Both the position numbers and the translations under genes were made by a program. A stretch of 64,000 nucleotides of DNA from Rhizocola hellebori (GTDB taxonomy: Bacteria; Actinomycetota; Actinomycetes; Mycobacteriales; Micromonosporaceae). Of the stretch, positions 1 to 64,000 are shown one piece after another (the first letter of the stretch is position 1; the number at the start of each line of letters is the position of its first letter). The notes under the pieces were generated by a model. That model saw nothing but the letters and a program-made list of their open reading frames with translations, ran no database searches and was not told the DNA's origin. The stretch is taken from assembly GCF_016862955.1 (NCBI RefSeq), contig NZ_BONY01000006.1:62001-126000 (forward strand). The letters run 5' to 3'.

Positions 1-441
1 GGCGGCCAGCGCCCCGAAGGCGAAGCGGGGTGGCGCTTTGGCGTGCTGCACAAGGGAATCGGCCAGATCGGTGGGGTCGGTGGAGGCGAAGGTGAGCAGG
101 GCGGGCAGGGCCAGGGCGAGCAGGCGCAGCGCGAGCGACAGGGAAGCGTTCAGCACAGAGCTGGTCATGAGGAACGGTCCGAAGTGGAGGATCACGTCTC
201 CGCTTCGGTCTGCTGAGAACAGCGCCAGGGTGAGCACGATGCCGACGGCGGCGGCCAGAACGGGCCAAGCGCGGCGCAGCAGGTCGGCGAAGCCGACGCC
301 GAAGGCGGGCGCCAACACCAACGACACGGCGATGAGGAAGCCGAGTGCCAGCGGATCGCGGGTCAGGAGAGCCACTAGGGAAAGCAGGCCGCTGGCGGCG
401 AGCTTGGCCACGGGCGCTCTGCGCGCCAACACGGCGGTCAT
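1..441 (-). CDS. ykoC: ECF transporter transmembrane (T) component, YkoC-like, partial
   Basis: The 147 codons from the ATG at 441 down to base 1 stay open and run off the left edge, so the C-terminus is missing. The protein is strongly hydrophobic, with predicted helices near residues 13-27, 30-55, 58-75 and 95-120, as expected for the EcfT/CbiQ family that couples ATPases to a substrate-binding S component. Its ATG overlaps the stop of the double ATPase gene (ATGA, 441-438), so the two are translationally coupled. As the third gene behind a TPP riboswitch it most likely belongs to a thiamine or hydroxymethylpyrimidine importer. The family assignment rests on hydrophobicity and operon position more than on a diagnostic motif. 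Confidence 0.8.
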   Translation of the reverse strand, partial: MTAVLARRAPVAKLAASGLLSLVALLTRDPLALGFLIAVSLVLAPAFGVGFADLLRRAWPVLAAAVGIVLTLALFSADRSGDVILHFGPFLMTSSVLNASLSLALRLLALALPALLTFASTDPTDLADSLVQHAKAPPRFAFGALAA

Positions 442-1772
442 CGTGGGGCCAGCTCGAGGGCGCGGTCGGCGAGGGCGGCGACGACCTGGGGATCGTGGGT
501 GACGGTGAGGATGGCGTGGCCCTCGTCGCGCAGATCCGCCAGCAGGTTTACCACCTCGATCCAGGTTTTGCGGTCTTGGCCGAAGGTGGGTTCGTCGAGC
601 AGAAGCACCGGCGGTCGCGCCGCCAGCGCCGTGGCCACGCTCAGCCGCCGCGCCTGGCCGCCGGAGAGGGTGAACGGATTCGCCCGGGCCAGTGGCTCGA
701 GGTGCAGGCGTTGCAGCAGCTCGTCCACGCGTTGCGGGGAGGTGCCGCCGAGGGCCAGCTCGTCGCGGACCGACGAGGTGACGAACTGATGCTCGGGGTT
801 CTGGAAGACCGAGCCGATCCGGCCGGTCAATGTCTTGGGGCGCCAGCGGTGCGGGGCCTCGCCCCATCGGGTGCCGACGCCGCCCCGGGCCGGTTTGAGC
901 AGGCCGCCGAGCATCAGCGCCAGGGTCGATTTTCCGCTGCCGTTGGGGCCGGTGACCGCCGTCGCTTCACCCTCGCGCAGCGTTATGTCGGGATAGGACA
1001 GATCCCGCACGCCCAGATCGGTGGTGGTGAGCAGACTCTGGCCCGGTTCGGCGATGGCCTTACGGGCCGGCATGGGATGACCCGGTACCCAAACACCGCT
1101 TGAAGAAAGCTCGACCCCCAGTGAGCCGGTGAGGATCTGCGGCGGCCCTTGAGCACGGACGCCGCCTCCCGGCTCGAGCACGATGACCCTGTCGATGAGC
1201 GGCAGCACCGCCTCGATGCGGTGTTCCACGAGCACCATGGTCTGCTCGCGGCCGAGCCCGCGCAGGCTTTCCACGACGAGCGCGGCGCCGGCCGGGTCGA
1301 GGTTGGCGGTGGGTTCATCGAGCAGCAGCAGATCCGGTTGCGGCGCAAGCGCTCCCGCCAGCACGAGCCGCTGCTGCTCGCCGCCGGAAAGGCGATCGGT
1401 GCGGTGGTCGCGTGGGTAGCCAAACCCCACCTGGCGCAGCACCTCGTCCACCCGCGGCCAGATCTTCTCGGCCGGCCAGCCGAGATTTTCCAGGCCGAAG
1501 GCGACCTCGTCCCCGCAGCGGCTCATCACGAGCTGGGACTGCGGATCCTGGAAGACGATGCCGGTACGGCCGTCCACCTTGAGGTCGCCTTCGGCCTCCC
1601 CCGAGTCATGCGCCAGCAGCCCGGCCAGAGCCGCCAGCAAGGTTGACTTGCCTGCGCCCGAGGGGCCGAGCAGGAGCACCCGCTCGCCCCGCTCGAGGCG
1701 CAGATCGACACCGCGGATGGCCCAGGCGCGCCTGCCCGCGTGCCGCCAGCCGAAGCCGTTGAGCTGGATCAC
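438..1772 (-). CDS. ykoD: ECF transporter duplicated ATPase, YkoD-like
   Basis: This 444-residue protein is a tandem fusion of two ABC ATPase domains. The first half has Walker A GPSGAGKST, signature LSGGEQQR and Walker B LLLLDEPTA. The second has GPNGSGKST, LSGGQARR and LLLDEPT. Fusion of both ATPases is typical of YkoD and other single-gene ECF energisers. A GTG start at 1772 is preferred because it overlaps the stop of the upstream S-component gene (GTGA) and directly precedes the conserved IQLNGFGWRHAG start of the ATPase fold; the upstream ATG at 1910 would add a basic tail that is only a shadow of ykoE. It powers the riboswitch-controlled vitamin B1 related importer together with its two neighbours. 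Confidence 0.92.
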   Translation of the reverse strand: MIQLNGFGWRHAGRRAWAIRGVDLRLERGERVLLLGPSGAGKSTLLAALAGLLAHDSGEAEGDLKVDGRTGIVFQDPQSQLVMSRCGDEVAFGLENLGWPAEKIWPRVDEVLRQVGFGYPRDHRTDRLSGGEQQRLVLAGALAPQPDLLLLDEPTANLDPAGAALVVESLRGLGREQTMVLVEHRIEAVLPLIDRVIVLEPGGGVRAQGPPQILTGSLGVELSSSGVWVPGHPMPARKAIAEPGQSLLTTTDLGVRDLSYPDITLREGEATAVTGPNGSGKSTLALMLGGLLKPARGGVGTRWGEAPHRWRPKTLTGRIGSVFQNPEHQFVTSSVRDELALGGTSPQRVDELLQRLHLEPLARANPFTLSGGQARRLSVATALAARPPVLLLDEPTFGQDRKTWIEVVNLLADLRDEGHAILTVTHDPQVVAALADRALELAPR

Positions 1773-2353
1773 ACCAGCTCGCGGACCCGGCCGATCGGGA
1801 ACCTGTCCAGAACCCCTGTCCGGGCAAGCCCTTTGGCCAGCAGGTAGGAGCCGACGCCCGCGATGAGGGCGCCGCTGGCGATCTGGCATGCGCCGTAAGC
1901 GATTTGCCACGAGGTCTGCATATCGCCGAGGGAGGACGTGGTCAGGTCGAGCGCGGTCGCGCCCGCCCCGGCCAGAGCGCCGGCGAGCGTGGCGCGTGCC
2001 AGACCGAAACGCGCTGGCCCGATCGGAGCGAAGGCCAGCTCGCCGCCGAGGCCTTGCACCGCCCCGTACCAGAAGAGCAGCCAGCCCCAGCCCGAACCGA
2101 GCAGCATGGAGATGATGGCCGCCACGAGCTCGGCGAACAGCGCCGCGCCCGGTTTACGGATGATCAGCGGTGCGAGCACCGCGGGGATGAACCAGACACC
2201 GTTGACGATTCCAGCGGCCGGGGGGAAGCCGCTGAAGGCCACTGAGAAGGGGCCGAACCACAGCAGACCCCAGGCCCAGAAGATGACGCCGAACGCGACA
2301 GCGATCGTGGAGGCCACGACGATGTCGACGGTGCGCCAGCGGAAACCATTCAT
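1769..2353 (-). CDS. ykoE: ECF transporter S component, YkoE-like (HMP/thiamine)
   Basis: The 194-residue integral membrane protein has about five hydrophobic stretches and the YkoE-like look of a small substrate-capture subunit, for example the GVIFWAWGLLWFGPF and NGVWFIPAVLAPLIIRKPG segments. In B. subtilis YkoE is the S component for hydroxymethylpyrimidine or thiamine. The ATG at 2353 follows a GGAG about nine bases upstream, and the leader carries a TPP riboswitch, which fixes the pathway better than the protein sequence alone. It is the first gene of the ykoE-ykoD-ykoC operon and overlaps the next gene by four bases. Confidence 0.88.
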   Translation of the reverse strand: MNGFRWRTVDIVVASTIAVAFGVIFWAWGLLWFGPFSVAFSGFPPAAGIVNGVWFIPAVLAPLIIRKPGAALFAELVAAIISMLLGSGWGWLLFWYGAVQGLGGELAFAPIGPARFGLARATLAGALAGAGATALDLTTSSLGDMQTSWQIAYGACQIASGALIAGVGSYLLAKGLARTGVLDRFPIGRVRELV

Positions 2354-2367
2354 ACAATCAACTCCAG

Positions 2368-2450
<83 letters not shown>

Positions 2451-2496
2451 CGTGTGGCCTAGACATTAACACCGCGGCAGCCGATAACCTGTTGCG

Positions 2497-3519
2497 GTGA
2501 CCGTCACAGATCGGCCCGCTCACCGGCATGTCCACGATGCGCCTCCTGCCCCGAATCGCTGGTGGGACCGCTTCGGCTCGGTTGAGGTCCTCGCTGTCAT
2601 TCTCATCCTGCTGGTGATCTTCCGCGGCCCGATCGCGGCGAAGATCGCCCAGCTGCCGCTGTTGCAGACGTGGACCACGGTTTTCGTCTCGGTGATGGTG
2701 CAGGCGATGCCTTTCCTGGTCTTCGGGGTCGCGCTGTCCGCGGTGATCGCGGTCTACGTGCCGCGCTCGTTCTGGGCCAAGGCGCTGCCCAAGCACCCGG
2801 CGCTGGCGGTGCCGGTGGCCAGCTGCGCCGGGGTGGTGCTGCCCGGCTGTGAGTGCGGTTCGGTGCCGATCGCGGGGTCGCTGATGCGCCGCGGGGTCAC
2901 CCCGGCGGCGGCGCTGGCCTTCCTGCTCGCCGCGCCGGCCATCAACCCGATCGTGCTGACCGCCACCGCGGTGGCCTTCCCCAACAACCCGGAGATGGTG
3001 GTCGGGCGGGGCGTGGCCAGCCTGGTGGTGGCGATGGTGATGGGCTGGATGTGGCTGCGCCTGGGCAAGCTGGAGTGGATCCGCATGCCGCATCGGCCCG
3101 AGCTGGACGACCTGTCCAAGGGGCGGGCCTTCTGGGCATCGTGCCGCCACGACATCATCCACGCCGGCGGGTTCCTGGTGCTGGGCGCGATGGCCGCGGC
3201 CACCATCAACGTGATCGTTCCCGACGCGTGGCTGCAGTCCCTGGCCGACAACCCGGTGCTGTCGGTCTTCGCGCTGGCGATCCTGGCTGTCCTGCTGTCG
3301 ATCTGTTCGGAGGCCGACGCTTTCGTGGCCGCGTCGCTGAGCCAGTTCTCGCTCACCTCCCGCCTGGTCTTCCTCGTGGTCGGCCCGATGGTCGACCTCA
3401 AACTCATCTCGATGCAGACCGGCGTGTTCGGGCGGCGTTTCGCCTTCCGCTTCGCCCCCACCACCCTGGTGGTCGCCACCGCCCTCGCTGCCCTGACAGG
3501 AGCGCTGATTTTTTCATGA
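2497..3519 (+). CDS. Permease of the DUF318/COG0701 family (YcgR-like)
   Basis: The 340-residue membrane protein carries the DUF318 hallmark around residues 108-130, with cysteines in CAGVVLPGCECGSVPIAGS, and a second Cys/Asp motif SICSEADAFVAA near residue 270. Roughly eight helices are visible. Homologues such as B. subtilis YcgR are zinc-starvation genes paired with a YcgQ/TIGR03943 partner, and exactly that partner follows here with an ATGA overlap at 3516. The start is a GTG at 2497. A zinc or cofactor-related role is plausible because a zinc importer operon lies 3-6 kb away, but I see no clear Zur box directly upstream, so the substrate stays open. Confidence 0.85.
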   Translation: MTVTDRPAHRHVHDAPPAPNRWWDRFGSVEVLAVILILLVIFRGPIAAKIAQLPLLQTWTTVFVSVMVQAMPFLVFGVALSAVIAVYVPRSFWAKALPKHPALAVPVASCAGVVLPGCECGSVPIAGSLMRRGVTPAAALAFLLAAPAINPIVLTATAVAFPNNPEMVVGRGVASLVVAMVMGWMWLRLGKLEWIRMPHRPELDDLSKGRAFWASCRHDIIHAGGFLVLGAMAAATINVIVPDAWLQSLADNPVLSVFALAILAVLLSICSEADAFVAASLSQFSLTSRLVFLVVGPMVDLKLISMQTGVFGRRFAFRFAPTTLVVATALAALTGALIFS

Positions 3520-4244
3520 ACAGGCAGGCGCAAGGCGTTGTTTTGCTGCTTTTGGGCGGCGCGCTGCTCAAGGCGACGGTCTTTTCCGACATATACCTGC
3601 GGTACGTGAAGGAATCGTTGCAGCCCTTCCTGATCGGGGCGGGGGCTTTGCTCGTCGCGGCGGGCATCATGGCGATAGTCAATGACCTGCGCGCACCCTC
3701 CACAAACGACCATGACCATGGTGACGACAAACCGCATCACGAACCCCGCATCGGGTGGATGCTGATCGCGCCGGTGCTCGGGCTGCTGCTCGTCGCGCCG
3801 CCCGCGCTGGGCGCCTTCGCCGCGGGGCAGAGCGGGTCGGCCGTGCTGCAGGGGTCGGAGCTCTACGCGCCGCTGCCCGAGGGTGATCCGGCCACCATCA
3901 GCGTGCTCGACTATGCCACCCGCGCCGTCTTCGACAAGGGCAGGTCGATGAAGGACGCCAAGGGCGGCAACCGCAAGGTGCTGATCTCCGGGTTCCTCTC
4001 CGGCGGTCCGGAGGGCAAGGTGCTGACGCGGATGATGCTGTCGTGCTGCGCGGCCGACGCCCGCCCGATCAAGGTCGGTATGTCCGGTGACGCGCCGGTC
4101 GGCCTGCCCGACGATCAGTGGCTGGAGGTGACCGGCGTCTACACCACCAAGACGGCGAAGGACCCGGTCAACGGACAGGACATCCCGTTTATCGAAGTGA
4201 TCCAATGGAAGCAGATCGCGCCGCCCCGCAACCAATACGAATAG
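3516..4244 (+). CDS. TIGR03943 family membrane protein (YcgQ-like)
   Basis: This 242-residue protein has two N-terminal helices (about residues 8-25 and 35-53), a histidine-rich cytosolic linker (HDHGDDKPHHEP), a third helix near residue 78-98 and a C-terminal soluble domain containing the cysteine pair LSCCAAD. That is the layout of the TIGR03943/DUF1980 family that pairs with DUF318 permeases. The ATG overlaps the permease stop by four bases, so both are made together. The histidine stretch could bind metal, which would fit a zinc-related role; this is inference. Confidence 0.82.
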   Translation: MNRQAQGVVLLLLGGALLKATVFSDIYLRYVKESLQPFLIGAGALLVAAGIMAIVNDLRAPSTNDHDHGDDKPHHEPRIGWMLIAPVLGLLLVAPPALGAFAAGQSGSAVLQGSELYAPLPEGDPATISVLDYATRAVFDKGRSMKDAKGGNRKVLISGFLSGGPEGKVLTRMMLSCCAADARPIKVGMSGDAPVGLPDDQWLEVTGVYTTKTAKDPVNGQDIPFIEVIQWKQIAPPRNQYE

Positions 4245-4283
4245 AACCTACCCACGGGTAACGCGTCGCGATAACGTGGACTG

Positions 4284-6176
4284 GTGACGGCGACTCAGCG
4301 TGATGTGACAGCGGAGCAGGCCCGAAACGTGGCCGAGGCGGCTCGGGAGACCGAGTGGCACAAACCGAGCTTTGGCAAGCAGCTGTTCCTGGGCAAGCTG
4401 CGGATGGATCTGATCGATCCGTGGCCGCAGCCCAAGACCGACGAGGACTCGCAGCGGTTCATGGAATCGTTGCGCGACTACGTGACCAACCACGTCGACG
4501 GCGCGCAGATCGAGCGCGATGCCAAGATCCCCGATGAGGTGTTCCGGGGGCTCGCCGAGCTGGGCTGCTTCGGCATGAAAATCGATACCAAATATGGCGG
4601 CCTGGGTCTGTCCAATCTGGACTATTGCCACGCCCTGACCCTCGCCGGCTCGGCCAATCCGTCGATCGGGGCGCTGCTCAGCGCCCACCAGTCGATCGGT
4701 GTTCCGCAGCCGCTCAAGCTTTTCGGCACCGACGCGCAGAAGCAGAAGTTCCTGCCGCGCCTGGCCGCGGGGGAGGTCTCCGCCTTCCTGCTCACCGAGC
4801 CCGACGTCGGCTCCGACCCGGCGCGCATGTCGGTCACGGCCACCCCGGTGGACGGCGGCTACCACCTCAACGGCGTGAAACTGTGGGCCACCAACGGTTC
4901 CGTGGCCACGCTGCTGGTGGTGATGGCGCTCGTCCCGCGCAGCGAGGGGCACCGTGGCGGAATCACCGCCTTCGTGGTGGAGGGCGCCTCCGAAGGGGTG
5001 ACCGTCGAGCGCCGTAACGCGTTCCTGGGCCTGCGCGGGCTGGAGAACAGCGTCACGCGGTTCCACGATGTCTTCGTACCGGCCGAAAATGTCATCGGCA
5101 AAGAAGGCCAGGGCCTGAAGATCGCATTGACCACGCTCAACACCGGCCGGCTCTCGCTTCCCGCCATGTGCGTGTCGGCGGCGAAGTGGTGCCTCAACGT
5201 CGGGCGCGGCTGGGCCAACAACCGGGTGCAGTGGGGGCGCAAGGTCGGCGAGCACGAGGCGGTGGCCACCAAGCTCGCCTTCATCGCCGCCACCACCTAC
5301 GGCATGGAGGCGATGCTCGACCTGTGCTGCATGCTGGCCGACGACGATCGCAACGACATCCGCATCGAGGCCGCGCTGATCAAGCTGTTCGGCTCGGAGA
5401 AGGCGTGGCTGGTCGCCGACGAGCTGATCCAGGTGCGCGGGGGGCGCGGTTACGAGACCGCCGACTCCCTCGCCGCGCGCGGTGAGAAGGCGCTGGGCGC
5501 CGAGCAGCTGCTGCGTGATCTGCGCATCAACCGCATCTTCGAAGGCTCCACCGAAATCATGCACCTGCTGATCGCCCGGGAGGCGGTCGACCAGCATCTG
5601 TCGGTGGCCGGGGACATCATCGACCCGAAGGCTTCGCCGAAGCGCAAAGCCAAAGCCATGCTGCACGCCGGGGGTTTCTATGCCCGTTGGCTGCCAACGC
5701 TTCTGGCCGGTCCCGGCACCTTTGGGGGGTACCGGAAATTCGGCCGCCTAGCCCAGCACCTTCGCTACTCCGAGCGGGCCGCGCGCCGCCTGGCCCGCCA
5801 CACGTTCCGGGGCATGGCCACCTGGCAGGGCAAGATGGAACATCGCCAGGCGTTCCTGGGCCGCGTGGTTGACATCGGTGCGGAGCTGTTCGCCATCGCC
5901 GCGGTCTGCTCGCGAGCCAAGGCCAGCGGCAAGGCCGAAGAGATGGAGCTTGCCGATCTGTTCTGCCGCCAGGCCCGTCAGCGGATCATCGTGCTGGAGC
6001 ACGCGCTGTGGCACAACACCGACGCCAATGACGTCGAGTTGACCCGTAACGTCCTATCCGGACGCTACGAGTTCCTCGAAGAGGGCATAGTCATGCCGCC
6101 CGACGAGGGGGAGTGGGTCAGCACCTGGAAGCCAGGTGCGTCCACCGAGCCGAACCTGATGCGTAAGCTCAACTGA
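4284..6176 (+). CDS. Acyl-CoA dehydrogenase with C-terminal extension
   Basis: The 630-residue protein has the complete acyl-CoA dehydrogenase fold in residues 60-440: FAD/substrate motifs LLTEPDVGSDPA and LNGVKLWATNGSVA, the C-terminal helical motif QVRGGRGYETA, and IFEGSTEIMHLL in which Glu420 sits where the catalytic base of the medium/very-long-chain enzymes lies. About 190 further residues form a second helical domain, as in the very-long-chain/ACAD9-like and FadE5-like types. It would catalyse the first FAD-dependent oxidation of fatty acyl-CoA. The start is GTG at 4284. It stands alone and ends eight bases into the convergent membrane-protein gene. Chain-length specificity cannot be read from the sequence. 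Confidence 0.93.
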   Translation: MTATQRDVTAEQARNVAEAARETEWHKPSFGKQLFLGKLRMDLIDPWPQPKTDEDSQRFMESLRDYVTNHVDGAQIERDAKIPDEVFRGLAELGCFGMKIDTKYGGLGLSNLDYCHALTLAGSANPSIGALLSAHQSIGVPQPLKLFGTDAQKQKFLPRLAAGEVSAFLLTEPDVGSDPARMSVTATPVDGGYHLNGVKLWATNGSVATLLVVMALVPRSEGHRGGITAFVVEGASEGVTVERRNAFLGLRGLENSVTRFHDVFVPAENVIGKEGQGLKIALTTLNTGRLSLPAMCVSAAKWCLNVGRGWANNRVQWGRKVGEHEAVATKLAFIAATTYGMEAMLDLCCMLADDDRNDIRIEAALIKLFGSEKAWLVADELIQVRGGRGYETADSLAARGEKALGAEQLLRDLRINRIFEGSTEIMHLLIAREAVDQHLSVAGDIIDPKASPKRKAKAMLHAGGFYARWLPTLLAGPGTFGGYRKFGRLAQHLRYSERAARRLARHTFRGMATWQGKMEHRQAFLGRVVDIGAELFAIAAVCSRAKASGKAEEMELADLFCRQARQRIIVLEHALWHNTDANDVELTRNVLSGRYEFLEEGIVMPPDEGEWVSTWKPGASTEPNLMRKLN

Positions 6177-6789
6177 CCGGTTTCAGCTTGCGCTGCTTGA
6201 GACCCAGCCGCCGCAACTCCATGCGGGCCAGAAGGTCGATCAGCTCTGGGTCGCCATCGCGCCAGCCGGCCACCACATCGCTGTCGATGGCTTGCAGGCG
6301 GCGTAGCGGGGCGGTGGCCAGCGCCCGCAGGGCCAGCAGCTCCGCGCCGCCGGTGCGGCGGCGCACCGCGACCGCGGAGGTGGCCGCGCGGATCCACATG
6401 GCACGGAAGGGAATCCACAGCGCGAGCGCCACGATGATCGGGGCGGCGGCGGTGAACCAGGCCAGGGTGGTCGCCAGGTCGCCGACCGCCTCCTGCTGGG
6501 TGCGGCCCGCGTCGGCTATGCCGCGCGCCGCCTCGGCCGCGTTGCCGAAGGGCGCGGAGAGCTTGTCGCCGATCAGCGGCACCGACCCCGCCTTCGACTG
6601 CGCGTCGGCCAGGTTCTGGGCCAGCCGGTCGCCGGAGCCCTCCAGCTTCTCGCCCGGGATGGCCAGTTTCTGAATAAAGTCATAGAGATTGATCGCTGCC
6701 CAGACCCACAGGACGGTCCACGCCGCCATCGCCAAGTCCGCCACGACCTGCCTGGTGAACCGCAGTGGCCGCTCCGCATACACCTTCAT
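6169..6789 (-). CDS. Conserved membrane protein of unknown function
   Basis: The 206-residue protein from the ATG at 6789 has one hydrophobic helix near residues 22-38 and another near residues 110-130, separated by an extracytoplasmic region rich in Ala, Gly and charged residues that could form a short coiled coil. The C-terminal third is basic and ends in a run of Leu/Arg helices (LIDLLARMELRRLGLKQRKLK). I do not recognise the family. An upstream ATG at 6816 exists, but the segment after 6789 (MKVYAERPLRF) looks like a normal N-terminus. It converges on the acyl-CoA dehydrogenase with an eight-base overlap. Confidence 0.7.
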   Translation of the reverse strand: MKVYAERPLRFTRQVVADLAMAAWTVLWVWAAINLYDFIQKLAIPGEKLEGSGDRLAQNLADAQSKAGSVPLIGDKLSAPFGNAAEAARGIADAGRTQQEAVGDLATTLAWFTAAAPIIVALALWIPFRAMWIRAATSAVAVRRRTGGAELLALRALATAPLRRLQAIDSDVVAGWRDGDPELIDLLARMELRRLGLKQRKLKPVS

Positions 6790-6855
6790 GGCGCCTACTT
6801 TGCCCGGTGCGGGCAAAATTCATGCGTCCCACACCGCGCCGCGTTCGGATTGCCG

Positions 6856-7203
6856 TCAGACCACTCGCTCGCTGACGTGGGCGACGGCGTCGGCCACGAT
6901 GTGGGCGATGTGTTGATCCACAAGGGAGTAGGCGATCTCGCGGCCTCGGCGCTCAGCTCTGACCACCGAGGAACCGCGGAGCACCCGAAGGTGTTGGGAG
7001 ACTAGCGGTTGCGGCACGTTCAACGCCTCCACCAGCTCATGCACGTAGCGTTCGCCGTGCTCGGCAAGCTCGGTAATGATGGCCACACGCACGGTTGCCG
7101 CCAATGCCCGGAGAAGTTCGCTCGCGCGTTGATATGGGTCGGAATCGCTCACATATACAAACTTAGCCTGATGTAGATGTGTCGTCGTACCCCGACGACT
7201 CAT
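6856..7203 (-). CDS. ArsR/SmtB family zinc-responsive repressor
   Basis: The 115-residue winged-helix protein has the ArsR core (residues 25-95), with recognition helix PQPLVSQHLRVLRGSSVV and wing RAERRGREIAYSL. Its last helix carries Asp96, His98, His109 and Glu112. That spacing (2, 11, 3) is exactly the alpha-5 metal site of SmtB and CzrA (Asp104, His106, His117, Glu120), which binds zinc across the dimer. The ATG at 7203 overlaps the znuB stop (ATGA), placing it last in the znuA-znuC-znuB operon. A GTG at 7152 is an alternative start. A zinc-sensing repressor that dissociates in high zinc would be unusual for an uptake operon, so its real target may be an efflux gene elsewhere. Confidence 0.9.
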   Translation of the reverse strand: MSRRGTTTHLHQAKFVYVSDSDPYQRASELLRALAATVRVAIITELAEHGERYVHELVEALNVPQPLVSQHLRVLRGSSVVRAERRGREIAYSLVDQHIAHIVADAVAHVSERVV

Positions 7204-8069
7204 TGGTCGACAACCCACTCCGGTGCACTGTCGCCGCCGGCCGGGCCACCCCGCTGCCGTCCGCGCCGCAATAGTGGGCTGACCAGGGCAACTACCACGA
7301 AGAGGGCGATCGCGCTGAGCACCACGGTGGCGCCGGTTCCGGTGTCCAGACGGATCGACATATCGGAGCCGATCAAACCGGCGATCAGACCGCCGAGCAT
7401 GGATATGGCCATCGTGGAGGAAAAGCCGCGCGCCAGCTGCTGCGCCATCGCCACCGGCACCACCATCAGCGCGCTGACCAGCAGCAGCCCGACCGCGCGC
7501 ATGGCGACGGTCACGGTGACGGCGGCCATCACCGCCAGCAGGAGGTTGAGAAAACGCACCGGCAGACCGGCCACTTTGGCATATTCCTCGTCCTGGCAGA
7601 TCGCGAAGAGCCACGGCCGCAGGCCGAGGGTGACGGCGAGCACCACCGCGCCAAGCACGGCCATGACCACCAGGTCGTCCCAGGTGGTGGTCAGCGGCGA
7701 TCCGAAAAGGTAGGTCATCAGGCTGGCGTTGGTCTTGTTCGGCGCCAAGCCGACCAGGAAGACGCCGCCCGAGATGCCTCCGTAGAACAGGATCGCCAGC
7801 GCCTGGTCACCCGAGGTACGGCCGCGGGAGCGGACCAGCTCGACCGCGATCGAGCCGATGATCGCGACGATGACCGCGGTGAACACCGGCTGGTTGCCGG
7901 TGAGCAGGCCAAGGCCGACGCCGGTGAGGGCGATGTGACCGATGCCGTCACCGATCAGCGACATGCGGCGCTGCACGAGGTAGATACCGAGCGACGGCGC
8001 GATAAGCCCGGTGATCAAGACGCCGATCAGGGCGCGCTGCACGATCGGTGAGTCCAGGACGTCAATCAT
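7200..8069 (-). CDS. znuB: Zinc/manganese ABC transporter permease, ZnuB-like
   Basis: The 289-residue protein has about eight to nine transmembrane helices and the ABC-3 permease signatures, including GIYLVQRRMSLIGDGIGHIALTG near residues 28-50 and MRAVGLLLVSALMVVPVAMAQ near residues 190-210. It forms the membrane channel for a cluster A-1 metal importer. The ATG overlaps the stop of the ATPase gene and its own stop overlaps the start of the ArsR gene, so the operon is continuously coupled. Zinc is the favoured metal because of the operator and the neighbouring regulator; manganese cannot be excluded by sequence alone. Confidence 0.92.
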   Translation of the reverse strand: MIDVLDSPIVQRALIGVLITGLIAPSLGIYLVQRRMSLIGDGIGHIALTGVGLGLLTGNQPVFTAVIVAIIGSIAVELVRSRGRTSGDQALAILFYGGISGGVFLVGLAPNKTNASLMTYLFGSPLTTTWDDLVVMAVLGAVVLAVTLGLRPWLFAICQDEEYAKVAGLPVRFLNLLLAVMAAVTVTVAMRAVGLLLVSALMVVPVAMAQQLARGFSSTMAISMLGGLIAGLIGSDMSIRLDTGTGATVVLSAIALFVVVALVSPLLRRGRQRGGPAGGDSAPEWVVDQ

Positions 8070-8833
8070 CGGGTCCCCCAGATGTCCGGCTCGTCCCCAG
8101 GCGCGTGGGGGTGGACGTGATCGTGTCCGGGCTCGGCGTGGTGACCGGCCGGCCGCGGCACGGCTCCGTCGTGGGCGATCACTCCGTCGTGGATGACCAC
8201 GGCCCGGGTCACGACCGACTGCAGCGGGCCGAGCTCGTGTGCCACCAGGATGACCGTGCCGCCCCGGTCGACAAACGCGCGCAGGGCGCCGGCGAAAGCC
8301 TCCTGCGAGGCGGCGTCGACCCCGGCCGTGGGCTCATCGAGCACCAGCAGCTCCGGCCCGCCGGCGAGGGCGCGGGCGATCAGCGTGCGCTGTTGCTGCC
8401 CGCCGGACAGGGTGGACACCGGGTCGCCGGCCCGGTCGCCCAGGCCAACCGCTTCGATCGCTTCGGTTACGGCGGCCCTGTCCGCCCGGCCGGCTGGGCG
8501 CAGGAAGCCGCGCCGCGCCAGCCTGCCCGCGGACACGACCTCCCGCACGGTGGCGGGCACCCCGCTGCCGGCCCCGAGCCGTTGCGGGACATAGCCGATC
8601 CGCTTCCACTGCCGTACCTTGGCCAGCGGCCGGCCGAACAGTTCGACGCTTCCCGACCGCAGCGGCAGCAACCCCAGCGCCGCGCGGATCAGGGTGGACT
8701 TGCCGGAGCCGTTGGCGCCCAGGATGGCGACCACCTCTCCGCTTTGGACGGTGAGGTTCAGATCGCGGAGCACCGCACGGTCACCGAAAGCGACCGCGCC
8801 ATGGGAGATCCGAAGGACTGTGTCTGTGCTCAT
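8066..8833 (-). CDS. znuC: Zinc ABC transporter ATP-binding protein, ZnuC-like
   Basis: A single ABC ATPase of 255 residues with Walker A GANGSGKST, Q-loop YVPQR, signature LSGGQQQRTLIARAL and Walker B LLVLDEPTAGVD. The C-terminal tail is histidine-rich (GHHAEPGHDHVHPHAPG), a frequent trait of zinc-transporter ATPases and a possible metal buffer. The ATG at 8833 is preferred over the one at 8839 because it overlaps the znuA stop (ATGA) and has a GGGA seven bases upstream. Its end overlaps znuB by four bases. Confidence 0.93.
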   Translation of the reverse strand: MSTDTVLRISHGAVAFGDRAVLRDLNLTVQSGEVVAILGANGSGKSTLIRAALGLLPLRSGSVELFGRPLAKVRQWKRIGYVPQRLGAGSGVPATVREVVSAGRLARRGFLRPAGRADRAAVTEAIEAVGLGDRAGDPVSTLSGGQQQRTLIARALAGGPELLVLDEPTAGVDAASQEAFAGALRAFVDRGGTVILVAHELGPLQSVVTRAVVIHDGVIAHDGAVPRPAGHHAEPGHDHVHPHAPGDEPDIWGTR

Positions 8834-9702
8834 CGACATCCCAACGCTTCGCGAAGGGCCTTGAGATTGGCCCGCATGACCGAAAAGTAATCTTCGGTGC
8901 TGCCCGCCGCGAGCCCCTCGATCGGGTCGAGCACGGCGGTCTTCGCCCCGGCCTCGTCGGCAAGGGTCTGCGCCACCCGGGGCGACACCAGGCTCTCGAA
9001 GAAGATGGTGGTGGCGCCGGCCGCTTTGGCCTGCGCCGCGACCTCGGTGAGCCGTTTGGGCGTGGGCTCCTCCTCCGGGCTCAGGCCGGTCAGCCCGATC
9101 TGGGTGAGCTGGTACCTGCGCGCGAGGTAGCCGAACGCGGCGTGACTGGTCACGATTTCGCGGCGATCGCAGGTTTGCAGCCCGCTGGCGAACTCCTGGT
9201 CGAGCTCAAGCAGGTCGGCCCGCAACGCCGCAGCGGCCTCGGTATAGGCGGCCGCGTTGGCCGGGTCGGTCTCGGCGAGCTTGGCCGCGGTCGCGTCGCC
9301 GATGGCGGCCAGCCGGGTCGGATCGAGCCACACGTGCGGGTCCTGGCCCACCAGCGGGGTGATCGTCGCCACGTCGAGGGACTTGTCGCCCGCGTTTTGA
9401 GCGACGGCCAGGTCGACCTCGGGCTGGAAGTGCTTCAGATAGATGACCAGGTCGGCGTCGGCGATGTGGATGATCTGTGACGGCTTGAGCTCCATGTCGT
9501 GCGGCTCGGCGCCAGGCTGGGCGAGGTTGGCCACCGCCACGTGCGGGCCGCCGACGCGCTCGGCGACGAACTGCAGCGGATAGAAGCCTGCCACCACATC
9601 AACTTTTGATGCGGGGGCAGGCTCCTTGTCGTTGCCGCAAGCGGCGAGGCCGCTGAGCGCTAGCGCCGCGGCGAGGCCGCCGACGAGGACCCGATGACGC
9701 AT
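8830..9702 (-). CDS. znuA: Zinc ABC transporter substrate-binding lipoprotein, ZnuA-like
   Basis: The 290-residue protein begins with a lipoprotein signal peptide and lipobox LAAC (Cys22), so it is anchored outside the membrane. Cluster A-1 metal ligands are visible in order: His in AEPHDMELKPS, His in QDPHVWLDP, His in TSHAAFGYLA and an acidic residue in VLDPIEGL. It lacks the long His-rich loop of proteobacterial ZnuA. The ATG at 9702 is chosen because the signal peptide starts there and GGGGGAG lies upstream; an in-frame ATG at 9753 would add a hydrophobic leader that overlaps the operator. It heads the znuACB-arsR operon. Confidence 0.93.
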   Translation of the reverse strand: MRHRVLVGGLAAALALSGLAACGNDKEPAPASKVDVVAGFYPLQFVAERVGGPHVAVANLAQPGAEPHDMELKPSQIIHIADADLVIYLKHFQPEVDLAVAQNAGDKSLDVATITPLVGQDPHVWLDPTRLAAIGDATAAKLAETDPANAAAYTEAAAALRADLLELDQEFASGLQTCDRREIVTSHAAFGYLARRYQLTQIGLTGLSPEEEPTPKRLTEVAAQAKAAGATTIFFESLVSPRVAQTLADEAGAKTAVLDPIEGLAAGSTEDYFSVMRANLKALREALGCR

Positions 9703-9722
9703 GACATCACTCTCCCCCATAA

Positions 9723-9737
9723 TGAGAATGATTGTCA
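9723..9737 (-). promoter_or_regulatory. Fur/Zur-type operator upstream of znuA
   Basis: TGAGAATGATTGTCA is a 15-base palindrome around a central G with six of seven half-site positions matching, and resembles the actinobacterial Zur consensus TGAAAATGATTTTCA. It lies 21 bases upstream of the znuA start codon, where a repressor would block transcription. Zinc-dependent repression by Zur is therefore likely; no zur gene is in the window. Confidence 0.85.
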
Positions 9738-9759
9738 AAATCGCATGGGTCACATCCGG

Positions 9760-10011
9760 CTAGAACGTCCTGGTAAGGCCCGTAAGAACCAAGAACACCA
9801 GGACGAACGTCCGGAGAACGCGCGTGCTGCTGGGTTGCACCCTCCATGTGGTCGACATGATCGCGATCAGGAACCCCGCTACGGCGAGCAGGATCAATCC
9901 GCCGACCGGCTTCGGCAGGAAGAGCCCAAACAGCACCACCACTAAGGCGGCGACGAAGACGGCTGTACGGTTGAGCCGCGCCAGCCTTTCCAGTAGAGGC
10001 ATGGCGAGCAT
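9760..10011 (-). CDS. Small membrane protein (DUF6703-like)
   Basis: The 83-residue protein has two closely spaced hydrophobic helices (about residues 16-34 and 36-53) and a third near the C-terminus (FVLVFLVLTGL). The motif LFLPKPVGGLILLAVAGFL matches the look of the small DUF6703 membrane proteins of actinobacteria, named from memory of the family. The start at 10011 could instead be the ATG at 10002. It is transcribed away from the following monooxygenase-like gene, with start codons only nine bases apart. Function is unknown. Confidence 0.7.
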   Translation of the reverse strand: MLAMPLLERLARLNRTAVFVAALVVVLFGLFLPKPVGGLILLAVAGFLIAIMSTTWRVQPSSTRVLRTFVLVFLVLTGLTRTF

Positions 10012-10020
10012 TCAACCGCA

Positions 10021-10368
10021 GTGAAGGGTCGTTGGACAGTGCTGGTGCTCAATCGGTTCGTCGTGGCGTCGCAGGACGCCGATGGCTTCGTGTCCCAGGC
10101 CCACGCTGCGCTGACCGCGCTGGCCGAGGCGCCCGGATACCTGCGCGGCGAGTTGACCAGGTCGCTGGACGAGCCTGAGCACTGGTGTCTGGTCACCGAG
10201 TGGCAGAACGTGGGCAGCTACCGGCGCGCGCTGGGCCGGTTCGACGTGAAGGTCAACGCGACTCCGCTGCTGGCCAGGTCGCTGATGGAACCGAGCGCCT
10301 ACGAGACCCTCGCGCTCGCGGCCCCGGGCGGAGCACTCGAAGTCATCGCTGGCGATAGGGCCGTATGA
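10021..10368 (+). CDS. Antibiotic biosynthesis monooxygenase (ABM) domain protein
   Basis: The 115-residue single-domain protein has the ferredoxin-like alpha-beta pattern of ABM/Dabb-type proteins: an N-terminal beta strand WTVLVLNRFVV, a helix carrying Ala-rich residues, a central LRGELTRSLDEPEHWCLVTEW strand pair, and a helix YRRALGR. Such proteins act as small heme-degrading or quinone-forming oxygenases, or as stress proteins, usually as dimers. The GTG at 10021 is the first possible start. No catalytic residue allows a narrower call. Confidence 0.7.
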   Translation: MKGRWTVLVLNRFVVASQDADGFVSQAHAALTALAEAPGYLRGELTRSLDEPEHWCLVTEWQNVGSYRRALGRFDVKVNATPLLARSLMEPSAYETLALAAPGGALEVIAGDRAV

Positions 10369-10403
10369 TCCGGGATGACCGCGAGACGTTGGGAGGCTGG
10401 TGA

Positions 10404-10901
10404 ATGAGCGTTCCGCCTCCCGTTCCGGCCGGTCCTGGCCTGCAGGAGCAGGGCATTCAGGCACCGTTCCCGGCGCCGCCCAACGAGGGCAGCGGGACCA
10501 GGCTCGGCTGGGCGCTGGGCATAGCCGGCGCCGCGGTCGTGCTCTGCTGCGGCGGCGGGTTCGTCGCCTTCCTCGGTTTCGGCGTGACCCAGGTGGCCGC
10601 GCTCAACGAGCAGTCCCGGGTGGTCGTCTCGGAATACCTGGACGCGCTTCGCGAGGACAAGTTCGACGACGCCTACAAGCTGCTGTGCGACAGCCAGCAG
10701 GCCCGCCAGTCCAGGGAGGCGTTCGCCGCCCAGCAGGAGGACAGGCCCCAAATCCGGGGCTATGACCTGGGCGAGTTCGACATCAACAACAGCCGGTTGC
10801 CGGTCACCGAGCGCTACGCCGACGGCAGCACCGACGTCGTGACCTATTACCTCGAGCCCGACTCCCAGACGGCGCAGCTCGAAATATGCGGTCGAGAGTG
10901 A
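10404..10901 (+). CDS. Membrane-anchored protein with NTF2-like extracellular domain
   Basis: The 165-residue protein has a proline-rich cytosolic N-terminus (residues 1-30), a single hydrophobic helix at about 33-58, and an outer domain that starts with a helix VVVSEYLDALREDKFDDAYKLL. That helix pattern is typical of DUF4878/NTF2-like lumazine-binding-type domains in actinobacterial membrane proteins. Start is ATG 10404 behind GGGAGG. Similar proteins are common as small stand-alone membrane genes; no function is assigned. Confidence 0.7.
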   Translation: MSVPPPVPAGPGLQEQGIQAPFPAPPNEGSGTRLGWALGIAGAAVVLCCGGGFVAFLGFGVTQVAALNEQSRVVVSEYLDALREDKFDDAYKLLCDSQQARQSREAFAAQQEDRPQIRGYDLGEFDINNSRLPVTERYADGSTDVVTYYLEPDSQTAQLEICGRE

Positions 10902-10987
10902 CGAAGCCCGGCCGGTAACGTTGTGTCAACAAAGACTCCGCCGACATCCAGCCGGCGGCTATCCCCATGGAAGGGACACCAATAGCA

Positions 10988-12367
10988 ATGCCCGCGGACC
11001 GTATCGACTCCGTTGTCAGCCTGGCCAAACGCCGGGGCTTCGTCTATCCGTCGAGTGAGATCTATGGCGGCACCAGGTCAGCCTGGGACTATGGCCCACT
11101 CGGCGTCGAGCTGAAGGACAACGTCCGCCGCCAATGGTGGCGCACCATGGTGCAGCAGCGCGATGACATCGTCGGCTTGGACTCGGCGGTCATCCTGGCC
11201 CGCCAGGTCTGGGAGGCCTCCGGCCACATCGACGCGTTCGTCGACCCGCTCACCGAATGCACCAAGTGCCACAAACGCTTCCGTGCAGATCATCTGGAAG
11301 AGGCTTTCCTGGCGAAGAAGCCAGACGGCGAGTTTTCGCTGAAGGAGCTGAATTGCCCCAACTGTGGCAACAAGGGCACCTTCACCGAGCCGAAGATGTT
11401 CAACGGCCTGATGAAGACCTACCTTGGCCCGGTGGAGAGCGAAGAGGGCCTGCACTACCTGCGGCCCGAGACCGCCCAGGGCATCTTCGTCAACTACGCC
11501 AACGTCGCCACCACGGCCCGTAAGAAGCCGCCTTTCGGCATCGCGCAGGTCGGCAAGAGCTTCCGCAACGAGATCACGCCGGGAAACTTCATCTTCCGCA
11601 CGCGTGAGTTCGAGCAGATGGAGATGGAGTTCTTCGTCGAGCCCGGCACCGACGAGCAGTGGCACGACTATTGGCTGCAGCAGCGCTGGGACTGGTACCT
11701 CGACCTCGGGCTCAAGGCGGAGAACATGCGCTTCTTCGAGCACCCGAAGGAGAAGCTGTCGCACTATTCGAAGCGGACGGTCGACATCGAGTACCGCTTC
11801 CAGTTCGGCGGCACCGAATTCTCCGAGCTCGAGGGCATAGCCAACCGGACCGACTTTGACCTCAGTACCCACGGCAAACACTCTGGCACCGATCTGTCCT
11901 ATTTCGACCAGGAGAAGCAGGAACGCTGGGTTCCGTATGTCATCGAGCCCGCGGCCGGTCTCACCCGCGCGGTGCTGGCCTTCCTGCTGGAGGCCTACGA
12001 CGAGGACGAGGCGCCCAACACCAAGGGCGGCGTGGACAAGCGCACGGTGATGCGTTTCGACTACCGCCTCGCGCCGGTAAAGGTGGCGGTGCTTCCGTTG
12101 TCGCGCAACGAAAAGCTCAGCCCCAAGGCACAGGGCCTGGCCAAGGATCTGCGCAAGCGCTGGATCGTCGACTTCGACGACGCCGGGGCGATCGGCCGCC
12201 GTTACCGCCGCCAGGACGAGATCGGGACACCGTTCGCGGTGACGGTCGATTTCGACACTCTGGACGATAACGCCGTGACGGTAAGGGATCGGGACACGAT
12301 GGCCCAAGAGCGGGTTTCGCTCGATCGCATCGAAAGCTACCTGATCGAGCGACTTCCCGGAGTTTAA
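10988..12367 (+). CDS. glyS: Glycine--tRNA ligase (alpha2 class II type)
   Basis: The 459-residue protein is the dimeric glycyl-tRNA synthetase found in actinobacteria. Class II motif 2 is visible in [32 protein letters not shown] (split here only by its conserved FRNE and FRTREFEQ elements), motif 3 in [10 protein letters not shown], and an insertion with a [16 protein letters not shown] zinc-binding pair near residues 85 and 122. The C-terminal anticodon-binding domain begins near residue 360 ([11 protein letters not shown]). Start at ATG 10988 matches the family N-terminus [22 protein letters not shown]; an in-frame ATG at 10967 exists. A symmetric hairpin just after the stop probably ends transcription. 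Confidence 0.97.
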
Positions 12368-12375
12368 ACCACCCG

Positions 12376-12412
12376 TTTGGGCAGGCTGGAAGGCTTTCTC
12401 AGCCTGCCCAAA
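12376..12412. terminator. Hairpin after glyS
   Basis: TTTGGGCAGGCT at 12376-12387 pairs perfectly with AGCCTGCCCAAA at 12401-12412 (12-bp stem, 13-base loop). It starts nine bases after the glyS stop. There is no U-run, as is common in high-GC actinobacterial terminators. Confidence 0.8.
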
Positions 12413-12462
12413 TGACCTAGAGCGGTATCGACATAAGCCATTGCCGACTGTACTTTGTGGAC

Positions 12463-12951
12463 ATGGCAAAGACCCGTACCGTAGCCGGAGCCGGAACAAT
12501 CGCCACGGCTGCGCTCGTCGCTCTTTTTGGAAATCAGCCGTTCACCGAGTGGGTGGACCGCCGGGCGCTGGACACGCCCGACACCGCATGGGAGTTCTTC
12601 CTTCGCACCCTCACCTGGCCGCGCTGGGCATTTGGCCCCGCCGACAACTCCAGCGAAGCCATGCGGCGATTGCTGGCCGACGACCTGCGGGCGATCCTGC
12701 TAATTGCGTTCGTCGCACTGATCCTCGCCTGGGTATCCAAAGCTGTCACGGGGGGCGCCGGTGGATTTCTCCTAGGCTGGTCCGCCGTGATCTTCGCCTC
12801 GGCGCTGGCCGCCTTCCTAACTTCGTTTATCATCTCCAATCCCTCGTTGCTGGGCGCATTGCAGGTTGCCGGTGCGGGCTCGGCCTATGGCCTGTTTACG
12901 GGCTGGATAGTCGGTGCGGTGACGGCCGGGGCCAAGGGCGCTGGCAGTTAG
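12463..12951 (+). CDS. Hypothetical membrane protein
   Basis: The 162-residue protein has hydrophobic helices near residues 12-28, 75-92, 98-122 and 132-155, separated by a polar segment with many Trp/Asp/Arg residues (WVDRRALDTPDTAWEFFLRTLTWPRW). I recognise no family. The ATG at 12463 is used; a GTG six bases upstream is equally possible. A 14-bp perfect hairpin lies 18 bases after the stop and probably ends the transcript before the K+ channel gene. Confidence 0.65.
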   Translation: MAKTRTVAGAGTIATAALVALFGNQPFTEWVDRRALDTPDTAWEFFLRTLTWPRWAFGPADNSSEAMRRLLADDLRAILLIAFVALILAWVSKAVTGGAGGFLLGWSAVIFASALAAFLTSFIISNPSLLGALQVAGAGSAYGLFTGWIVGAVTAGAKGAGS

Positions 12952-12969
12952 TCGGATCAAAATGTGACC

Positions 12970-13005
12970 ATGCAGCCCGGGAGGAGGTGCTCTCCCGGGC
13001 TGCAT
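12970..13005. terminator. Perfect 14-bp hairpin between membrane protein and K+ channel
   Basis: ATGCAGCCCGGGAG at 12970-12983 pairs with CTCCCGGGCTGCAT at 12992-13005 around an eight-base loop. It lies 18 bases after one stop codon and 12 bases before the next start, so it can serve as a terminator or as a stable 5' structure for the channel gene. Confidence 0.75.
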
Positions 13006-13017
13006 CATGGTCGGGTG

Positions 13018-13506
13018 ATGAACTTTCTTCGGCGCTTCACGAACTCCCCGAAGGCGCTGGTGGGCAGCTACCTGCTGCTGATCGTGTTGTCGGGCGGGCT
13101 TTACTGGCTGTTCGAGCAGGAGAAGGAGATTGGCGTCGGCGACGCGGTGTGGTGGGCGGTGGTGACCGCCTCCACGGTCGGCTACGGCGACACCTACCCG
13201 ACCACCTGGCAAGGGCGGGTGCTGGCCGGTTTCCTGATCTCGGTGATGGTGTTGTTCGTCATTCCGCTGATCACTGCGCACTTCGCCAGCAAGCTGATCG
13301 TCGACAATGACGCCTTCAAGCATGAGGAGCAGGAAGAGATCAAGAACCAGCTGCGCCACATCCGCACGATGGTCGAGTCGCTCAACCAGTCACTTGCGCG
13401 GGACAGCCGCGATGGTCTGCTCGCGGAGCTCGACGAGGTCGAGGCCCGTGTCGGCAAGGATTTTGGCAGCCAGCCCCTTTCCCTCCCGAATCAAACCGAG
13501 AAGTAG
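13018..13506 (+). CDS. Two-helix potassium channel
   Basis: The 162-residue protein has the KcsA-like plan: outer helix at about residues 14-32, pore helix, selectivity filter TVGYGD at residues 53-58, and inner helix at about 68-92. A cytosolic tail with a predicted amphipathic coiled coil follows (HEEQEEIKNQLRHIRTMVESL). Four copies would form a K+ pore. ATG 13018 is chosen because homologues begin just before the outer helix; a longer in-frame start at 12964 would translate the hairpin. The last 117 bases are antisense to the Clp-N gene, an unusually long convergent overlap. Confidence 0.9.
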   Translation: MNFLRRFTNSPKALVGSYLLLIVLSGGLYWLFEQEKEIGVGDAVWWAVVTASTVGYGDTYPTTWQGRVLAGFLISVMVLFVIPLITAHFASKLIVDNDAFKHEEQEEIKNQLRHIRTMVESLNQSLARDSRDGLLAELDEVEARVGKDFGSQPLSLPNQTEK

Positions 13507-13950
13507 GTGCTCGGTGCCGATGTAGTTGTTCTTGAGCGCGAGCGCTTCGCGCAGTGACAACTCGAGAACCTTCTTGGCCCGGGGAGTGAACGGGCGGTGG
13601 CCTTCGCCGACTGCACGGCGGCGGAACCAGCCTCGCCTGGGCGGACGGTCCAATGCGTCCATCGCCCCCGGGCCGAAGGTCTCCTCGATCTTCGCCTTCA
13701 CCGCCTCCAGGTCGATGCCGATGGCCTCGAGCGCCTCGGCGTCCTGGCCCAGGAACCGTTCGATCTGGACCTTGACCTCTTCCGCCCGCACGCCCGCGCG
13801 GTTGAGCACGGTGTGGGCGACGCCGCCGTCGCCGGCCAGCATGCCGAGCAGGAGATGCTCGGTGCCGACGTGGCGATGACCCATCTGCTCGGACGCGCTG
13901 ACCGCGCCGCGTACCACCTGGCGCGCGCGGTCGGTGAACCGCTCGAACAT
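13390..13950 (-). CDS. Clp N-terminal domain protein
   Basis: The 186-residue protein consists of two Clp-N repeats: residues 1-70 (FERFTDRARQVVRGAVSASE, then GTEHLLLGML) and residues 117-180 (FTPRAKKVLELSLREALAL, then GTEHLLLGLI). This is the adaptor-binding module of ClpC without any AAA+ ATPase domain. It may sequester or compete for ClpC substrates or adaptors, but that is inference. The ATG at 13950 shares a base with the stop of the helix-turn-helix gene (TGATG), so both are coupled. Confidence 0.88.
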   Translation of the reverse strand: MFERFTDRARQVVRGAVSASEQMGHRHVGTEHLLLGMLAGDGGVAHTVLNRAGVRAEEVKVQIERFLGQDAEALEAIGIDLEAVKAKIEETFGPGAMDALDRPPRRGWFRRRAVGEGHRPFTPRAKKVLELSLREALALKNNYIGTEHLLLGLIREGKGLAAKILADTGLDLVELREQTIAAVPRK

Positions 13951-14180
13951 CACTTCTCCCGTCGTTCGCGGTCGCGCTCGGCGTGCTTCTTGTGCACGGC
14001 CTGCTTGCTGACCTGAAGCGCTTCGGCGATCTCCTGCCAAGACCAGCCCTGCTTACGGGCGTTGCCCACCTGGAGGATCTCCAGCGTTTCGAGCAGCCTG
14101 CGCAGGGCCAGCACGGCTCTTAGCCCGACCCGGGGGTCGGGGCTACCGGCCGCGGCCGCTAGATCTTTCGCCTCTGACAT
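13950..14180 (-). CDS. Small helix-turn-helix protein, likely autoregulator
   Basis: A 76-residue protein with a helical N-terminal half and a helix-turn-helix at about residues 44-66 (GWSWQEIAEALQVSKQAVHKKH), ending in a strongly charged tail. The HTH resembles sigma-region-4 or transposase-type HTH proteins that in actinobacteria sit in front of Clp-N genes. Two GTCAAC-N4-GTTGAC palindromes cover its promoter, the pattern expected of negative autoregulation. Its stop overlaps the Clp-N start. The transcript appears leaderless because the -10 is six bases from the ATG. Confidence 0.82.
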   Translation of the reverse strand: MSEAKDLAAAAGSPDPRVGLRAVLALRRLLETLEILQVGNARKQGWSWQEIAEALQVSKQAVHKKHAERDRERREK

Positions 14181-14183
14181 GTC

Positions 14184-14227
14184 GTCAACTTACGTTGACG
14201 GGAGGGTGGTTGTCAACTCAGGTTGAC
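14184..14227 (-). promoter_or_regulatory. Leaderless promoter with two palindromic operators
   Basis: GTCAAC-TTAC-GTTGAC lies at 14184-14199 and GTCAAC-TCAG-GTTGAC at 14212-14227, with centres 28 bases apart. Read on the minus strand, a consensus -35 TTGACA (14216-14211) sits in the second palindrome and a -10 TAAGTT (14192-14187) in the first, with an 18-base spacer. Only six bases separate the -10 from the ATG at 14180, which implies a leaderless mRNA. A dimeric repressor bound to either site would block RNA polymerase. Confidence 0.8.
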
Positions 14228-14845
14228 GACGGGCTGCCAGGTGAAGCTGTCCCGCCAGCTCCTGTCGCCCGCGGCTTCGGCCTGGAAGGCGGCGATGACC
14301 TCGTCCAGGCTGGCGACCTCGGCCTGCAGGTGCTTCTCGTCGCGTACCTCGAGCATGTAGTGGCCTTCGGGGACGGCGGCGCGGGCCCCGTACCCGCATT
14401 GGACGAAGTTGTCGTCATGCCCCTCCAGCACCATGAACCAGTTGTCGTCGCTGAGGCTCTGGGCGGCGCGGGCGAGGTGTTCCGCGGTGGGATCCTCGAT
14501 CGGGAAACCCTTGTCGGTAGCCAGTTCGTAGCCATCGTTGCGGCGCAGCAGGGGTGGATTGACCACGGCCTCGGTGTCCAGGTCGAAACAGACCAGCCGG
14601 TGCTTGGCGGCCAGATAGCGCACTCGCGGCACGGCAGACCTGGCCGCCGAACTCTTGATCGACAACTTCAGGTAGGACTTCTTGTCCCACTTGCGGTCCA
14701 CGTCCGGCAGCTGGGCCATCAGCTCGTCCGCGAAGGCGGCGATGGCGGGATGGGGCGACAGTTCCCGCAGCGTGCGCGCCTTCACCAGGGCGTCGGCGTG
14801 ACTTATCCGGGCGGGCTCGTGCCAAAGCACCAACTCAACGGCCAT
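14213..14845 (-). CDS. Hypothetical protein
   Basis: A 210-residue soluble protein I do not recognise. It has no signal peptide or membrane segment, begins MAVELVLWHEPARISHADALVKARTL (shown only to its first helix) and contains mixed alpha/beta segments rich in charged residues. Its stop codon lies inside the second palindrome of the HTH/Clp-N promoter, so binding there could also affect its 3' end. It diverges from the PLP-enzyme gene. Confidence 0.65.
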   Translation of the reverse strand: MAVELVLWHEPARISHADALVKARTLRELSPHPAIAAFADELMAQLPDVDRKWDKKSYLKLSIKSSAARSAVPRVRYLAAKHRLVCFDLDTEAVVNPPLLRRNDGYELATDKGFPIEDPTAEHLARAAQSLSDDNWFMVLEGHDDNFVQCGYGARAAVPEGHYMLEVRDEKHLQAEVASLDEVIAAFQAEAAGDRSWRDSFTWQPVVNLS

Positions 14846-14914
14846 GGGCAGAGCATGCCAGAGCCTGCCGATTGGCACTGTCGCCCGGGTCGCACCGCGC
14901 AGCACCATCGAAAC

Positions 14915-16096
14915 GTGCATCAAGACACGCGAGCGGTCCACCATCGTCAGATCGAGCTCGAGGGCAGCAGGCCGATGGCCGTCCCGCTGTATCAGACCTC
15001 CGGCTTCGTCTTCAAAGATCCCGACGTCTTTGCCGACAGTATGTCCACTCCGGACGCTTCGTTCGTCTATACCCGCCACAACAACCCGACCGTGCGCAGC
15101 CTTGAGCTGGCCGTGGCCGATCTGGAGGCGGGCGCGGCCGGGCTTGCCACCTCGTCGGGCATGGGGGCGATAAACGCTGTCCTGCAAGCACATGTGCGCA
15201 GTGGCGATCACATCGTCGCGCAACGCCGGCTCTACGGCGGTGCTCACGCCGCGCTGCATGAGCTGTCGGATCGGTTCGGCGTCGGACTCACCCTCATCTC
15301 TGGCGACGATGTCGATGAGCTGCGAGAGGCGCTGCGTCCCGAGACCAAGCTGCTTTACCTGGAGACGATGTCCAACCCCAGCGCCTATGTCAGCGACATC
15401 CCGGCTCTGGCCGCGATGGCCCGTGCCCACGGCGTGATTACGGTGGTGGACAACACCTTCGCCACCCCGATGCTGTTCCAGCCGCTGGAACACGGCGCCG
15501 ATATATCGATCCACTCGGTCACCAAATACCTTGGCGGGCACTCCGACGTGATCGGTGGCGTGGCCGTCTTCGCCGATGCCGCGGTGCACAAACACGTCTG
15601 GCACACCGCTTCCGAGCTGGGGGTCACCGCCGATCCGTTCGCCGCCTGGCTCACCCTGCGCGGCTTGCAAACCCTGCCGCTGCGGATGCGTCGCCACTGC
15701 GAGAACGCCGAATTCATCGCCACCCGCCTGATCGATCACCCGGCCGTGACGGCCGTGTCATGGCCCGGCTTCGCCAGCCATCCCAGTCATGAGCGTGCTT
15801 CAAAGCTTCTTTCTGGGTACGGCGGCACGTTCAGCTTCGACCTGGCCGGTGGCCGTGCCGCGGGCCGGGCTTTCGTCACCGCGCTGCAGCTGGCTCACCT
15901 GGCCCCGTCGCTGGGCGGCATCGAGACGGTGGTGATGCACTCGGCGAGCATCTCGCACCGCAAGCTCAACGCCGAGGAGCTCAAGGCCGCCGGGATAGGC
16001 GAAGGCACTATCCGCATCTCGGTGGGAATCGAGCATCCGCAAGACCTGTGGGCCGATCTGGAGCAGGCGCTCAACCGGGCAGCAGCGCTTCCATGA
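14915..16096 (+). CDS. Trans-sulfuration PLP enzyme (cystathionine/methionine lyase family)
   Basis: The 393-residue protein belongs to the Cys/Met metabolism PLP-dependent family. It has the N-terminal TRAVH motif, VYTRHNNPTVRSLE, the substrate-loop region ATSSGMGAI, LYLETMSNPS, VVDNTFATP and the PLP-lysine motif HSVTKYLGGHSD. Members include cystathionine gamma-lyase/synthase, O-succinylhomoserine thiol-lyase and methionine gamma-lyase; the exact reaction cannot be assigned. GTG 14915 is favoured because the family N-terminus begins there and it leaves 69 bases for divergent promoters; ATG 14855 would leave nine. The convergent LysR gene overlaps the 3' end by 26 bases. Confidence 0.88.
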   Translation: MHQDTRAVHHRQIELEGSRPMAVPLYQTSGFVFKDPDVFADSMSTPDASFVYTRHNNPTVRSLELAVADLEAGAAGLATSSGMGAINAVLQAHVRSGDHIVAQRRLYGGAHAALHELSDRFGVGLTLISGDDVDELREALRPETKLLYLETMSNPSAYVSDIPALAAMARAHGVITVVDNTFATPMLFQPLEHGADISIHSVTKYLGGHSDVIGGVAVFADAAVHKHVWHTASELGVTADPFAAWLTLRGLQTLPLRMRRHCENAEFIATRLIDHPAVTAVSWPGFASHPSHERASKLLSGYGGTFSFDLAGGRAAGRAFVTALQLAHLAPSLGGIETVVMHSASISHRKLNAEELKAAGIGEGTIRISVGIEHPQDLWADLEQALNRAAALP

Positions 16097-16961
16097 GCTC
16101 GGCGACAAGGGGCTGCGCGCGCCGCCGGGCGGTGACGATGCCGATGTAGCGGGTGGGGTGGGGCGGGTCGAGCGCCACCACTGCCAGCTTCTCCGATGGC
16201 GCGAGCTGGGCGATGCGTGGCACGAGACCCACCCCGACCCCGGCCGCGATGAGCGCCTGGGCGAAGTTGTAGTCGGTGGTGCGGCAGGCGAACTGCGGCT
16301 CGAAACCGGCGAGCGCGGCGTATTTCTTCAGCCGATCGCCGACGCTCAGGCAACCCTCCACCCAGGTCTCGCCGGCCAGCTCGCCGAGCGCGATCGAGCT
16401 GCGGCCGGCGAGGCGATGGCCGGCCGGCAACACGATCGACATCGGGTCGTCCATCAGCTGTGTCCAGTGCAGGCCCGACCGGTCACCGGGGCTGACCGGT
16501 GGCTGGCCGTCGAAGTGAAAGACCAGCGCCAGATCGGCTTTCCCTTCGCGCACCAGGGTTATCGCCTGCTCGGGCTCATGCTCGGAAACCTTCCACTCCA
16601 AGCCCGGGTGCCGCGCGGCGAGCGCGCTCACCGCGGCCGGAAGCAGCGTCTGACCCGCGCTGGCGAAGGTCGCCACGCTGAGCCGTTGGGTGCCGCGGGC
16701 GGCGAGGCGGCCGATCTGCTCCTGGGTGCTCAGCAGCTCGGCCATGATCACGTCTGCGGTCTCGACGAGCATCCTGCCCGGCTCGGTCAGCACCGCGCCG
16801 CGCGGCCCGCGCTGCACAACCGTGGTGCCGAGCGACCTTTCCAGCGCGGCGATCTGCTGCGACACCGCCGAGGGGGTGAGCAGCAACGCGGCCGCGGCCT
16901 TGCTGAAGCTGCCGTGCTCGGCGACCTCGCGGAGCACCCGGAGCCGCTGCATGTCGATCAT
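16071..16961 (-). CDS. LysR family transcriptional regulator
   Basis: The 296-residue protein has an N-terminal winged HTH (residues 1-60) with FSKAAAALLLTPSAVSQQIAALER, and a periplasmic-binding-like effector domain from about residue 90. The ATG at 16961 directly precedes the LRVLREVAEHGSF start of the LysR fold. It is divergent from the DMT exporter gene at 17032, so it probably controls that gene and itself from the 70-base intergenic region. The effector is unknown. Confidence 0.93.
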   Translation of the reverse strand: MIDMQRLRVLREVAEHGSFSKAAAALLLTPSAVSQQIAALERSLGTTVVQRGPRGAVLTEPGRMLVETADVIMAELLSTQEQIGRLAARGTQRLSVATFASAGQTLLPAAVSALAARHPGLEWKVSEHEPEQAITLVREGKADLALVFHFDGQPPVSPGDRSGLHWTQLMDDPMSIVLPAGHRLAGRSSIALGELAGETWVEGCLSVGDRLKKYAALAGFEPQFACRTTDYNFAQALIAAGVGVGLVPRIAQLAPSEKLAVVALDPPHPTRYIGIVTARRRAQPLVAELMEALLPG

Positions 16962-17031
16962 TAGTGTTCCTTACAGCTGATTAAGCAGGTTGTTACTTCT
17001 GCTTACGAGCTTACCCGGGCAGGCTTGGGGC

Positions 17032-18102
17032 ATGAGTCGACGAGCCTGGGTGCTGCTGGCCGCACTGTCCATCCTGTGGGGCATCCCCTACCTGTTCATC
17101 AAGTTCGCCGTCGCCGAGCTGTCGCCGCCCGTCATCGTCGCCGGGCGCACCGCGATCGCGGCACTTGTCCTGCTGCCCCTCGCCATCGGCTCCGGCGCGC
17201 TGCGCCAGCTCCGCGGACGGCTTGGCGTCATCTCGGTGCTCGCGCTCGTCCACGTGGTCGGCCCGTTCCTGCTCATCACCTACGGCGAGGTCTACATCGC
17301 CTCCGGGCTGACCGCCCTGCTGCTGGCCACCCAGCCGCTCATCATCGCCGCGCTTGCGCTGCGCTTCGACCCGAGCGAACGCGTCGGCGGGCGGCGGCTC
17401 CTGGGCCTGGGCATCGGCCTGGTCGGCGTGGCCGCCGTGGTCGGCTTCGACATCGGCGCCGACAACCGCAACGGGCTGCTGGGCGCGGGCATGGTCCTGC
17501 TGGCCGGGGTCGGCTACGCCTGTGCCACCTTCCTGGTGCGGCACAAGCTTTCCGGCGTCGCCCCGCTGGGAGTCGCGGCCGGAACGATGAGCATCACCAC
17601 GGTTTTGCTCGCCCCCGTCGCCCTGCTGACCGCCCCGGTCGCGATGCCCACCGCGAAGGCGGCCATTTCCGTTGTGGTGCTTGGTCTCTTCAGCACCGCC
17701 CTGGCCCTGGTGCTGTTCTACCGCATGATTGCCATGGCCGGAGCGGGCTCCGCGGCGCTGGTTTCCTACACCAGCCCGGCGGTGGCCGTCCTGCTCGGCG
17801 TCATGGTGCTAAGCGAACCGCTGACGCCGGTGACCCTGCTCGGTTTCGGGCTCATCCTCACCGGATCCTGGCTTTCCACCCGGCGGGCCGCGCCGCTAGT
17901 CTCGCCCGATGAGTCAGCCGCGAGCGGGAACGCTGCACCACGTCGAGATCTGGGTCCCGAACCTGTCCCGGGCCATCGGCAGCCTGGGCTGGCTGCTGGA
18001 GGCGATGGGGTACAAGCTGTTCCAGAGCTTCAAGACGGGCCGCAGCTGGCTGCTGGGCTCCACCTACATCGTGCTGGAACAGTCGCGGGCGCTGAGCGCT
18101 GA
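17032..18102 (+). CDS. EamA/DMT family exporter with out-of-phase C-terminal extension
   Basis: Residues 1-290 form two EamA repeats with ten hydrophobic helices, typical of drug/metabolite exporters (RhtA/YdcZ-like). The last helix ends near residue 288. About 66 further residues (from VSPDESAASG on) are rich in Gly, Ala, Pro and Arg and are simply an out-of-frame reading of the following VOC gene, which starts at 17909 in another frame. The natural stop was therefore probably lost by an indel; a TAG lies at 17897 in the +1 frame. The ATG at 17032 is chosen over 16990. Transcription is likely governed by the divergent LysR regulator. Confidence 0.85.
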   Translation: MSRRAWVLLAALSILWGIPYLFIKFAVAELSPPVIVAGRTAIAALVLLPLAIGSGALRQLRGRLGVISVLALVHVVGPFLLITYGEVYIASGLTALLLATQPLIIAALALRFDPSERVGGRRLLGLGIGLVGVAAVVGFDIGADNRNGLLGAGMVLLAGVGYACATFLVRHKLSGVAPLGVAAGTMSITTVLLAPVALLTAPVAMPTAKAAISVVVLGLFSTALALVLFYRMIAMAGAGSAALVSYTSPAVAVLLGVMVLSEPLTPVTLLGFGLILTGSWLSTRRAAPLVSPDESAASGNAAPRRDLGPEPVPGHRQPGLAAGGDGVQAVPELQDGPQLAAGLHLHRAGTVAGAER

Positions 18103-18316
18103 GGACCACGACCGGATGCGGCCCGGCCTGAACCATCTCGCCTTCCACGCCGGGCCGCAGGCGCAAGTCGAAGCCCTGGTGCAAGAAGCGGGCCAGCACG
18201 GGTGGCGCGTGCTCTACCCCGATCTGCATCCCTACGCCGGCGGCGACGACCACTACGCCGCCTACCTGGAAAACGAGGACGGCTTCGAGGTCGAGCTGGT
18301 CGCCGCCCTTAGTTAG
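17909..18316 (+). CDS. VOC family (glyoxalase/bleomycin-resistance fold) protein
   Basis: The 135-residue protein has the paired beta-alpha-beta-beta-beta units of the VOC fold: LHHVEIWVPNL at the N-terminus and NHLAFHAG in the middle. Candidate metal ligands are His11, His76 and the Glu in GFEVELVA. VOC proteins act as glyoxalases, dioxygenases or antibiotic-binding proteins. The ATG sits inside the end of the DMT gene, so both are co-transcribed. Confidence 0.85.
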   Translation: MSQPRAGTLHHVEIWVPNLSRAIGSLGWLLEAMGYKLFQSFKTGRSWLLGSTYIVLEQSRALSAEDHDRMRPGLNHLAFHAGPQAQVEALVQEAGQHGWRVLYPDLHPYAGGDDHYAAYLENEDGFEVELVAALS

Positions 18317-18353
18317 GAGGCGACGGCCGGAGCGGTGGTGGGCCGGCGTGGGC

Positions 18354-20444
18354 CTAGGAGGTGACTGCCAGGGCGAAGGGGAGCACGGCAGGAACTCCGG
18401 CCAGGCGCAGCTCGCGCGCTGCGAGCGCCATGGTCCAGCCGGAATCGACGCAGTCGTCGACCAGGAGCACCGGGCCGTCGACTGCGGTCAGCTCGCCGGG
18501 GACGGTGAACGTGCCGTGCAGCGCCTTGACCCGGTGGGCGCTGTTGGCCCGCCCGGCGTCCATTGTTGACCGGGTGCCGACCGTGCCGAGCAGGGGCAGC
18601 CGCCCGACCGTGGCGATGTGCTGCGCCACACTGGCGATCAGCTGCGCGCGGCGGCTGGAACCCATGGCCGCCACCGCGACCGGGCGTTGCGGCCACGCTT
18701 CCGGCCCGGTGGCCCACGACTTGAGCACCTGCACCACGGCATTGAGCAGGTCGGCCGGCGCGGGCCCGTCAGCGGTCTGCTCGGCCAGCAGGGTGCGCAG
18801 CCTGCCGCCCCAGCCCAGGTCGGTCAGCCGGCCCACGGCGCGGCCCGGCAGCGCCTGCTCCTCGGGGGCAATCTTGCCCGCCAGCGGGACGCCGGCCGCC
18901 TTCAACCCGGTCGGCCACATGCGCCGTGGCTCTATCGACAGGCCCGGGCGGCCGAGGAAGGTGTGAGCGGCAGCGAGCGCCTCGGCCGAGATCTCTTGCG
19001 CAAAGCGAGGCGGGGCACAGCGGTCGCACCGTCCACATGCGACAGCGTCGGGGTCGTCGAGGCAGCGGCGCAGGAACTGCATGCGGCAGTCTTGGCTCGT
19101 CTGGTACCCCCGCATGGCTTGCTGTTCTTCAGATCTCGCCGCCGCGATGCGTTCGTGGCGCTGGGTGTCGTAGGCCCACGGCTGGCCGGTGGCCTGCCAG
19201 CCGCCCTTGACCCGTTGCACCGCGCCATCGACGTCGAGGACCTTGAGCATCAGCTCCAGCCGGGCGCGGCGCAACTCGACCCGGACCTCCAGCGCCTGTG
19301 TCGAAAGTGGACGGTCGCTGACGTCGAGCTCGTGCAGGACCCGGCGCACCTGCTCCTCGGGCGGGAACGCCAGCGAGGCGAAATAGCGCCAGATCGCCTC
19401 ATCTTCCGCGCCCGCGAGCAGCACCACATCGGCGCTGTCGACCGCGCGCCCGGCCCGCCCGACCTGCTGGTAGTAGGCGATCGGCGAGGAGGGCGCCCCG
19501 AGATGGACCACGAAACCCAGATCGGGCTTGTCGAAGCCCATGCCCAGCGCCGAGGTGGCGACCAGAGCCTTGAGCTTGTTCTCCAGCAGCCCCTGCTCGG
19601 CGACCCGCCGGTCGGCGTCTTCGGACTGGCCCGTATAGGCCTGCACGGCGAACCCGCGCGAACGCAAAAAGTCGGCGGTCTCGTGAGCGGCCGCCACGGT
19701 CAGCGTGTAGACGATGCCCGACCCGTCGAAGCGGTCGAGCTGCTCGGCCAGCCAGCCCAGGCGGTGCGCGGCGGTCGGCAGATCGACCACACTGAGCCGC
19801 AGCGACTCGCGGTCAAGCGACCCGCGCAGCACCAGCGCGTCGCCCAGCTGCTCGGCCACGTCGGCACTGACCCGGGCGTTGGCTGTCGCCGTGGTGGCGA
19901 GCACGGGTGTGCCCGGAGTCAGCTCGCTGAGCAGGGTGCGCAGCCGCCGGTAGTCGGGCCTGAAGTCGTGGCCCCAGTCGGAGACGCAATGAGCCTCGTC
20001 GACCACGAGCAGCCCGGTGGTCGACGCCAGCTTGGGCAGCACCGACTCACGAAAATCGGGATTGTTCAAGCGCTCCGGGCTGATCAGCAGGACGTCGACC
20101 TCGCCCGCGGCGATCTCCGCGGCGACGCCCTCCCACTCTTCGAGGTTGGCCGAGTTGATGGTGCGCGCGTGAATGCCCGCCCGCGCCGCCGCCTCCACCT
20201 GGTTGCGCATCAGGGCCAGCAGCGGCGACACGATGACGGTCGGGCCGGCGCCCCGCGCGCGCAGCAGCGCGGTGGCGATGAAATAGACCGCAGACTTGCC
20301 CCACCCGGTGCGCTGCACACACAGCACCCGCCTGGCCTGCGCGACCAGGGCCTCGATCGCGGTCCATTGATCATCTCTGAGCCTGGCCTGGTCGCCGGCG
20401 AGCCGGCGCAGGACCGCCTCGGCGTCCTCACGTGCTATCCCCAC
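18354..20444 (-). CDS. RecQ-type helicase with C-terminal phosphoribosyltransferase-like domain
   Basis: The 696-residue protein has the helicase motifs of RecQ: a motif I QRTGWGKSAVYF (Lys50), motif II VVDEAHCVSDWGHDF (DEAH at 149-152), motif III TATAN, a second RecA domain with YYQQVGRAGR near residue 325, and the RQC zinc site including ACGRCDRC. From about residue 575 the sequence leaves RecQ and enters a Rossmann-like domain whose last segment VLLVDDCVDSGWTM (residues 659-672) matches the PRPP-binding loop of phosphoribosyltransferases. Start is GTG 20444. A repair role is likely; the PRTase part could sense nucleotides, which is inference. Confidence 0.9.
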   Translation of the reverse strand: MGIAREDAEAVLRRLAGDQARLRDDQWTAIEALVAQARRVLCVQRTGWGKSAVYFIATALLRARGAGPTVIVSPLLALMRNQVEAAARAGIHARTINSANLEEWEGVAAEIAAGEVDVLLISPERLNNPDFRESVLPKLASTTGLLVVDEAHCVSDWGHDFRPDYRRLRTLLSELTPGTPVLATTATANARVSADVAEQLGDALVLRGSLDRESLRLSVVDLPTAAHRLGWLAEQLDRFDGSGIVYTLTVAAAHETADFLRSRGFAVQAYTGQSEDADRRVAEQGLLENKLKALVATSALGMGFDKPDLGFVVHLGAPSSPIAYYQQVGRAGRAVDSADVVLLAGAEDEAIWRYFASLAFPPEEQVRRVLHELDVSDRPLSTQALEVRVELRRARLELMLKVLDVDGAVQRVKGGWQATGQPWAYDTQRHERIAAARSEEQQAMRGYQTSQDCRMQFLRRCLDDPDAVACGRCDRCAPPRFAQEISAEALAAAHTFLGRPGLSIEPRRMWPTGLKAAGVPLAGKIAPEEQALPGRAVGRLTDLGWGGRLRTLLAEQTADGPAPADLLNAVVQVLKSWATGPEAWPQRPVAVAAMGSSRRAQLIASVAQHIATVGRLPLLGTVGTRSTMDAGRANSAHRVKALHGTFTVPGELTAVDGPVLLVDDCVDSGWTMALAARELRLAGVPAVLPFALAVTS

Positions 20445-20557
20445 GTCCAGGCAGCCTAGGCCTGACCCCCGACAGATCCGGCGAGCCGGTCCCCATTTGT
20501 CGCCCGGGGGTGGGTCAGCCTCTATCCATTTAGCAGAGGCCCCATTAGGGTCGATGC

Positions 20558-21256
20558 GTGTCGCCGGTTGCCATGGTCATGTGGATTGGGCTGGCCTCGA
20601 CCGTGCTGATGATCCTCCTGATTGGACTGTTGGCGCGCTTGCAGCGCCGCCAGGAGGGGGGATATGCCAGGCGGCCGACCGCCCAAGACTGCGCCCGCCT
20701 GGTCTCCGAGGCGCTGGCGCTCGATGAATACGCCGCAGCCCGGCTTGAGGCGGCGCAGCGCGCCGCGACCACCTACGAGCAGATCGCCCTCGATCTCGCC
20801 ATGGTCGAAGCGGAGCGGGAGGCGGCCTGGCAGGCCCACAGCGCCGCGGCCGCCGCTCACGCCGCCGCGAGCGAAGCCCACGCCGGCCGGCCCATCGAGC
20901 AGACGATTCCCGATCCGCTGCAGCGTGAGATCTCCAGCGCCGCCCGCGCCGCCTACCGCCGTGGCGAGATCACCGTCGAGGAGCTGCGCGCGGTCTGGCA
21001 GAAGGTCGACGGCTGGGACCAGGAGCGCGAGGACAGGGCGCACGAGCTGTCCAGGCTGCGCGCCGAGGAGGCCGAGGCCTGGCGTCAGTACCACGCGGCG
21101 ACCTTCGCCGAAAACACCGCTCGGCGGGCCGCTGAGCTGGCCGAGGTCGCCTCCCGCACGCTCACCGAGGAAGCGGCCGAAGCCGCCCGCCGCGCCGAGC
21201 TGGCCCGGATAGCCGCCGCCGACTGCGCCGCCCAGGTCAAACGGGCCAAACGCTGA
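20558..21256 (+). CDS. Membrane-anchored coiled-coil protein of unknown function
   Basis: The 232-residue protein has one N-terminal helix (residues 5-27) followed by a long Ala/Glu/Arg-rich helical region with heptad-like spacing, interrupted near residue 125 by a Pro/Gly segment (RPIEQTIPDPLQREI). It is likely a cytosolic coiled coil tethered to the membrane. The start is GTG 20558; ATG 20573 is an alternative. No family recognised. Confidence 0.7.
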   Translation: MSPVAMVMWIGLASTVLMILLIGLLARLQRRQEGGYARRPTAQDCARLVSEALALDEYAAARLEAAQRAATTYEQIALDLAMVEAEREAAWQAHSAAAAAHAAASEAHAGRPIEQTIPDPLQREISSAARAAYRRGEITVEELRAVWQKVDGWDQEREDRAHELSRLRAEEAEAWRQYHAATFAENTARRAAELAEVASRTLTEEAAEAARRAELARIAAADCAAQVKRAKR

Positions 21257-21284
21257 TGACGTGGCAGGACGTAGGGTGGTTATT

Positions 21285-21797
21285 GTGACGCTCTTGCGGG
21301 GCAAGGCGGTGACGCTGCGGTCGACCACAGCGGCTGACATCGACACGCTCGCGGCGATCCGGGCGACGCCGGAGGTGTACGAGCGCTGGCTGGGTGACGA
21401 CCTGGCGGCCGAGATCGCCGAGGATCTGGAGGATCCCGACCTCGAGATGCTGACCATCGAGGTCGAGGGACACGTGGTCGGGATGATCCAGTGGTCCGAG
21501 GAGGACGAGCCGCAGTACAGGCATGCGGGCATGGACCTTTTCCTCGATCCTTCCGCGCACGGGCGCGGCATCTGCACCGACGCGGTGCGCACGCTGGCCC
21601 GGTACCTGATCGAAGAGCTTGGCCACCATCGGCTCGTCATCGATCCGGCAGCGGACAACCTGGCGGCTATCCGCTGCTACGGCAAGGCCGGTTTCCAGGC
21701 GGTGGGGGTCATGCGCCGCTACGAGCGGGGCGGCGACGGCGCGTGGCACGATGGGCTGTTGATGGACCTGCTCGCCGAGGAGCTGGTCACCGATTGA
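21285..21797 (+). CDS. GNAT N-acetyltransferase (AAC(6')-like)
   Basis: The 170-residue protein shows a GNAT fold: N-terminal strand GKAVTLRSTTAADIDTLAAI, a central VEGHVVGMIQW strand and the acetyl-CoA loop DPSAHGRGICTDAVRTLARYL (Q/RxxGxG/A motif), followed by DNLAAIRCYGKAGF. Overall it resembles aminoglycoside 6'-acetyltransferase-like proteins, but no substrate can be assigned. GTG 21285 is chosen because GTAGGGTGG lies upstream; GTG 21261 is also in frame. Confidence 0.85.
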   Translation: MTLLRGKAVTLRSTTAADIDTLAAIRATPEVYERWLGDDLAAEIAEDLEDPDLEMLTIEVEGHVVGMIQWSEEDEPQYRHAGMDLFLDPSAHGRGICTDAVRTLARYLIEELGHHRLVIDPAADNLAAIRCYGKAGFQAVGVMRRYERGGDGAWHDGLLMDLLAEELVTD

Positions 21798-21807
21798 GGA
21801 GCGGTGA

Positions 21808-22641
21808 GTGGACGCGTCATCGTTGATGGTGGGGGCGGTGCAGGCCCAGCCGGCGCCGGGAAAAGTGGCCCAGAACGCGATCGCGGCGGCCAGGCTGGCC
21901 CGGGTCGGCGCGGAAATGGGCGCTCAGGTGGTGGTTTTGCCCGAGCTGTTCCTTCCCGCCTACCATCCGCCGGCGCTCTACGCCGATCCGCTGGGGACGG
22001 CCGTGCAGGCCGACGAGTCCGGCCGGGTCGCCGATGGGCGGCTGGATCCCTTGCGCTCCAGCGGAGTCGTCACCATCGTCGGGGCGAGCGTGTCCCATCC
22101 GGACGGTCGCCGGACCTGTTCCAGCCTGGTCGTCGACCGGGCCGGTGAGATCAGCGTGGCCTATGACAAGCAGCATCTGTGGGGCCCCGACGAGAATGCG
22201 CTGTTCACCCCGGGCACCCGCGGCGCCACGCTGATCGTCGATGGCTGGCGTTTCGGCCTCGGCATCTGTTATGACGGCTGCTTTCCCGAGCACGGCCGGG
22301 CCGCGGCCGGCGATGACGTGGACGGCTACCTCGTCCCGAGTGGCTACCTGGACGGCTCCCAGCATCGCCGCGATCTCTACTATGCCGCGCGGGCGCTGGA
22401 CAACACGATGTACGTGGCCTTCGCCAACGCGGTCGGCGGCGAGAAACCGTGGATTTTCAACGGCGGAGCGGCGATCTACGATCCGCAGGGCCGGTGCCTG
22501 ACCCGCGGCGACGACGAGTCCGAGACCGTGGTGGTGGCGACGATGGAAAAAGACGAGCTGGATCGCACCCGGGCGGCGCACACCATGCTGCTGGACCGGC
22601 ATGTCGACCTGGGCGGGGCGCGGCGGCAGCTCACCGCGTGA
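21808..22641 (+). CDS. Carbon-nitrogen hydrolase (nitrilase superfamily)
   Basis: The 277-residue protein has the full nitrilase triad: Glu46 in VVLPELF, Lys121 in AYDKQHLW and Cys154 in GICYDGCFPE. Members hydrolyse amides or nitriles, for example omega-amidase, N-carbamoyl-amino-acid hydrolase or NAD synthetase glutaminase-like enzymes. Start GTG 21808 is 11 bases after the GNAT gene with GGAG in between, so they may be an operon. Its 3' end overlaps the convergent MocR gene by 11 bases. Substrate unknown. Confidence 0.9.
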   Translation: MDASSLMVGAVQAQPAPGKVAQNAIAAARLARVGAEMGAQVVVLPELFLPAYHPPALYADPLGTAVQADESGRVADGRLDPLRSSGVVTIVGASVSHPDGRRTCSSLVVDRAGEISVAYDKQHLWGPDENALFTPGTRGATLIVDGWRFGLGICYDGCFPEHGRAAAGDDVDGYLVPSGYLDGSQHRRDLYYAARALDNTMYVAFANAVGGEKPWIFNGGAAIYDPQGRCLTRGDDESETVVVATMEKDELDRTRAAHTMLLDRHVDLGGARRQLTA

Positions 22642-24028
22642 AGGCGCGGGCGAGGCGGCGCAGGGCCGGGGTGATCTGCTCCAGCGGGATGCCGCCGTAG
22701 CCGAGGACAAGTCCATCTTGGACAGTCTGGAAGCAATATCTGTCAAGGGTTTCCACCCACGGCACCGGAACATAGCCGGCTGCCGGCCGCAACCGCGCGC
22801 ACAGGTGCAGGCCGGCCGCGGAGGGCACGACCTCGAGGACATCGGCGAAGTCGCGCCGCAGGATGGTCGTGATCAGCTCGTGGCGCGCGGCGTAGACCCG
22901 GCTGGCTTTGCGAATGTGCCGCGCCAGCATGCCCTCGTCGAGGAAGCGGGCCAGCGCGCCCTGGGTGCTCAGATCGCCGCGCCAGTCGGCGAGCTGCTTG
23001 GCGATGTGCAGCGCGGGCTGTAGCGATGCCGGGGCGACGAGAAAACCGATGCGCAGCATGGGCAGCATCGTCTTGGAGAACGACCCGACGTAGATGACCC
23101 GGCCGCTGCGATCGAGACTCTGCAACGGTTCCAGCGGGCGGTCGGCGAAACGGAACTCGCTGTCGTAGTCGTCCTCGATGATGACCGCGCCCCGCCGCTG
23201 CGCCCAGTCGAGCAGGGTGGCCCGGCGCGCCGCCGACATCGCGATGCCGAGCGGAAACTGGTGCGACGGCGTGACATAGACCAGTTTCACCGAGCGTGGG
23301 ATGGCGTCGACGACGATCCCTTCCGAGTCGACGGGCACGGCGTCGACATGTGCTCCGTTGATGGCGAAGAGCTGGCGCGCCGGGGGATAGCCGGGATCCT
23401 CCACGGCCACATGGTCTCCGGGCTCGATCAGCACCCGGGCGATCAGGTCGAGCGCCTGCTGAGCGCCCTGGGTCACCACGACGTCGGAGGCATCGGCGCG
23501 CACCGACCGCGAAATGCCTATGTAGCGCGCGATGGCCTCGCGCAGCCGGGGGTGCCCGGCCGGGTCGCGGTAGTGGGAGTCGCGGATGATCGAGGGGCGC
23601 AGCTCGCTGGAAACCAGCCGCCGCCACGTTTCCAGCGGGAACAGCTTCCAATCCGGCACTCCGACGCGGAAGTCGTAGACCGAGGAGCCGACCGGTGGCG
23701 TGGCCCGCAGGGTGCGCCACAACTGTCGTGGTTGGACATCGCGACCCGATGGCGCCCGCCGTTTGCCCGACGAGCCGACCGCGCCGACGAAGGTGCCCGA
23801 GCCGACGCGGGCAGTGAGAAAGCCCTCGGCGATCAGCCGCTCGTAGGCCACCGAGACGGTGTTGCGCGCGACCTCCAGGCGCTGGGCCAGCTCGCGGCTG
23901 GGCGGCAGCTTCTCACCCGCTCGCAGCCGGCCGTCGACAATCGCGTCGAGAAGCTGCCGGTAGATGCTCGTAGCAAGATCGCCACGACCTTCCAGCGCCA
24001 CGTGGATTGGCCCAATTGATTCGCGCAC
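22631..24028 (-). CDS. MocR/PdxR-type regulator (GntR HTH + aminotransferase domain)
   Basis: The 465-residue protein fuses a GntR winged HTH (residues 14-82, LPPSRELAQRLEVARNTVSVAYERL) to an aspartate-aminotransferase fold. The PLP-lysine motif is VGSFSKTMLPMLRIG, with upstream IIEDDYDSEFRF. MocR proteins sense PLP or amino compounds. The GTG at 24028 sits six bases after a possible -10 TAAGGT, suggesting a leaderless mRNA. Repeated ATTGG/CCAAT boxes in the intergenic region are the likely binding sites. It is divergent from an AhpD-like gene, the probable target. Confidence 0.92.
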   Translation of the reverse strand: MRESIGPIHVALEGRGDLATSIYRQLLDAIVDGRLRAGEKLPPSRELAQRLEVARNTVSVAYERLIAEGFLTARVGSGTFVGAVGSSGKRRAPSGRDVQPRQLWRTLRATPPVGSSVYDFRVGVPDWKLFPLETWRRLVSSELRPSIIRDSHYRDPAGHPRLREAIARYIGISRSVRADASDVVVTQGAQQALDLIARVLIEPGDHVAVEDPGYPPARQLFAINGAHVDAVPVDSEGIVVDAIPRSVKLVYVTPSHQFPLGIAMSAARRATLLDWAQRRGAVIIEDDYDSEFRFADRPLEPLQSLDRSGRVIYVGSFSKTMLPMLRIGFLVAPASLQPALHIAKQLADWRGDLSTQGALARFLDEGMLARHIRKASRVYAARHELITTILRRDFADVLEVVPSAAGLHLCARLRPAAGYVPVPWVETLDRYCFQTVQDGLVLGYGGIPLEQITPALRRLARAFTR

Positions 24029-24055
24029 GATTGGACCTTACTCCATACCAATTGG
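24006..24055. promoter_or_regulatory. Repeated ATTGG/CCAAT boxes between mocR and ahpD-like gene
   Basis: ATTGG occurs at 24006, 24030 and 24051 and CCAAT at 24012 and 24048. They form ATTGG-C-CCAAT, the long inverted pair ATTGG-N13-CCAAT (24030-24052) and CCAATTGG (24048-24055). They straddle the regulator's start and the divergent promoter, as expected for a MocR autoregulatory and activator region. Confidence 0.65.
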
Positions 24056-24073
24056 CTGCCTAAAGTCGTGGAC

Positions 24074-24511
24074 ATGGAACGAATGGATATCGGAAAACTG
24101 CAGCCCGAGATGTACAAGGCGATGCTGGTCCTGGACAAGCACGTCGGCCAGCACGAGCTGCCCAAGCCGCTCATCGAGCTGGTCAAGCTGCGGGCGAGCC
24201 AGATCAACGGATGCGTTTACTGTGTGGACATGCACGCCACCGACGCCAAGGCCGCCGGCGAGACCGACGTGCGCCTGCACGGCGTCAGCGTGTGGCAGGA
24301 CGCGCCCTACTTCAGCGAGGCCGAGCGGGCCGCGCTGACCCTGACCGAATCCATGACCCAGCTGGGCGACCGGGTTCCCGACAGCGTCTGGCAGCTGGCC
24401 CAGAAGCACTACGGCGAGGCCGATCTGGCCGCGCTGGTCATGGTGATCACGGTGATCAACGCCTGGAACCGGATCTGCGTCACCACCAGAATGACCCCCG
24501 CCAATGCCTAG
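24074..24511 (+). CDS. Carboxymuconolactone decarboxylase/AhpD-like protein
   Basis: The 145-residue all-helical protein carries the AhpD redox motif CVYCVDMHATDA near residue 51, with a CxxC plus His typical of alkylhydroperoxidase-like members. It may act as a peroxidase or be induced by oxidants. ATG 24074 is used; GTG 24068 and ATG 24083 are alternatives. It is the first gene after the MocR intergenic region and overlaps the MFS gene by eight bases, so the two form an operon. Confidence 0.9.
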   Translation: MERMDIGKLQPEMYKAMLVLDKHVGQHELPKPLIELVKLRASQINGCVYCVDMHATDAKAAGETDVRLHGVSVWQDAPYFSEAERAALTLTESMTQLGDRVPDSVWQLAQKHYGEADLAALVMVITVINAWNRICVTTRMTPANA

Positions 24512-25700
24512 AAGGTTCCTTTCCCTGGCGCAGCTGACCAGCTCCATCGGGGACGGTGCCTACGTGGTCTGCTCGGTGCTCTACTTCACCCTGATTGTGG
24601 GGCTTTCGCCCGCCCAGATCGGCCTCGGCCTGACTTTGGGCTGGGCGGTCGGTGCGGCGGCAGGTGTCCCGTTGGGGCACCTGGCCGACCGCCGGGGGCC
24701 GCGCGGCACCGCGATCCTGCTGGCCGTGGTGACCGCTTCGGCCGTGGGCTCTTTCCTTTTCGTACGAGCGTTTCTGCCCTTCGTGATCTCGGTGATCTGC
24801 TACGCCTGCGGGCAGGCCGGGCTGGCCGCGTCGCGTCAGGCGCTGCTGGCCGGGCTGGTCGGACCGCAGGAACGCACCAGGGTCCGGGCCCACCTACAGG
24901 CGATGGCGAATGCCGGGCTCGCCATCGGGGCGGCTTTGGGTGGCGTGGCGCTTTTTCTGGGTACCCAGAAAGCCTTCTTGTGGGTCTTCGCCGTGGACGC
25001 GGTCTGCTTTCTGGTGGCCGCGCTGCTGTTGTCGCGCCTCGCCGCCCCGGTCACCGCCACCGTTTCACGCGGCCCGCAAATGGCCGTGCTGCGCGATCGG
25101 CCCTACGCCGTGATCACATTACTGAACACCGTTCTCATGCTGTATATGCCGTTGCTGAGCCTGGTGGTGCCGCTGTGGATAGTCCAGCGCACCACCGCTC
25201 CACATTGGATGGTCTCCGCCCTGCTGGTGCTCAACACGGTGAGCGTGGTGCTCTTCCAAGTGCGCATCGCCGGCCGCGTCTCGGGCCTGGCCAGCGCCGC
25301 GCGCCTGGTGCGCCTGTCGGGCCTGGTCATGCTGGCGTCCTGCACCGTCTTCGCGCTCAGCTCGATCGGCACCTCGGCCTGGGCGGCCGGCCTGATCCTG
25401 CTGGCCGCCGCGGCGCTTCAGGTCCTGGGCGAGATGATGCAAGCCTCCGGGGCCTGGGAAATCAGCTTCGGTCTGGCCCCGGCCGACAAACAAGGGCAAT
25501 ACCAAGGTTTCTTCGGTACCGGGACGGCGATCGCCAGAATGCTAGGCCCCGTCCTGCTGACCACGCTGATCATCACCTGGGGCACCATCGGCTGGGTGAT
25601 CCTGGGCCTGCTCTTCCTCACTGCCTCACTGGCGATGACCCCAGCCGTCCGCTGGGCCTCCTCCCGCCACACCGCCCCCCTCCTCGCCCCAGCGCTTTAG
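24504..25700 (+). CDS. MFS transporter
   Basis: The 398-residue protein has about 12 hydrophobic helices and the MFS loop motif GHLADRRGPRG after helix 2. It overlaps the AhpD-like gene by eight bases, so both probably follow the MocR signal. The type resembles MFS_1 drug exporters. An 18-base perfect palindrome (24954-24971) lies inside the coding sequence. Substrate unknown. Confidence 0.9.
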   Translation: MPRRFLSLAQLTSSIGDGAYVVCSVLYFTLIVGLSPAQIGLGLTLGWAVGAAAGVPLGHLADRRGPRGTAILLAVVTASAVGSFLFVRAFLPFVISVICYACGQAGLAASRQALLAGLVGPQERTRVRAHLQAMANAGLAIGAALGGVALFLGTQKAFLWVFAVDAVCFLVAALLLSRLAAPVTATVSRGPQMAVLRDRPYAVITLLNTVLMLYMPLLSLVVPLWIVQRTTAPHWMVSALLVLNTVSVVLFQVRIAGRVSGLASAARLVRLSGLVMLASCTVFALSSIGTSAWAAGLILLAAAALQVLGEMMQASGAWEISFGLAPADKQGQYQGFFGTGTAIARMLGPVLLTTLIITWGTIGWVILGLLFLTASLAMTPAVRWASSRHTAPLLAPAL

Positions 25701-25716
25701 ACAGAAGGAGGGTGAG

Positions 25717-26460
25717 GTGCGGCTGACTGTGCTTGGTGGGGGTGGGGCGTGGCCGACGGCGACGCGGGCGTGCAGCGGATATCTCGTGGAGCACGAAGGG
25801 TTTCGGGTGCTGGTCGATCCGGGTTATGCGACTCTGCCCCAGCTGTTGCGGCATCAGGAGGCTCGCGACGTTGACGCGGTGGTGGTCAGCCACGGGCATC
25901 CGGACCACTGTGCCGACCTGAATCCGTTGCTGCGGGCTCGCGCGCTGGGCGACAACCCGCCCGAGGCGTTGCCCGTCTTCGCCTTGCCTGGCGCATTGGA
26001 TGCCGTGCTCGCGCTCGACGGCCGGATGCTTGACGGTTCCTATGCCTGTCATGAAATCTCGGTGGGGCGGCCTTTCGAGATAGGGCCGTTCCGAGTGGAC
26101 ACCTGGGCCTTGCCCCACTTCGTGCCCAACGCGGGCCTTCGCTTCTCCGCGGGTGGCGCGGTGCTGGCCTATACCGGCGACACCGGCCCGAGTCCGGACA
26201 TCGTGGCGCTGGCCCGAAACGCCGACCTGCTACTGGCCGAGGCCACCTTCCCGGAACACGTGCTGCCGGCCGACAACGCGCCCTACCTCTCCACCGCGCG
26301 CCAGGCCGGGGAAAGCGCGGCCCGAGCCGGAGTTGCGCGGCTCATGCTCACGCACCTGTGGCCCGGCAGCGAGGCACACAGCGCCGTGGCCGCGGCGAGC
26401 CACGCCTACACCGGAGCGATCGAGGTCGCCCTGCCCGAAGTCGCGGTGACTCTCGGCTAG
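25717..26460 (+). CDS. MBL-fold metallo-hydrolase
   Basis: The 247-residue protein has the metallo-beta-lactamase signature SHGHPDHCADL near residue 59, then LPHFVPN, YTGDTGPSP and THLWPG, giving the HxHxDH, H, D and H ligand order of the RNase Z/PhnP-like group. Start GTG 25717 is 16 bases after the MFS stop with GGAGGGTGAG upstream, so it may be the third gene of that operon. Its stop shares CTAG with the convergent membrane protein. Substrate unknown. Confidence 0.88.
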   Translation: MRLTVLGGGGAWPTATRACSGYLVEHEGFRVLVDPGYATLPQLLRHQEARDVDAVVVSHGHPDHCADLNPLLRARALGDNPPEALPVFALPGALDAVLALDGRMLDGSYACHEISVGRPFEIGPFRVDTWALPHFVPNAGLRFSAGGAVLAYTGDTGPSPDIVALARNADLLLAEATFPEHVLPADNAPYLSTARQAGESAARAGVARLMLTHLWPGSEAHSAVAAASHAYTGAIEVALPEVAVTLG

Positions 26461-27065
26461 CGCTGGTGTTCCTCGACGATGCAATAGAACTTGGCGAGAT
26501 ATTCGAAGTGGTGCTCTGTCCGATCAGGACACAATGACCAGTCCGACACCACCGCGATCACCCTGGCGTCGTGGGGCATGTCGCAGTTGACGAATTCGTC
26601 GTCGTAGCCGTAGCGGTCGGCGAGGATGCAGCCGCGCGAAGCCTCATCGGTCGGGCCGGGCCGGTATATGACGCCGAGCGTCACCAGCGCGATGATGAAC
26701 GCCACTCCCAGCCACGATTGCGGGCGGGCGAACACCGGCTTCACCGGGTCCAGCGGGCGCATGTTGGGTGCCACATAGACCGGGTCGGCCTGTGGCGCGG
26801 CCAGCTTGGTGACCTTGTAGCGGCCCCATAGGTTGAGCAGCAAGACAAATGGCGTGGTGAAGAACGACAGCACACTCCACCAGCCGGCCACCAGTGTTTC
26901 GGCGGTGAGGTCGCGGAACGTGGTCATGCCGCAATCACGGCAGAACGGTCCGCGGCGAGTGATGATCTCAAGAAAGATCACCATTCCTCGATGGGCGCGG
27001 AAGGTCACCTTGGCCGCCGGCTGGTGATTGCACACTGCGCAAAGGCTGGAGCTAACGGTGCTCAC
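26457..27065 (-). CDS. Zinc-ribbon membrane protein, paralogue A
   Basis: The 202-residue protein begins with a zinc-ribbon-like pair, CAVCNHQPA and FCRDCGMTTFRD, followed by two membrane helices (about residues 55-80 and 118-135) and an outer tail with four cysteines that probably form disulfides. It is about half identical to the neighbouring gene at 27130-27735, a tandem duplication. The GTG at 27065 is preferred because it aligns with the paralogue; ATG 27092 adds nine residues. I do not know the function. Confidence 0.78.
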   Translation of the reverse strand: MSTVSSSLCAVCNHQPAAKVTFRAHRGMVIFLEIITRRGPFCRDCGMTTFRDLTAETLVAGWWSVLSFFTTPFVLLLNLWGRYKVTKLAAPQADPVYVAPNMRPLDPVKPVFARPQSWLGVAFIIALVTLGVIYRPGPTDEASRGCILADRYGYDDEFVNCDMPHDARVIAVVSDWSLCPDRTEHHFEYLAKFYCIVEEHQR

Positions 27066-27129
27066 GGCCCGGGATGCTAGCGCAGATGCCATTCGCGGTG
27101 GGGGCTTGCGCCCCGGGCCAGCGGGTTCC

Positions 27130-27735
27130 TCAGCGGGGTGGGTCGGCTACCAGGCAGCGGAACTTGCCCAGCAGCTCGACGTGTTCCTGGGTTCCGGCCG
27201 GGCACATCGACCAGTCCGACACCACGGCGGTAACCCGGAATTGGTGGCGTTGCGTGCAGCTGACCAGCTTGTCGCCGCCGAACCGGGTTCTGGTCAGGCA
27301 GCCCTGCAGCTGCGGGTCCGTCCCTGGGCCGGGGGTATAGGACAGGGCCAGCGCCACGAGGACCGCGAGGACTGCTGGGACGATCCAGGACAGCGGGCGG
27401 GCGAAGACCGGTTTCGCCGGTGGCAGCGGCCGCATGTTGGGGGCGATGAAGTCCGAGCCGCCCTCGGGCGCGGCCAGCTTGGCGACCTTGGTCAGGCCGA
27501 TCAGGTTGCGTACCAACACCACCGGGGCGATAAAGATCGAGAATAAGCTCCACCACCCGAAAGCCAGCGTCAGGGAGGTGAGGTCGCGGAAGGTGGCCAC
27601 GCCGCAGTCGCGGCAGAAAGGGCCCTGCTTGCTATAGAACTGGGTGTAGATGATGAAGCCCCGATGCCCACGAAAGGTCACCTCGGCAGCCGGGCGGTGG
27701 TTGCAGAGCGCGCAATCGTTGGTGCTGAGTGCCAT
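27130..27735 (-). CDS. Zinc-ribbon membrane protein, paralogue B
   Basis: The 201-residue protein has the same plan as its downstream neighbour: CALCNHRPAAEVTFRGHRG and FCRDCGVATFRDLT near the start, two membrane segments (about residues 54-78 and 113-130) and a Cys-containing tail with VVSDWSMCPAGT. The conserved block APNMRPL-P-KPVFARP between the helices is almost identical in both copies. Upstream lies a short gap to the palindrome-controlled HTH gene on the other strand. Function unknown; presence of a pair suggests a heteromeric complex. Confidence 0.78.
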   Translation of the reverse strand: MALSTNDCALCNHRPAAEVTFRGHRGFIIYTQFYSKQGPFCRDCGVATFRDLTSLTLAFGWWSLFSIFIAPVVLVRNLIGLTKVAKLAAPEGGSDFIAPNMRPLPPAKPVFARPLSWIVPAVLAVLVALALSYTPGPGTDPQLQGCLTRTRFGGDKLVSCTQRHQFRVTAVVSDWSMCPAGTQEHVELLGKFRCLVADPPR

Positions 27736-27760
27736 GGCGACGGATGCTATCCCAAGTCGC

Positions 27761-27788
27761 TTGACAACGATTCGTTGACACCTACCCT
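27761..27788 (+). promoter_or_regulatory. Leaderless promoter with near-perfect 19-base palindrome
   Basis: TTGACA (27761-27766) and TACCCT (27783-27788) are spaced by 16 bases, and the GTG start follows seven bases after the -10, implying a leaderless mRNA. The palindrome at 27762-27780 (one mismatched pair around CAACGATTCGTTG) fills the spacer, so a bound protein would block the promoter. Confidence 0.75.
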
Positions 27789-27794
27789 GAGCTG

Positions 27795-28322
27795 GTGGAT
27801 GCCTCCGAAATCCAGAACGCTCTGGCCCGCCTTCGCGACCAGCGGGCCGAGCTGGACCTTGCCGAACGCGCGCTCATCGAGCAGGCGCGGGAGGCCGGGC
27901 TGGGCTGGGCGCAGATCGCCTCGGCGCTGGGCCTCGCGTCACGCCAAGCGGCGGAGCAGCGTCTGCTGCGGTTGTCGGCGGGCAGCACGCGCGATCCGGT
28001 CCAGGCTCGCGCCAAGCGAGCGAAGCAACGAATCGTTGACAACCCCTTCGGCCCGAGCATTGCCGAGCTTCGTTCGGCTGCCCGCGCGGCCCAGATCCAG
28101 GTCGCGATCGTCGATGGCTGGGATGCCCTTCATCCTCGCGCCGGCCTGATTCGCCGCTCGCTTGAGCTGGCCGTCTCGGCCCCACCAAGTGGGCTCTATG
28201 AGCTCGCGCGGCAAGCGATCGAGGACAGCACCCAGCTGCCGGTGGCTGAGGTGCCGCCCGCGGCCGGGGAAGCGATCCGGAAGCTGGCGTTGACACTGGA
28301 GGCAGCAACCCCAAAGATATGA
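27795..28322 (+). CDS. Helix-turn-helix protein, likely autoregulator
   Basis: The 175-residue protein has an N-terminal helix and an HTH at about residues 32-56 (EAGLGWAQIASALGLASRQAAEQRL), related in type to the small HTH protein at 13950-14180. The rest is helical with no recognised domain. It sits behind a leaderless promoter whose spacer is a palindrome; the same 13-base core CAACGAATCGTTG recurs inside its own gene at 28026-28038. That makes self-repression likely. It is followed by an MFS gene 30 bases downstream. Confidence 0.72.
   Translation: MDASEIQNALARLRDQRAELDLAERALIEQAREAGLGWAQIASALGLASRQAAEQRLLRLSAGSTRDPVQARAKRAKQRIVDNPFGPSIAELRSAARAAQIQVAIVDGWDALHPRAGLIRRSLELAVSAPPSGLYELARQAIEDSTQLPVAEVPPAAGEAIRKLALTLEAATPKI
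28026..28038. repeat. Intragenic copy of the promoter palindrome
   Basis: CAACGAATCGTTG is a perfect 13-base palindrome identical (on the opposite strand) to the core at 27765-27777. The surrounding bases extend the match to CGTTG followed by ACAA. It lies 255 bases into the coding sequence of the HTH gene and could be an auxiliary operator for DNA looping. Confidence 0.6.
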
Positions 28323-28352
28323 GTCCTGACGACTCAACTATGGGGAGGGCTC

Positions 28353-29543
28353 ATGCTCAGGGAGCGAAACTCGGCCCTCTTTCTCGGCATTTCCCTGGTC
28401 GCCGGTTTCGGCGGCAACGCGATGTCACTGGTCGCCTCGATCTGGGTGCTCAGCTTGACCGGGTCCAGCAGCCTGGCCGCGCTGATCGGCTTCTGCCTCT
28501 ACCTCCCGTCGGTCTTCGGCCCGCTCGTCGGCACGGCCGTCGACCGCCTGCCGCGTCAGCGGCTGCTCGTCTGGACCACGCTGGCCACCGCCGCCCTCAT
28601 GCTCACCCTGCTGACGCTGCGTTCGGAGGGTCAGCTGTGGATCCTGTTCACCGTGATGTTCGGCTACGGCGTGTGTCACGTCGTGCTCGACGCGGCGGAG
28701 GCCGCCCTGCTTCCGGCGGCATTGGCCGATGCCGCCCTCGGTCAGCTCAACGGCCTGCGGATGAGCGCCCGGGAAGGCATGAAGCTGCTGGCGCCCGCGG
28801 CGGGTGCGGGCCTGTTCACCTGGATGGGCGGCAACGCTGTCGCTGTGGTGGTGGCGGCGACGCTTGCCATGACCGCGTGGCTGTATTCGCTGATCCGCCC
28901 CGCCCATGCGGTTCCGGCCGCCGCCGGTGGCCGGGTGCTGCATGACATGCGCGACGGTGTTCGCTACCTGTGGTCGCATCGGTGGCTTCGCGTGGTGGTC
29001 GCCACCGCGGCCGTGGCGGTGCCGATGTCCGGGTTCGCTCTGGCCGCCTCGTATTCGGTCATCATCGACGACCTGCATCAGCCGCCGGCCTTCGCCGGGT
29101 TCCTCGCGTCGGCGCAGGGCGCGGGCTCCATCGCCGGCGGGCTGCTCGCCGGTCGGCTCATCGCCTGGCGGGGCGAGGCGTTCCTGGGCGGTGCCGGTGC
29201 GGTGATCTTCGCGGCGAGCCCGCTGCTGCGCCTCATTCCGGTCGTTCCCTTCGCCATCGTCTGCAGCGTCCTGGCCGGCGTCGGTCTACTGTGGACGGTC
29301 GTGGCGGCGATGACCGCCGTGCAGCGGCACACCCCGCAAGCCCTCCTCGGCCGGGTGGCGGCCACCGCGGGCTCGCTCACCTTCGCCCCGACCGCGTTGG
29401 CCATCCCGGCCGGGGCCGCCGCCGTTCCGGTGCTCGGCCACCATCCGCCGCTGGTGCTCACCGGGATCGCCTGTCTCGCTGTGGGTGTGGTCGCCCTGAA
29501 CCTGGTCCGGACCGAAGTCCCCGCGGTGCAGAGCGCCGCGTGA
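28353..29543 (+). CDS. MFS transporter (MFS_3/EntS-like)
   Basis: The 396-residue protein has about 12 hydrophobic helices and the loop motif GTAVDRLPRQR after helix 2. The proportions resemble the MFS_3 group, which includes siderophore and drug exporters. ATG 28353 follows GGGGAGGG. A short inverted repeat GAGTC-CTGAC-GACTC lies just upstream. It is 30 bases behind the HTH gene and may share its transcript. Substrate unknown. Confidence 0.88.
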   Translation: MLRERNSALFLGISLVAGFGGNAMSLVASIWVLSLTGSSSLAALIGFCLYLPSVFGPLVGTAVDRLPRQRLLVWTTLATAALMLTLLTLRSEGQLWILFTVMFGYGVCHVVLDAAEAALLPAALADAALGQLNGLRMSAREGMKLLAPAAGAGLFTWMGGNAVAVVVAATLAMTAWLYSLIRPAHAVPAAAGGRVLHDMRDGVRYLWSHRWLRVVVATAAVAVPMSGFALAASYSVIIDDLHQPPAFAGFLASAQGAGSIAGGLLAGRLIAWRGEAFLGGAGAVIFAASPLLRLIPVVPFAIVCSVLAGVGLLWTVVAAMTAVQRHTPQALLGRVAATAGSLTFAPTALAIPAGAAAVPVLGHHPPLVLTGIACLAVGVVALNLVRTEVPAVQSAA

Positions 29544-29607
29544 TCGTTAGGAAGTCGAGTTGTTGCCCAAAGGTGACTCGGTGGCCAGGCCGGGCCTACA
29601 GTGAGCC

Positions 29608-30084
29608 ATGCCGATCGCTGCCCGTCGCTATCTCCCGCTGCCGCTGCTTTGCGCGGCATTGCTTCTCACCGGTTGCGGGGGGCAGGCCACACCCTCCGCC
29701 GCGCCGACCGCAGTTACCACGCTGGGCGAGCAGGCGCTGCCGCCGACAGCATCGCCGAGCCCCACCAAGGCTTCGCCGAAGCCGAGCACGCCCGCTCCGG
29801 TCACCTATCCGAGCGAGGCCAAGGCCTACGCGGAAGCGGTCATCGCGGCATGGAAGGCCAAGAACCTGGCCAGATTGGCCGATCTAGCCAGCGCTCAGAT
29901 TCAGGAGCAGCTGATGGAGATCCCGGGACCGCCCAACATGGACTGGACCTACCTGATGTGTGACGGCGCCATGGGATCGAGTTACTGCCAGTTCACCAAC
30001 ACCGACGGCCACAAGGTCACCGTGCGCGTGCTCAACGAGAAGGTGGGCCAGGCGCACGCGGTATCCGAGGTCAAGTACGTGTGA
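29608..30084 (+). CDS. Small secreted lipoprotein
   Basis: The 158-residue protein has a lipoprotein signal peptide with lipobox LLTGC (Cys23), a Pro/Ser/Thr-rich linker (residues 28-65) and a soluble domain that starts with helix EAKAYAEAVIAAWKAKNLARLADL. That NTF2-like pattern is common in actinobacterial lipoproteins. Two cysteines in the tail (LMCDGAMGSSYCQF) may form a disulfide. It converges on P450 gene 1 with a 14-base overlap. Function unknown. Confidence 0.75.
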   Translation: MPIAARRYLPLPLLCAALLLTGCGGQATPSAAPTAVTTLGEQALPPTASPSPTKASPKPSTPAPVTYPSEAKAYAEAVIAAWKAKNLARLADLASAQIQEQLMEIPGPPNMDWTYLMCDGAMGSSYCQFTNTDGHKVTVRVLNEKVGQAHAVSEVKYV

Positions 30085-31282
30085 CCGGCCGGACCGTGCC
30101 GAAAAGGTTGACCGGGACGGCGACAGCGCCGAGGGCTATCTCGGGCGGCCGGGCAGAATCGGCCCAATCTATGCGGTACCTGGTACACAGCAGATGGCAG
30201 AGCGCGATCAGCTGAACCGTGCCCAACGCGGCACCCGGACAGGTTTTGGGCGGCAAACCGAACGGCAGGTAACCGGCGGACAGGCCGGGGCTGCGGGCCA
30301 GCCAGCGCTGCGGGTCGAATTGCTCGGGCCGTTCCCAGCGGGCCGGATCGCGATGGATCAGATGCGGGCTGACCACATAGGTCTGCCCGGCGGACAGCTC
30401 GACCGGCGGCACCGAGATGCTGATCCGCGCCGTGCGGGCCAGCAGCAGCGGCGGGCTCCACATCCGCAGCGCCTCCTTGACGAAACGCGTGGTGATCGGA
30501 GTGGCCGCAGGGGCGTGCAGGCCGGTCTGCGGCACCTGGGCCAGCTCGGCTTGCAGGTGCTCGGTCCACTCACGGTGGCGGTGCATCGCGAAAAGAAGGC
30601 AGGCGCCGATCGCGCCGGGCGGGCCGGCGATCGCGGTGAGCAACGCCGTCACCGCGTCGACCGCCCTGCCATAACCGACGGTCGGCAGCAGGTCCACCAG
30701 CGGATCGGTCAGGTCTGCCCGGCGGTCACGGCGGCCTCGGGCCCGGCCGCGCAACTCGGCGCGCACGACGAATCCGGCGCGTATCTCGGTGGCGGTCGTG
30801 CGCAGCCTGCTCCAGCGGCTGTGCTTTGGCTGCAGCGTCGCCAGGTCGGTGAAGCCGAACGTCACGTCCCGGCGGATCCGTGCATCGTCCACATCGGACA
30901 GACCGTCGATGACGATCGGCAGCAGGGAATAGGTGCACACCTCCTGGGCCAGCTGAGCCAGGTCCAACTGCGCGCCGGCGCGCTGCGCGAGCAGTGCGTC
31001 CATCCGCTCGTACAGGGCGGTGACCGCCTCGGCCCCGGTCAGCCGCCGCAGCACGGGCCCCCACGCGGCGCGGATCTGCTTCCACGACACCGGTTCACGG
31101 CGCCCGGCCAGCAGGTCACCGATCGGGTCGGGCACCTCCTGGTCCCGGAAGTTGATCGCGTTGATGCGCGCGGCGATGTCCGCGTCGAACACTGCGATGG
31201 TGTCCGGGGAAATGCGGAAGATGTTGCCCTCGATGGCTCGGCGCCGCCGAAGCTCACGCAGCCGGTCCGGTGTCTGAGTCAC
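30071..31282 (-). CDS. Cytochrome P450 with atypical heme loop (RiPP cluster, second P450)
   Basis: The 403-residue protein has the P450 ExxR motif in VKEALRMWSPP, the PERF-like WERPEQFDPQRWL, and heme loop FGLPPKTCPGAALG with axial Cys348. The canonical FGxGxHxCxG is altered: the fourth position is Pro instead of Gly and the sixth is Lys. The I-helix segment AIAGPPGAIGA lacks the usual Thr. Those departures are seen in P450s that crosslink peptides rather than hydroxylate small molecules, an inference. The GTG start at 31282 lies 49 bases after the small precursor gene and shares its operon. Confidence 0.9.
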   Translation of the reverse strand: MTQTPDRLRELRRRRAIEGNIFRISPDTIAVFDADIAARINAINFRDQEVPDPIGDLLAGRREPVSWKQIRAAWGPVLRRLTGAEAVTALYERMDALLAQRAGAQLDLAQLAQEVCTYSLLPIVIDGLSDVDDARIRRDVTFGFTDLATLQPKHSRWSRLRTTATEIRAGFVVRAELRGRARGRRDRRADLTDPLVDLLPTVGYGRAVDAVTALLTAIAGPPGAIGACLLFAMHRHREWTEHLQAELAQVPQTGLHAPAATPITTRFVKEALRMWSPPLLLARTARISISVPPVELSAGQTYVVSPHLIHRDPARWERPEQFDPQRWLARSPGLSAGYLPFGLPPKTCPGAALGTVQLIALCHLLCTRYRIDWADSARPPEIALGAVAVPVNLFGTVRPVTRT

Positions 31283-31304
31283 GCTGGGAGGCCCTTGCCG
31301 TGGG

Positions 31305-31325
31305 GCGGGGAGGTGTGCTCCCCGC
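31305..31325 (-). terminator. Hairpin between precursor gene and downstream P450
   Basis: GCGGGGAG at 31305-31312 pairs with CTCCCCGC at 31318-31325 (eight GC-rich pairs, five-base loop). On the minus strand it begins six bases after the precursor stop. It has no U-run. A partial terminator or RNA-stabilising structure here would raise precursor yield over the downstream enzyme, as often seen in RiPP operons. Confidence 0.65.
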
Positions 31326-31331
31326 GGCGGA

Positions 31332-31436
31332 TCAGATGTGGTGGTAGATAACCCAGTAAGCGTGGGATCCGTCGGTCGGGTGCCTCCGGGCGCGGATGTG
31401 CAGGGCCAGCTTGATCGACTGAAGCAGGTTCCTCAT
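31332..31436 (-). CDS. Predicted RiPP precursor peptide, P450-crosslinked type
   Basis: This 34-codon gene starts at ATG 31436, overlapping the stop of the upstream P450 (ATGA), and has a ribosome binding site GGAGGTGA nine bases upstream. The peptide begins MRNLLQSIKLALHIRARR, an amphipathic, basic leader, and ends in AYWVIYHHI (residues 26-34). The aromatic tail has Tyr27, Trp28, Tyr31, His32 and His33. It resembles the core of tryptorubin-type atropopeptides (AWYIWY) and the Tyr/Trp/His cores of biarylitides and cittilins, where a P450 makes biaryl or C-N bonds. Position between two P450 genes supports a substrate role. Structure and cleavage site cannot be predicted. Confidence 0.82.
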   Translation of the reverse strand: MRNLLQSIKLALHIRARRHPTDGSHAYWVIYHHI

Positions 31437-32578
31437 CTTTCTTCACCTCCCCTCTGGGCGCGGGTGGACAGGGACAGGACAAACTCGGGCGGGGCGAGGG
31501 CGGGACCGGTGTGGGGGCGGGGATCGTCGACCGCCACCGACAGGTGATAACGGTCAGTGATCACGCGCAGCAGCTCCTCGACCAGGCCGAGCGAGAGCGC
31601 CGCCCCGGTGCAGGCGTGCGGGCCCCAGCCGAAGGGCAGGAACGCCGCTGGGTTCGCGCCTCCCCACCGCTGCGGCTGGAAGGTGTTGGGCTCGGGCCAG
31701 TGGGCCGGATGGCGGTGCACAAGGTAGGTGCACACCGAAACGGTTTCTCCCGGCTCGACGACGGCTGGCCCGATGCGGTGTCTGCGGGCCGCCACCCGTC
31801 CGAAGAGCCAGGCGACCGGCCACAGCCGAAGCGCCTCGCGCACGGTGGCGGACAGCGGGATCTGCCCGGGCGGCTCATGCTGACCCAGCAGGAAAAGCGA
31901 CCACGCCAGCAGGAATCCCACCGAGCCGGTGGTGGCGAAAAGCAGGCTCAGGAACACCTCACCGGCCTGCTCCGGTGGATGCGTCGGCGCCGTCGCCAGG
32001 GCCACCACGCCGAGCAGGTCGGCGGCCGGGCCCGATTCCCGGCGGCGCGCCACGATCTCGGCCGCCAGCAGGCCGTGGGCTCGGCGCCGCAGCAGCGCGC
32101 GCTGCCATCGCCTGCGCCTTTCCCGGGCACCGGCCAGCACTGCGTGTTTCACCACGTCGGTCAGGGCGGCCGGCAGCCGGGACGAGGTGTGGGTGGCGAG
32201 CAGCGCGGGCCGGAAATAGTCCGCCAGCAGATGGTTGGCGGCATCGGGCAGCCGGCTGCTGGGCCACAGGTGGGATTCGACGAGCCCGTCGAGACGGCCC
32301 GCGCTGCTCTGGATGAACCCGGCGAGCAGCTCCCGGGCCTCCCGGCCGATGCGCTGCTGGATTTCGCGCGGCCCGAGCACTCCCGCGGAGGTGTGGAAGA
32401 AGTCCGAGTGCTCGACGTAATGTCCCTCGGCGTTGGCCAGGATCTGCTTGGCATGCCACGGATCGGCCACATACAGCCCCCCGCTCGCCACCGTGAACAG
32501 GTCGCCATCTTCGGCGAACCTTGTTTCCAGTAGCTCCAGCAGCCGGTCGTCGAGGGGAGGCACCCAAGCATTGGACAC
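31433..32578 (-). CDS. Cytochrome P450 (RiPP cluster, first P450)
   Basis: The 381-residue protein has ExxR in TVREALRLWPVAW, the HRHPAHWPEPNTFQPQRW segment and a canonical heme loop FGWGPHACTGAALS with axial Cys323 (numbered from the GTG). The I-helix reads LLFATTGSVGF, without the usual acid-alcohol pair. A GTG at 32578 or 32563 or a TTG at 32599 could be the start. The region just upstream is unusually AT-rich (ATTCATATATAT), probably the operon promoter. The stop overlaps the precursor gene start. Together with the second P450 it is likely to crosslink the precursor. No ferredoxin or reductase is nearby. Confidence 0.9.
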   Translation of the reverse strand: MSNAWVPPLDDRLLELLETRFAEDGDLFTVASGGLYVADPWHAKQILANAEGHYVEHSDFFHTSAGVLGPREIQQRIGREARELLAGFIQSSAGRLDGLVESHLWPSSRLPDAANHLLADYFRPALLATHTSSRLPAALTDVVKHAVLAGARERRRRWQRALLRRRAHGLLAAEIVARRRESGPAADLLGVVALATAPTHPPEQAGEVFLSLLFATTGSVGFLLAWSLFLLGQHEPPGQIPLSATVREALRLWPVAWLFGRVAARRHRIGPAVVEPGETVSVCTYLVHRHPAHWPEPNTFQPQRWGGANPAAFLPFGWGPHACTGAALSLGLVEELLRVITDRYHLSVAVDDPRPHTGPALAPPEFVLSLSTRAQRGGEER

Positions 32579-32663
32579 CGATATATATGAATAAGGCAAT
32601 CAGTAGTTCGGCCGACTGCACGCGCGGGGCATAGCCGGTAGCTGATGGGCGATACTGATAGCC

Positions 32664-33848
32664 GTGCTGACCAACTGGGCCGGAAATGTGATCTTCGGGG
32701 CGCGCGAGTTCCACCAGCCGTCCACTGTGGACGAAGTTCGGGCGCTGGTCGCTCGCAGCGAAAGGATCAAGGCGGTGGGCAGCGGGCACTCCTTCAGCCT
32801 CATCGCCGACACGCAGGGCGATCTGGTCTCGTTGCGTCAGCTGCCGCCCCTCATGGAGATCGATTCGGCGGCGATGACGGTAAAGGTCGCAGCCGGGGTG
32901 CGCTACGGCGAGCTGGCGCCATTTCTGCACAGCCACGGCTATGCGCTGGCCAACCTGGGATCCCTTCCCCACCTGTCGGTGGCCGGGGCGACCGCGACCG
33001 CGACCCACGGCTCCGGCGACCGCAACGGCAACCTGGCCACGTCGGTCGCCTCCCTGGACCTGGTGACCGCGCAAGGCGACACGGTGACCCTTGACCGCGC
33101 CAGCGGAGCCGTCGTAAACCTTGGCGCGCTTGGCATCGCCGTCGCCGTGACGCTCGACATCGAGCCGGCCTTCCAGATCAGCCAGCGCGTCTACCGCAAC
33201 CTGCCCGAGCTGGATCTGGACATCTTCGCCAGCGCCTACAGCGTCAGCATGTTCACCCAATGGCGAGGCGAGAGCCTCGACCAGGTCTGGGTCAAGGAAC
33301 GTGTCGGGGCGCAAACCCAAGCATGGCAGGGGAAACAGCCGGCGATGGCCCCCATGCACCCGATCGCGGGGATGCCCGCCGACAGCTGCACCCCGCAGCT
33401 GGGCGAGCCGGGCCCTTGGTACGAAAGGCTTCCGCACTTCCGGCTCGAGCACACCCCCAGCGCCGGTGACGAGCTGCAATCGGAGTTCTTCGTGCCGCGT
33501 TCCCAGGCGGTGCAGGCGTTCCAGGCGATAAACGGGATCCGCGAGCGGGTCGCCGCCGTGCTGCAGATCAGCGAGATCCGCACCATCGCCGCCGATGAGC
33601 TGTGGATGAGTCCTTGCTACCAAAGGGAAAGCGTCGCCTTCCACTTCACCTGGATCAAAGACCCGGCCGCCGTGCTGCCGGTGGTGCAGGCCCTCGAGGA
33701 GGAGCTCGCGCCCTTCGAGCCGCGACCGCACTGGGGCAAGGTGTTCACCATGCGCCCGGCCGTTCACCCCGGCTTTGCCGGCCTGATCGAGCTTTACGAC
33801 CCGGCCGGCAAATTCCGCAACCCGTTCTTGGACAGGGCCCTGAGCTGA
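32664..33848 (+). CDS. FAD-linked oxidase, alditol/xylitol oxidase-like
   Basis: The 394-residue protein has the FAD_binding_4 domain with AVGSGHSFSLIAD, where His42 aligns with the residue that binds FAD covalently in alditol oxidase, and SVAGATATATHGSG. The C-terminal half matches the ALO domain (RPHWGKVFTM near residue 355). AldO oxidises polyols such as xylitol and sorbitol and releases H2O2. Start GTG 32664 diverges from the P450 operon with 85 bases between. A link to the RiPP pathway is possible but unproven. Its 3' end overlaps the convergent regulator by 55 bases. Confidence 0.88.
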   Translation: MLTNWAGNVIFGAREFHQPSTVDEVRALVARSERIKAVGSGHSFSLIADTQGDLVSLRQLPPLMEIDSAAMTVKVAAGVRYGELAPFLHSHGYALANLGSLPHLSVAGATATATHGSGDRNGNLATSVASLDLVTAQGDTVTLDRASGAVVNLGALGIAVAVTLDIEPAFQISQRVYRNLPELDLDIFASAYSVSMFTQWRGESLDQVWVKERVGAQTQAWQGKQPAMAPMHPIAGMPADSCTPQLGEPGPWYERLPHFRLEHTPSAGDELQSEFFVPRSQAVQAFQAINGIRERVAAVLQISEIRTIAADELWMSPCYQRESVAFHFTWIKDPAAVLPVVQALEEELAPFEPRPHWGKVFTMRPAVHPGFAGLIELYDPAGKFRNPFLDRALS

Positions 33849-34648
33849 CAGAGCTTCAGCTGCGCGGGTGAGCCGGGCGCGGCCGTGTAGATGATCAGCC
33901 GCTGATCGCGGTCGGGGATGTGCAGCACCTGGCATTCGATGGCGATCTCGCCCAGCTCGGGATGCGAGATGACCTTGCGTTGGTCGCGGCGCACCTCGAC
34001 GTCGTGGGTGGCCCACATCTGCGCGAACTCCGGGCTCAACGCGAGCATCTCGGCCACCAGCTCGCGAATCCCGCGGTCCTCGGGATAGCGGGCGGCCGCC
34101 GCGCGCAGATCGGCCACCGAACCCCAGGCGAAGCGGCTCTTCTCCTCGTCGCAGAGGTGCTCCCGCAGGTTCGGCGCGGCGAAGATCCAGCGGATCACGT
34201 TGCCCTGTTTGGGTCCGGACTCGTACGGCCACCCGAACAGGGCCGCGCAGGTGTCGTTCCAGGCCAGCATGTCGTATTTGGCGTCGAGCACATAGGCCGG
34301 TGTCCCGTCGAGCCCCTCGAGCAGATGCAGCACCCCCTCGGGCACATCGCGGCGCGGCCCTTGCGAAAGCGCCGGGGCCTGGCCGGTCAGATGAAACAGG
34401 TGAGCCCGCTCATCGGTGGTCAGCATCAGGGCCCGCCCCAGCGCGTTGAGAATCTGGCGTGACGGGTGCGGGCCGCGGCCCTGCTCAAGGCGCGTGTAGT
34501 AGTCGACGGACATGCCGGCCAGCTGGGCCACCTCCTCGCGGCGCAGCCCCGGCACCCGGCGGCGCGAATTGCCTGGCAGACCTACCTCGATCGGGCTCAC
34601 CCGAGCCCGGCGGGTGCGGAGGAAGTCCGCTAGCTCGCGACGATCCAT
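33794..34648 (-). CDS. XRE family regulator with MmyB-like ligand domain
   Basis: The 284-residue protein has an N-terminal HTH (residues 5-75, RVPGLRREEVAQLAGMSVDYYTRLEQGR) followed by a PAS-like MmyB domain (from about residue 105: PAYVLDAKYDMLAWN). These regulators typically control an adjacent oxidoreductase, here the divergent SDR. ATG 34648 is chosen; ATG 34654 is six bases upstream. A longer in-frame extension to 34789 is non-conserved. The convergent AldO-like gene overlaps its end by 55 bases. Confidence 0.9.
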   Translation of the reverse strand: MDRRELADFLRTRRARVSPIEVGLPGNSRRRVPGLRREEVAQLAGMSVDYYTRLEQGRGPHPSRQILNALGRALMLTTDERAHLFHLTGQAPALSQGPRRDVPEGVLHLLEGLDGTPAYVLDAKYDMLAWNDTCAALFGWPYESGPKQGNVIRWIFAAPNLREHLCDEEKSRFAWGSVADLRAAAARYPEDRGIRELVAEMLALSPEFAQMWATHDVEVRRDQRKVISHPELGEIAIECQVLHIPDRDQRLIIYTAAPGSPAQLKLCQLRALSKNGLRNLPAGS

Positions 34649-34748
34649 GCCCATAGCATTGCCGAAGCCGGTCGTTTCTGACAGGGATCGGCAGTCCCAG
34701 GATGAACCGGGCCTTCCGGGGCGAGGGCGGGGCGGGCACCGTACCCGT

Positions 34749-35453
34749 ATGACAAAAATTGCTTTGGTGACCGGTGCCAACAAGGGCATCGGATTCGAGA
34801 CGGCGCGACTGCTCGCGGATCAGGGCCACACGGTGCTGGTGGGGGCCCGTGACGAGGGGCGCGGCCGGGCCGCCGCAGAACGGATCAACGCGAGGTTTCT
34901 GCAGCTCGACGTCACCGACGCGGCGTCCATCTCGGCGGCGGCCAAGGAGATTGACGACACTTGGGGGGTACTGGACATCCTTGTCAACAACGCCGCCATC
35001 GGTGTCTGGGACGGGCCGGCCAGCCAATCCACCCTCGACGCGCTGAGAACCACGTTTGAGACCAACCTCTTCGGCATCGTCGCATTGACCAATGCCTTGC
35101 TGCCGCTGCTGCGCCGATCCTCGGCCGGGCGAATAGTCAACGTCTCCAGCGACGTCGGCTCCATCGCCCTGATGACCGACCCGGCCAATCCGCTGTACAT
35201 GCTCAACGGGGTGGCCTACCCCGCCTCGAAGTCGGCGCTCAACATGGCCACCATGCAATACGCCAAGGAACTCAAGGACACCCCGATCAAAGTGAACGCG
35301 GTCAGCCCCGGCTATTGCGCCACCGACCTCAACAACAACAGCGGCTACCGCACGCCTGAACAGGGCGCCCAAATCGCCGTCCAGATGGCCAACCTGGGCC
35401 CGGACGGCCCCACCGGCGCCTTCGTCGACGACACCGGAACCCTGCCCTGGTAA
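34749..35453 (+). CDS. Short-chain dehydrogenase/reductase
   Basis: The 234-residue Rossmann protein has the NAD(P) motif VTGANKGIGFETA (residues 8-20), NNAAIG, and catalytic Ser-Tyr-Lys in VNVSSDVGS and VAYPASKSALN. It resembles carbonyl-reductase-like SDRs. It diverges from the MmyB-type regulator, its likely controller, with 100 bases between. Substrate unknown. Confidence 0.92.
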   Translation: MTKIALVTGANKGIGFETARLLADQGHTVLVGARDEGRGRAAAERINARFLQLDVTDAASISAAAKEIDDTWGVLDILVNNAAIGVWDGPASQSTLDALRTTFETNLFGIVALTNALLPLLRRSSAGRIVNVSSDVGSIALMTDPANPLYMLNGVAYPASKSALNMATMQYAKELKDTPIKVNAVSPGYCATDLNNNSGYRTPEQGAQIAVQMANLGPDGPTGAFVDDTGTLPW

Positions 35454-35497
35454 CACAGCGTCAGCGTGGTGCGCGGTGTCGTGACCGGCCTCATGCC

Positions 35498-35555
35498 GGC
35501 AGATCTAAAGCATGAGGTCGGCAGATCTAAAGCGACTGTCTCGGCAGATCTAAAG
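35498..35555 (+). repeat. Three direct repeats upstream of DUF4143 ATPase
   Basis: GGCAGATCTAAAG occurs exactly at 35498-35510, 35520-35532 and 35543-35555, with start-to-start distances of 22 and 23 bases, i.e. about two helical turns. The last copy ends 19 bases before the ATPase start codon. Such phased iterons usually bind a protein cooperatively. Confidence 0.8.
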
Positions 35556-35574
35556 TATCTGTTATCGTTTGGGC

Positions 35575-36825
35575 ATGCGAAAGGGCCTAGAATACGTGCC
35601 CCGGCGCGCTTCAGACCTGGTGATGGAGGCGCTCACGGACACACGGGTTGTCGTCGTAAATGGCGCTCGTCAGGTGGGCAAAAGCACCCTGGCAGAGGTC
35701 GTCCTGCGCCAGTCAAACGGTGGACAAGCGCGATTCCTCGATGATCCAGGTACCCGCGCCGCAGCAGCGGCGGACCCAGTTCGTTTTATCCGCCACGACG
35801 ATCTCATGCTGATCGACGAGGTGCAGCGGGTACCCGACCTCTGGCTGGCCATCAAAAACCTTGTCGACCGGGAGCCTAGACCTGGCCGCTTCCTCTTAAC
35901 TGGCTCAGCGCGGCTGCTGAGTCTGCGAAGTTTGCCAGATGCGCTGCCGGGCCGATCGGAGACCATCGAGCTGTGGCCACTATCTCAAGGAGAGATCGAC
36001 GGAGGCCCAGATGGATTCGTGGACGCGGCTTTCGCAATAGGTGGTGACCTGAGAGCGGATCCGCACGAACTCCGGCGTGCGGATTACTTGCAGCGACTCA
36101 TGCGTGGGGGCTTCCCAGACGCTGTGCGGCGGGCGACGCCGCGACGACGTGAGAGGTTCTTTGAGGCCTATCTGGCCGACGTGATTACCCGCGACGTGCA
36201 GCAGGTCGCCGATATTGAGCGGGCTGGCGACATGCGCCGCCTGATTGCGCTTCTGGCAGCGCAAACCGGTGGCCTCGTGAACTTCTCTCGCCTGGCCAAT
36301 GATTTGAGTATTACCGCACCTACCGTGCGGAGCTATGTGGAAATCTTGGAGACCATCTATCTGGTTCGCCTAATTCCTGCGTGGTCTTCAGGCGCCACGG
36401 CCAGAGCCATCGGTGCACCGAAGCTCATCTTTGTCGACTCCGGGCTTGCCGCCAGTGTTGCCACAGGTGCTGTGGCGGAGCCGCCGGTTGGGGGACTGCT
36501 GGAGGGTTTCGTGTTAAGCGAACTCGCCCGTCAGCTGACGTGGTCCAACGCCAAAGCCCGTCTCTACCACTACCGCGATCGCGATCAGTACGAAGTGGAC
36601 GCCATCCTGGAGGACAACGCTGGGTACGTAATAGGCATTGAGGTGAAGGCGTCCGAAACCATTAGAGCTGAGGACTTCAATGGGCTAAGGCATCTACAGC
36701 GAAGGCTCGGCGCGCACTTCCGAGCCGGCTACGTCCTATACTGCGGAAGCGATTCCCTCAGTTTCGGGGACGGCCTGGCATGCCTTCCAATATCGGCACT
36801 CTGGACCACCGATGCCCGCGCCTGA
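35575..36825 (+). CDS. AAA ATPase with DUF4143 (PD-(D/E)XK-like) domain
   Basis: The 416-residue protein has a Walker A NGARQVGKST (residues 29-38), Walker B LMLIDEVQRVPDLW and sensor LLTGSARLL, followed from about residue 200 by DUF4143. The C-terminal YEVDAILEDN and IGIEVKAS segments fit a PD-(D/E)XK nuclease-like core (D, then ExK). The codon use is looser and the GC content visibly lower than neighbours, a sign of transfer. ATG 35575 is chosen; a TTG six bases upstream is possible. It is preceded by three phased repeats. This family is common in bacteria and archaea and has no firm function. Confidence 0.88.
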   Translation: MRKGLEYVPRRASDLVMEALTDTRVVVVNGARQVGKSTLAEVVLRQSNGGQARFLDDPGTRAAAAADPVRFIRHDDLMLIDEVQRVPDLWLAIKNLVDREPRPGRFLLTGSARLLSLRSLPDALPGRSETIELWPLSQGEIDGGPDGFVDAAFAIGGDLRADPHELRRADYLQRLMRGGFPDAVRRATPRRRERFFEAYLADVITRDVQQVADIERAGDMRRLIALLAAQTGGLVNFSRLANDLSITAPTVRSYVEILETIYLVRLIPAWSSGATARAIGAPKLIFVDSGLAASVATGAVAEPPVGGLLEGFVLSELARQLTWSNAKARLYHYRDRDQYEVDAILEDNAGYVIGIEVKASETIRAEDFNGLRHLQRRLGAHFRAGYVLYCGSDSLSFGDGLACLPISALWTTDARA

Positions 36826-36837
36826 GCGGCCAACGAT

Positions 36838-37959
36838 CTAGCCGCCGGAGTCGTCGTGTTCGGCGTCTTGGGGGACGGTGCAGTCGTCGCGGTCCTCCAG
36901 CCAGTTGTGGGGGAGGAAGACTTTTCCGGGGGAGTTGGTACGGCCGCGCGGCTGGCCCAGGTTGGCCAGGGGGAAGGGCGCGTCGTGGTCGAGCTTGCCG
37001 AGCAGATCGTCCAATTCGGACAGTGAGGAGGCCATGGCCATGGCGCGGCGCAGCTCGGATCCGACCGGGAAGCCCTTCAGGTACCAGGCCACATGCTTGC
37101 GAAAATCGGTGACGCCCTCGCGTTCCGCGTTCCACCACTGCGACAGCAGCGTGGCGTGGCGGCGCATGACGGCGGCCACCTCGCCGAGGTTGGGCATCGC
37201 CCGGGAGGGGCGGCCGGCGAAGGCGGCCTGCAGGTCGGCGAAAAGCCACGGGCGCCCGAGGCAGCCGCGGCCGACCACGACCCCGTCGCATCCGGTTTCG
37301 CGCACCATGCGAAGAGCGTCATCGGCCTCCCAGATGTCCCCGTTGCCCAGCACGGGGATGTCGAGGGCCTGCTTGAGCAGGGCGATGGCCTCCCAGTCGG
37401 CCTCGCCGGAGTAGCGCTGGGCGGCGGTGCGGGCGTGCAGGGCGACCCACTTGGCCCCGGCTTCCTGGGCGACCCGCCCGGCGTCGAGGTAGGTGAGGTG
37501 ATCGTCGTCGATGCCCTTGCGCATCTTGACGGTGACCGGGATCCCGGCCGGCGCGGCCGTGTCGACGGCGGCCTTGACGATGGCGCCGAACAGGTTGCGC
37601 TTCCACGGGATGGCAGAGCCGCCGCCCTTGCTGGTGATTTTCCTTACGCTGCAACCGAAATTGAGGTCGATGTGGTCGGCGAGATTCTCGTCGACCACCC
37701 GCCGCACCGCTTTGGCGGTGATCGCCGGGTCGACGCCGTAGAGCTGCATGCTGCGGGGGTTCTCGTCGGGCGCGAACTCGATCATTTTGTCGGTTTTCGG
37801 GTTGCGCACAGCAAGGGCGACCGTGGTGATCATCTCGCAGACGTAGATGCCTGCGCCCTGCTCGCGACAGAGCTGGCGGAACGCGACATTGGTGATGCCG
37901 GCCATGGGTGCGAGCACCACGGGCGGATCCACCGCGAAGGTTCCCAGCGTCAAAGTCAC
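36838..37959 (-). CDS. dusB: tRNA-dihydrouridine synthase
   Basis: The 373-residue protein has the TIM-barrel and FMN motifs of Dus enzymes: VVLAPMAGITN near the start, LNFGCSVRKI with the catalytic Cys, VTVKMRKG, VALHARTAAQRY and VLGNGDIW. It reduces uridines in tRNA. The start is GTG 37959, directly before TLTLGTFAVDPPVV; the upstream ATG at 38097 only adds noise. It probably shares no operon with the BNR gene 56 bases upstream. The label DusB rather than A or C follows actinobacterial usage. Confidence 0.94.
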   Translation of the reverse strand: MTLTLGTFAVDPPVVLAPMAGITNVAFRQLCREQGAGIYVCEMITTVALAVRNPKTDKMIEFAPDENPRSMQLYGVDPAITAKAVRRVVDENLADHIDLNFGCSVRKITSKGGGSAIPWKRNLFGAIVKAAVDTAAPAGIPVTVKMRKGIDDDHLTYLDAGRVAQEAGAKWVALHARTAAQRYSGEADWEAIALLKQALDIPVLGNGDIWEADDALRMVRETGCDGVVVGRGCLGRPWLFADLQAAFAGRPSRAMPNLGEVAAVMRRHATLLSQWWNAEREGVTDFRKHVAWYLKGFPVGSELRRAMAMASSLSELDDLLGKLDHDAPFPLANLGQPRGRTNSPGKVFLPHNWLEDRDDCTVPQDAEHDDSGG

Positions 37960-38015
37960 GCAAGCAAGGATGACACATCGGGCGGGCCGGGACGCCCGCC
38001 CGAGGTGGTGGTGCG

Positions 38016-39770
38016 TCAGAACGCCGATATCGATTGGGTGTAAGCGTCTTGGTTGGGGGTGTTGAGGCCGGGGTTGCCGCGGAAGTCCGTCCAGCATGGG
38101 TGCAGCTGGAAGTCGGCGCCCATGGCGATGGCGGTGTAGTCGCCGGTGAACACGCCCTGAAGGGTGTTCCCGGTCTCCAGGCCGACCCCGACGAACTGCA
38201 CCTGCGGGTTCTGCGTGGCCGTGGTGATGCGCTGGATAGGCGCGCTGGCGACGGCGTTGCCCCAGCCCACGTTCATCGCGTAGTCCAGGCCGATCCCGTT
38301 GGGGTCGTAAACGCGGGTGTAGTAGGAGACCGCGACGCGTCCGGCGAACGCGGCGACGGCCGGGTAGACCTCGTCGGCAGCGGTGCCGACCTTGACCGGC
38401 GCGCTCCAGTTCCTGCCGTCGGTGGAGCTGACCACGAAGTTGTCGCCGTTGGTCTTCACCGAGGAGCCGCCCGAGTAGGTGCCATTGCGGTCGTCGGCCC
38501 AGGTGACCCAGAGGCGCCCGGTGACCCGGTCGTAGGCCATCTGCGGGAAGCTGTTGATCCGGAAGTTCTGCCCGGTCAGCGTGGACCGGCCGACATCCTC
38601 GTTGGGCGGGAAGTCGAAGTCGAGCGCGACTTCGACATTCTTGAAGGTCTTTCCGCCGTTCTTGGAGGTCGCCACCACGATCGCATCGTGGTCGGCCGGG
38701 TTGTCACAGTTGAGGGTGGCGCAAACCGACGCCTCGTAAGCGATGTAGAGGGTGCCGTCGTTGCCTACCAACGGGATGGAGCCCTGATTGAAAGGCGTTA
38801 TCCCGCCATGGAATCCGGTCAGCGAGGGGGCCACCCGCACCGCGGGTCCCCAGGTGCGCCCGAAGTCGGTGGACTTCTTCATCATGATCGGTGACTCGAC
38901 GTTGCCGTCGAACCGGGTCCACGTCAGGTAGACGGTGCCGGAGAACGGGTCGGCGGCGATCCATTCCTTGTCGTTGAAGATGTCGGTGTCGACCGGGCTG
39001 CCATCCGCGGCCACGCCGTCGAGCTGCACGATGACAGGCTCGTCGAAGTGCAGGCCGCCGTCGTGGGAGACGGAGACGGTCAGGCCGTTGGCGTCCTCAA
39101 GCCGGCTGAACACGATATTGGCGTAGTAGACCGTGTTGAGCGGGCCGATCGCCAGGGCCGGGTCTCCCGCCGAGTCCATCAGCGCCAGCTGGCCGGAGGA
39201 GCCAGTCTGGAAGGTCAGATGTGGCAGGACGACATTGGTCCACGTTCTGCCGCCGTCCATGGTGGTGTACGCCACGCCGGTGCCGTCGTTGCGGTTCTCG
39301 CGCGAGTTGAATCCCCGGTAGTCGTTGGCGCCCGCGACGAGGTTCCGCGGATTGAACGGGTTGACTGCTATAGATGTCTCGTTCTGTGCGGTCTGGCACC
39401 CGGTTTGGGTGCCGACGGGCACGGTGGTGTCACCGTGGATCATGTCGACGTTGGGGGCGGGATTGCCGTAGGGGTTGGGATGGCCCAGATAGTCCACGCA
39501 CAGCGCGGTCAGGTTGGGCTCCTCGCCGTTGCCCTCGTCCTCGCCTTCCTGCAGCAGGTCATAGAGCAGTTCGTTCGGCACGTTGCGCGCCGGAGCCTCA
39601 GCCACCGCTTGACGGTGCTGCGACGACCGGGCGGCCGGATCGACCGGCGCGGGCCTTTGGTGTTTGGCGTTGGGGGTGGCCGACACGGGTGCGGCCGTCA
39701 CTGCTTGTCCGGATAACAGGGTCAATGCCGCGATCAGAGCCAGCGGACCCAGCTTCCTCCCGATAGGCAA
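38016..39770 (-). CDS. Secreted BNR/sialidase-like repeat protein
   Basis: The 584-residue protein has a signal peptide (cleavage near Ala26) and a beta-propeller-like body with Asp-box motifs TTMDGGRTW, SHDGGLHF, STDFGRTW, SKNGGKTF and STDGRNW. Asp boxes occur in sialidases and other exo-glycosidases but also in non-catalytic propellers; the sialidase Arg triad cannot be confirmed. The TTG at 39770 is used because GAGAGGAG lies seven bases upstream and no ATG fits. A 16-base palindrome lies 67 bases upstream. It is the first gene of the secreted-enzyme island. Confidence 0.82.
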   Translation of the reverse strand: MPIGRKLGPLALIAALTLLSGQAVTAAPVSATPNAKHQRPAPVDPAARSSQHRQAVAEAPARNVPNELLYDLLQEGEDEGNGEEPNLTALCVDYLGHPNPYGNPAPNVDMIHGDTTVPVGTQTGCQTAQNETSIAVNPFNPRNLVAGANDYRGFNSRENRNDGTGVAYTTMDGGRTWTNVVLPHLTFQTGSSGQLALMDSAGDPALAIGPLNTVYYANIVFSRLEDANGLTVSVSHDGGLHFDEPVIVQLDGVAADGSPVDTDIFNDKEWIAADPFSGTVYLTWTRFDGNVESPIMMKKSTDFGRTWGPAVRVAPSLTGFHGGITPFNQGSIPLVGNDGTLYIAYEASVCATLNCDNPADHDAIVVATSKNGGKTFKNVEVALDFDFPPNEDVGRSTLTGQNFRINSFPQMAYDRVTGRLWVTWADDRNGTYSGGSSVKTNGDNFVVSSTDGRNWSAPVKVGTAADEVYPAVAAFAGRVAVSYYTRVYDPNGIGLDYAMNVGWGNAVASAPIQRITTATQNPQVQFVGVGLETGNTLQGVFTGDYTAIAMGADFQLHPCWTDFRGNPGLNTPNQDAYTQSISAF

Positions 39771-39836
39771 GGCCTACTCCTCTCAGAGATGGGATCAGGC
39801 CAACCCTAGAATTCGATGAAGATCACTTTCTGATAG

Positions 39837-39852
39837 ATGACAGTTCTGTCAT
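39837..39852. promoter_or_regulatory. Palindrome upstream of BNR-repeat gene
   Basis: ATGACAG-TT-CTGTCAT has seven-base arms around two bases. It lies 67-82 bases upstream of the TTG start at 39770 and next to the GH16 terminator hairpin. It is a candidate operator. Confidence 0.5.
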
Positions 39853-39882
39853 GTGGAGGCCGAGCCTGAGCCCGGCCTCCAC
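39853..39882 (-). terminator. Hairpin after GH16 gene
   Basis: GTGGAGGCCG at 39853-39862 pairs with CGGCCTCCAC at 39873-39882 (10 bp, ten-base loop). On the minus strand it lies just after the GH16 stop at 39892 and probably ends the GH3-GH16 transcript. Confidence 0.7.
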
Positions 39883-39891
39883 CTCAGACCA

Positions 39892-41118
39892 TTAGGCCGG
39901 AAGGTTGAACTGCTGGTTGGCGCTGCCGGCGCAGTCCCAGATCTGCAGGCGCGTGCCGTCTGCTGAGCTGTTGCCGGTGGCGTCAAGGCATCTGCCGGAC
40001 TGCGGGTTCCGCAGGGTTCGGTTCGCTTGGTATTGCCATACCTGCGCGCCGGTCCCATTGCAGTCCCACAGCTGAACTTTCGTGCCGTTGGCCGTGCCGC
40101 CGCTGGTGATGTCCATGCACTTGCCCAGGGCGCGGATGGTGCCGTCGGTGCCGATCGTCCAGTTTTGGGCGCCGGTGCCGTTGCACGTCCACAGCTGGAT
40201 GGCCGTGCCGTTGGCCGTACCGGATCCCGAGACGTCGACACACTTGTTGGCCAGACCCACGATCGGGCCGACCCGGCCGCCGCCTCCGCCGCCATCGGTC
40301 CACGCGTAGACGCGCAGATAGTCGATGGCCATCGTCTGCGGGTAGGTCGACGAGCCGTCGGGCGAACCGGGCCAGGTCCCGCCGACCGCCACGTTCAGGA
40401 TGATGAAGAACGGGTGGTCGAAGACCCACGGGTTGCCGTTGGTCTGTGCGGAGGTCTTCGTCTGGTAGGCCACGCCATCGACGTACCAGGTGACGAAGGT
40501 TGGGCCCCAGTCGACGGCGAAGGTGTGGAACCCGTTGGCGAACGGGCTGCCGATGCCGTACTGGCCCGTCAGCGGGTTGCCGCCGGAATAGCCCGGCCCG
40601 TGCAGGCTGCCGTGCACCGTGTTCGGCTCGCGGCCGATGTTCTCCATGATGTCGATCTCGCCGCTGTTGGGCCAGCCGACCGAACCGATGTTGTCGCCCA
40701 GCATCCAGAACGCGGGCCAGATGCCTTGCCCGCGCGGGATTCGCATCCGCGCTTCGAAGCGGCCGTAGCGTTGCGTGAACTTGCCCTGGGTCTTGATGCG
40801 TGCCGACGTGTACTGGCACGGGCCGTACCAGCAGTTCAAGCCGGCGTTTTCGCGGCGGGCGGTGATGACGAGGTTGCCCGCGCCATCGTGGGCGACGTTG
40901 TTGGTGCTGGACGTGTCGTACTCCAGCTGCTGATTACCCCAGCCCCCGCCGCCGACGTCGTAAGCCCAGCGTCCGGAGTTGGGTGGGGTCCCGGCGCCCG
41001 CGTTGAACTCGTCGGACCAGGTGAGTCCGCCGATCGCCGCGGCCGCCGGGGCTGCTGCCTGCGTCACCGCGAGCGGTATCGCGAGCACCAGCACCCCGAG
41101 GAGGGAGCGGATTTTCAT
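39892..41118 (-). CDS. Secreted GH16 beta-glucanase with ricin-type lectin (CBM13)
   Basis: The 408-residue protein has a signal peptide (cleavage near Ala28), a GH16 domain (residues 30-272) with the catalytic motif EIDIME (Glu154 nucleophile, Glu159 acid/base), a Gly-rich linker and a C-terminal ricin B-type lectin (residues 280-408) with three QxW-like repeats. It should cut beta-1,3-glucans such as laminarin. The lectin is about 90 percent identical to that of the GH18 enzyme. ATG 41118 is two bases after the GH3 stop, so both are in one operon. Confidence 0.94.
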   Translation of the reverse strand: MKIRSLLGVLVLAIPLAVTQAAAPAAAAIGGLTWSDEFNAGAGTPPNSGRWAYDVGGGGWGNQQLEYDTSSTNNVAHDGAGNLVITARRENAGLNCWYGPCQYTSARIKTQGKFTQRYGRFEARMRIPRGQGIWPAFWMLGDNIGSVGWPNSGEIDIMENIGREPNTVHGSLHGPGYSGGNPLTGQYGIGSPFANGFHTFAVDWGPTFVTWYVDGVAYQTKTSAQTNGNPWVFDHPFFIILNVAVGGTWPGSPDGSSTYPQTMAIDYLRVYAWTDGGGGGGRVGPIVGLANKCVDVSGSGTANGTAIQLWTCNGTGAQNWTIGTDGTIRALGKCMDITSGGTANGTKVQLWDCNGTGAQVWQYQANRTLRNPQSGRCLDATGNSSADGTRLQIWDCAGSANQQFNLPA

Positions 41119-41120
41119 GG

Positions 41121-43613
41121 TTATTCCTTTCCTGCCACCCGCGCCAGGAGCGTGACGGCGGTTGCGGGATCATCGCTGAGCGAAGCGCGATCGGCTTCGG
41201 CGAAGAGCTTTGCCCAGCCAGAGGGCGCCTGGCCGGACAGCACGGCTTGCTCAGCAGCGTCGCGGGCGTCGTCGCCCACGGCGTGGTGTCCTCCCGTCCG
41301 CAACCCCCACCCGAAGGGGAACAGCGGATCGTAGGACGCGTCGCCGACGTTGATGGGAACCTGGGCCACGGAACGAGGCCAGGTCATGGAAAGCCGGCCG
41401 GTCAACGGACGCCGGCCGAAGAGCACGTCGGCCACGCCGGCGCCCTCGCTGCCCGGAAGCCATGAGGCCACGAGCGCGTCAATCTGTCCAATTTGGTCGG
41501 TCAGCACCTGCGGGCGGCCGGAGACCACGAGCACCACGCACCTGCTCACCGCGCCGCACACCCGATCGATGACCGCCTTGTCGCCGGCCTGAAGCGACAA
41601 CGACTTCTCCTCCAGTTGCTCCGGCGTGCAGAAGCCGCATTCGGGGCCGGAAACGTCGCCGAAGCCCTCGGCGTATGGCGTCTCACCGACCACCACCACG
41701 CCGATGTCGCCGGCCGATATCGGGGCCGAGGCGTCCGCGCTGTAGGTCACGGTCGCACTTGGGGCCACCTGCCTAATACCTTCCAATATGGTGGTACCGA
41801 CAGTGGGGTCCCCGGAGACACCCTGCCACTGGATGGTCCAGCCGCCGGTCTGGTTGCCCAGGTTGTCGGCGTTGCGGCCGGCCACGTAGAGATGGGCGTT
41901 GCGCGACAACGGAAGCAGCCCGCCGCTGTTCTTCAGCAGCACCTGTGATTTGGCGACCGCTTCGCGGGCCAGGGCGCGATGCGCGGCGCTGCCGACCTCG
42001 CCCACCTTGTCCGTCGGCGCGAACGGCCGCTCGAACAGGCCCAGTTCGAACTTCTTGCGCAGGATCCGGCGCACCGCGTCGTCGATACGCGACTGGCTCA
42101 CCCGGCCCGCCTGCACCTCGGCCAGGAGCAGATCCTCGAACTGCTTGGCGGTGTTGGGCTCCATGAACATGTCGGTGCCGGCGTTCACGCCCACCCTTAC
42201 CTTGTAAGCGGTCAGGCCACCGTTGGTGGGCTCGGCCGGGTCGGGGATCTGGTGGATGCCCTCCCAGTCGGAGATGACGAAGCCGCGGAAGTTGGTGCGG
42301 TCCTTGAGCAGATCGGTGATGAGCTCACGGTTGGCGTGCATCTTGGTGGGGTTGCCCACGCCGTCCTCGGTCCAGTCGATGCTGGAGAAGGAGGGCATGA
42401 CGCTGCCCACCTTGTGCTCCTTGATGGCCGGCGGGTAGGGCGAGAAGTCCAGGCGAGCGAAGTCCTGACGGCTCGTCACGGTGATGCCCTGATCGATGGT
42501 GTAGCGCTGCTCGTACCATGGCCGGCCGACGTTGAACTCTGCCGCGGCGGTGTCGAACTCGGTGTCGCCGTCGCCCGCGTAGTGCTTGGCGGTGGCCAGG
42601 ACGCGGCTCGGGTCGCCCAGGCGGCCCTGCATTCCGTCGATGATGGATGCCAGCTTGATGGCCACCGACGGATCCTCGCTCAGGCTCTCATAGGTGCGGC
42701 CCCAGCGTTCGTCGCGCGAGATGCAGATGCAGGGCGAGAAGTCCCAAGGAATTCCGGTGGCGCGCACCTCGGCCGCGGTCGCCTCGCCGATCTGCTCCAT
42801 CAGTTTCGGGTCGCGGGTTGCGCCCAGGCCGATGTTGTGCGGGAAAATCGTTGCGCCGTATACGTTTCCATGCCCGTGTACGGCGTCGATGCCATAGATC
42901 ATCGGGATCTGCAGCCGGGTGCTCATCGCCTCGGCCTGGAACCGGTTGACCATAGTCAGCCAGGCTTCGGGGGTGTTGGTGGGCGGGGTGGAGCCGCCGC
43001 CGGAGAGCACCGAGCCCAGCATCCACTGCTCGATGAGGTCGGGGTTGTCGAAGACCATGCCCCGCTCGGCCTGTGTCATCTGGCCGATCTTCTCCTGCAG
43101 CGTCATCCGGCGCACCAGGTCGGCCACCCGCCACTCGACGGGAAGGCGAGAGTTGAGATAGGCCATGCCGTTGGCGTTGATGACGACCGAGGCCGGTTTG
43201 GCGGTGGCCGGGGTGAAGGTGAGCGGAATTGTTTCGGCCGTCTCGATCTGGCCGTCCCGGCGCAGCGCGACCTCGAACCATTTCGTGGTGCCCGATGGTG
43301 TTCCGGCGGCGAAGGTCAGCTGGCCCGAGGCCGGCGTGTAGTCGGCGCCGGAGACCGCGCTGCCGTCGCCGGTCGCATAGGCAACGGTTTCGGCGACGGC
43401 CAGCGCCTGGCCGTCCCCGGTGGTGACGGTGACTCCGACGCGGGCCGAGCCACCCTCGGTGCCAAAGTAGGTGACTTGGTTGGTAGCCACCGTGATCTCA
43501 GGTTGAGCCGCAGACGCCTGCCCCGGTAACAGCGCGGCGACGAGCGCGCCGGCGCAGACGCCGGCCAGCACGCGCGGCGTCCGCCACCCGTGGCTCGCAG
43601 TGCGGATATCCAT
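41121..43613 (-). CDS. Secreted GH3 beta-glucosidase with Calx-beta domain
   Basis: The 830-residue protein has a signal peptide, a Calx-beta-like domain (residues 38-140; GGSARVGVTVTTGDG) and a GH3 catalytic domain with KHYAGDGDTEFD and nucleophile Asp449 in GFVISDWEGI. It probably removes glucose from oligoglucosides released by the neighbouring GH16 and GH18 enzymes. ATG 43613 is chosen because GGAGG lies upstream; a longer ATG at 43694 adds a non-signal leader. It is the first gene of the GH3-GH16 operon. Confidence 0.93.
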   Translation of the reverse strand: MDIRTASHGWRTPRVLAGVCAGALVAALLPGQASAAQPEITVATNQVTYFGTEGGSARVGVTVTTGDGQALAVAETVAYATGDGSAVSGADYTPASGQLTFAAGTPSGTTKWFEVALRRDGQIETAETIPLTFTPATAKPASVVINANGMAYLNSRLPVEWRVADLVRRMTLQEKIGQMTQAERGMVFDNPDLIEQWMLGSVLSGGGSTPPTNTPEAWLTMVNRFQAEAMSTRLQIPMIYGIDAVHGHGNVYGATIFPHNIGLGATRDPKLMEQIGEATAAEVRATGIPWDFSPCICISRDERWGRTYESLSEDPSVAIKLASIIDGMQGRLGDPSRVLATAKHYAGDGDTEFDTAAAEFNVGRPWYEQRYTIDQGITVTSRQDFARLDFSPYPPAIKEHKVGSVMPSFSSIDWTEDGVGNPTKMHANRELITDLLKDRTNFRGFVISDWEGIHQIPDPAEPTNGGLTAYKVRVGVNAGTDMFMEPNTAKQFEDLLLAEVQAGRVSQSRIDDAVRRILRKKFELGLFERPFAPTDKVGEVGSAAHRALAREAVAKSQVLLKNSGGLLPLSRNAHLYVAGRNADNLGNQTGGWTIQWQGVSGDPTVGTTILEGIRQVAPSATVTYSADASAPISAGDIGVVVVGETPYAEGFGDVSGPECGFCTPEQLEEKSLSLQAGDKAVIDRVCGAVSRCVVLVVSGRPQVLTDQIGQIDALVASWLPGSEGAGVADVLFGRRPLTGRLSMTWPRSVAQVPINVGDASYDPLFPFGWGLRTGGHHAVGDDARDAAEQAVLSGQAPSGWAKLFAEADRASLSDDPATAVTLLARVAGKE

Positions 43614-43786
43614 TGCAGAGTCCTCCTGTCGTAGCGCGGATGGGGCGGCTGCGTGCGGAGCGCGCGGGAGCATAAGGTCAGCGCCCATCCGCAAGGAATC
43701 GATCCCAACCTATTGTCAAGTTCGTACATAAGTCAATGTAAGGCGCAGAAAAAGTAATGCCAGGTAAAGGCTTGCAGGTCAAAGGA

Positions 43787-43798
43787 GAGAGCGCTCCC
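43787..43798. promoter_or_regulatory. LacI-type palindrome upstream of GH18 gene
   Basis: GAGAGCGCTCCC contains the perfect core GAGCGCTC (43789-43796) with one mismatched and one matched outer pair. It resembles the CebR-type box TGGGAGCGCTCCCA of LacI-family cellulose-utilisation repressors. It lies between the divergent GH3 and GH18 genes, 174 bases upstream of GH3 and 82 bases upstream of GH18. Confidence 0.5.
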
Positions 43799-43825
43799 TT
43801 CAAGACTTTTATTGACTCTAATAAT

Positions 43826-43842
43826 AAGGTTTCTTAAACTTT
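43826..43842. promoter_or_regulatory. ROK-type (XylR/NagC-like) palindrome candidate
   Basis: AAgGTTT-CTT-AAACtTT is a near-palindrome in the AT-rich leader of the GH18 gene. Its core GTTT-N3-AAAC is reminiscent of XylR-type sites, and the nearest ROK regulator gene is 3 kb downstream. The link is speculative. Confidence 0.4.
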
Positions 43843-43879
43843 ACCATCCATGGAAATATCCCACTGGAAGGATCCCTCA

Positions 43880-45277
43880 ATGTCAGCAAGCCCCGCTCAG
43901 CCGCGTCAGCGGCGTCCCCGCTGGGCTACCGCCGTGCTGGCTCTGATCACCGCCACCACCGGCTCGGTAGCAGCCCTCGCTACAGCCACCCCCGCCCAGG
44001 CCGTCGTGCTTCCCAACGGCTTCAAGAACGTTGGCTACATGCCGTCCTGGGCGGGCAGCGTCAACAGCATCCAGTACAGCAAAGTCACCCACATCAACTA
44101 CTCGTTCATCCTGCCCAACGCCAACGGCACACTGCAGGGCCTGGACAACCCGTCCAAGCTCTCGTCGCTGGTCTCGCTGGGCCACGCCAACAACGTGCGC
44201 GTGCTGATCGCGGTCGGCGGCTGGAACGACGGCAACGACTCGGCCTTCGAAGCGTTGGCCGGCAACGCCACCGCCCGCACCACGTTCGTCAACGCATTGG
44301 TCAACCTCGTGAACCAGTACGGGTTGGACGGTGTCGACATCGACTGGGAGTACCCGGACCCAGGCACGTCAGGCAACAACTACACCGCCATGATGCAGCA
44401 GCTCAGCACCGCCATGCACAGCCGGGGCAAGCTGCTCACGGCCGCTGTCGTCTCCGGTGGCGGGACGGCGAACGGCATCCAGCCCGCGGTCTTCTCCGCC
44501 GTGGACTGGCTGAACATCATGACCTACGACGGCGGCAGCCCGCACGCCAACTACCAGTGGACGATCGACAACATCAACTTCTGGAAGAGCCGCGGGTTGC
44601 CGGCCAGCAAGGCTGTGGTGGGTGTGCCGTTCTACAGCCGTCCCGGCGGCGTTCCCTACGCCACCCTGGTCGCGGCCGACCCGGCCAACGCCAACCGTGA
44701 CTGCACCACCTACCAGGGCGCACAGCAGTGCTACAACGGGCTGCCCACCATCAGGTCCAAGACGACGTGGGCCAAGGCCAACGCCGGCGGCATGATGAAC
44801 TGGGAGTTGTCCAACGACACCAACACGTCCACGTCGCTCGTCAGCGCCATTTTCGAGACCGTGATGGGCGGCGGCGGCCCTGGGCCCGGCCCGGGTGCCG
44901 GCGCCATCACCGGCTACGGCGGCAAGTGCATCGACGTGTCGGCGGCCAGCACTGCCAACGGCACCGCGATCCAGTTGTGGACCTGCAACGGCACCACCGC
45001 TCAGAGCTGGACGGTGGGCACCGACGGCACCATCCGCGCGCTGGGCAAGTGCATGGACATCACCAGCGCCGGCACCGCCAACGGCACCAAGATTCAGCTA
45101 TGGGACTGCAATGGGACCGGAGCCCAGGTCTGGCAGTACCAAAGCAACCGCACCCTGCGAAACCCGCTTTCCGGTAGGTGTCTGGACGCGACCGGGCCCA
45201 GTAGCGCAGACGGTACCCGCCTGCAGATCTGGGACTGTGCCGGCAGCGCCAACCAGCAATGGACGCTTCCCGCCTGA
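43880..45277 (+). CDS. Secreted GH18 chitinase with ricin-type lectin (CBM13)
   Basis: The 465-residue protein has a signal peptide (cleavage near Ala41), a GH18 domain with SxGG-like RVLIAVGGW and catalytic DGVDIDWE (residues 150-157, Glu157 the acid), a Gly/Pro linker (GGGGPGPGPGAG) and a C-terminal ricin B-type lectin. It should hydrolyse chitin. The ATG at 43880 has GGAAGGA upstream; an ATG at 43850 lacks one. It diverges from the GH3-GH16 operon and shares its regulatory region. Confidence 0.95.
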   Translation: MSASPAQPRQRRPRWATAVLALITATTGSVAALATATPAQAVVLPNGFKNVGYMPSWAGSVNSIQYSKVTHINYSFILPNANGTLQGLDNPSKLSSLVSLGHANNVRVLIAVGGWNDGNDSAFEALAGNATARTTFVNALVNLVNQYGLDGVDIDWEYPDPGTSGNNYTAMMQQLSTAMHSRGKLLTAAVVSGGGTANGIQPAVFSAVDWLNIMTYDGGSPHANYQWTIDNINFWKSRGLPASKAVVGVPFYSRPGGVPYATLVAADPANANRDCTTYQGAQQCYNGLPTIRSKTTWAKANAGGMMNWELSNDTNTSTSLVSAIFETVMGGGGPGPGPGAGAITGYGGKCIDVSAASTANGTAIQLWTCNGTTAQSWTVGTDGTIRALGKCMDITSAGTANGTKIQLWDCNGTGAQVWQYQSNRTLRNPLSGRCLDATGPSSADGTRLQIWDCAGSANQQWTLPA

Positions 45278-45290
45278 CGACCGCATCAGG

Positions 45291-45328
45291 CCGGCCGGGC
45301 CCTCTCCCATGGGAAGGGGCCCGGCCGG
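45291..45328. terminator. Bidirectional terminator between GH18 and DUF305 genes
   Basis: CCGGCCGGGCCC-TCTCCC at 45291-45308 pairs with GGGAAG-GGGCCCGGCCGG at 45311-45328. Twelve perfect GC pairs plus a three-pair top give a very stable hairpin between convergent stops at 45277 and 45329. Confidence 0.85.
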
Positions 45329-45901
45329 TTAGGCGGCCATCTTCAGCATCATCTCTATCTGCGCGCGCCGCGACTGGTCTACGCGATGGGCCAGCTGGAC
45401 CGCGGCCGGGCTGACCCCACCACGGATCTCCATCCGGGCGAACTCCACCGCCTGATGCTGGTGGCCGATGAACAGGTTCAGGAATGTCTTGTCAAAGGTC
45501 GTGGCGGGCGAATCCTTGAGCGCCTTGAGTTCCGCTTCGCCCGTGGCGGGCATGCCGGCGTGTTCGGAGTGGGCCTCGGGCATGCTGGGCGCGACCGTGG
45601 GCTGATCCCAGTTGCGCAGCCAGTCGAGCATGGACTTGACCTCATCGGCCTGGGTCACCTCGACCGCCGCGGCCAGGGTCTTGAGCTCCTTGCTCGCCGT
45701 GCGCTCCTGGACCAGGCGCAGCATCGCGGTGGCGGGGGCGTTGTGTTCCACCATCATCTGCACGAACATCACGTCGGTGGCGTTGAACTGTCCATTGTCG
45801 ACAGCCGGGCTCACCACGGCGGGCTGGCCGGTCGGGCCCCGGCTGTCACACCCGGCGAGGGCCAGCAGCACGGCCGCGGCCAGCATCGAGCGTCGCAACA
45901 T
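45329..45901 (-). CDS. DUF305 lipoprotein
   Basis: The 190-residue protein has a lipoprotein signal with lipobox LAGC (Cys18) and the DUF305 helical domain with FVQMMVEHN, EVKSMLDWLRNW and NLFIGHQHQAVEFARMEI. These Met/His motifs suggest copper or other metal binding, which is inferred. ATG 45901 is fixed by GGAGAT and the signal peptide; the longer reading to 46063 is noise. The 180-base stretch upstream contains long direct repeats. Confidence 0.85.
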   Translation of the reverse strand: MLRRSMLAAAVLLALAGCDSRGPTGQPAVVSPAVDNGQFNATDVMFVQMMVEHNAPATAMLRLVQERTASKELKTLAAAVEVTQADEVKSMLDWLRNWDQPTVAPSMPEAHSEHAGMPATGEAELKALKDSPATTFDKTFLNLFIGHQHQAVEFARMEIRGGVSPAAVQLAHRVDQSRRAQIEMMLKMAA

Positions 45902-45922
45902 CGCGTATCTCCTTGCGGACAA

Positions 45923-46055
45923 GGCGGATCCGCGGTGCGGGTGGCCGCCGGTGAGGTCCTTGGCGGACAGGAGGCGGGTCCGCGCCTGGACCTTGGAGCT
46001 CTCCCTTGGCGGATCCGCGGTGTTGGCGGGCCGCCGGGTGAGGTCCTTGGTCCAA
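45923..46055. repeat. Imperfect direct repeat between DUF305 and LPMO genes
   Basis: A block of about 47 bases at 45923-45969 recurs at 46008-46055, 85 bases apart. It starts with the exact 15-mer GGCGGATCCGCGGTG and contains the exact 14-mer GGTGAGGTCCTTGG in both copies. The stretch is GC-rich and contains no plausible gene; it could be a decayed leader or a regulatory array. Confidence 0.65.
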
Positions 46056-46084
46056 TGCGCCAAGGCGCGGACCCGGGTTTGGTG

Positions 46085-46819
46085 TTAGATCCTGGTCCAC
46101 AACGCCGGAACGTTGGGCGGTTCCCAACCCGGCAGGGAGGTGTGGGCCTGGATGCACCGATAGCTTGCGCCACCATAGGTGACCGTGCTGCCGACCGAGT
46201 AGGCCGTGTTAGGCGCCCACGTCCCACCGGCTGGCGGCGGGCTGCTCGGCGGCGGCGGGCTGTTGGGCGGCGGGCTGCTCGGCGGCGGCGTGGTGGGAGG
46301 TGTTCCGCCCCCGCCTACCTGCAGGTCGACGCAGGAGTAGAACGCCATTGCCGTGTCGTAGATGTTCCACCGCGCCAGCACTTTGATCCGGCCGGTACGG
46401 CCGCCCAGGCTGACATTGTGCGACACCGTGGCCCCGGGCTGGGCGCCGTTGTCGTTGAACACGGCGATGCGGGTGCTGCCGACAAAGTACTCCCAGTTCA
46501 GGGTGCGATGCCGGGCGGTGAGCACCCAGTTGAAGCTGACGTTGTTGCCGACCGAGGTGGCCGGCCAGCCCTTGGATTCGTCGTTCAGCACGGCGAATCG
46601 GCTTCCGCTGCCATTGCACTGCATGGAACCCTTTGGCGCCTCCACGCTTTGGGGCTCGTAGATGATGTCGCCACAGTTGGCGACCCGGCCCTGCGCACAC
46701 ATCGCCTGCCTGCTGGGCGGCGATGAGATGTATCCGTGCGCCTGGGCTTCGGTGGCCACCAGGAACGAACCCAGGATTGCTGCCACCGACACGATGGGAA
46801 TGGTTACCCGTCTTCGCAT
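46085..46819 (-). CDS. Lytic chitin monooxygenase (AA10) with CBM5/12
   Basis: The 244-residue protein has a signal peptide whose cleavage exposes His28 (AQA|HGYISSPPSR). With His104 (TARHRTLNWEYF) it forms the copper His-brace of AA10 LPMOs. The linker is Pro/Ser-rich, and a C-terminal CBM5/12 (residues 198-244; WAPNTAYSVGSTVTYGG, WEPPNVPALW) binds chitin. It oxidatively cleaves crystalline chitin, helping the GH18 enzyme. It diverges from the ROK regulator gene with repeats in between. Confidence 0.95.
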   Translation of the reverse strand: MRRRVTIPIVSVAAILGSFLVATEAQAHGYISSPPSRQAMCAQGRVANCGDIIYEPQSVEAPKGSMQCNGSGSRFAVLNDESKGWPATSVGNNVSFNWVLTARHRTLNWEYFVGSTRIAVFNDNGAQPGATVSHNVSLGGRTGRIKVLARWNIYDTAMAFYSCVDLQVGGGGTPPTTPPPSSPPPNSPPPPSSPPPAGGTWAPNTAYSVGSTVTYGGASYRCIQAHTSLPGWEPPNVPALWTRI

Positions 46820-46876
46820 GGGCTACTCCTCGCTTCTCGACGCGGGATGTAGTGATGGATGTAGACGAATATTAAA

Positions 46877-46902
46877 GTAAGTAGTCGTTACAGTAAATAG
46901 TC
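46877..46902. promoter_or_regulatory. Direct repeats between LPMO and ROK genes
   Basis: GTAAGTAGTC at 46877-46886 and GTAAATAGTC at 46893-46902 are direct repeats 16 bases apart. They are central in the 138-base AT-rich divergent intergenic region and are candidate operator half-sites for the ROK protein. Confidence 0.5.
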
Positions 46903-46957
46903 TTAACGAAAGCTTCAGGTGGCACCTTTTTCGGGACTTATTTTGTAATCTAAATAG

Positions 46958-48181
46958 ATGGATCGGCAGTCAGGAGCAAGACGGGCGACTGTTCGCGACA
47001 TGCGCCGGAGCAATCGCGCCATGGTGCTGTCACGGATCTATTTGGATGGTCCGCTCAGCCGCCATGAGCTGACCCAGCTGACCTCGCTGTCGCCGGCCAG
47101 CGTCAGCACCCTCGTCGCCGAGTTTCTGGAAGAGGGCCTCGTCGAGGAGGCCGGCTCGGTCGAGTCCGACGGTGGCCGCCCGCGCGTGCTGCTGCGCCAG
47201 AGCCCCGGCTTCGGCCACGTCATCGGCGTCGACGTGGGGGAGACGCGGGTGTCGGTGGAGCTTTTCGACATGGCCATGGCCGCACTGGCCAAGGCGGAAT
47301 ATCCGATCGAGCGGGCCACCCTCACCCCGGATCGGATGACCGCTCACGTGCTGGCCGGAATCGGCGCGGTGGTAGCGCAGGCCGGGGTCGACGCGGCCCG
47401 GGTGCTGGGCATCGGGGTGGCCGTGCCGGGCGTGGTGGACCAGGGCGAGGACGGGCTGGTCCACGCCCAGTCCCTGGGCTGGGAAGGACTTCCGTTGCGG
47501 GCCATGCTGCGGGAGGAGATCTCGATGCCGATTCACATCGACAACGGCGCGAAAACGTTGGGGCAGGCCGAAATGTGGTTCGGGGCCGGCCGTGGCGCGC
47601 AGCACGCGGTGATCGCGTTGGTCGGTTCCGGCGTTGGCGCTTCCGTGGTCGCCGATGGCGTGAGCTATTTGGGCGCCCGCAGCAGTGCGGGGGAGTGGGG
47701 CCACACCACCATCGTCTACGGCGGAAGGCTGTGCCGGTGCGGAGCGCGCGGCTGTCTGGAAGCCTATGTGGGCGCCGAGGGCATCCTCGATCGGTTCCGC
47801 GAGGCCAACCGCGGCCGGGCAGCGTCCGGAGTGGACGAAGAGTCGGCGATCGGCAACCTGCTGGCCGAGGCCGACGCCGGGTCCTCGCGGGCGGCGCAGG
47901 TGGTGCTCACCGAAACCGCCGGCTATCTCGGGGCCGGCATAGCCACCCTCATCAACCTGTTCAACCCTGAGCGCATCATCCTCGGCGGCTGGGCCGGTCT
48001 CGCCCTGGGCGGGCGGCACCTGCCGCAGATCCGCGCCGCCGCGGCCGAGCATGCGTTGCGGCGGCCCTTCGAACAGGTCTCCATCGAGCTGTGCCGCCTC
48101 GGCCCGGACGCGGTCGCTCTCGGCGCGGCCACCCTGCCCGTCGCCAAGCTCCTCGCCAACGGTGGCCGTCCCCAGCGGTAG
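46958..48181 (+). CDS. ROK family transcriptional regulator
   Basis: The 407-residue protein has a MarR-like winged HTH (residues 10-75; LSRHELTQLTSLSPASVSTLV), the ATP/phosphate motif VIGVDVGETRVSV, the sugar-binding GEWGHTT (His249) and the ROK zinc signature CRCGARGC (Cys259, Cys261, Cys266). It is likely to sense an amino sugar or glucan-derived sugar and control the neighbouring chitin/glucan enzymes. The start is ATG 46958. Confidence 0.94.
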   Translation: MDRQSGARRATVRDMRRSNRAMVLSRIYLDGPLSRHELTQLTSLSPASVSTLVAEFLEEGLVEEAGSVESDGGRPRVLLRQSPGFGHVIGVDVGETRVSVELFDMAMAALAKAEYPIERATLTPDRMTAHVLAGIGAVVAQAGVDAARVLGIGVAVPGVVDQGEDGLVHAQSLGWEGLPLRAMLREEISMPIHIDNGAKTLGQAEMWFGAGRGAQHAVIALVGSGVGASVVADGVSYLGARSSAGEWGHTTIVYGGRLCRCGARGCLEAYVGAEGILDRFREANRGRAASGVDEESAIGNLLAEADAGSSRAAQVVLTETAGYLGAGIATLINLFNPERIILGGWAGLALGGRHLPQIRAAAAEHALRRPFEQVSIELCRLGPDAVALGAATLPVAKLLANGGRPQR

Positions 48182-48254
48182 CGAGCACCGTGCTTGCGCC
48201 GGGATTACGCGCCGGGCAGACTGCCTCCTTTGTGGAATCGACTCGGGGGAAGCA

Positions 48255-48818
48255 ATGACAAGCAGATGGGTGCGCTTCGCGGTGACGGTGGTGACTGCCC
48301 TGGCGATGGCCGGCTGCGCGAGCAAGGCCCGGCCCTCAGAGGTATCGACAACCCCCTTCCCCACGGTGAAAGGGGTTCAGGTGCCCGCGCGGCTCGGCGA
48401 GCGGTCTATCCGAACCGAAGCTGCCCCTCCCTGGGACACCCCTGTCTCCGTGGAGAGCCCTTTTGAAATTGTCACCACGCACGCTTACTACGGAACAGCT
48501 GATCCGGGCGGTGACAGGATGCGTCTGCACGTGCACGTGGCGAAGCGCGTCTTCACCTACGACGAGTTCGAGCTGATCCTTGCCGATGTCGCCGGGTGGC
48601 CTCAAAAAGGTGAGCTGACCGACACCGTGCTGCCCGACCAAGGTGGGCGCGGCGGGAAAGCCAAGTGCGGCATGGTAAAGCTGCCGGATTCCGGGGAGGC
48701 CCTCTGCGGCTGGCAGCTCCCGCATCACATGGTCTTCGTAGCGTGGTACGAGCACACGGTCACCGAGTTGGTGGCGGAGCTACCGGCTATCCGGGACGAG
48801 GTCGAGGTCAGGGCATAG
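48255..48818 (+). CDS. Lipoprotein, paralogue A
   Basis: The 187-residue protein has a lipoprotein signal with lipobox LAMAGC (Cys20). The outer domain ends in KCGMVKLPDSGEALCGWQLPHHMVFVAWYEH, with two cysteines. It is paralogous to the next gene: the C-terminal CG-V-L-CGW-WY-H-ELV-ELAAIR pattern is shared. ATG 48255 follows GGGGGA. The motif AGACTGC-CTTT lies 37 bases upstream of the ATG, and a similar one precedes the next gene. Function unknown. Confidence 0.78.
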   Translation: MTSRWVRFAVTVVTALAMAGCASKARPSEVSTTPFPTVKGVQVPARLGERSIRTEAAPPWDTPVSVESPFEIVTTHAYYGTADPGGDRMRLHVHVAKRVFTYDEFELILADVAGWPQKGELTDTVLPDQGGRGGKAKCGMVKLPDSGEALCGWQLPHHMVFVAWYEHTVTELVAELPAIRDEVEVRA

Positions 48819-48911
48819 GCGGGGCGGTTGTGGCCGTCCGGCCATTGCGGTTGCCGGTGACGCTCGGTAAGACTGCTGTCCTTTGGCCAAATTTCTTTAG
48901 CGGGGGAGAGC

Positions 48912-49541
48912 ATGAACACAAGCCGACCTGGACGACGTCTGTTCCTGGTGGCGGTGGTGGCGCTGGCCGCCATCACCGCCGCGTGCACGGCGACGACTCC
49001 GCCTGAGGCCCCGGCCAGTTCCGGCCCGAGCGCCCAAGGGATTCCGCCCATGCCGGTGACCCAGTCGAAGGCCCCGCAGGTGACCGGAATCAGCGCGCCG
49101 CAGAAGCTTGGCAGCCGCGCGAAAATCACCGATTCCACCCACACCAAGCTTGTCGCCGACGCCGTAGCCGCGGTCAAGGCCGGCACTCCCACCGCGAGCT
49201 CGGTGTTCGTCGCCTACTACGGCACCCCGGACGCCAAGAAGGACAAGATTTACCTGGTGGGGGTCGACTTCAGCACCGCTTCGGTCGACCTGGAGCGCAG
49301 CCTCAATCAGACCGCGCGCGACATCCAGGGCCAGCCCTTGCTGGTGACCGAGATGCCGGTTCAGGGCGACCTGGGCGGCGAGGCGCGCTGCGGTGACGTG
49401 CAGCTTCTGGACATGCCGTCTGGGCTGTGCGGCTGGGCAGTGAAGAACTATATGGTCATCGTCCTGTGGTACAACCACGAGGCCGGCGATCTGGTGAAGG
49501 AGCTGGCCGCGATCCGCGGGGCGGTCGAAACCAAGTCTTAG
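48912..49541 (+). CDS. Lipoprotein, paralogue B
   Basis: The 209-residue protein has a lipoprotein signal with lipobox ITAAC (Cys25), a Pro/Thr/Ser-rich linker and an outer domain ending in RCGDVQLLDMPSGLCGW and VLWYNHEAGDLVKELAAIR, matching paralogue A. ATG 48912 follows GGGGGAGAG. A promoter-like AGACTGC-TGTCCTTTGG lies 42 bases upstream of the ATG, similar to that of paralogue A. Function unknown. Confidence 0.78.
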   Translation: MNTSRPGRRLFLVAVVALAAITAACTATTPPEAPASSGPSAQGIPPMPVTQSKAPQVTGISAPQKLGSRAKITDSTHTKLVADAVAAVKAGTPTASSVFVAYYGTPDAKKDKIYLVGVDFSTASVDLERSLNQTARDIQGQPLLVTEMPVQGDLGGEARCGDVQLLDMPSGLCGWAVKNYMVIVLWYNHEAGDLVKELAAIRGAVETKS

Positions 49542-49705
49542 CGAGCCGCGACAGCGGTCGGTAGTGCTTGTGCCACCCCATGCAACAGCCAATCGGTGGA
49601 TGTATCTTCGCCAAGCCGGTGATCGCGAACAACTGATTGGAACGGAATGCCCAGCTCATCGCAGGGAAAAAAGCCGAATTGAGGGTTCTGAAGAGCCGCC
49701 TGAGG

Positions 49706-49734
49706 TTGAGGCTGCCCAGGCCACCACCTAGGCT
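49706..49734 (+). promoter_or_regulatory. Predicted promoter of mltG-like gene
   Basis: TTGAGG (49706-49711) and TAGGCT (49729-49734) are separated by exactly 17 bases, a good housekeeping-sigma match. They lie 35 bases upstream of the ATG, followed by a GGAGG ribosome binding site. Confidence 0.65.
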
Positions 49735-49768
49735 CTAGCGAAACGTGCGACCTGCCGGAGGGCCATAG

Positions 49769-51316
49769 ATGATGATGAACGACCTCGACTTCGCCTACGA
49801 AGACGATGATCGTAATCGGCATCGCCGTCGCCGGCGAGAGGCTGGTGTGCCAGTGCAGCAATGGAACAGCCAACCACAGCAACCGGGTTGGGGGTATCCG
49901 AACGGCGCGCCGCAAAACCCACATTACGGTTACCCGCCGCCAAACCAGCCCGGATGGGGTCAGCAGCCCGCCTACGAGCCGGGTTATGGGCAGGGCTACG
50001 GACAGGGTTATGGCACCGGATACGACCCCAACTACGGTGGCCAGCCCGGATATCCCGGCTACGACCAGCCCTACGGACCCGAATACGACCAGGGCTACGA
50101 CCCGGGTTATCAGCAAGACCCGAACGGACATGTCTACGGCGGCGGCAACACTCCCACCCAGACCCGTAGCGGAAGCAAGAAAAAGAAGAAAAAGAAGAAG
50201 AAGGGCAAGGGCTTCCTGATAGCCATGGCTGTCGTCCTGCTGATCTGCGGCGGCGGCGGATACTTCGGCTATTCGAAGGTGGCCGAAATGCTGACCACCC
50301 CCGACTTCGAAGGCGAGGGTCAGGGCGAGGTCACCATCGAGATCAAGAATGGCGCCAGCGGCACGCAGATGGCCAAGGTGCTCTTCGACGCCGGCGTCAT
50401 CAAGAGCGCGAAGGCCTTCGTCGAGGCCTGCGACCGCAATCGCGACGACGCGGACAGGATCCAGCCGGGCACCTACAAGCTGCGCAAGGAGATGAGCGCG
50501 GCCGCCGCGATGGCCCTGCTGCTCAAACCGGAGAGCCGCGTCAAAGCGGGAATCACCATTCCCGAGGGCTTGAGCACCTTCAAGATCTACAAGCTGCTGG
50601 CGGAGAAGCTCAAGCTGCCGGAGGCCGACTTCAAGGCCGCCGCGGCCGACCCGGTGGCGCTTGGCGTGCCGGAGAGCTGGTTCGTGCGTAAGGACGGCAA
50701 GACCAGCACGACGCGTTCCATCGAGGGCTTCCTCTTCCCCGACACCTACGAGTTCCCGCCCAAGGCGACCGCCAAGGCCGTGCTCGAGGTCATGGTCAAG
50801 CGGTTCATGGACGTCGCCAAGCAGATCGGCTTCGTGGAGAAGTTCGCCAGCAACGCCAAGGTTTCGCCGTATCAGGGTTTGATCGTCGCCTCGCTGGCTC
50901 AGGCCGAAGCGGGTAACAAAGACGATCTGGGCAAAGTGGCGCGGGTCGCCTATAACAAGGTGTACCTGCGCAAACCCGAGCAGAGCTGTGCATGCCTCCA
51001 GTTCGACGTGACGGTCAACTACTCGCTCGAGCTCAAGGGACTGCCGCCCAAGGCCTCCAAGGACTTCACCCAAAAAGAGCTGACCGACCCGGCCAACCCG
51101 TACAACCGCAACGCCAACGGTCTGGTGCCCACCCCCATCAACAATCCGGGCAAACTGGCGCTGGAAGCCGCGGCCAGCCCGACCGAGGGCAAGTGGTACT
51201 ACTTCGTGGCCATCAACAAAGACGGCCACTCCAAGTTCTCCGAGACCTACACGCAGTTCTGCAAGGACAACGAGGAAGCTGTGCGCAACGGCGTCCTCGC
51301 CTCCAGCTCCTGCTGA
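49769..51316 (+). CDS. Endolytic murein transglycosylase MltG-like with disordered tail
   Basis: The 515-residue protein begins with an acidic start, an RRRR patch and a Tyr/Gly/Pro/Gln-rich disordered tail (residues 33-125, repeats such as GYGQGYGQGY), then nine lysines (137-145) and a membrane helix (149-168). The outer part has a LysM-like region and the YceG domain; SLAQAEAGNKDDLGKVARV carries the conserved Glu380. MltG cuts new glycan strands at growth sites. Unlike the usual ruvX-mltG-aroE order it is alone here. ATG 49769 has GGAGG upstream and a strong hairpin follows the stop. Confidence 0.88.
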   Translation: MMMNDLDFAYEDDDRNRHRRRRREAGVPVQQWNSQPQQPGWGYPNGAPQNPHYGYPPPNQPGWGQQPAYEPGYGQGYGQGYGTGYDPNYGGQPGYPGYDQPYGPEYDQGYDPGYQQDPNGHVYGGGNTPTQTRSGSKKKKKKKKKGKGFLIAMAVVLLICGGGGYFGYSKVAEMLTTPDFEGEGQGEVTIEIKNGASGTQMAKVLFDAGVIKSAKAFVEACDRNRDDADRIQPGTYKLRKEMSAAAAMALLLKPESRVKAGITIPEGLSTFKIYKLLAEKLKLPEADFKAAAADPVALGVPESWFVRKDGKTSTTRSIEGFLFPDTYEFPPKATAKAVLEVMVKRFMDVAKQIGFVEKFASNAKVSPYQGLIVASLAQAEAGNKDDLGKVARVAYNKVYLRKPEQSCACLQFDVTVNYSLELKGLPPKASKDFTQKELTDPANPYNRNANGLVPTPINNPGKLALEAAASPTEGKWYYFVAINKDGHSKFSETYTQFCKDNEEAVRNGVLASSSC

Positions 51317-51330
51317 TTCCCCGCTTCCCC

Positions 51331-51362
51331 AGCGGCCCGCGACCACCAGGTCGCGGGCCGCT
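51331..51362 (+). terminator. Terminator after mltG-like gene
   Basis: AGCGGCCCGCGAC at 51331-51343 pairs with GTCGCGGGCCGCT at 51350-51362 (13 perfect pairs, six-base loop), followed by TTTCG. It begins 15 bases after the stop. Confidence 0.9.
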
Positions 51363-51472
51363 TTCGCGAGCCTGCGTCCACCCGTTGTCCAGAGATCCTT
51401 GTCTAACTTGCTTGAGACCGGCTGGCCGCCCTTGCCCCCGGCCAGCCGTTCAGTGCGTTGGGAGGCACCGCG

Positions 51473-52378
51473 ATGACTGCGGAGACGACGATCCCGGACC
51501 TTGTCCTGGCCGGTGACGCCACCTTTGAGGAGGCGGCGTATCTGTTGCTCTACAAGCACATCCCCAAACGTTCCGAGCTGATCGCCTTCCGCACGCGGCT
51601 GGCCAAAGCCAGAACGTTGCCACTGCAAGTGATCGAGTTGATCCGGATCCTGCGCCACGCGCGGCCGATGACGGTGCTTCGCACCGCGATCTGCGCGCTG
51701 GGCGCGGTGCAGGAGCAGAAGGCCGATCGCGCTGAGCGCATCGACGCACGGGAACGGCTTTTCGCCCGGCTGCCGGTCATCATCGCGACACACCACGCAT
51801 TCCGCTTGGGGCTGCCTTTGCCGGTACCCGACACAGGATTTGGTTATTCAAGAAACCTGTTGGCCATGCTCGGCCTGGAGCACGACGAGCGCAGGGCGCA
51901 CCTGACCGATCTGCTGTTGATCACCCAGGCCGAGAGCGGCGCCGGCGCGGCGGCTTTCACTGCGCGGGTGGTGGCCAAGACCCAGGCGGACGTGTATTCG
52001 GCGATCAGCTCCGCGGTCGGCGCCCTCGACGGCCTGACCAAGGGCCCCACCGAGCGGTTCCTGGCGATGGTGGACGAGATCGGCGAGCCCGCCCGGGTCG
52101 AGGAGTACCTCCGGGCGAAACGGATCCCGGCCTTCGCCAACGAGGATCCCAGGGCTCGCCATATCAAGGCGGCCACCCAGGAGCTCGGGCCGACGCCCAC
52201 CCTGGCGATCCTGGAGGAGCTGGCCCGTTTCGGCGCCGACCCGGGGATCAACGGTTACGCCATCGCGCTCGCGCAGCGCCTGGGACTGCTCGACGACCTG
52301 GTGGTGCCGCTGTCGGCGGTGTCGCGCGTCGCGGGCTGGCTGGCCGACATCGATGACGAGCTGGGAGGGGCGGCATGA
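51473..52378 (+). CDS. Citrate-synthase-like protein lacking catalytic residues
   Basis: The 301-residue protein aligns with bacterial citrate synthases (about 370-430 residues): FTARVVAKTQADVYSAISSAVGAL matches their FTARVVASTGADxxxAxxxAVGAL, and VSRVAGWLADID matches the CARVAGWSAHV end. But the three acid/base sites are gone: the His of ADHxxNAST/AEHGLN is replaced in TQAESGAGA, the LHGGA His in GLTKGP, and the GHRVY His in RIPAFANEDPRA. The acyl-CoA Asp near the end also has no counterpart. It is therefore probably non-enzymatic. ATG 51473 follows GGGAGG. It is coupled to the next gene. Confidence 0.82.
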   Translation: MTAETTIPDLVLAGDATFEEAAYLLLYKHIPKRSELIAFRTRLAKARTLPLQVIELIRILRHARPMTVLRTAICALGAVQEQKADRAERIDARERLFARLPVIIATHHAFRLGLPLPVPDTGFGYSRNLLAMLGLEHDERRAHLTDLLLITQAESGAGAAAFTARVVAKTQADVYSAISSAVGALDGLTKGPTERFLAMVDEIGEPARVEEYLRAKRIPAFANEDPRARHIKAATQELGPTPTLAILEELARFGADPGINGYAIALAQRLGLLDDLVVPLSAVSRVAGWLADIDDELGGAA

Positions 52379-53796
52379 CCGACGTGGCCCTGTTCCTGGA
52401 GGACGCGGGCCTGTTCTCGCCTGAGATCATCGAGCGGCTGGCCACCAAGGAGCGTTACTACGCCGGGGTGAATCCGGGCGACTCGAATGTCCAAGTAGGA
52501 CGGTTACTCGACGCGGTCCGGCATCACGAGTGGCTGCAGCCGATGCGCAGCGGGCGCATCGGCAACTGGGCCTCGATCTGGTCCGGCCGCTCTCCGCTGC
52601 TGGCCTACAACCGGGCTGCCACGGCCGACCTCGGCGTGGCCCGGCCGGTGATCCACTCGTTGACCCGCACCGAAACCAGCGATCTGAGCGCGGGCGACAC
52701 CGTGTACCGGCCCGGCTCGGTCTATCAAAGCGGCGTGCTGCAGTCGCTCGTGCTCACCTCGCCGCTGGTGGGCTGGCAGGACCTGGATCCGCGGCTGCCC
52801 CGCTTCGTGCCGTGGACCTGGGGCCGCATCGGGGTCGGTCCGGTCAACCTGGTGCATCTGCACGGCGAACAGACCCGGCTGCACGCGCCGGTGTCCGTGC
52901 TCGACGAGGGCGACCTGTTCTGGCAGCACCACGCCCTGGTAAGGCAATGGCTGACCCGGTTGTGGGACAAGGCGGCCGACGAGTCCGCCGGTGGCGACAT
53001 CACCTGGCTGTTCGGGCGGGGGGTGCGGCGCGACGCCTCGATTTGCCCGCTGCGGGTGCGCCGCGACGGCTCGGTCTTCGTCCAGTCCGCCGACGAGGGG
53101 GTGACCTGGGAGAAGATCGGAGAGGCTGAGCTGCTCACGGATCGCTGCCTGCTGCCCTATCAGGTGGTGGCCCAAGCGGACATCGCGGAAACCTTGGTGC
53201 GCCGCGCTCCCGAGGTCACTCCGCTGCTGTCGACGCGGCTGGGCAAGGCTCTCATCGGCTACCTGGGCGCCTCTTCGCCGGGCGCAGCCGCCGATCCCTA
53301 CTCGCAGCCGGTGCCCTTCGCCATGCTGGTGGAGTGGGGCGCGCTGAATCAGGGCGGGTTCCCGCCGGTGCGGCCGGGGGCCTTTGCCGGCAAGGGATAT
53401 CAGCAGCTGACCAGGCTGACCGTGACCGCGCTGGCGCAGGCAAATGATCTGCCCGCGCTGGCCTACGTGATGCTGCCGCTCGCGCCGCTCATTCTGATGC
53501 CCTCGACCGCCAAGCCGCTCGATGTGGCCTGGCTGGCACCCTTCTTCCATCGGCTGGGCACACTGCCCGACGACGCCACGTTCGACGAGGCGGTGGCGGT
53601 GTTCCAGCAATGGGATCGCGCCGACGCGGTTTCCGGCTTCTACCGCGGCAAGTTCAGCGGCAAGACCTCGGTGGCGCCGCACGGGCGGGGCGAGGTGGCC
53701 GCCCAGACCATCGAGCAGGTCGAGGTCCGGGCGCTCACTTTGCGGCAGGCAGGGCTGGCCGTGGCCACCCTTTTCAACGCGTGGTCAGAGAACTGA
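52375..53796 (+). CDS. Hypothetical protein coupled to the citrate-synthase-like gene
   Basis: The 473-residue soluble protein has no recognised domain. It begins with a helical, acidic N-terminus (FLEDAGLFSPEIIERL), contains several Trp/His motifs (HHEWLQPM, WQHHALVRQW, LWDKAADES) and a Gly/Pro-rich C-terminal third. ATG 52375 overlaps the citrate-synthase-like stop (ATGA), so the two should form a complex or pathway. Its 3' end overlaps the convergent regulator by 23 bases. Function unknown. Confidence 0.7.
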   Translation: MTDVALFLEDAGLFSPEIIERLATKERYYAGVNPGDSNVQVGRLLDAVRHHEWLQPMRSGRIGNWASIWSGRSPLLAYNRAATADLGVARPVIHSLTRTETSDLSAGDTVYRPGSVYQSGVLQSLVLTSPLVGWQDLDPRLPRFVPWTWGRIGVGPVNLVHLHGEQTRLHAPVSVLDEGDLFWQHHALVRQWLTRLWDKAADESAGGDITWLFGRGVRRDASICPLRVRRDGSVFVQSADEGVTWEKIGEAELLTDRCLLPYQVVAQADIAETLVRRAPEVTPLLSTRLGKALIGYLGASSPGAAADPYSQPVPFAMLVEWGALNQGGFPPVRPGAFAGKGYQQLTRLTVTALAQANDLPALAYVMLPLAPLILMPSTAKPLDVAWLAPFFHRLGTLPDDATFDEAVAVFQQWDRADAVSGFYRGKFSGKTSVAPHGRGEVAAQTIEQVEVRALTLRQAGLAVATLFNAWSEN

Positions 53797-54718
53797 CGGC
53801 GTCGTCGGCGTTTTCGGTCTCGGTTTCGTCGTCGAGGAAATCTGTGCTCGGCGACTCGATGGCCAGCTCGTCGTCGAAGTCGTCACCGAATTCGGAGTCG
53901 AACTCGTCCTCCGGCTCGACGCGTCCCGGCGTGTTCGCACTGGCGATCACCGGATAGGCGGCGGTCATGCTGTTGGAGTTGGCCAGCTCGCGCAGTGGCT
54001 TCTCCGCTTCGGCCGCCTGGGCCTGCGCCGCCGCCTCCTCCAGCTTGTCCTGGATGAGGTTGGTCAGCTTGCGCATGATCACGGCTGGTTTGGGCGCCGG
54101 GATCCCTTCGTCGGGCTGCAGCAGCGCGTCGCGTTCCTCGGTGAGCGAACGTCCCCACAGGCTGGCGGCCGCCGCGATCACCACGATCTCGGGCACTTCG
54201 AGTTTCTTGGCCAGCTTCGACTCGTGGGCGGTCGCGCCCTCCTCGGCCCGTTTGAGCGCCCGGATGTCCACGTCGCCGAGGTTGGCGCGGGTGATCTCCC
54301 GCATCTTCTCGGCCGCGGCCGCGGCTGCGCTCTGCTCCGCCGCCAGCATCTGCGCTTCCAGCTCGGCCTTGTCAAAGTCGAGGAAGGATCGCCGGAACGG
54401 GCTCGCGGTGATGATTTCGCGAAGGTAGTAGGTGCTCAGCGTGGTGCCGGGGATCGGCTTGCCCAGGTGCAGCGAGCCTTCGCCGAGCAGGAGGTCGGAG
54501 AGGCTGACCCGGTGTTGCAGCGCCGTGGTGAGCACCAGTGGCAGGGCTATCAGCTGCTCGGCGGTGAGCGCTTTCTGCCCCCGCTCCACTGCTGACACCC
54601 AGGCTGCCGTCCACTCCAGACCGAAGTGCGTAGCGGCACGGGCCACATCTTCGTGCTGGACGCTGGTTCCGGATCGAAGTCTGCGGATATTTGTGGCGAT
54701 AAGATCACGCAGGGTCAT
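53774..54718 (-). CDS. XRE-type regulator with acidic tail
   Basis: The 314-residue protein has an N-terminal HTH (residues 1-75, from MTLRDLIATNIRRLRSG to the WVSAVERGQKAL helix pair), a helical middle rich in Ala/Glu, and a strongly acidic tail (EDEFDSEFGDDFDDEL). It may repress or activate the adjacent pair in which it converges; no operator is obvious. ATG 54718 is chosen because the HTH begins there; the ATG at 54886 would add a non-conserved segment. Confidence 0.78.
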   Translation of the reverse strand: MTLRDLIATNIRRLRSGTSVQHEDVARAATHFGLEWTAAWVSAVERGQKALTAEQLIALPLVLTTALQHRVSLSDLLLGEGSLHLGKPIPGTTLSTYYLREIITASPFRRSFLDFDKAELEAQMLAAEQSAAAAAAEKMREITRANLGDVDIRALKRAEEGATAHESKLAKKLEVPEIVVIAAAASLWGRSLTEERDALLQPDEGIPAPKPAVIMRKLTNLIQDKLEEAAAQAQAAEAEKPLRELANSNSMTAAYPVIASANTPGRVEPEDEFDSEFGDDFDDELAIESPSTDFLDDETETENADDAVSSLTTR

Positions 54719-54845
54719 GGGGTGGTTCACGACACCCCACGCTACCCAGCCTTGGCAGGCCAAGGCAATGTCATCTTTCATACCTCGTCCGGAAAGCTGA
54801 TAGCCTGACTCGCCTTGACCCATAACTCCCGGCGGAAAAGGCTCC

Positions 54846-56177
54846 ATGATCTCCCAACCCGCAGCGGCATCGCCGCATCCCAGCATGGTTAACAGACTGG
54901 GATTTCTCGATGTTCTGCGGGGAATCGCGGCATTGCTCGTCGCCCTTTATCACCTGGGAAACATGGCACTGGGCTCGCCGCAATTCTGGTGGGTCTCGCA
55001 CAGCCTGCTCAACTTCGGCAGCTTCGGCGTGATGCTCTTCTTCATCGTCAGCGGCTTCATCATTCCCGCCTCGCTGGAAAGGCGCGGCTCGCTGGTCGAG
55101 TTCTGGATCGGGCGTTTCTTCCGGCTGGTACCGCTGTTCTGGCTGCTGTCGGGCACGGTGGCTGTGCTCTGGTCGCTCGGTCTGTTCAGCCTGCCCGATT
55201 GGATCTTCAAGTACCCGTGGGTGGTGCTGATCGGCAACGCGACGCTGCTGACCAACTTCATCGGGGCGCCGCATCTGCTCTCACCGGCCTGGACCCTGCC
55301 CTTCGAGATCTGCTTCTACGCGCTGACCTCGGTTCTGTTCGTCACCAAGTTCCGCAAGGCCTCAGCGGGCATCGCGCTGTTCCTCGGTGCCTTCGCGCTG
55401 TTCGCCGCGGACACCTTCCTCACCGATTCGGCGCTGACCCCGCAGGCCGCCAGCGACCCCAACCACGTGGGTAACCCGGTCCGGGTGCTGGTGATCGCCG
55501 GGATGGTCGCCGGAATCGCCGCCATATTCGCTGTCAACCGCAAGATGGCCCTCTATGCGGGCCTCGTCGGCTTCGTCGCGGTGATGCTCTTCCTCAACCG
55601 GTCATGGCCGCTGTACCAGGCCGTGATCTTCCTGTCGCTGATGTTCACCGGGACGGTGATCTTCCGGGCTTCCAGCGGGCAGATCCCGGTCTGGGTCGCC
55701 TGGCTGACCGTGCCGGTGGTGGCCATCTGCGACACCATCGCCTTCTACCGCTATTACGTGGCCTGGGGTGAAGGGGCCGGCACCTGGCTGGGCGGCACGT
55801 GGTGGACCGAATCGGTCGCCGTATGGACGGCGATCGCGCTCTTCATGATCGCTTACGCGTTGCGTGATCGAGTGCGGTGGCCCGAGACGCTGCAGTGGCT
55901 CGGGCGCATCAGCTATTCGGTCTACCTGAGCCATTGGGCGATCATGGTGGCGGTGCCGCCGCTGCCCGTCACCGTCCCGGGCGCGCGCCCGCTCACGATG
56001 CTGATGTGGCTGGCCATCACGCTCGGGATAAGCCATCTTCTGTACACGTTCGTGGAGCTGCCCGCGCAGAAGCTGGGCCGCCGGGTGTCCCGCTGGGCGC
56101 GGGACCGCTACCGCCTCGCGCCGGCGCCCGTCATCCGGCCGCGGGTGGAACAGCCCGCAGCACATGAGCTTGTTTGA
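54846..56177 (+). CDS. Acyltransferase 3 (OafA/YrhL-like) membrane protein
   Basis: The 443-residue protein has about ten helices and the acyltransferase-3 motif FLDVLRGIAALLVALYHLGN with the conserved His near residue 38. It would transfer acetyl or other acyl groups to sugars of cell-surface glycans or to natural products. ATG 54846 is used. It overlaps the convergent methyltransferase gene by 47 bases. Confidence 0.92.
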   Translation: MISQPAAASPHPSMVNRLGFLDVLRGIAALLVALYHLGNMALGSPQFWWVSHSLLNFGSFGVMLFFIVSGFIIPASLERRGSLVEFWIGRFFRLVPLFWLLSGTVAVLWSLGLFSLPDWIFKYPWVVLIGNATLLTNFIGAPHLLSPAWTLPFEICFYALTSVLFVTKFRKASAGIALFLGAFALFAADTFLTDSALTPQAASDPNHVGNPVRVLVIAGMVAGIAAIFAVNRKMALYAGLVGFVAVMLFLNRSWPLYQAVIFLSLMFTGTVIFRASSGQIPVWVAWLTVPVVAICDTIAFYRYYVAWGEGAGTWLGGTWWTESVAVWTAIALFMIAYALRDRVRWPETLQWLGRISYSVYLSHWAIMVAVPPLPVTVPGARPLTMLMWLAITLGISHLLYTFVELPAQKLGRRVSRWARDRYRLAPAPVIRPRVEQPAAHELV

Positions 56178-56757
56178 CATCGAGGTCCTCGATGTCCCGG
56201 TTGACCGGCACTTCGTAGTCGGCGATGCGTTCGAAGCCCTCCGACGGCGCATAGGCGCGGCGCGGATCGCCCACGAGCACCAGCTCTGAGCTGCAGCGGC
56301 GAAGGAAAGCGAGCACGGCAGCGGCCATTTCCCGGCTGTAAAACACGTCCCCGGCCAGCACGACCTGCGCCGCGGGCGGCTCGTCGTCGAGGACGTCGCC
56401 CAGATGGGTCTGGACGGTCACGCCGTTGGCCGCCGCGTTGAGCTTGATGGCCTCGATCGCGTAGGGGTCGATCTCGGTGGCGAGCACGGAAGCGGCGCCG
56501 CACTGCGCGGCCGCGATGGCCACCAGCCCCGAGCCGGAGGCGAGGTCGAGCACGCTGCGGCCGCTCACCAGCTCGGGATGATCGAGCAGATAGCGCGCCA
56601 GCGCCTGACCGCCTGCCCACGCGAAGGCCCAGAAGGGAGGAGCGTCACGTTCCGATCTCTCCCACACGGGTATCACCTCATCAGCGAGATGCAGCCGGAT
56701 CGAAGGGAGAAAGCTGAGCGTGGTCAACCTGGTCTGGCCGAGCACGAATGTGTGCAT
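56131..56757 (-). CDS. SAM-dependent methyltransferase
   Basis: The 208-residue protein has the class I methyltransferase core: motif I LDLASGSGLVAIAA, acidic EIDPYAIEAIKLN and VVLAGDVFYSREM. The type resembles ETFbeta/nicotinamide N-methyltransferase-like lysine methyltransferases of the methyltransferase-16 family. ATG 56757 is chosen over 56799. It overlaps the acyltransferase by 47 bases at its 3' end. Substrate unknown. Confidence 0.88.
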   Translation of the reverse strand: MHTFVLGQTRLTTLSFLPSIRLHLADEVIPVWERSERDAPPFWAFAWAGGQALARYLLDHPELVSGRSVLDLASGSGLVAIAAAQCGAASVLATEIDPYAIEAIKLNAAANGVTVQTHLGDVLDDEPPAAQVVLAGDVFYSREMAAAVLAFLRRCSSELVLVGDPRRAYAPSEGFERIADYEVPVNRDIEDLDVKQAHVLRAVPPAAG

Positions 56758-56886
56758 GGAAACGCTCCCGGAAAACGGTACGAACACCGCAGGTGCCAAT
56801 TAGTGTGCCAAAACTCACGACTGCTCCCGCGATACCTGAGCGAACGTTTAGCGTCCCGCGAAAGACTGACTTTCGGAGGTGCTTCG

Positions 56887-59457
<2,571 letters not shown>

Positions 59458-59466
59458 TCTCTATCG

Positions 59467-59796
59467 ATGGGATTGCGTTGGCATGGCACAGTGGTGGCCG
59501 CCATCGATCCGGCTCGGCTCGCCCGATGGTGGGCCGAGGTGCTCGGGGTGCGGGTGATCTACGAGAGACCCGATGTGGTGGTCCTGCCCGGGCTTCGCTT
59601 TGTGCAGACGTCTTCGGAAAAGAACGGGAAGAACCGGCTGCATCTAGAGCTTGACAGCGACGATCTTGCGGCGGACGTCGAAAAGCTGATGGACATGGGG
59701 GCGCGCCACGTGGTGGCCGCCCCCGCCAAACCCGGCTGGGTGGTGCTCGCTGATCCAGAAGGCAACGAGTTCTGCGTGCTCGCGCCCGAGCGGTAG
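59467..59796 (+). CDS. Glyoxalase-like (VOC) protein
   Basis: The 109-residue protein has a VOC half-fold: VVAAIDPARLARWWAEVLGVRV and WVVLADPEGNEFCVL are typical of Glyoxalase_6 members. Metal ligands are reduced to one His and one Glu, so it may bind ligands rather than catalyse. ATG 59467 lies nine bases after ppdK and 13 bases before dgt, so it may be part of that transcript. Confidence 0.82.
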   Translation: MGLRWHGTVVAAIDPARLARWWAEVLGVRVIYERPDVVVLPGLRFVQTSSEKNGKNRLHLELDSDDLAADVEKLMDMGARHVVAAPAKPGWVVLADPEGNEFCVLAPER

Positions 59797-59809
59797 TAAC
59801 GTCAGTAAG

Positions 59810-61009
59810 ATGGTCGACACCGATCGGTTTGCCCCCGAGCCCGACAAGAACTCTTGGCGCAGTTCGTTCGAGCGCGACCGGGCAAGGGTTCTGCACTCGG
59901 CCGGGTTCCGCCGTCTTGCCGCCAAGACCCAGGTGCACACCGCTGGCACGGATGACTTTTTGCGTACCAGGCTGACCCACTCCTTGGAGGTGGCGCAGAT
60001 CGCCCGCGAGATGGGCGCGCGCCTGGGCTGTGACCCGGACGTGGTCGACGTGGCGGGCCTGGCCCACGATCTGGGCCATCCGCCCTTCGGCCACAACGGG
60101 GAAGACGCGCTCAACGACGCCGCCGAAAAGTGCGGCGGGTTCGAGGGCAACGCGCAAACCCTGCGGGTGCTGACCCGGCTCGAGGCCAAGGTGGAGGGTG
60201 CCGGGCTGAACCTGACCCGCGCCTCGCTCGACGCCACCTGCAAATACCCGTGGCCCCGGGTGCTGGGGCGGCGCAAGTTCGGTGTCTACGCCGACGACAT
60301 GCCGGTCTTCGAATGGATCCGCCAGGGTCGCCCGGCCGACAGCCGCTGCCTGGAGGCACAGGTCATGGACTGGGCCGATGACGTGGCCTACTCCGTACAC
60401 GACGTCGAGGACGGTTTCTTCTCCGGCTTCATCGATCTGAGCCCGCTGCTGAACGACACCGAGGAAAGGCGTGCGCTCTGCGCCGATGTGGCACAGGCGT
60501 ATTCCTCGTCGCCGGTCTTCGCGCTCGAGTCCTCTTTGGAGCAACTGCTGGCCGACCCGACTTTCGCCCAGCTCGCCGCCTACGACGGCTCGTTCCGGGC
60601 GCAGATCGCGCTCAAGCACTTCACGAGCACGATGACCGGAAGGTTTGTGGCGGCGGCGGTCAACAGCACGCGGGAGGCCTTCGGCGACGCGCCCTTGCGC
60701 CGCTACGACGCCGACCTCGTCGTGCCGACCGCGGAAAGGGCGTATTGCGCTCTGCTGAAGGGAATCGCGCTGCGTTACGTGATGCGGCGGCGGGGCACCG
60801 AGCCTTGGTACGCCGAGCAGCGCCAGATCCTCACCGATCTGGTCGAGGTGCTCTGTGAGCGGGCGCCCTCGGCGCTGGACCAGGTCTTCGCTCCACTTTG
60901 GAAGGACGCGTCCGATGACGCGGCCCGGCTGCGCGTCGTCATCGACCAGGTTGCCTCGCTGACCGACCCGGCCGCGATCGCCTGGCATCGCCGCCTGCTG
61001 CCGCGGTAG
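59810..61009 (+). CDS. dgt: Deoxyguanosinetriphosphate triphosphohydrolase-like protein
   Basis: The 399-residue HD-domain protein has LTHSLEVAQIAREMGARL and AGLAHDLGHPPFGHNGEDAL, with the His, His-Asp and Asp metal ligands of the dGTPase family. It would hydrolyse dNTPs to nucleoside and triphosphate. ATG 59810 is used. It precedes dnaG as in many actinobacterial chromosomes. Confidence 0.94.
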   Translation: MVDTDRFAPEPDKNSWRSSFERDRARVLHSAGFRRLAAKTQVHTAGTDDFLRTRLTHSLEVAQIAREMGARLGCDPDVVDVAGLAHDLGHPPFGHNGEDALNDAAEKCGGFEGNAQTLRVLTRLEAKVEGAGLNLTRASLDATCKYPWPRVLGRRKFGVYADDMPVFEWIRQGRPADSRCLEAQVMDWADDVAYSVHDVEDGFFSGFIDLSPLLNDTEERRALCADVAQAYSSSPVFALESSLEQLLADPTFAQLAAYDGSFRAQIALKHFTSTMTGRFVAAAVNSTREAFGDAPLRRYDADLVVPTAERAYCALLKGIALRYVMRRRGTEPWYAEQRQILTDLVEVLCERAPSALDQVFAPLWKDASDDAARLRVVIDQVASLTDPAAIAWHRRLLPR

Positions 61010-61083
61010 CGAGCGGCATCTCGCGCTGCCGGGCCGACAGGTCCCTAGGTGATAGGGCCCGGCGAGCATGCCAGGATGTAGGC

Positions 61084-62928
61084 ATGGCAGGTGGTGGACG
61101 CGTCCGCGACGAGGACATCGCGCTCGTGCGCGAGCGCAGCTCGATCGTTGATGTCGCCTCCGAGCAGGTCACCCTCAAGTCGGCCGGTGGCGGCAACCTG
61201 AAGGGGCTGTGTCCCTTCCACGACGAGAAGACTCCCTCGTTCACCATCGCCCAGGCCCGCAACGTGTACTTCTGCCACGGCTGCGGGGCGGGCGGCGACG
61301 TCATCAACTTCGTGCAAAAGATCGATCATCTCTCGTTCATCGAGGCGGTGGAGCGGCTCGCCGATCGCGCGGGCATCGTGCTGCGCCGCGTCGAGGGCAG
61401 CTCGGCCCCGACCCGGCCCACCGGACAGCGTCAGCGCCTGGTCGACGCCCATAAAGCAGCAGCGGCCTTCTATGCCGAGCAGCTGCTGACGCCCGCGGCG
61501 CGCCTCGCGCGCGAGTTCCTTGCCCAGCGCGGTTTCGATCGCGAAGCGGCCCAGCGCTACGGCTGCGGCTTCGCCCCGCCCGAGTGGGACCTGCTCGTCA
61601 AGCACCTGCGCCAGCTCGGTTACAGCACCAGCGAGATGGAAACGGCCGGCCTGGCCCGCCCGTCGCGCTCGGGCAGCCTCATCGACCGGTTCCGGCGCCG
61701 CCTGCTGTGGCCCATCCGCGATGTGAGCGGCGACGTGATCGGCTTCGGCGCCCGGAAGATCTTCGATGACGACGACGGGCCGAAATACCTCAACACGCCA
61801 GAAAGCCCGCTGTACAAGAAGTCGCACGTGCTCTACGGCGTCGACATGGCCAAGCGGGACATCGCCAAGCAGGGCCGGGCGGTCATCGTCGAGGGCTACA
61901 CCGACGTGATGGCCTGCCATCTGGCCGGCGTGACCAGCGCGGTGGCCACCTGCGGGACGGCGTTCGGCAACGATCACATCGCCGTGCTGCGGCGGCTGCT
62001 GCTCGATACCGACACCTACGGCGGGGAGATCATCTTCACCTTCGACGGGGACGCGGCCGGGCAGAAGGCCGCACTGCGGGCCTTCGCCGACGACCAGCGC
62101 TTCGTCGGCCAGACCTTCATCGCGGTCAGCCCGGACAACATGGATCCGTGCGAGCTGCGGCTGGCCAAGGGCGATCTGGCGGTGCGCGATCTCGTCGCCT
62201 CGCGCGAGCCTCTGATCGCCTTCGCTTTGCGCTCAACGCTTTCCCGCTTCGACCTGGACACCGTGGAGGGGCGGGTCGGGGCGCTGCGGGCCACCGCGCC
62301 GATGGTGGCGAAGATCAAGGACAAATCACTTCTTTCTGGGTACTCGCAGCGCCTCGCCGGAGACCTGGGCCTTGAGGTGGAAGAGGTGCGCCGGGCGGTC
62401 CAGTCGGCGGCCGGCGCCCCCGCGGCGCCCCAGCAGCGCGCCCAGCCGATCGTGAGCAACCCGCGGCTGCTGGTGGAGCGGGAGGCGCTCAAGCTCGCCG
62501 TGCAGTCCCCGGTGCTGGCCGGGCCGGTCTTCGACGCGGTCGACCAGACCTTCTACAGCGACCCCGCGCACCAGGCGGTCCGGGCCGCGATCGCCGAGGT
62601 CGGCGGGGCGGTGGCCGGGGTGAGTGGGGCCGGATGGATCAACACCATCCGCGACGCCTGCCCCGATCTGGCCGTGCAGATGCTCGTCATGGAGCTCGCG
62701 GTCGATCCGGTCCGCGTCGACGGGGAGCCCGACTCGGGTTACCTCAACATCGTGCTGGCTCGGCTGCAACTGGCCGGGCTCAAGCAGCGCATCGACGAAG
62801 TCAAGTCCAAGCTGCAGCGGATCAACCCGGTCAGCGACAAAGAGGAGTACCACCGCCGCTTCTCCGATCTGCTCTCCCTGGAACAGCACGCGAGGGCGCT
62901 CAAAGAGCAGGCGGCCGGAGGATTGTGA
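61084..62928 (+). CDS. dnaG: DNA primase
   Basis: The 614-residue protein has the CHC2-type zinc finger CPFHDEKTPSF...FCHGCGAGGD near residues 40-65, the DnaG core with TOPRIM motif VIVEGYTDVMACHLAGV and FDGDAAG, and a C-terminal helicase-binding region. It makes primers for replication. ATG 61084 is the start; an inverted repeat (61028-61063) lies just upstream. The stop overlaps the next gene start (TGATG). Confidence 0.97.
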   Translation: MAGGGRVRDEDIALVRERSSIVDVASEQVTLKSAGGGNLKGLCPFHDEKTPSFTIAQARNVYFCHGCGAGGDVINFVQKIDHLSFIEAVERLADRAGIVLRRVEGSSAPTRPTGQRQRLVDAHKAAAAFYAEQLLTPAARLAREFLAQRGFDREAAQRYGCGFAPPEWDLLVKHLRQLGYSTSEMETAGLARPSRSGSLIDRFRRRLLWPIRDVSGDVIGFGARKIFDDDDGPKYLNTPESPLYKKSHVLYGVDMAKRDIAKQGRAVIVEGYTDVMACHLAGVTSAVATCGTAFGNDHIAVLRRLLLDTDTYGGEIIFTFDGDAAGQKAALRAFADDQRFVGQTFIAVSPDNMDPCELRLAKGDLAVRDLVASREPLIAFALRSTLSRFDLDTVEGRVGALRATAPMVAKIKDKSLLSGYSQRLAGDLGLEVEEVRRAVQSAAGAPAAPQQRAQPIVSNPRLLVEREALKLAVQSPVLAGPVFDAVDQTFYSDPAHQAVRAAIAEVGGAVAGVSGAGWINTIRDACPDLAVQMLVMELAVDPVRVDGEPDSGYLNIVLARLQLAGLKQRIDEVKSKLQRINPVSDKEEYHRRFSDLLSLEQHARALKEQAAGGL

Positions 62929-63455
62929 TGCTGGGACGCCTGTTCAAGCGACGTTTGCTGCCCGCGGCCCACCGGCCCGCCTTCGCCGAGAACGAAAGGG
63001 TGCTCGCCTGGGCGCTGACCCAGGCCGGCTCTGCCGTGATCGCCACCAACCTTCGGCTTTGGGTGGCTGGAACCGGTACCCCGTGGAATGAAGTCTCCAA
63101 GGCGAAGTGGGACGGTTCCGAGCTCACGGTGATCACGTCTTCGGTGGTGGCGCAGCGCGAAGGGTATGCGGTCATCGAGGACAACCCGCCCGTGCGCATC
63201 GAGCTGGTCGATCCCGAGCATCTGCCGCATCAGATCCGGTTGCGGGTCACCAGTTCGGTCAAAAATCCGTCACACCACGGCCTGCCCGGCGGTGGTGGGG
63301 TGTGGATCGCGGCACGGCGTGCCCCCGGGGTGGACGGCCTGTCCTGGATCGCGCGCTACGACACCGGAACGGACAGGGACGATCCGCGGGTCGTTGCCGC
63401 CACGGACGACATCTTCAAGGAAACCTATTGGAGAGTTGTCGCACCTGACGAGTAG
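62928..63455 (+). CDS. Conserved protein coupled to dnaG
   Basis: The 175-residue protein has a basic N-terminus (MLGRLFKRRLLPAAHR) and a beta-rich body with AVIATNLRLWVAG and WIARYDTGTDRDDP; no catalytic motif is visible. The ATG at 62928 shares a base with the dnaG stop. Position after dnaG appears common in actinobacteria, from memory of such loci. Function unknown. Confidence 0.72.
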   Translation: MLGRLFKRRLLPAAHRPAFAENERVLAWALTQAGSAVIATNLRLWVAGTGTPWNEVSKAKWDGSELTVITSSVVAQREGYAVIEDNPPVRIELVDPEHLPHQIRLRVTSSVKNPSHHGLPGGGGVWIAARRAPGVDGLSWIARYDTGTDRDDPRVVAATDDIFKETYWRVVAPDE

Positions 63456-63464
63456 GGTCGCCGC

Positions 63465-64000
63465 GTGACGCAGGAACCTCTTATTCGCGCCCGTGGGCTG
63501 GTCAAAAAGTTCGGGGATTTTACCGCTGTCGATGGCATCGAGTTGGAGGTCGCTCCGGGGGAGGCCTTCGGGTTTCTGGGGCCTAACGGTGCCGGCAAGT
63601 CGTCCACCATGCGCATGATCGGCTGTGTCTCCACGCCGACCGCGGGTGAGCTTCGGATCCTGGGCATGGACCCGGTCAAGGATGGGCCGAAAATCCGGGC
63701 CCGGCTCGGGGTCTGCCCGCAGCTCGACAACCTCGATCCCGACCTGACCGTCTTCGAGAACCTGACCACCTACGCCCGCTATTTCGGCATCCCGCGCGCC
63801 GAGGGCCGCCGCCGCGCCACCGAGCTGCTGGAGTTCGTCCAGCTGACCGAGAAGGCAGGCAGCAAGGTCGAGCCGCTGTCCGGCGGCATGAAGCGCCGCC
63901 TGACCATTGCCCGCGCCATGGTCAACGAGCCCGATCTGGTGTTGCTCGACGAGCCCACCACCGGCCTCGACCCGCAGGCCCGTCACCTGTTGTGGGAGCG
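63465..64000 (+). CDS. ABC-2 type transporter ATP-binding protein, partial
   Basis: The GTG at 63465 opens 178 codons that run off the right edge. Walker A GPNGAGKSS, Q-loop VCPQL, signature PLSGGMKRRL and Walker B LVLLDEPTTGLD are visible. The NodI/DrrA-like order and GGMKRR signature suggest an ABC-2 exporter of drugs or polysaccharides. The permease gene should lie beyond the window. Confidence 0.9.
   Translation, partial: MTQEPLIRARGLVKKFGDFTAVDGIELEVAPGEAFGFLGPNGAGKSSTMRMIGCVSTPTAGELRILGMDPVKDGPKIRARLGVCPQLDNLDPDLTVFENLTTYARYFGIPRAEGRRRATELLEFVQLTEKAGSKVEPLSGGMKRRLTIARAMVNEPDLVLLDEPTTGLDPQARHLLWE

Follow-up and report, generated by a model that had tools for sequence, protein, structure and literature searches.

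A predicted three-gene RiPP cluster of Rhizocola hellebori in which two cytochrome P450s probably join a single tryptophan-tyrosine pair

We suggest that the window, a 64-kb stretch of Rhizocola hellebori DNA, contains a three-gene RiPP cluster in which two cytochrome P450s probably join Trp28 and Tyr31 of a 34-residue precursor (MRNLLQSIKLALHIRARRHPTDGSHAYWVIYHHI), with a fused ring of the hyalucidin type as the likeliest outcome. Hyalucidin A is a two-P450 RiPP, reported under a title that ascribes a benzofuranoindoline to tandem P450 catalysis (Yin et al., Angew. Chem. 2026, e22698). Our comparison of 47 related loci narrows the chemistry to one testable residue pair.

The precursor gene sits between the two P450 genes (Table 1). 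Its ATG (31436-31434) overlaps the TGA stop of P450-1 (31435-31433, minus strand) as ATGA, and 49 bases separate it from the start of P450-2. An earlier sequence-only reading of the locus had described the overlap, the ribosome binding site, the length of the peptide and the distance to the second P450 accurately; the span that it gave, 31332-32578, covers the peptide and P450-1 but leaves P450-2 outside. Both flanking ORFs score above the Pfam PF00067 cut-off of 22.8 bits. The start of P450-1 is unsure, since neither TTG 32599 nor GTG 32578 has an evident Shine-Dalgarno stretch. An FAD-linked oxidase (FAD_binding_4 and ALO domains) is encoded divergently at 32664-33848 on the plus strand and is not conserved beside other loci. 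An Rfam scan of window positions 28000-36000 gave no matches.

Table 1. Coordinates of the features of the predicted cluster, numbered along the window
Feature	Position	Strand	Details
P450-1	31433..32599	-	388 aa from TTG 32599; alternative start at in-frame GTG 32578; Pfam PF00067, 75.4 bits
Shine-Dalgarno stretch of the precursor gene (GGAGGTGA)	31443..31450	-	Within the end of the P450-1 gene; six bases separate it from the ATG
RiPP precursor gene (predicted), 34 aa	31332..31436	-	Homologous ORF in 47/47 two-P450 loci
Leader and spacer, residues 1-25	31362..31436	-	Arg15 near-invariant; boundary to the core inferred
Putative C-terminal core region, residues 26-34 (AYWVIYHHI)	31335..31361	-	Conserved columns -7, -4, -3 and -1; core limits putative
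Trp28 codon, proposed cross-link residue	31353..31355	-	W in all 59 precursor rows
Tyr31 codon, proposed cross-link residue	31344..31346	-	Y in all 59 precursor rows
P450-2	30071..31282	-	403 aa, GTG start; Pfam PF00067, 83.2 bits

Searching 354 Micromonosporaceae genomes with P450-1 at E <= 1e-30 returned matches in five, and exactly these five also hold a strong P450-2 (E <= 3.6e-88). Eighteen further genomes of the family have only a P450 that is 28-33% identical to P450-2 (E 1.6e-33 or weaker), and among 396 genomes sampled from the phylum P450-1 matched only in that of the window. A profile scan of contigs with the P450-1 alignment yielded 62 loci, 57 of which (L038-L094) were examined; L095-L099, being short weak matches, and the duplicates L002, L011 and L013 were left out, L001 being the window itself. 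The 57 loci together with L012 and the window give 59 P450-1 rows. Both P450s are present in 47 loci, and as one of these (L043) is cut off by a contig end inside P450-2, there are 46 P450-2 rows. The two-P450 trio spans Actinomycetota, Myxococcota, Pseudomonadota and Acidobacteriota (47 distinct loci), and the window, with P450-1, P450-2 and a short ORF carrying a C-terminal W-x-x-Y-x-x-[IVLM], is one of them. Distances among the P450-1 and among the P450-2 proteins correlate with r = 0.97 across 46 loci, a figure to which shared ancestry alone contributes.

Gene order and copy number vary between loci. In six Pseudomonadota loci of marine or freshwater origin (L075, L076, L077, L081, L082, and L094) P450-2 comes first and the precursors lie upstream, and seven loci (L060, L062, L073, L075, L076, L082, and L093) carry two to four precursors in tandem. 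Tandem precursors of one cluster vary in the residues around a fixed W and Y. At L062:4805-7657 the two P450s form a single frame of 951 codons, either a fusion or an assembly error, with three precursor genes lying between them in another frame. An Actinophytocola locus (L078:5977-7083) has a P450-1 homologue of 43% identity, no P450-2 and no recognisable precursor. Neighbouring genes, called by a crude rule on G+C, were compared between loci. Across distant clades only the P450s recurred; the genes beside the window cluster had no match at any other locus, and neither a protease nor a transporter was shared by every locus.

In each of the 47 two-P450 loci, one or more ORFs of 24-50 aa end in W..Y..x (59 ORFs, 51 of them unique), and the four other genomes of the family set with a strong P450-1 all carry a short inter-P450 ORF ending in W..YH[HN]I. 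On both strands of the window, a single ORF combines this length and tail with a Shine-Dalgarno-like stretch, namely 31436-31332. Across the family, GGAGG, AGGAG or a similar G-rich stretch precedes 45 of the 59 precursors, a proportion partly imposed by the ORF search. As that search also demanded Trp and Tyr in the tail, it was repeated with a profile of the leader only. Over 7,033 small ORFs this gave 58 matches with a W..Y tail and three without; these three have weak scores (E 0.22-0.87) and lie antisense. Since only tail-bearing peptides went into the profile, it would miss a precursor whose leader is very different.

We infer from this conservation that the 34-residue ORF on the minus strand is a real gene. 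It is short and its model score weak, and the haem-cysteine loop of P450-2 deviates (FGLPPKTCPG) and is modelled with low confidence, as might be expected of a chance reading frame or a decayed cluster. Such an origin is nevertheless very improbable, because a homologous ORF occupies the same place in 47/47 loci while 480,417 bases of related-locus flanks contain no ORF with the same length, Shine-Dalgarno-like stretch and W..Y..x tail, and because both P450 frames are intact with the haem cysteine present. The sequence-only reading had proposed a P450-modified RiPP and had let that proposal depend on a short ORF being conserved between homologous P450 pairs; its recurrence at all these loci supports the proposal.

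The precursor is very probably cross-linked, to judge from the pattern of conservation. Trp(-7) and Tyr(-4), which are Trp28 and Tyr31 of the window peptide, occur in all 59 precursors, being required by the ORF search but not by the leader-only search. The precursor of Catellatospora vulcania (L038) has no Trp or Tyr beyond this pair. Its gene and that of the window use the same codons for residues 28, 29, and 31-34 but different ones for 25-27 and 30. Taken together, the constant Trp and Tyr, the sole pair in the Catellatospora peptide and the kept codons make Trp28-Tyr31 the best candidate for the joined pair, and we regard this assignment as highly likely. With one Trp and one Tyr, the Catellatospora peptide would be a natural minimal substrate for two P450s acting on a single pair.

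The other aromatic residues of the tail are less constant. Position -8 (Tyr27 in the window) is Tyr in just one of the 51 unique precursors, the window's own. His or an aromatic residue stands at -3 in 41/51 and at -2 in 25/51 (His in 42/52 and 26/52, respectively, when alternative starts are counted apart), and Arg, Asn or Ser also occur at -3 in the family; neither His is thus needed across the family. Hence, where the sequence-only reading had listed Tyr27, Trp28, Tyr31 and His32/33 as possible partners, Trp28 and Tyr31 proved constant and Tyr27 and His32/33 did not. Its expectation that the C-terminal tail would be the most conserved part was borne out, with Arg15 of the leader (49/51 unique precursors) ranking alongside.

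The window, Catellatospora vulcania and a third genome of the same family (G144, locus L012) form one branch, supported 100/100 in trees of both P450s (n=59 rows for P450-1, n=46 for P450-2). The P450-1 tree flags the window as a long branch, and the P450-2 tree flags the window branch and a Lysobacter branch as long branches meeting, with only a tentative place in that tree for the window branch. Within this branch, the window's P450-1 is 53-56% identical to those of L012 and L038, its P450-2 54-56% identical to those of L038 and L012, and its precursor 65-68% identical to theirs. An aromatic residue (counting His) stands at -9 in 44/51 unique precursors and is absent from this branch; W or Y stands at -6 in 27/51, where window, L038, and L012 have Val, Val, and Ile. 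The product of the branch may therefore differ from hyalucidin A.

One way in which it could differ is by two separate bridges, P450-1 joining Trp28 to Tyr31 and P450-2 bonding Tyr27, His32 or His33, which would make the peptide bicyclic and lower its mass by 4 Da relative to the linear form. The retention of both P450s despite loss of the aromatic residue at -9 and of Tyr at -6 in the branch would suit such a product, as would the identity of the His32, His33 and Ile34 codons between the window and L038 and the presence of an extra Trp at -10 in L012 and an extra Tyr at -8 in the window. The three peptides share no second partner at these places, though, with Tyr, Met, and Val at -8 and His, Ser, and Trp at -10 (window, L038, and L012, respectively); only His32/His33 are common to all three, and the -3 position of this pair is the one that can be Arg, Asn or Ser in the family. 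We therefore see two bridges as a rather unlikely outcome. The same doubtful standing applies to the wider idea that the RiPP of the window branch has a ring system absent from hyalucidin, P450-1 joining Trp28-Tyr31 and P450-2 acting on His32/33 or Tyr27. If true, the two-P450 family would serve as a platform: one enzyme would set an i,i+3 bridge from Trp (to Tyr, or to a second Trp in loci lacking P450-2), and the other would diversify that bridge.

Turning to the enzymes, the haem cysteine is kept in both P450 types, and a P450 domain with the haem-ligand cysteine was found in both window enzymes. The I-helix block has neither D nor E in any of the 59 P450-1 or 46 P450-2 rows. A P450 I-helix lacking an acidic residue suits radical coupling better than ordinary hydroxylation. 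Structure models (mean pLDDT 89.7 for P450-1 and 88.8 for P450-2) retrieved only general P450 folds from a PDB library. By sequence, the sole solved chain to match the window's P450-1 at E <= 1e-30 is PDB 9ulw, 'Cytochrome P450' (236.7 bits, residues 32-380), which matches L077, the homologue from Pseudoalteromonas, better (358.8 bits); it was absent among the structure-search matches listed, perhaps because the structure library ends at 2026-04-08.

A direct comparison for what P450-2 adds is offered by 11 Streptosporangium/Nonomuraea loci in which a P450-1 homologue occurs without P450-2, beside a precursor of 21 residues that ends in QAW[FRHY]IW. In 11/11 of them W-x-x-W replaces W-x-x-Y at the same i,i+3 spacing. 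This fits a P450-1 that bridges i,i+3 and a P450-2 that would need a phenol; as these loci are one clade, the link between P450-2 and Tyr counts as one evolutionary event and not as 11. Their precursors (L079, L080, L083, and L085-L092) read MRKL[LM]RRVTGRR[IV]NRQAW[FRHY]IW and lie just downstream of the P450, the one at L092 beginning with Val, from GTG. In ten of the 11 the precursor is followed by a methyltransferase-like gene (judged by eye), and two of the 21-residue peptides, compared with NCBIfam, had no matching model.

We propose a pathway in which the ribosome would make the 34-residue precursor and its basic amphipathic leader (to about Arg15, with the spacer) would recruit P450-1 and P450-2. 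The enzymes would then oxidatively join Trp28 and Tyr31, i,i+3 apart: P450-1 would make the first Trp-Tyr bond, and P450-2, requiring the Tyr31 phenol, would complete the bond or oxidise it further. Whether P450-1 precedes P450-2 is an even call. By analogy with hyalucidin A, we lean slightly towards a benzofuranoindoline as the product. A protease encoded elsewhere would free the C-terminal peptide, and removal of the leader by host proteolysis is likely.

P450-1 could also be the only cross-linking enzyme, with P450-2 just hydroxylating or otherwise oxidising a residue and forming no ring bond. Hydroxylation is common among P450s, and one P450 suffices in the W-x-x-W sister loci. We nonetheless find this role improbable for P450-2, given that its TAIxGPPG-like I-helix has no acidic residue in 46/46 rows, unlike that of ordinary monooxygenases. 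The title of the hyalucidin A report, moreover, assigns the ring motif to the two P450s in tandem.

Cittilins have a YIYY-type core and a P450 and methyltransferase of their own. Tryptorubin-type atropopeptides, whose core reads AWYIWY in tryptorubin, resemble the window cluster in that P450s bridge aromatic side chains in a short C-terminal core; the precursor is likewise short and P450-modified, and P450-1 is distantly related to the P450s with the similar AW[FYHR]IW precursors. That the locus is itself an atropopeptide cluster is all the same very unlikely: there is one Trp in the core, its obligate partner is Tyr and the second P450 is always present. The window leader, moreover, reads QSIK, outside the atropopeptide leader motifs KSLK, RSLK, ESLK, KSRK, KPLK and PSLK given in PMC11450843. 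The same paper describes two P450s in the laurentirubin lau cluster, the second adding an aryl ether. Differences from the atropopeptides thus lie in the missing KSLK-type leader motif, the restriction to a Trp-Tyr pair and P450-2 as a regular part of the cluster. Biarylitides also share a P450-bridged peptide and a minimal cluster; the mining rule in PMC13417212 asks for a precursor of 5-8 aa whose third and fifth residues are aromatic, and the 34-aa window precursor falls outside it. Literature searches with fragments of the W-x-x-Y and W-x-x-W cores gave nothing that looked related among the matches listed. Separately, seven Micromonosporaceae loci with a P450 sharing about 30% identity with P450-2 were looked at, and six of them (L106-L111, but not L105) have next to it a second type of small ORF, of 29-32 aa and ending in GRYPYW[FL]Y[NG]Y.. 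or GRYIYWPYHYE; these are likely a second P450-RiPP group.

The sole NCBIfam match of the window peptide is NF053510, the hyalucidin A family precursor (16.3 bits, E 0.0081), below that model's cut-off of 35 bits; L038 and L012 score 17.5 and 12.0 bits. At genome scale the window match falls to noise level (E 0.72), and NF053510 matches at E <= 1 occur in 23/200 genomes of the order and 2/14 control genomes, none over the cut-off. As the 16.3-bit match alone proves nothing, the tie to hyalucidin A rests on the P450s and on intermediate loci. Precursors of Virgisporangium (42.6 and 47.8 bits), Lentzea (74.0), Myxococcus (59.9) and Streptomyces hyaluromycini (41.3) exceed the cut-off, and the two P450s adjoining the window precursor are homologous to those of the loci that pass. 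Overall, 31/59 precursors reach E <= 1.1e-8, which corresponds roughly to the cut-off, and 28/59 fall below, so that more two-P450 clusters are probably unannotated.

The locus of Streptomyces hyaluromycini, which we guess from its name to be the hyalucidin A producer, is a member of the two-P450 family. The low NF053510 scores, the separate branch and the lost -9 and -6 residues together point to a variant of the hyalucidin A family and not a member of it. Two features that the sequence-only reading had placed outside known families have precedents here: tandem P450 catalysis on one peptide is named in the title of the hyalucidin A report, and a YHHI or YHNI ending is found in the majority of homologous precursors, so neither the second P450 nor the HHI tail sets the window apart. 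What is shared with hyalucidin A and NF053510 is a short precursor with two P450s, and the window precursor aligns with the model from end to end (1-34 against 1-29). On sequence grounds, then, we conclude that the window cluster is a divergent relative of the hyalucidin A cluster and not a wholly new kind: its P450-1 shares 42% and its P450-2 45% identity with the Streptomyces hyaluromycini homologues, the two enzymes stand on a separate branch in both trees, and its core, AYWVIYHHI against QFWYLYHHI, lacks the aromatic residue at -9 and has Val for Tyr at -6.
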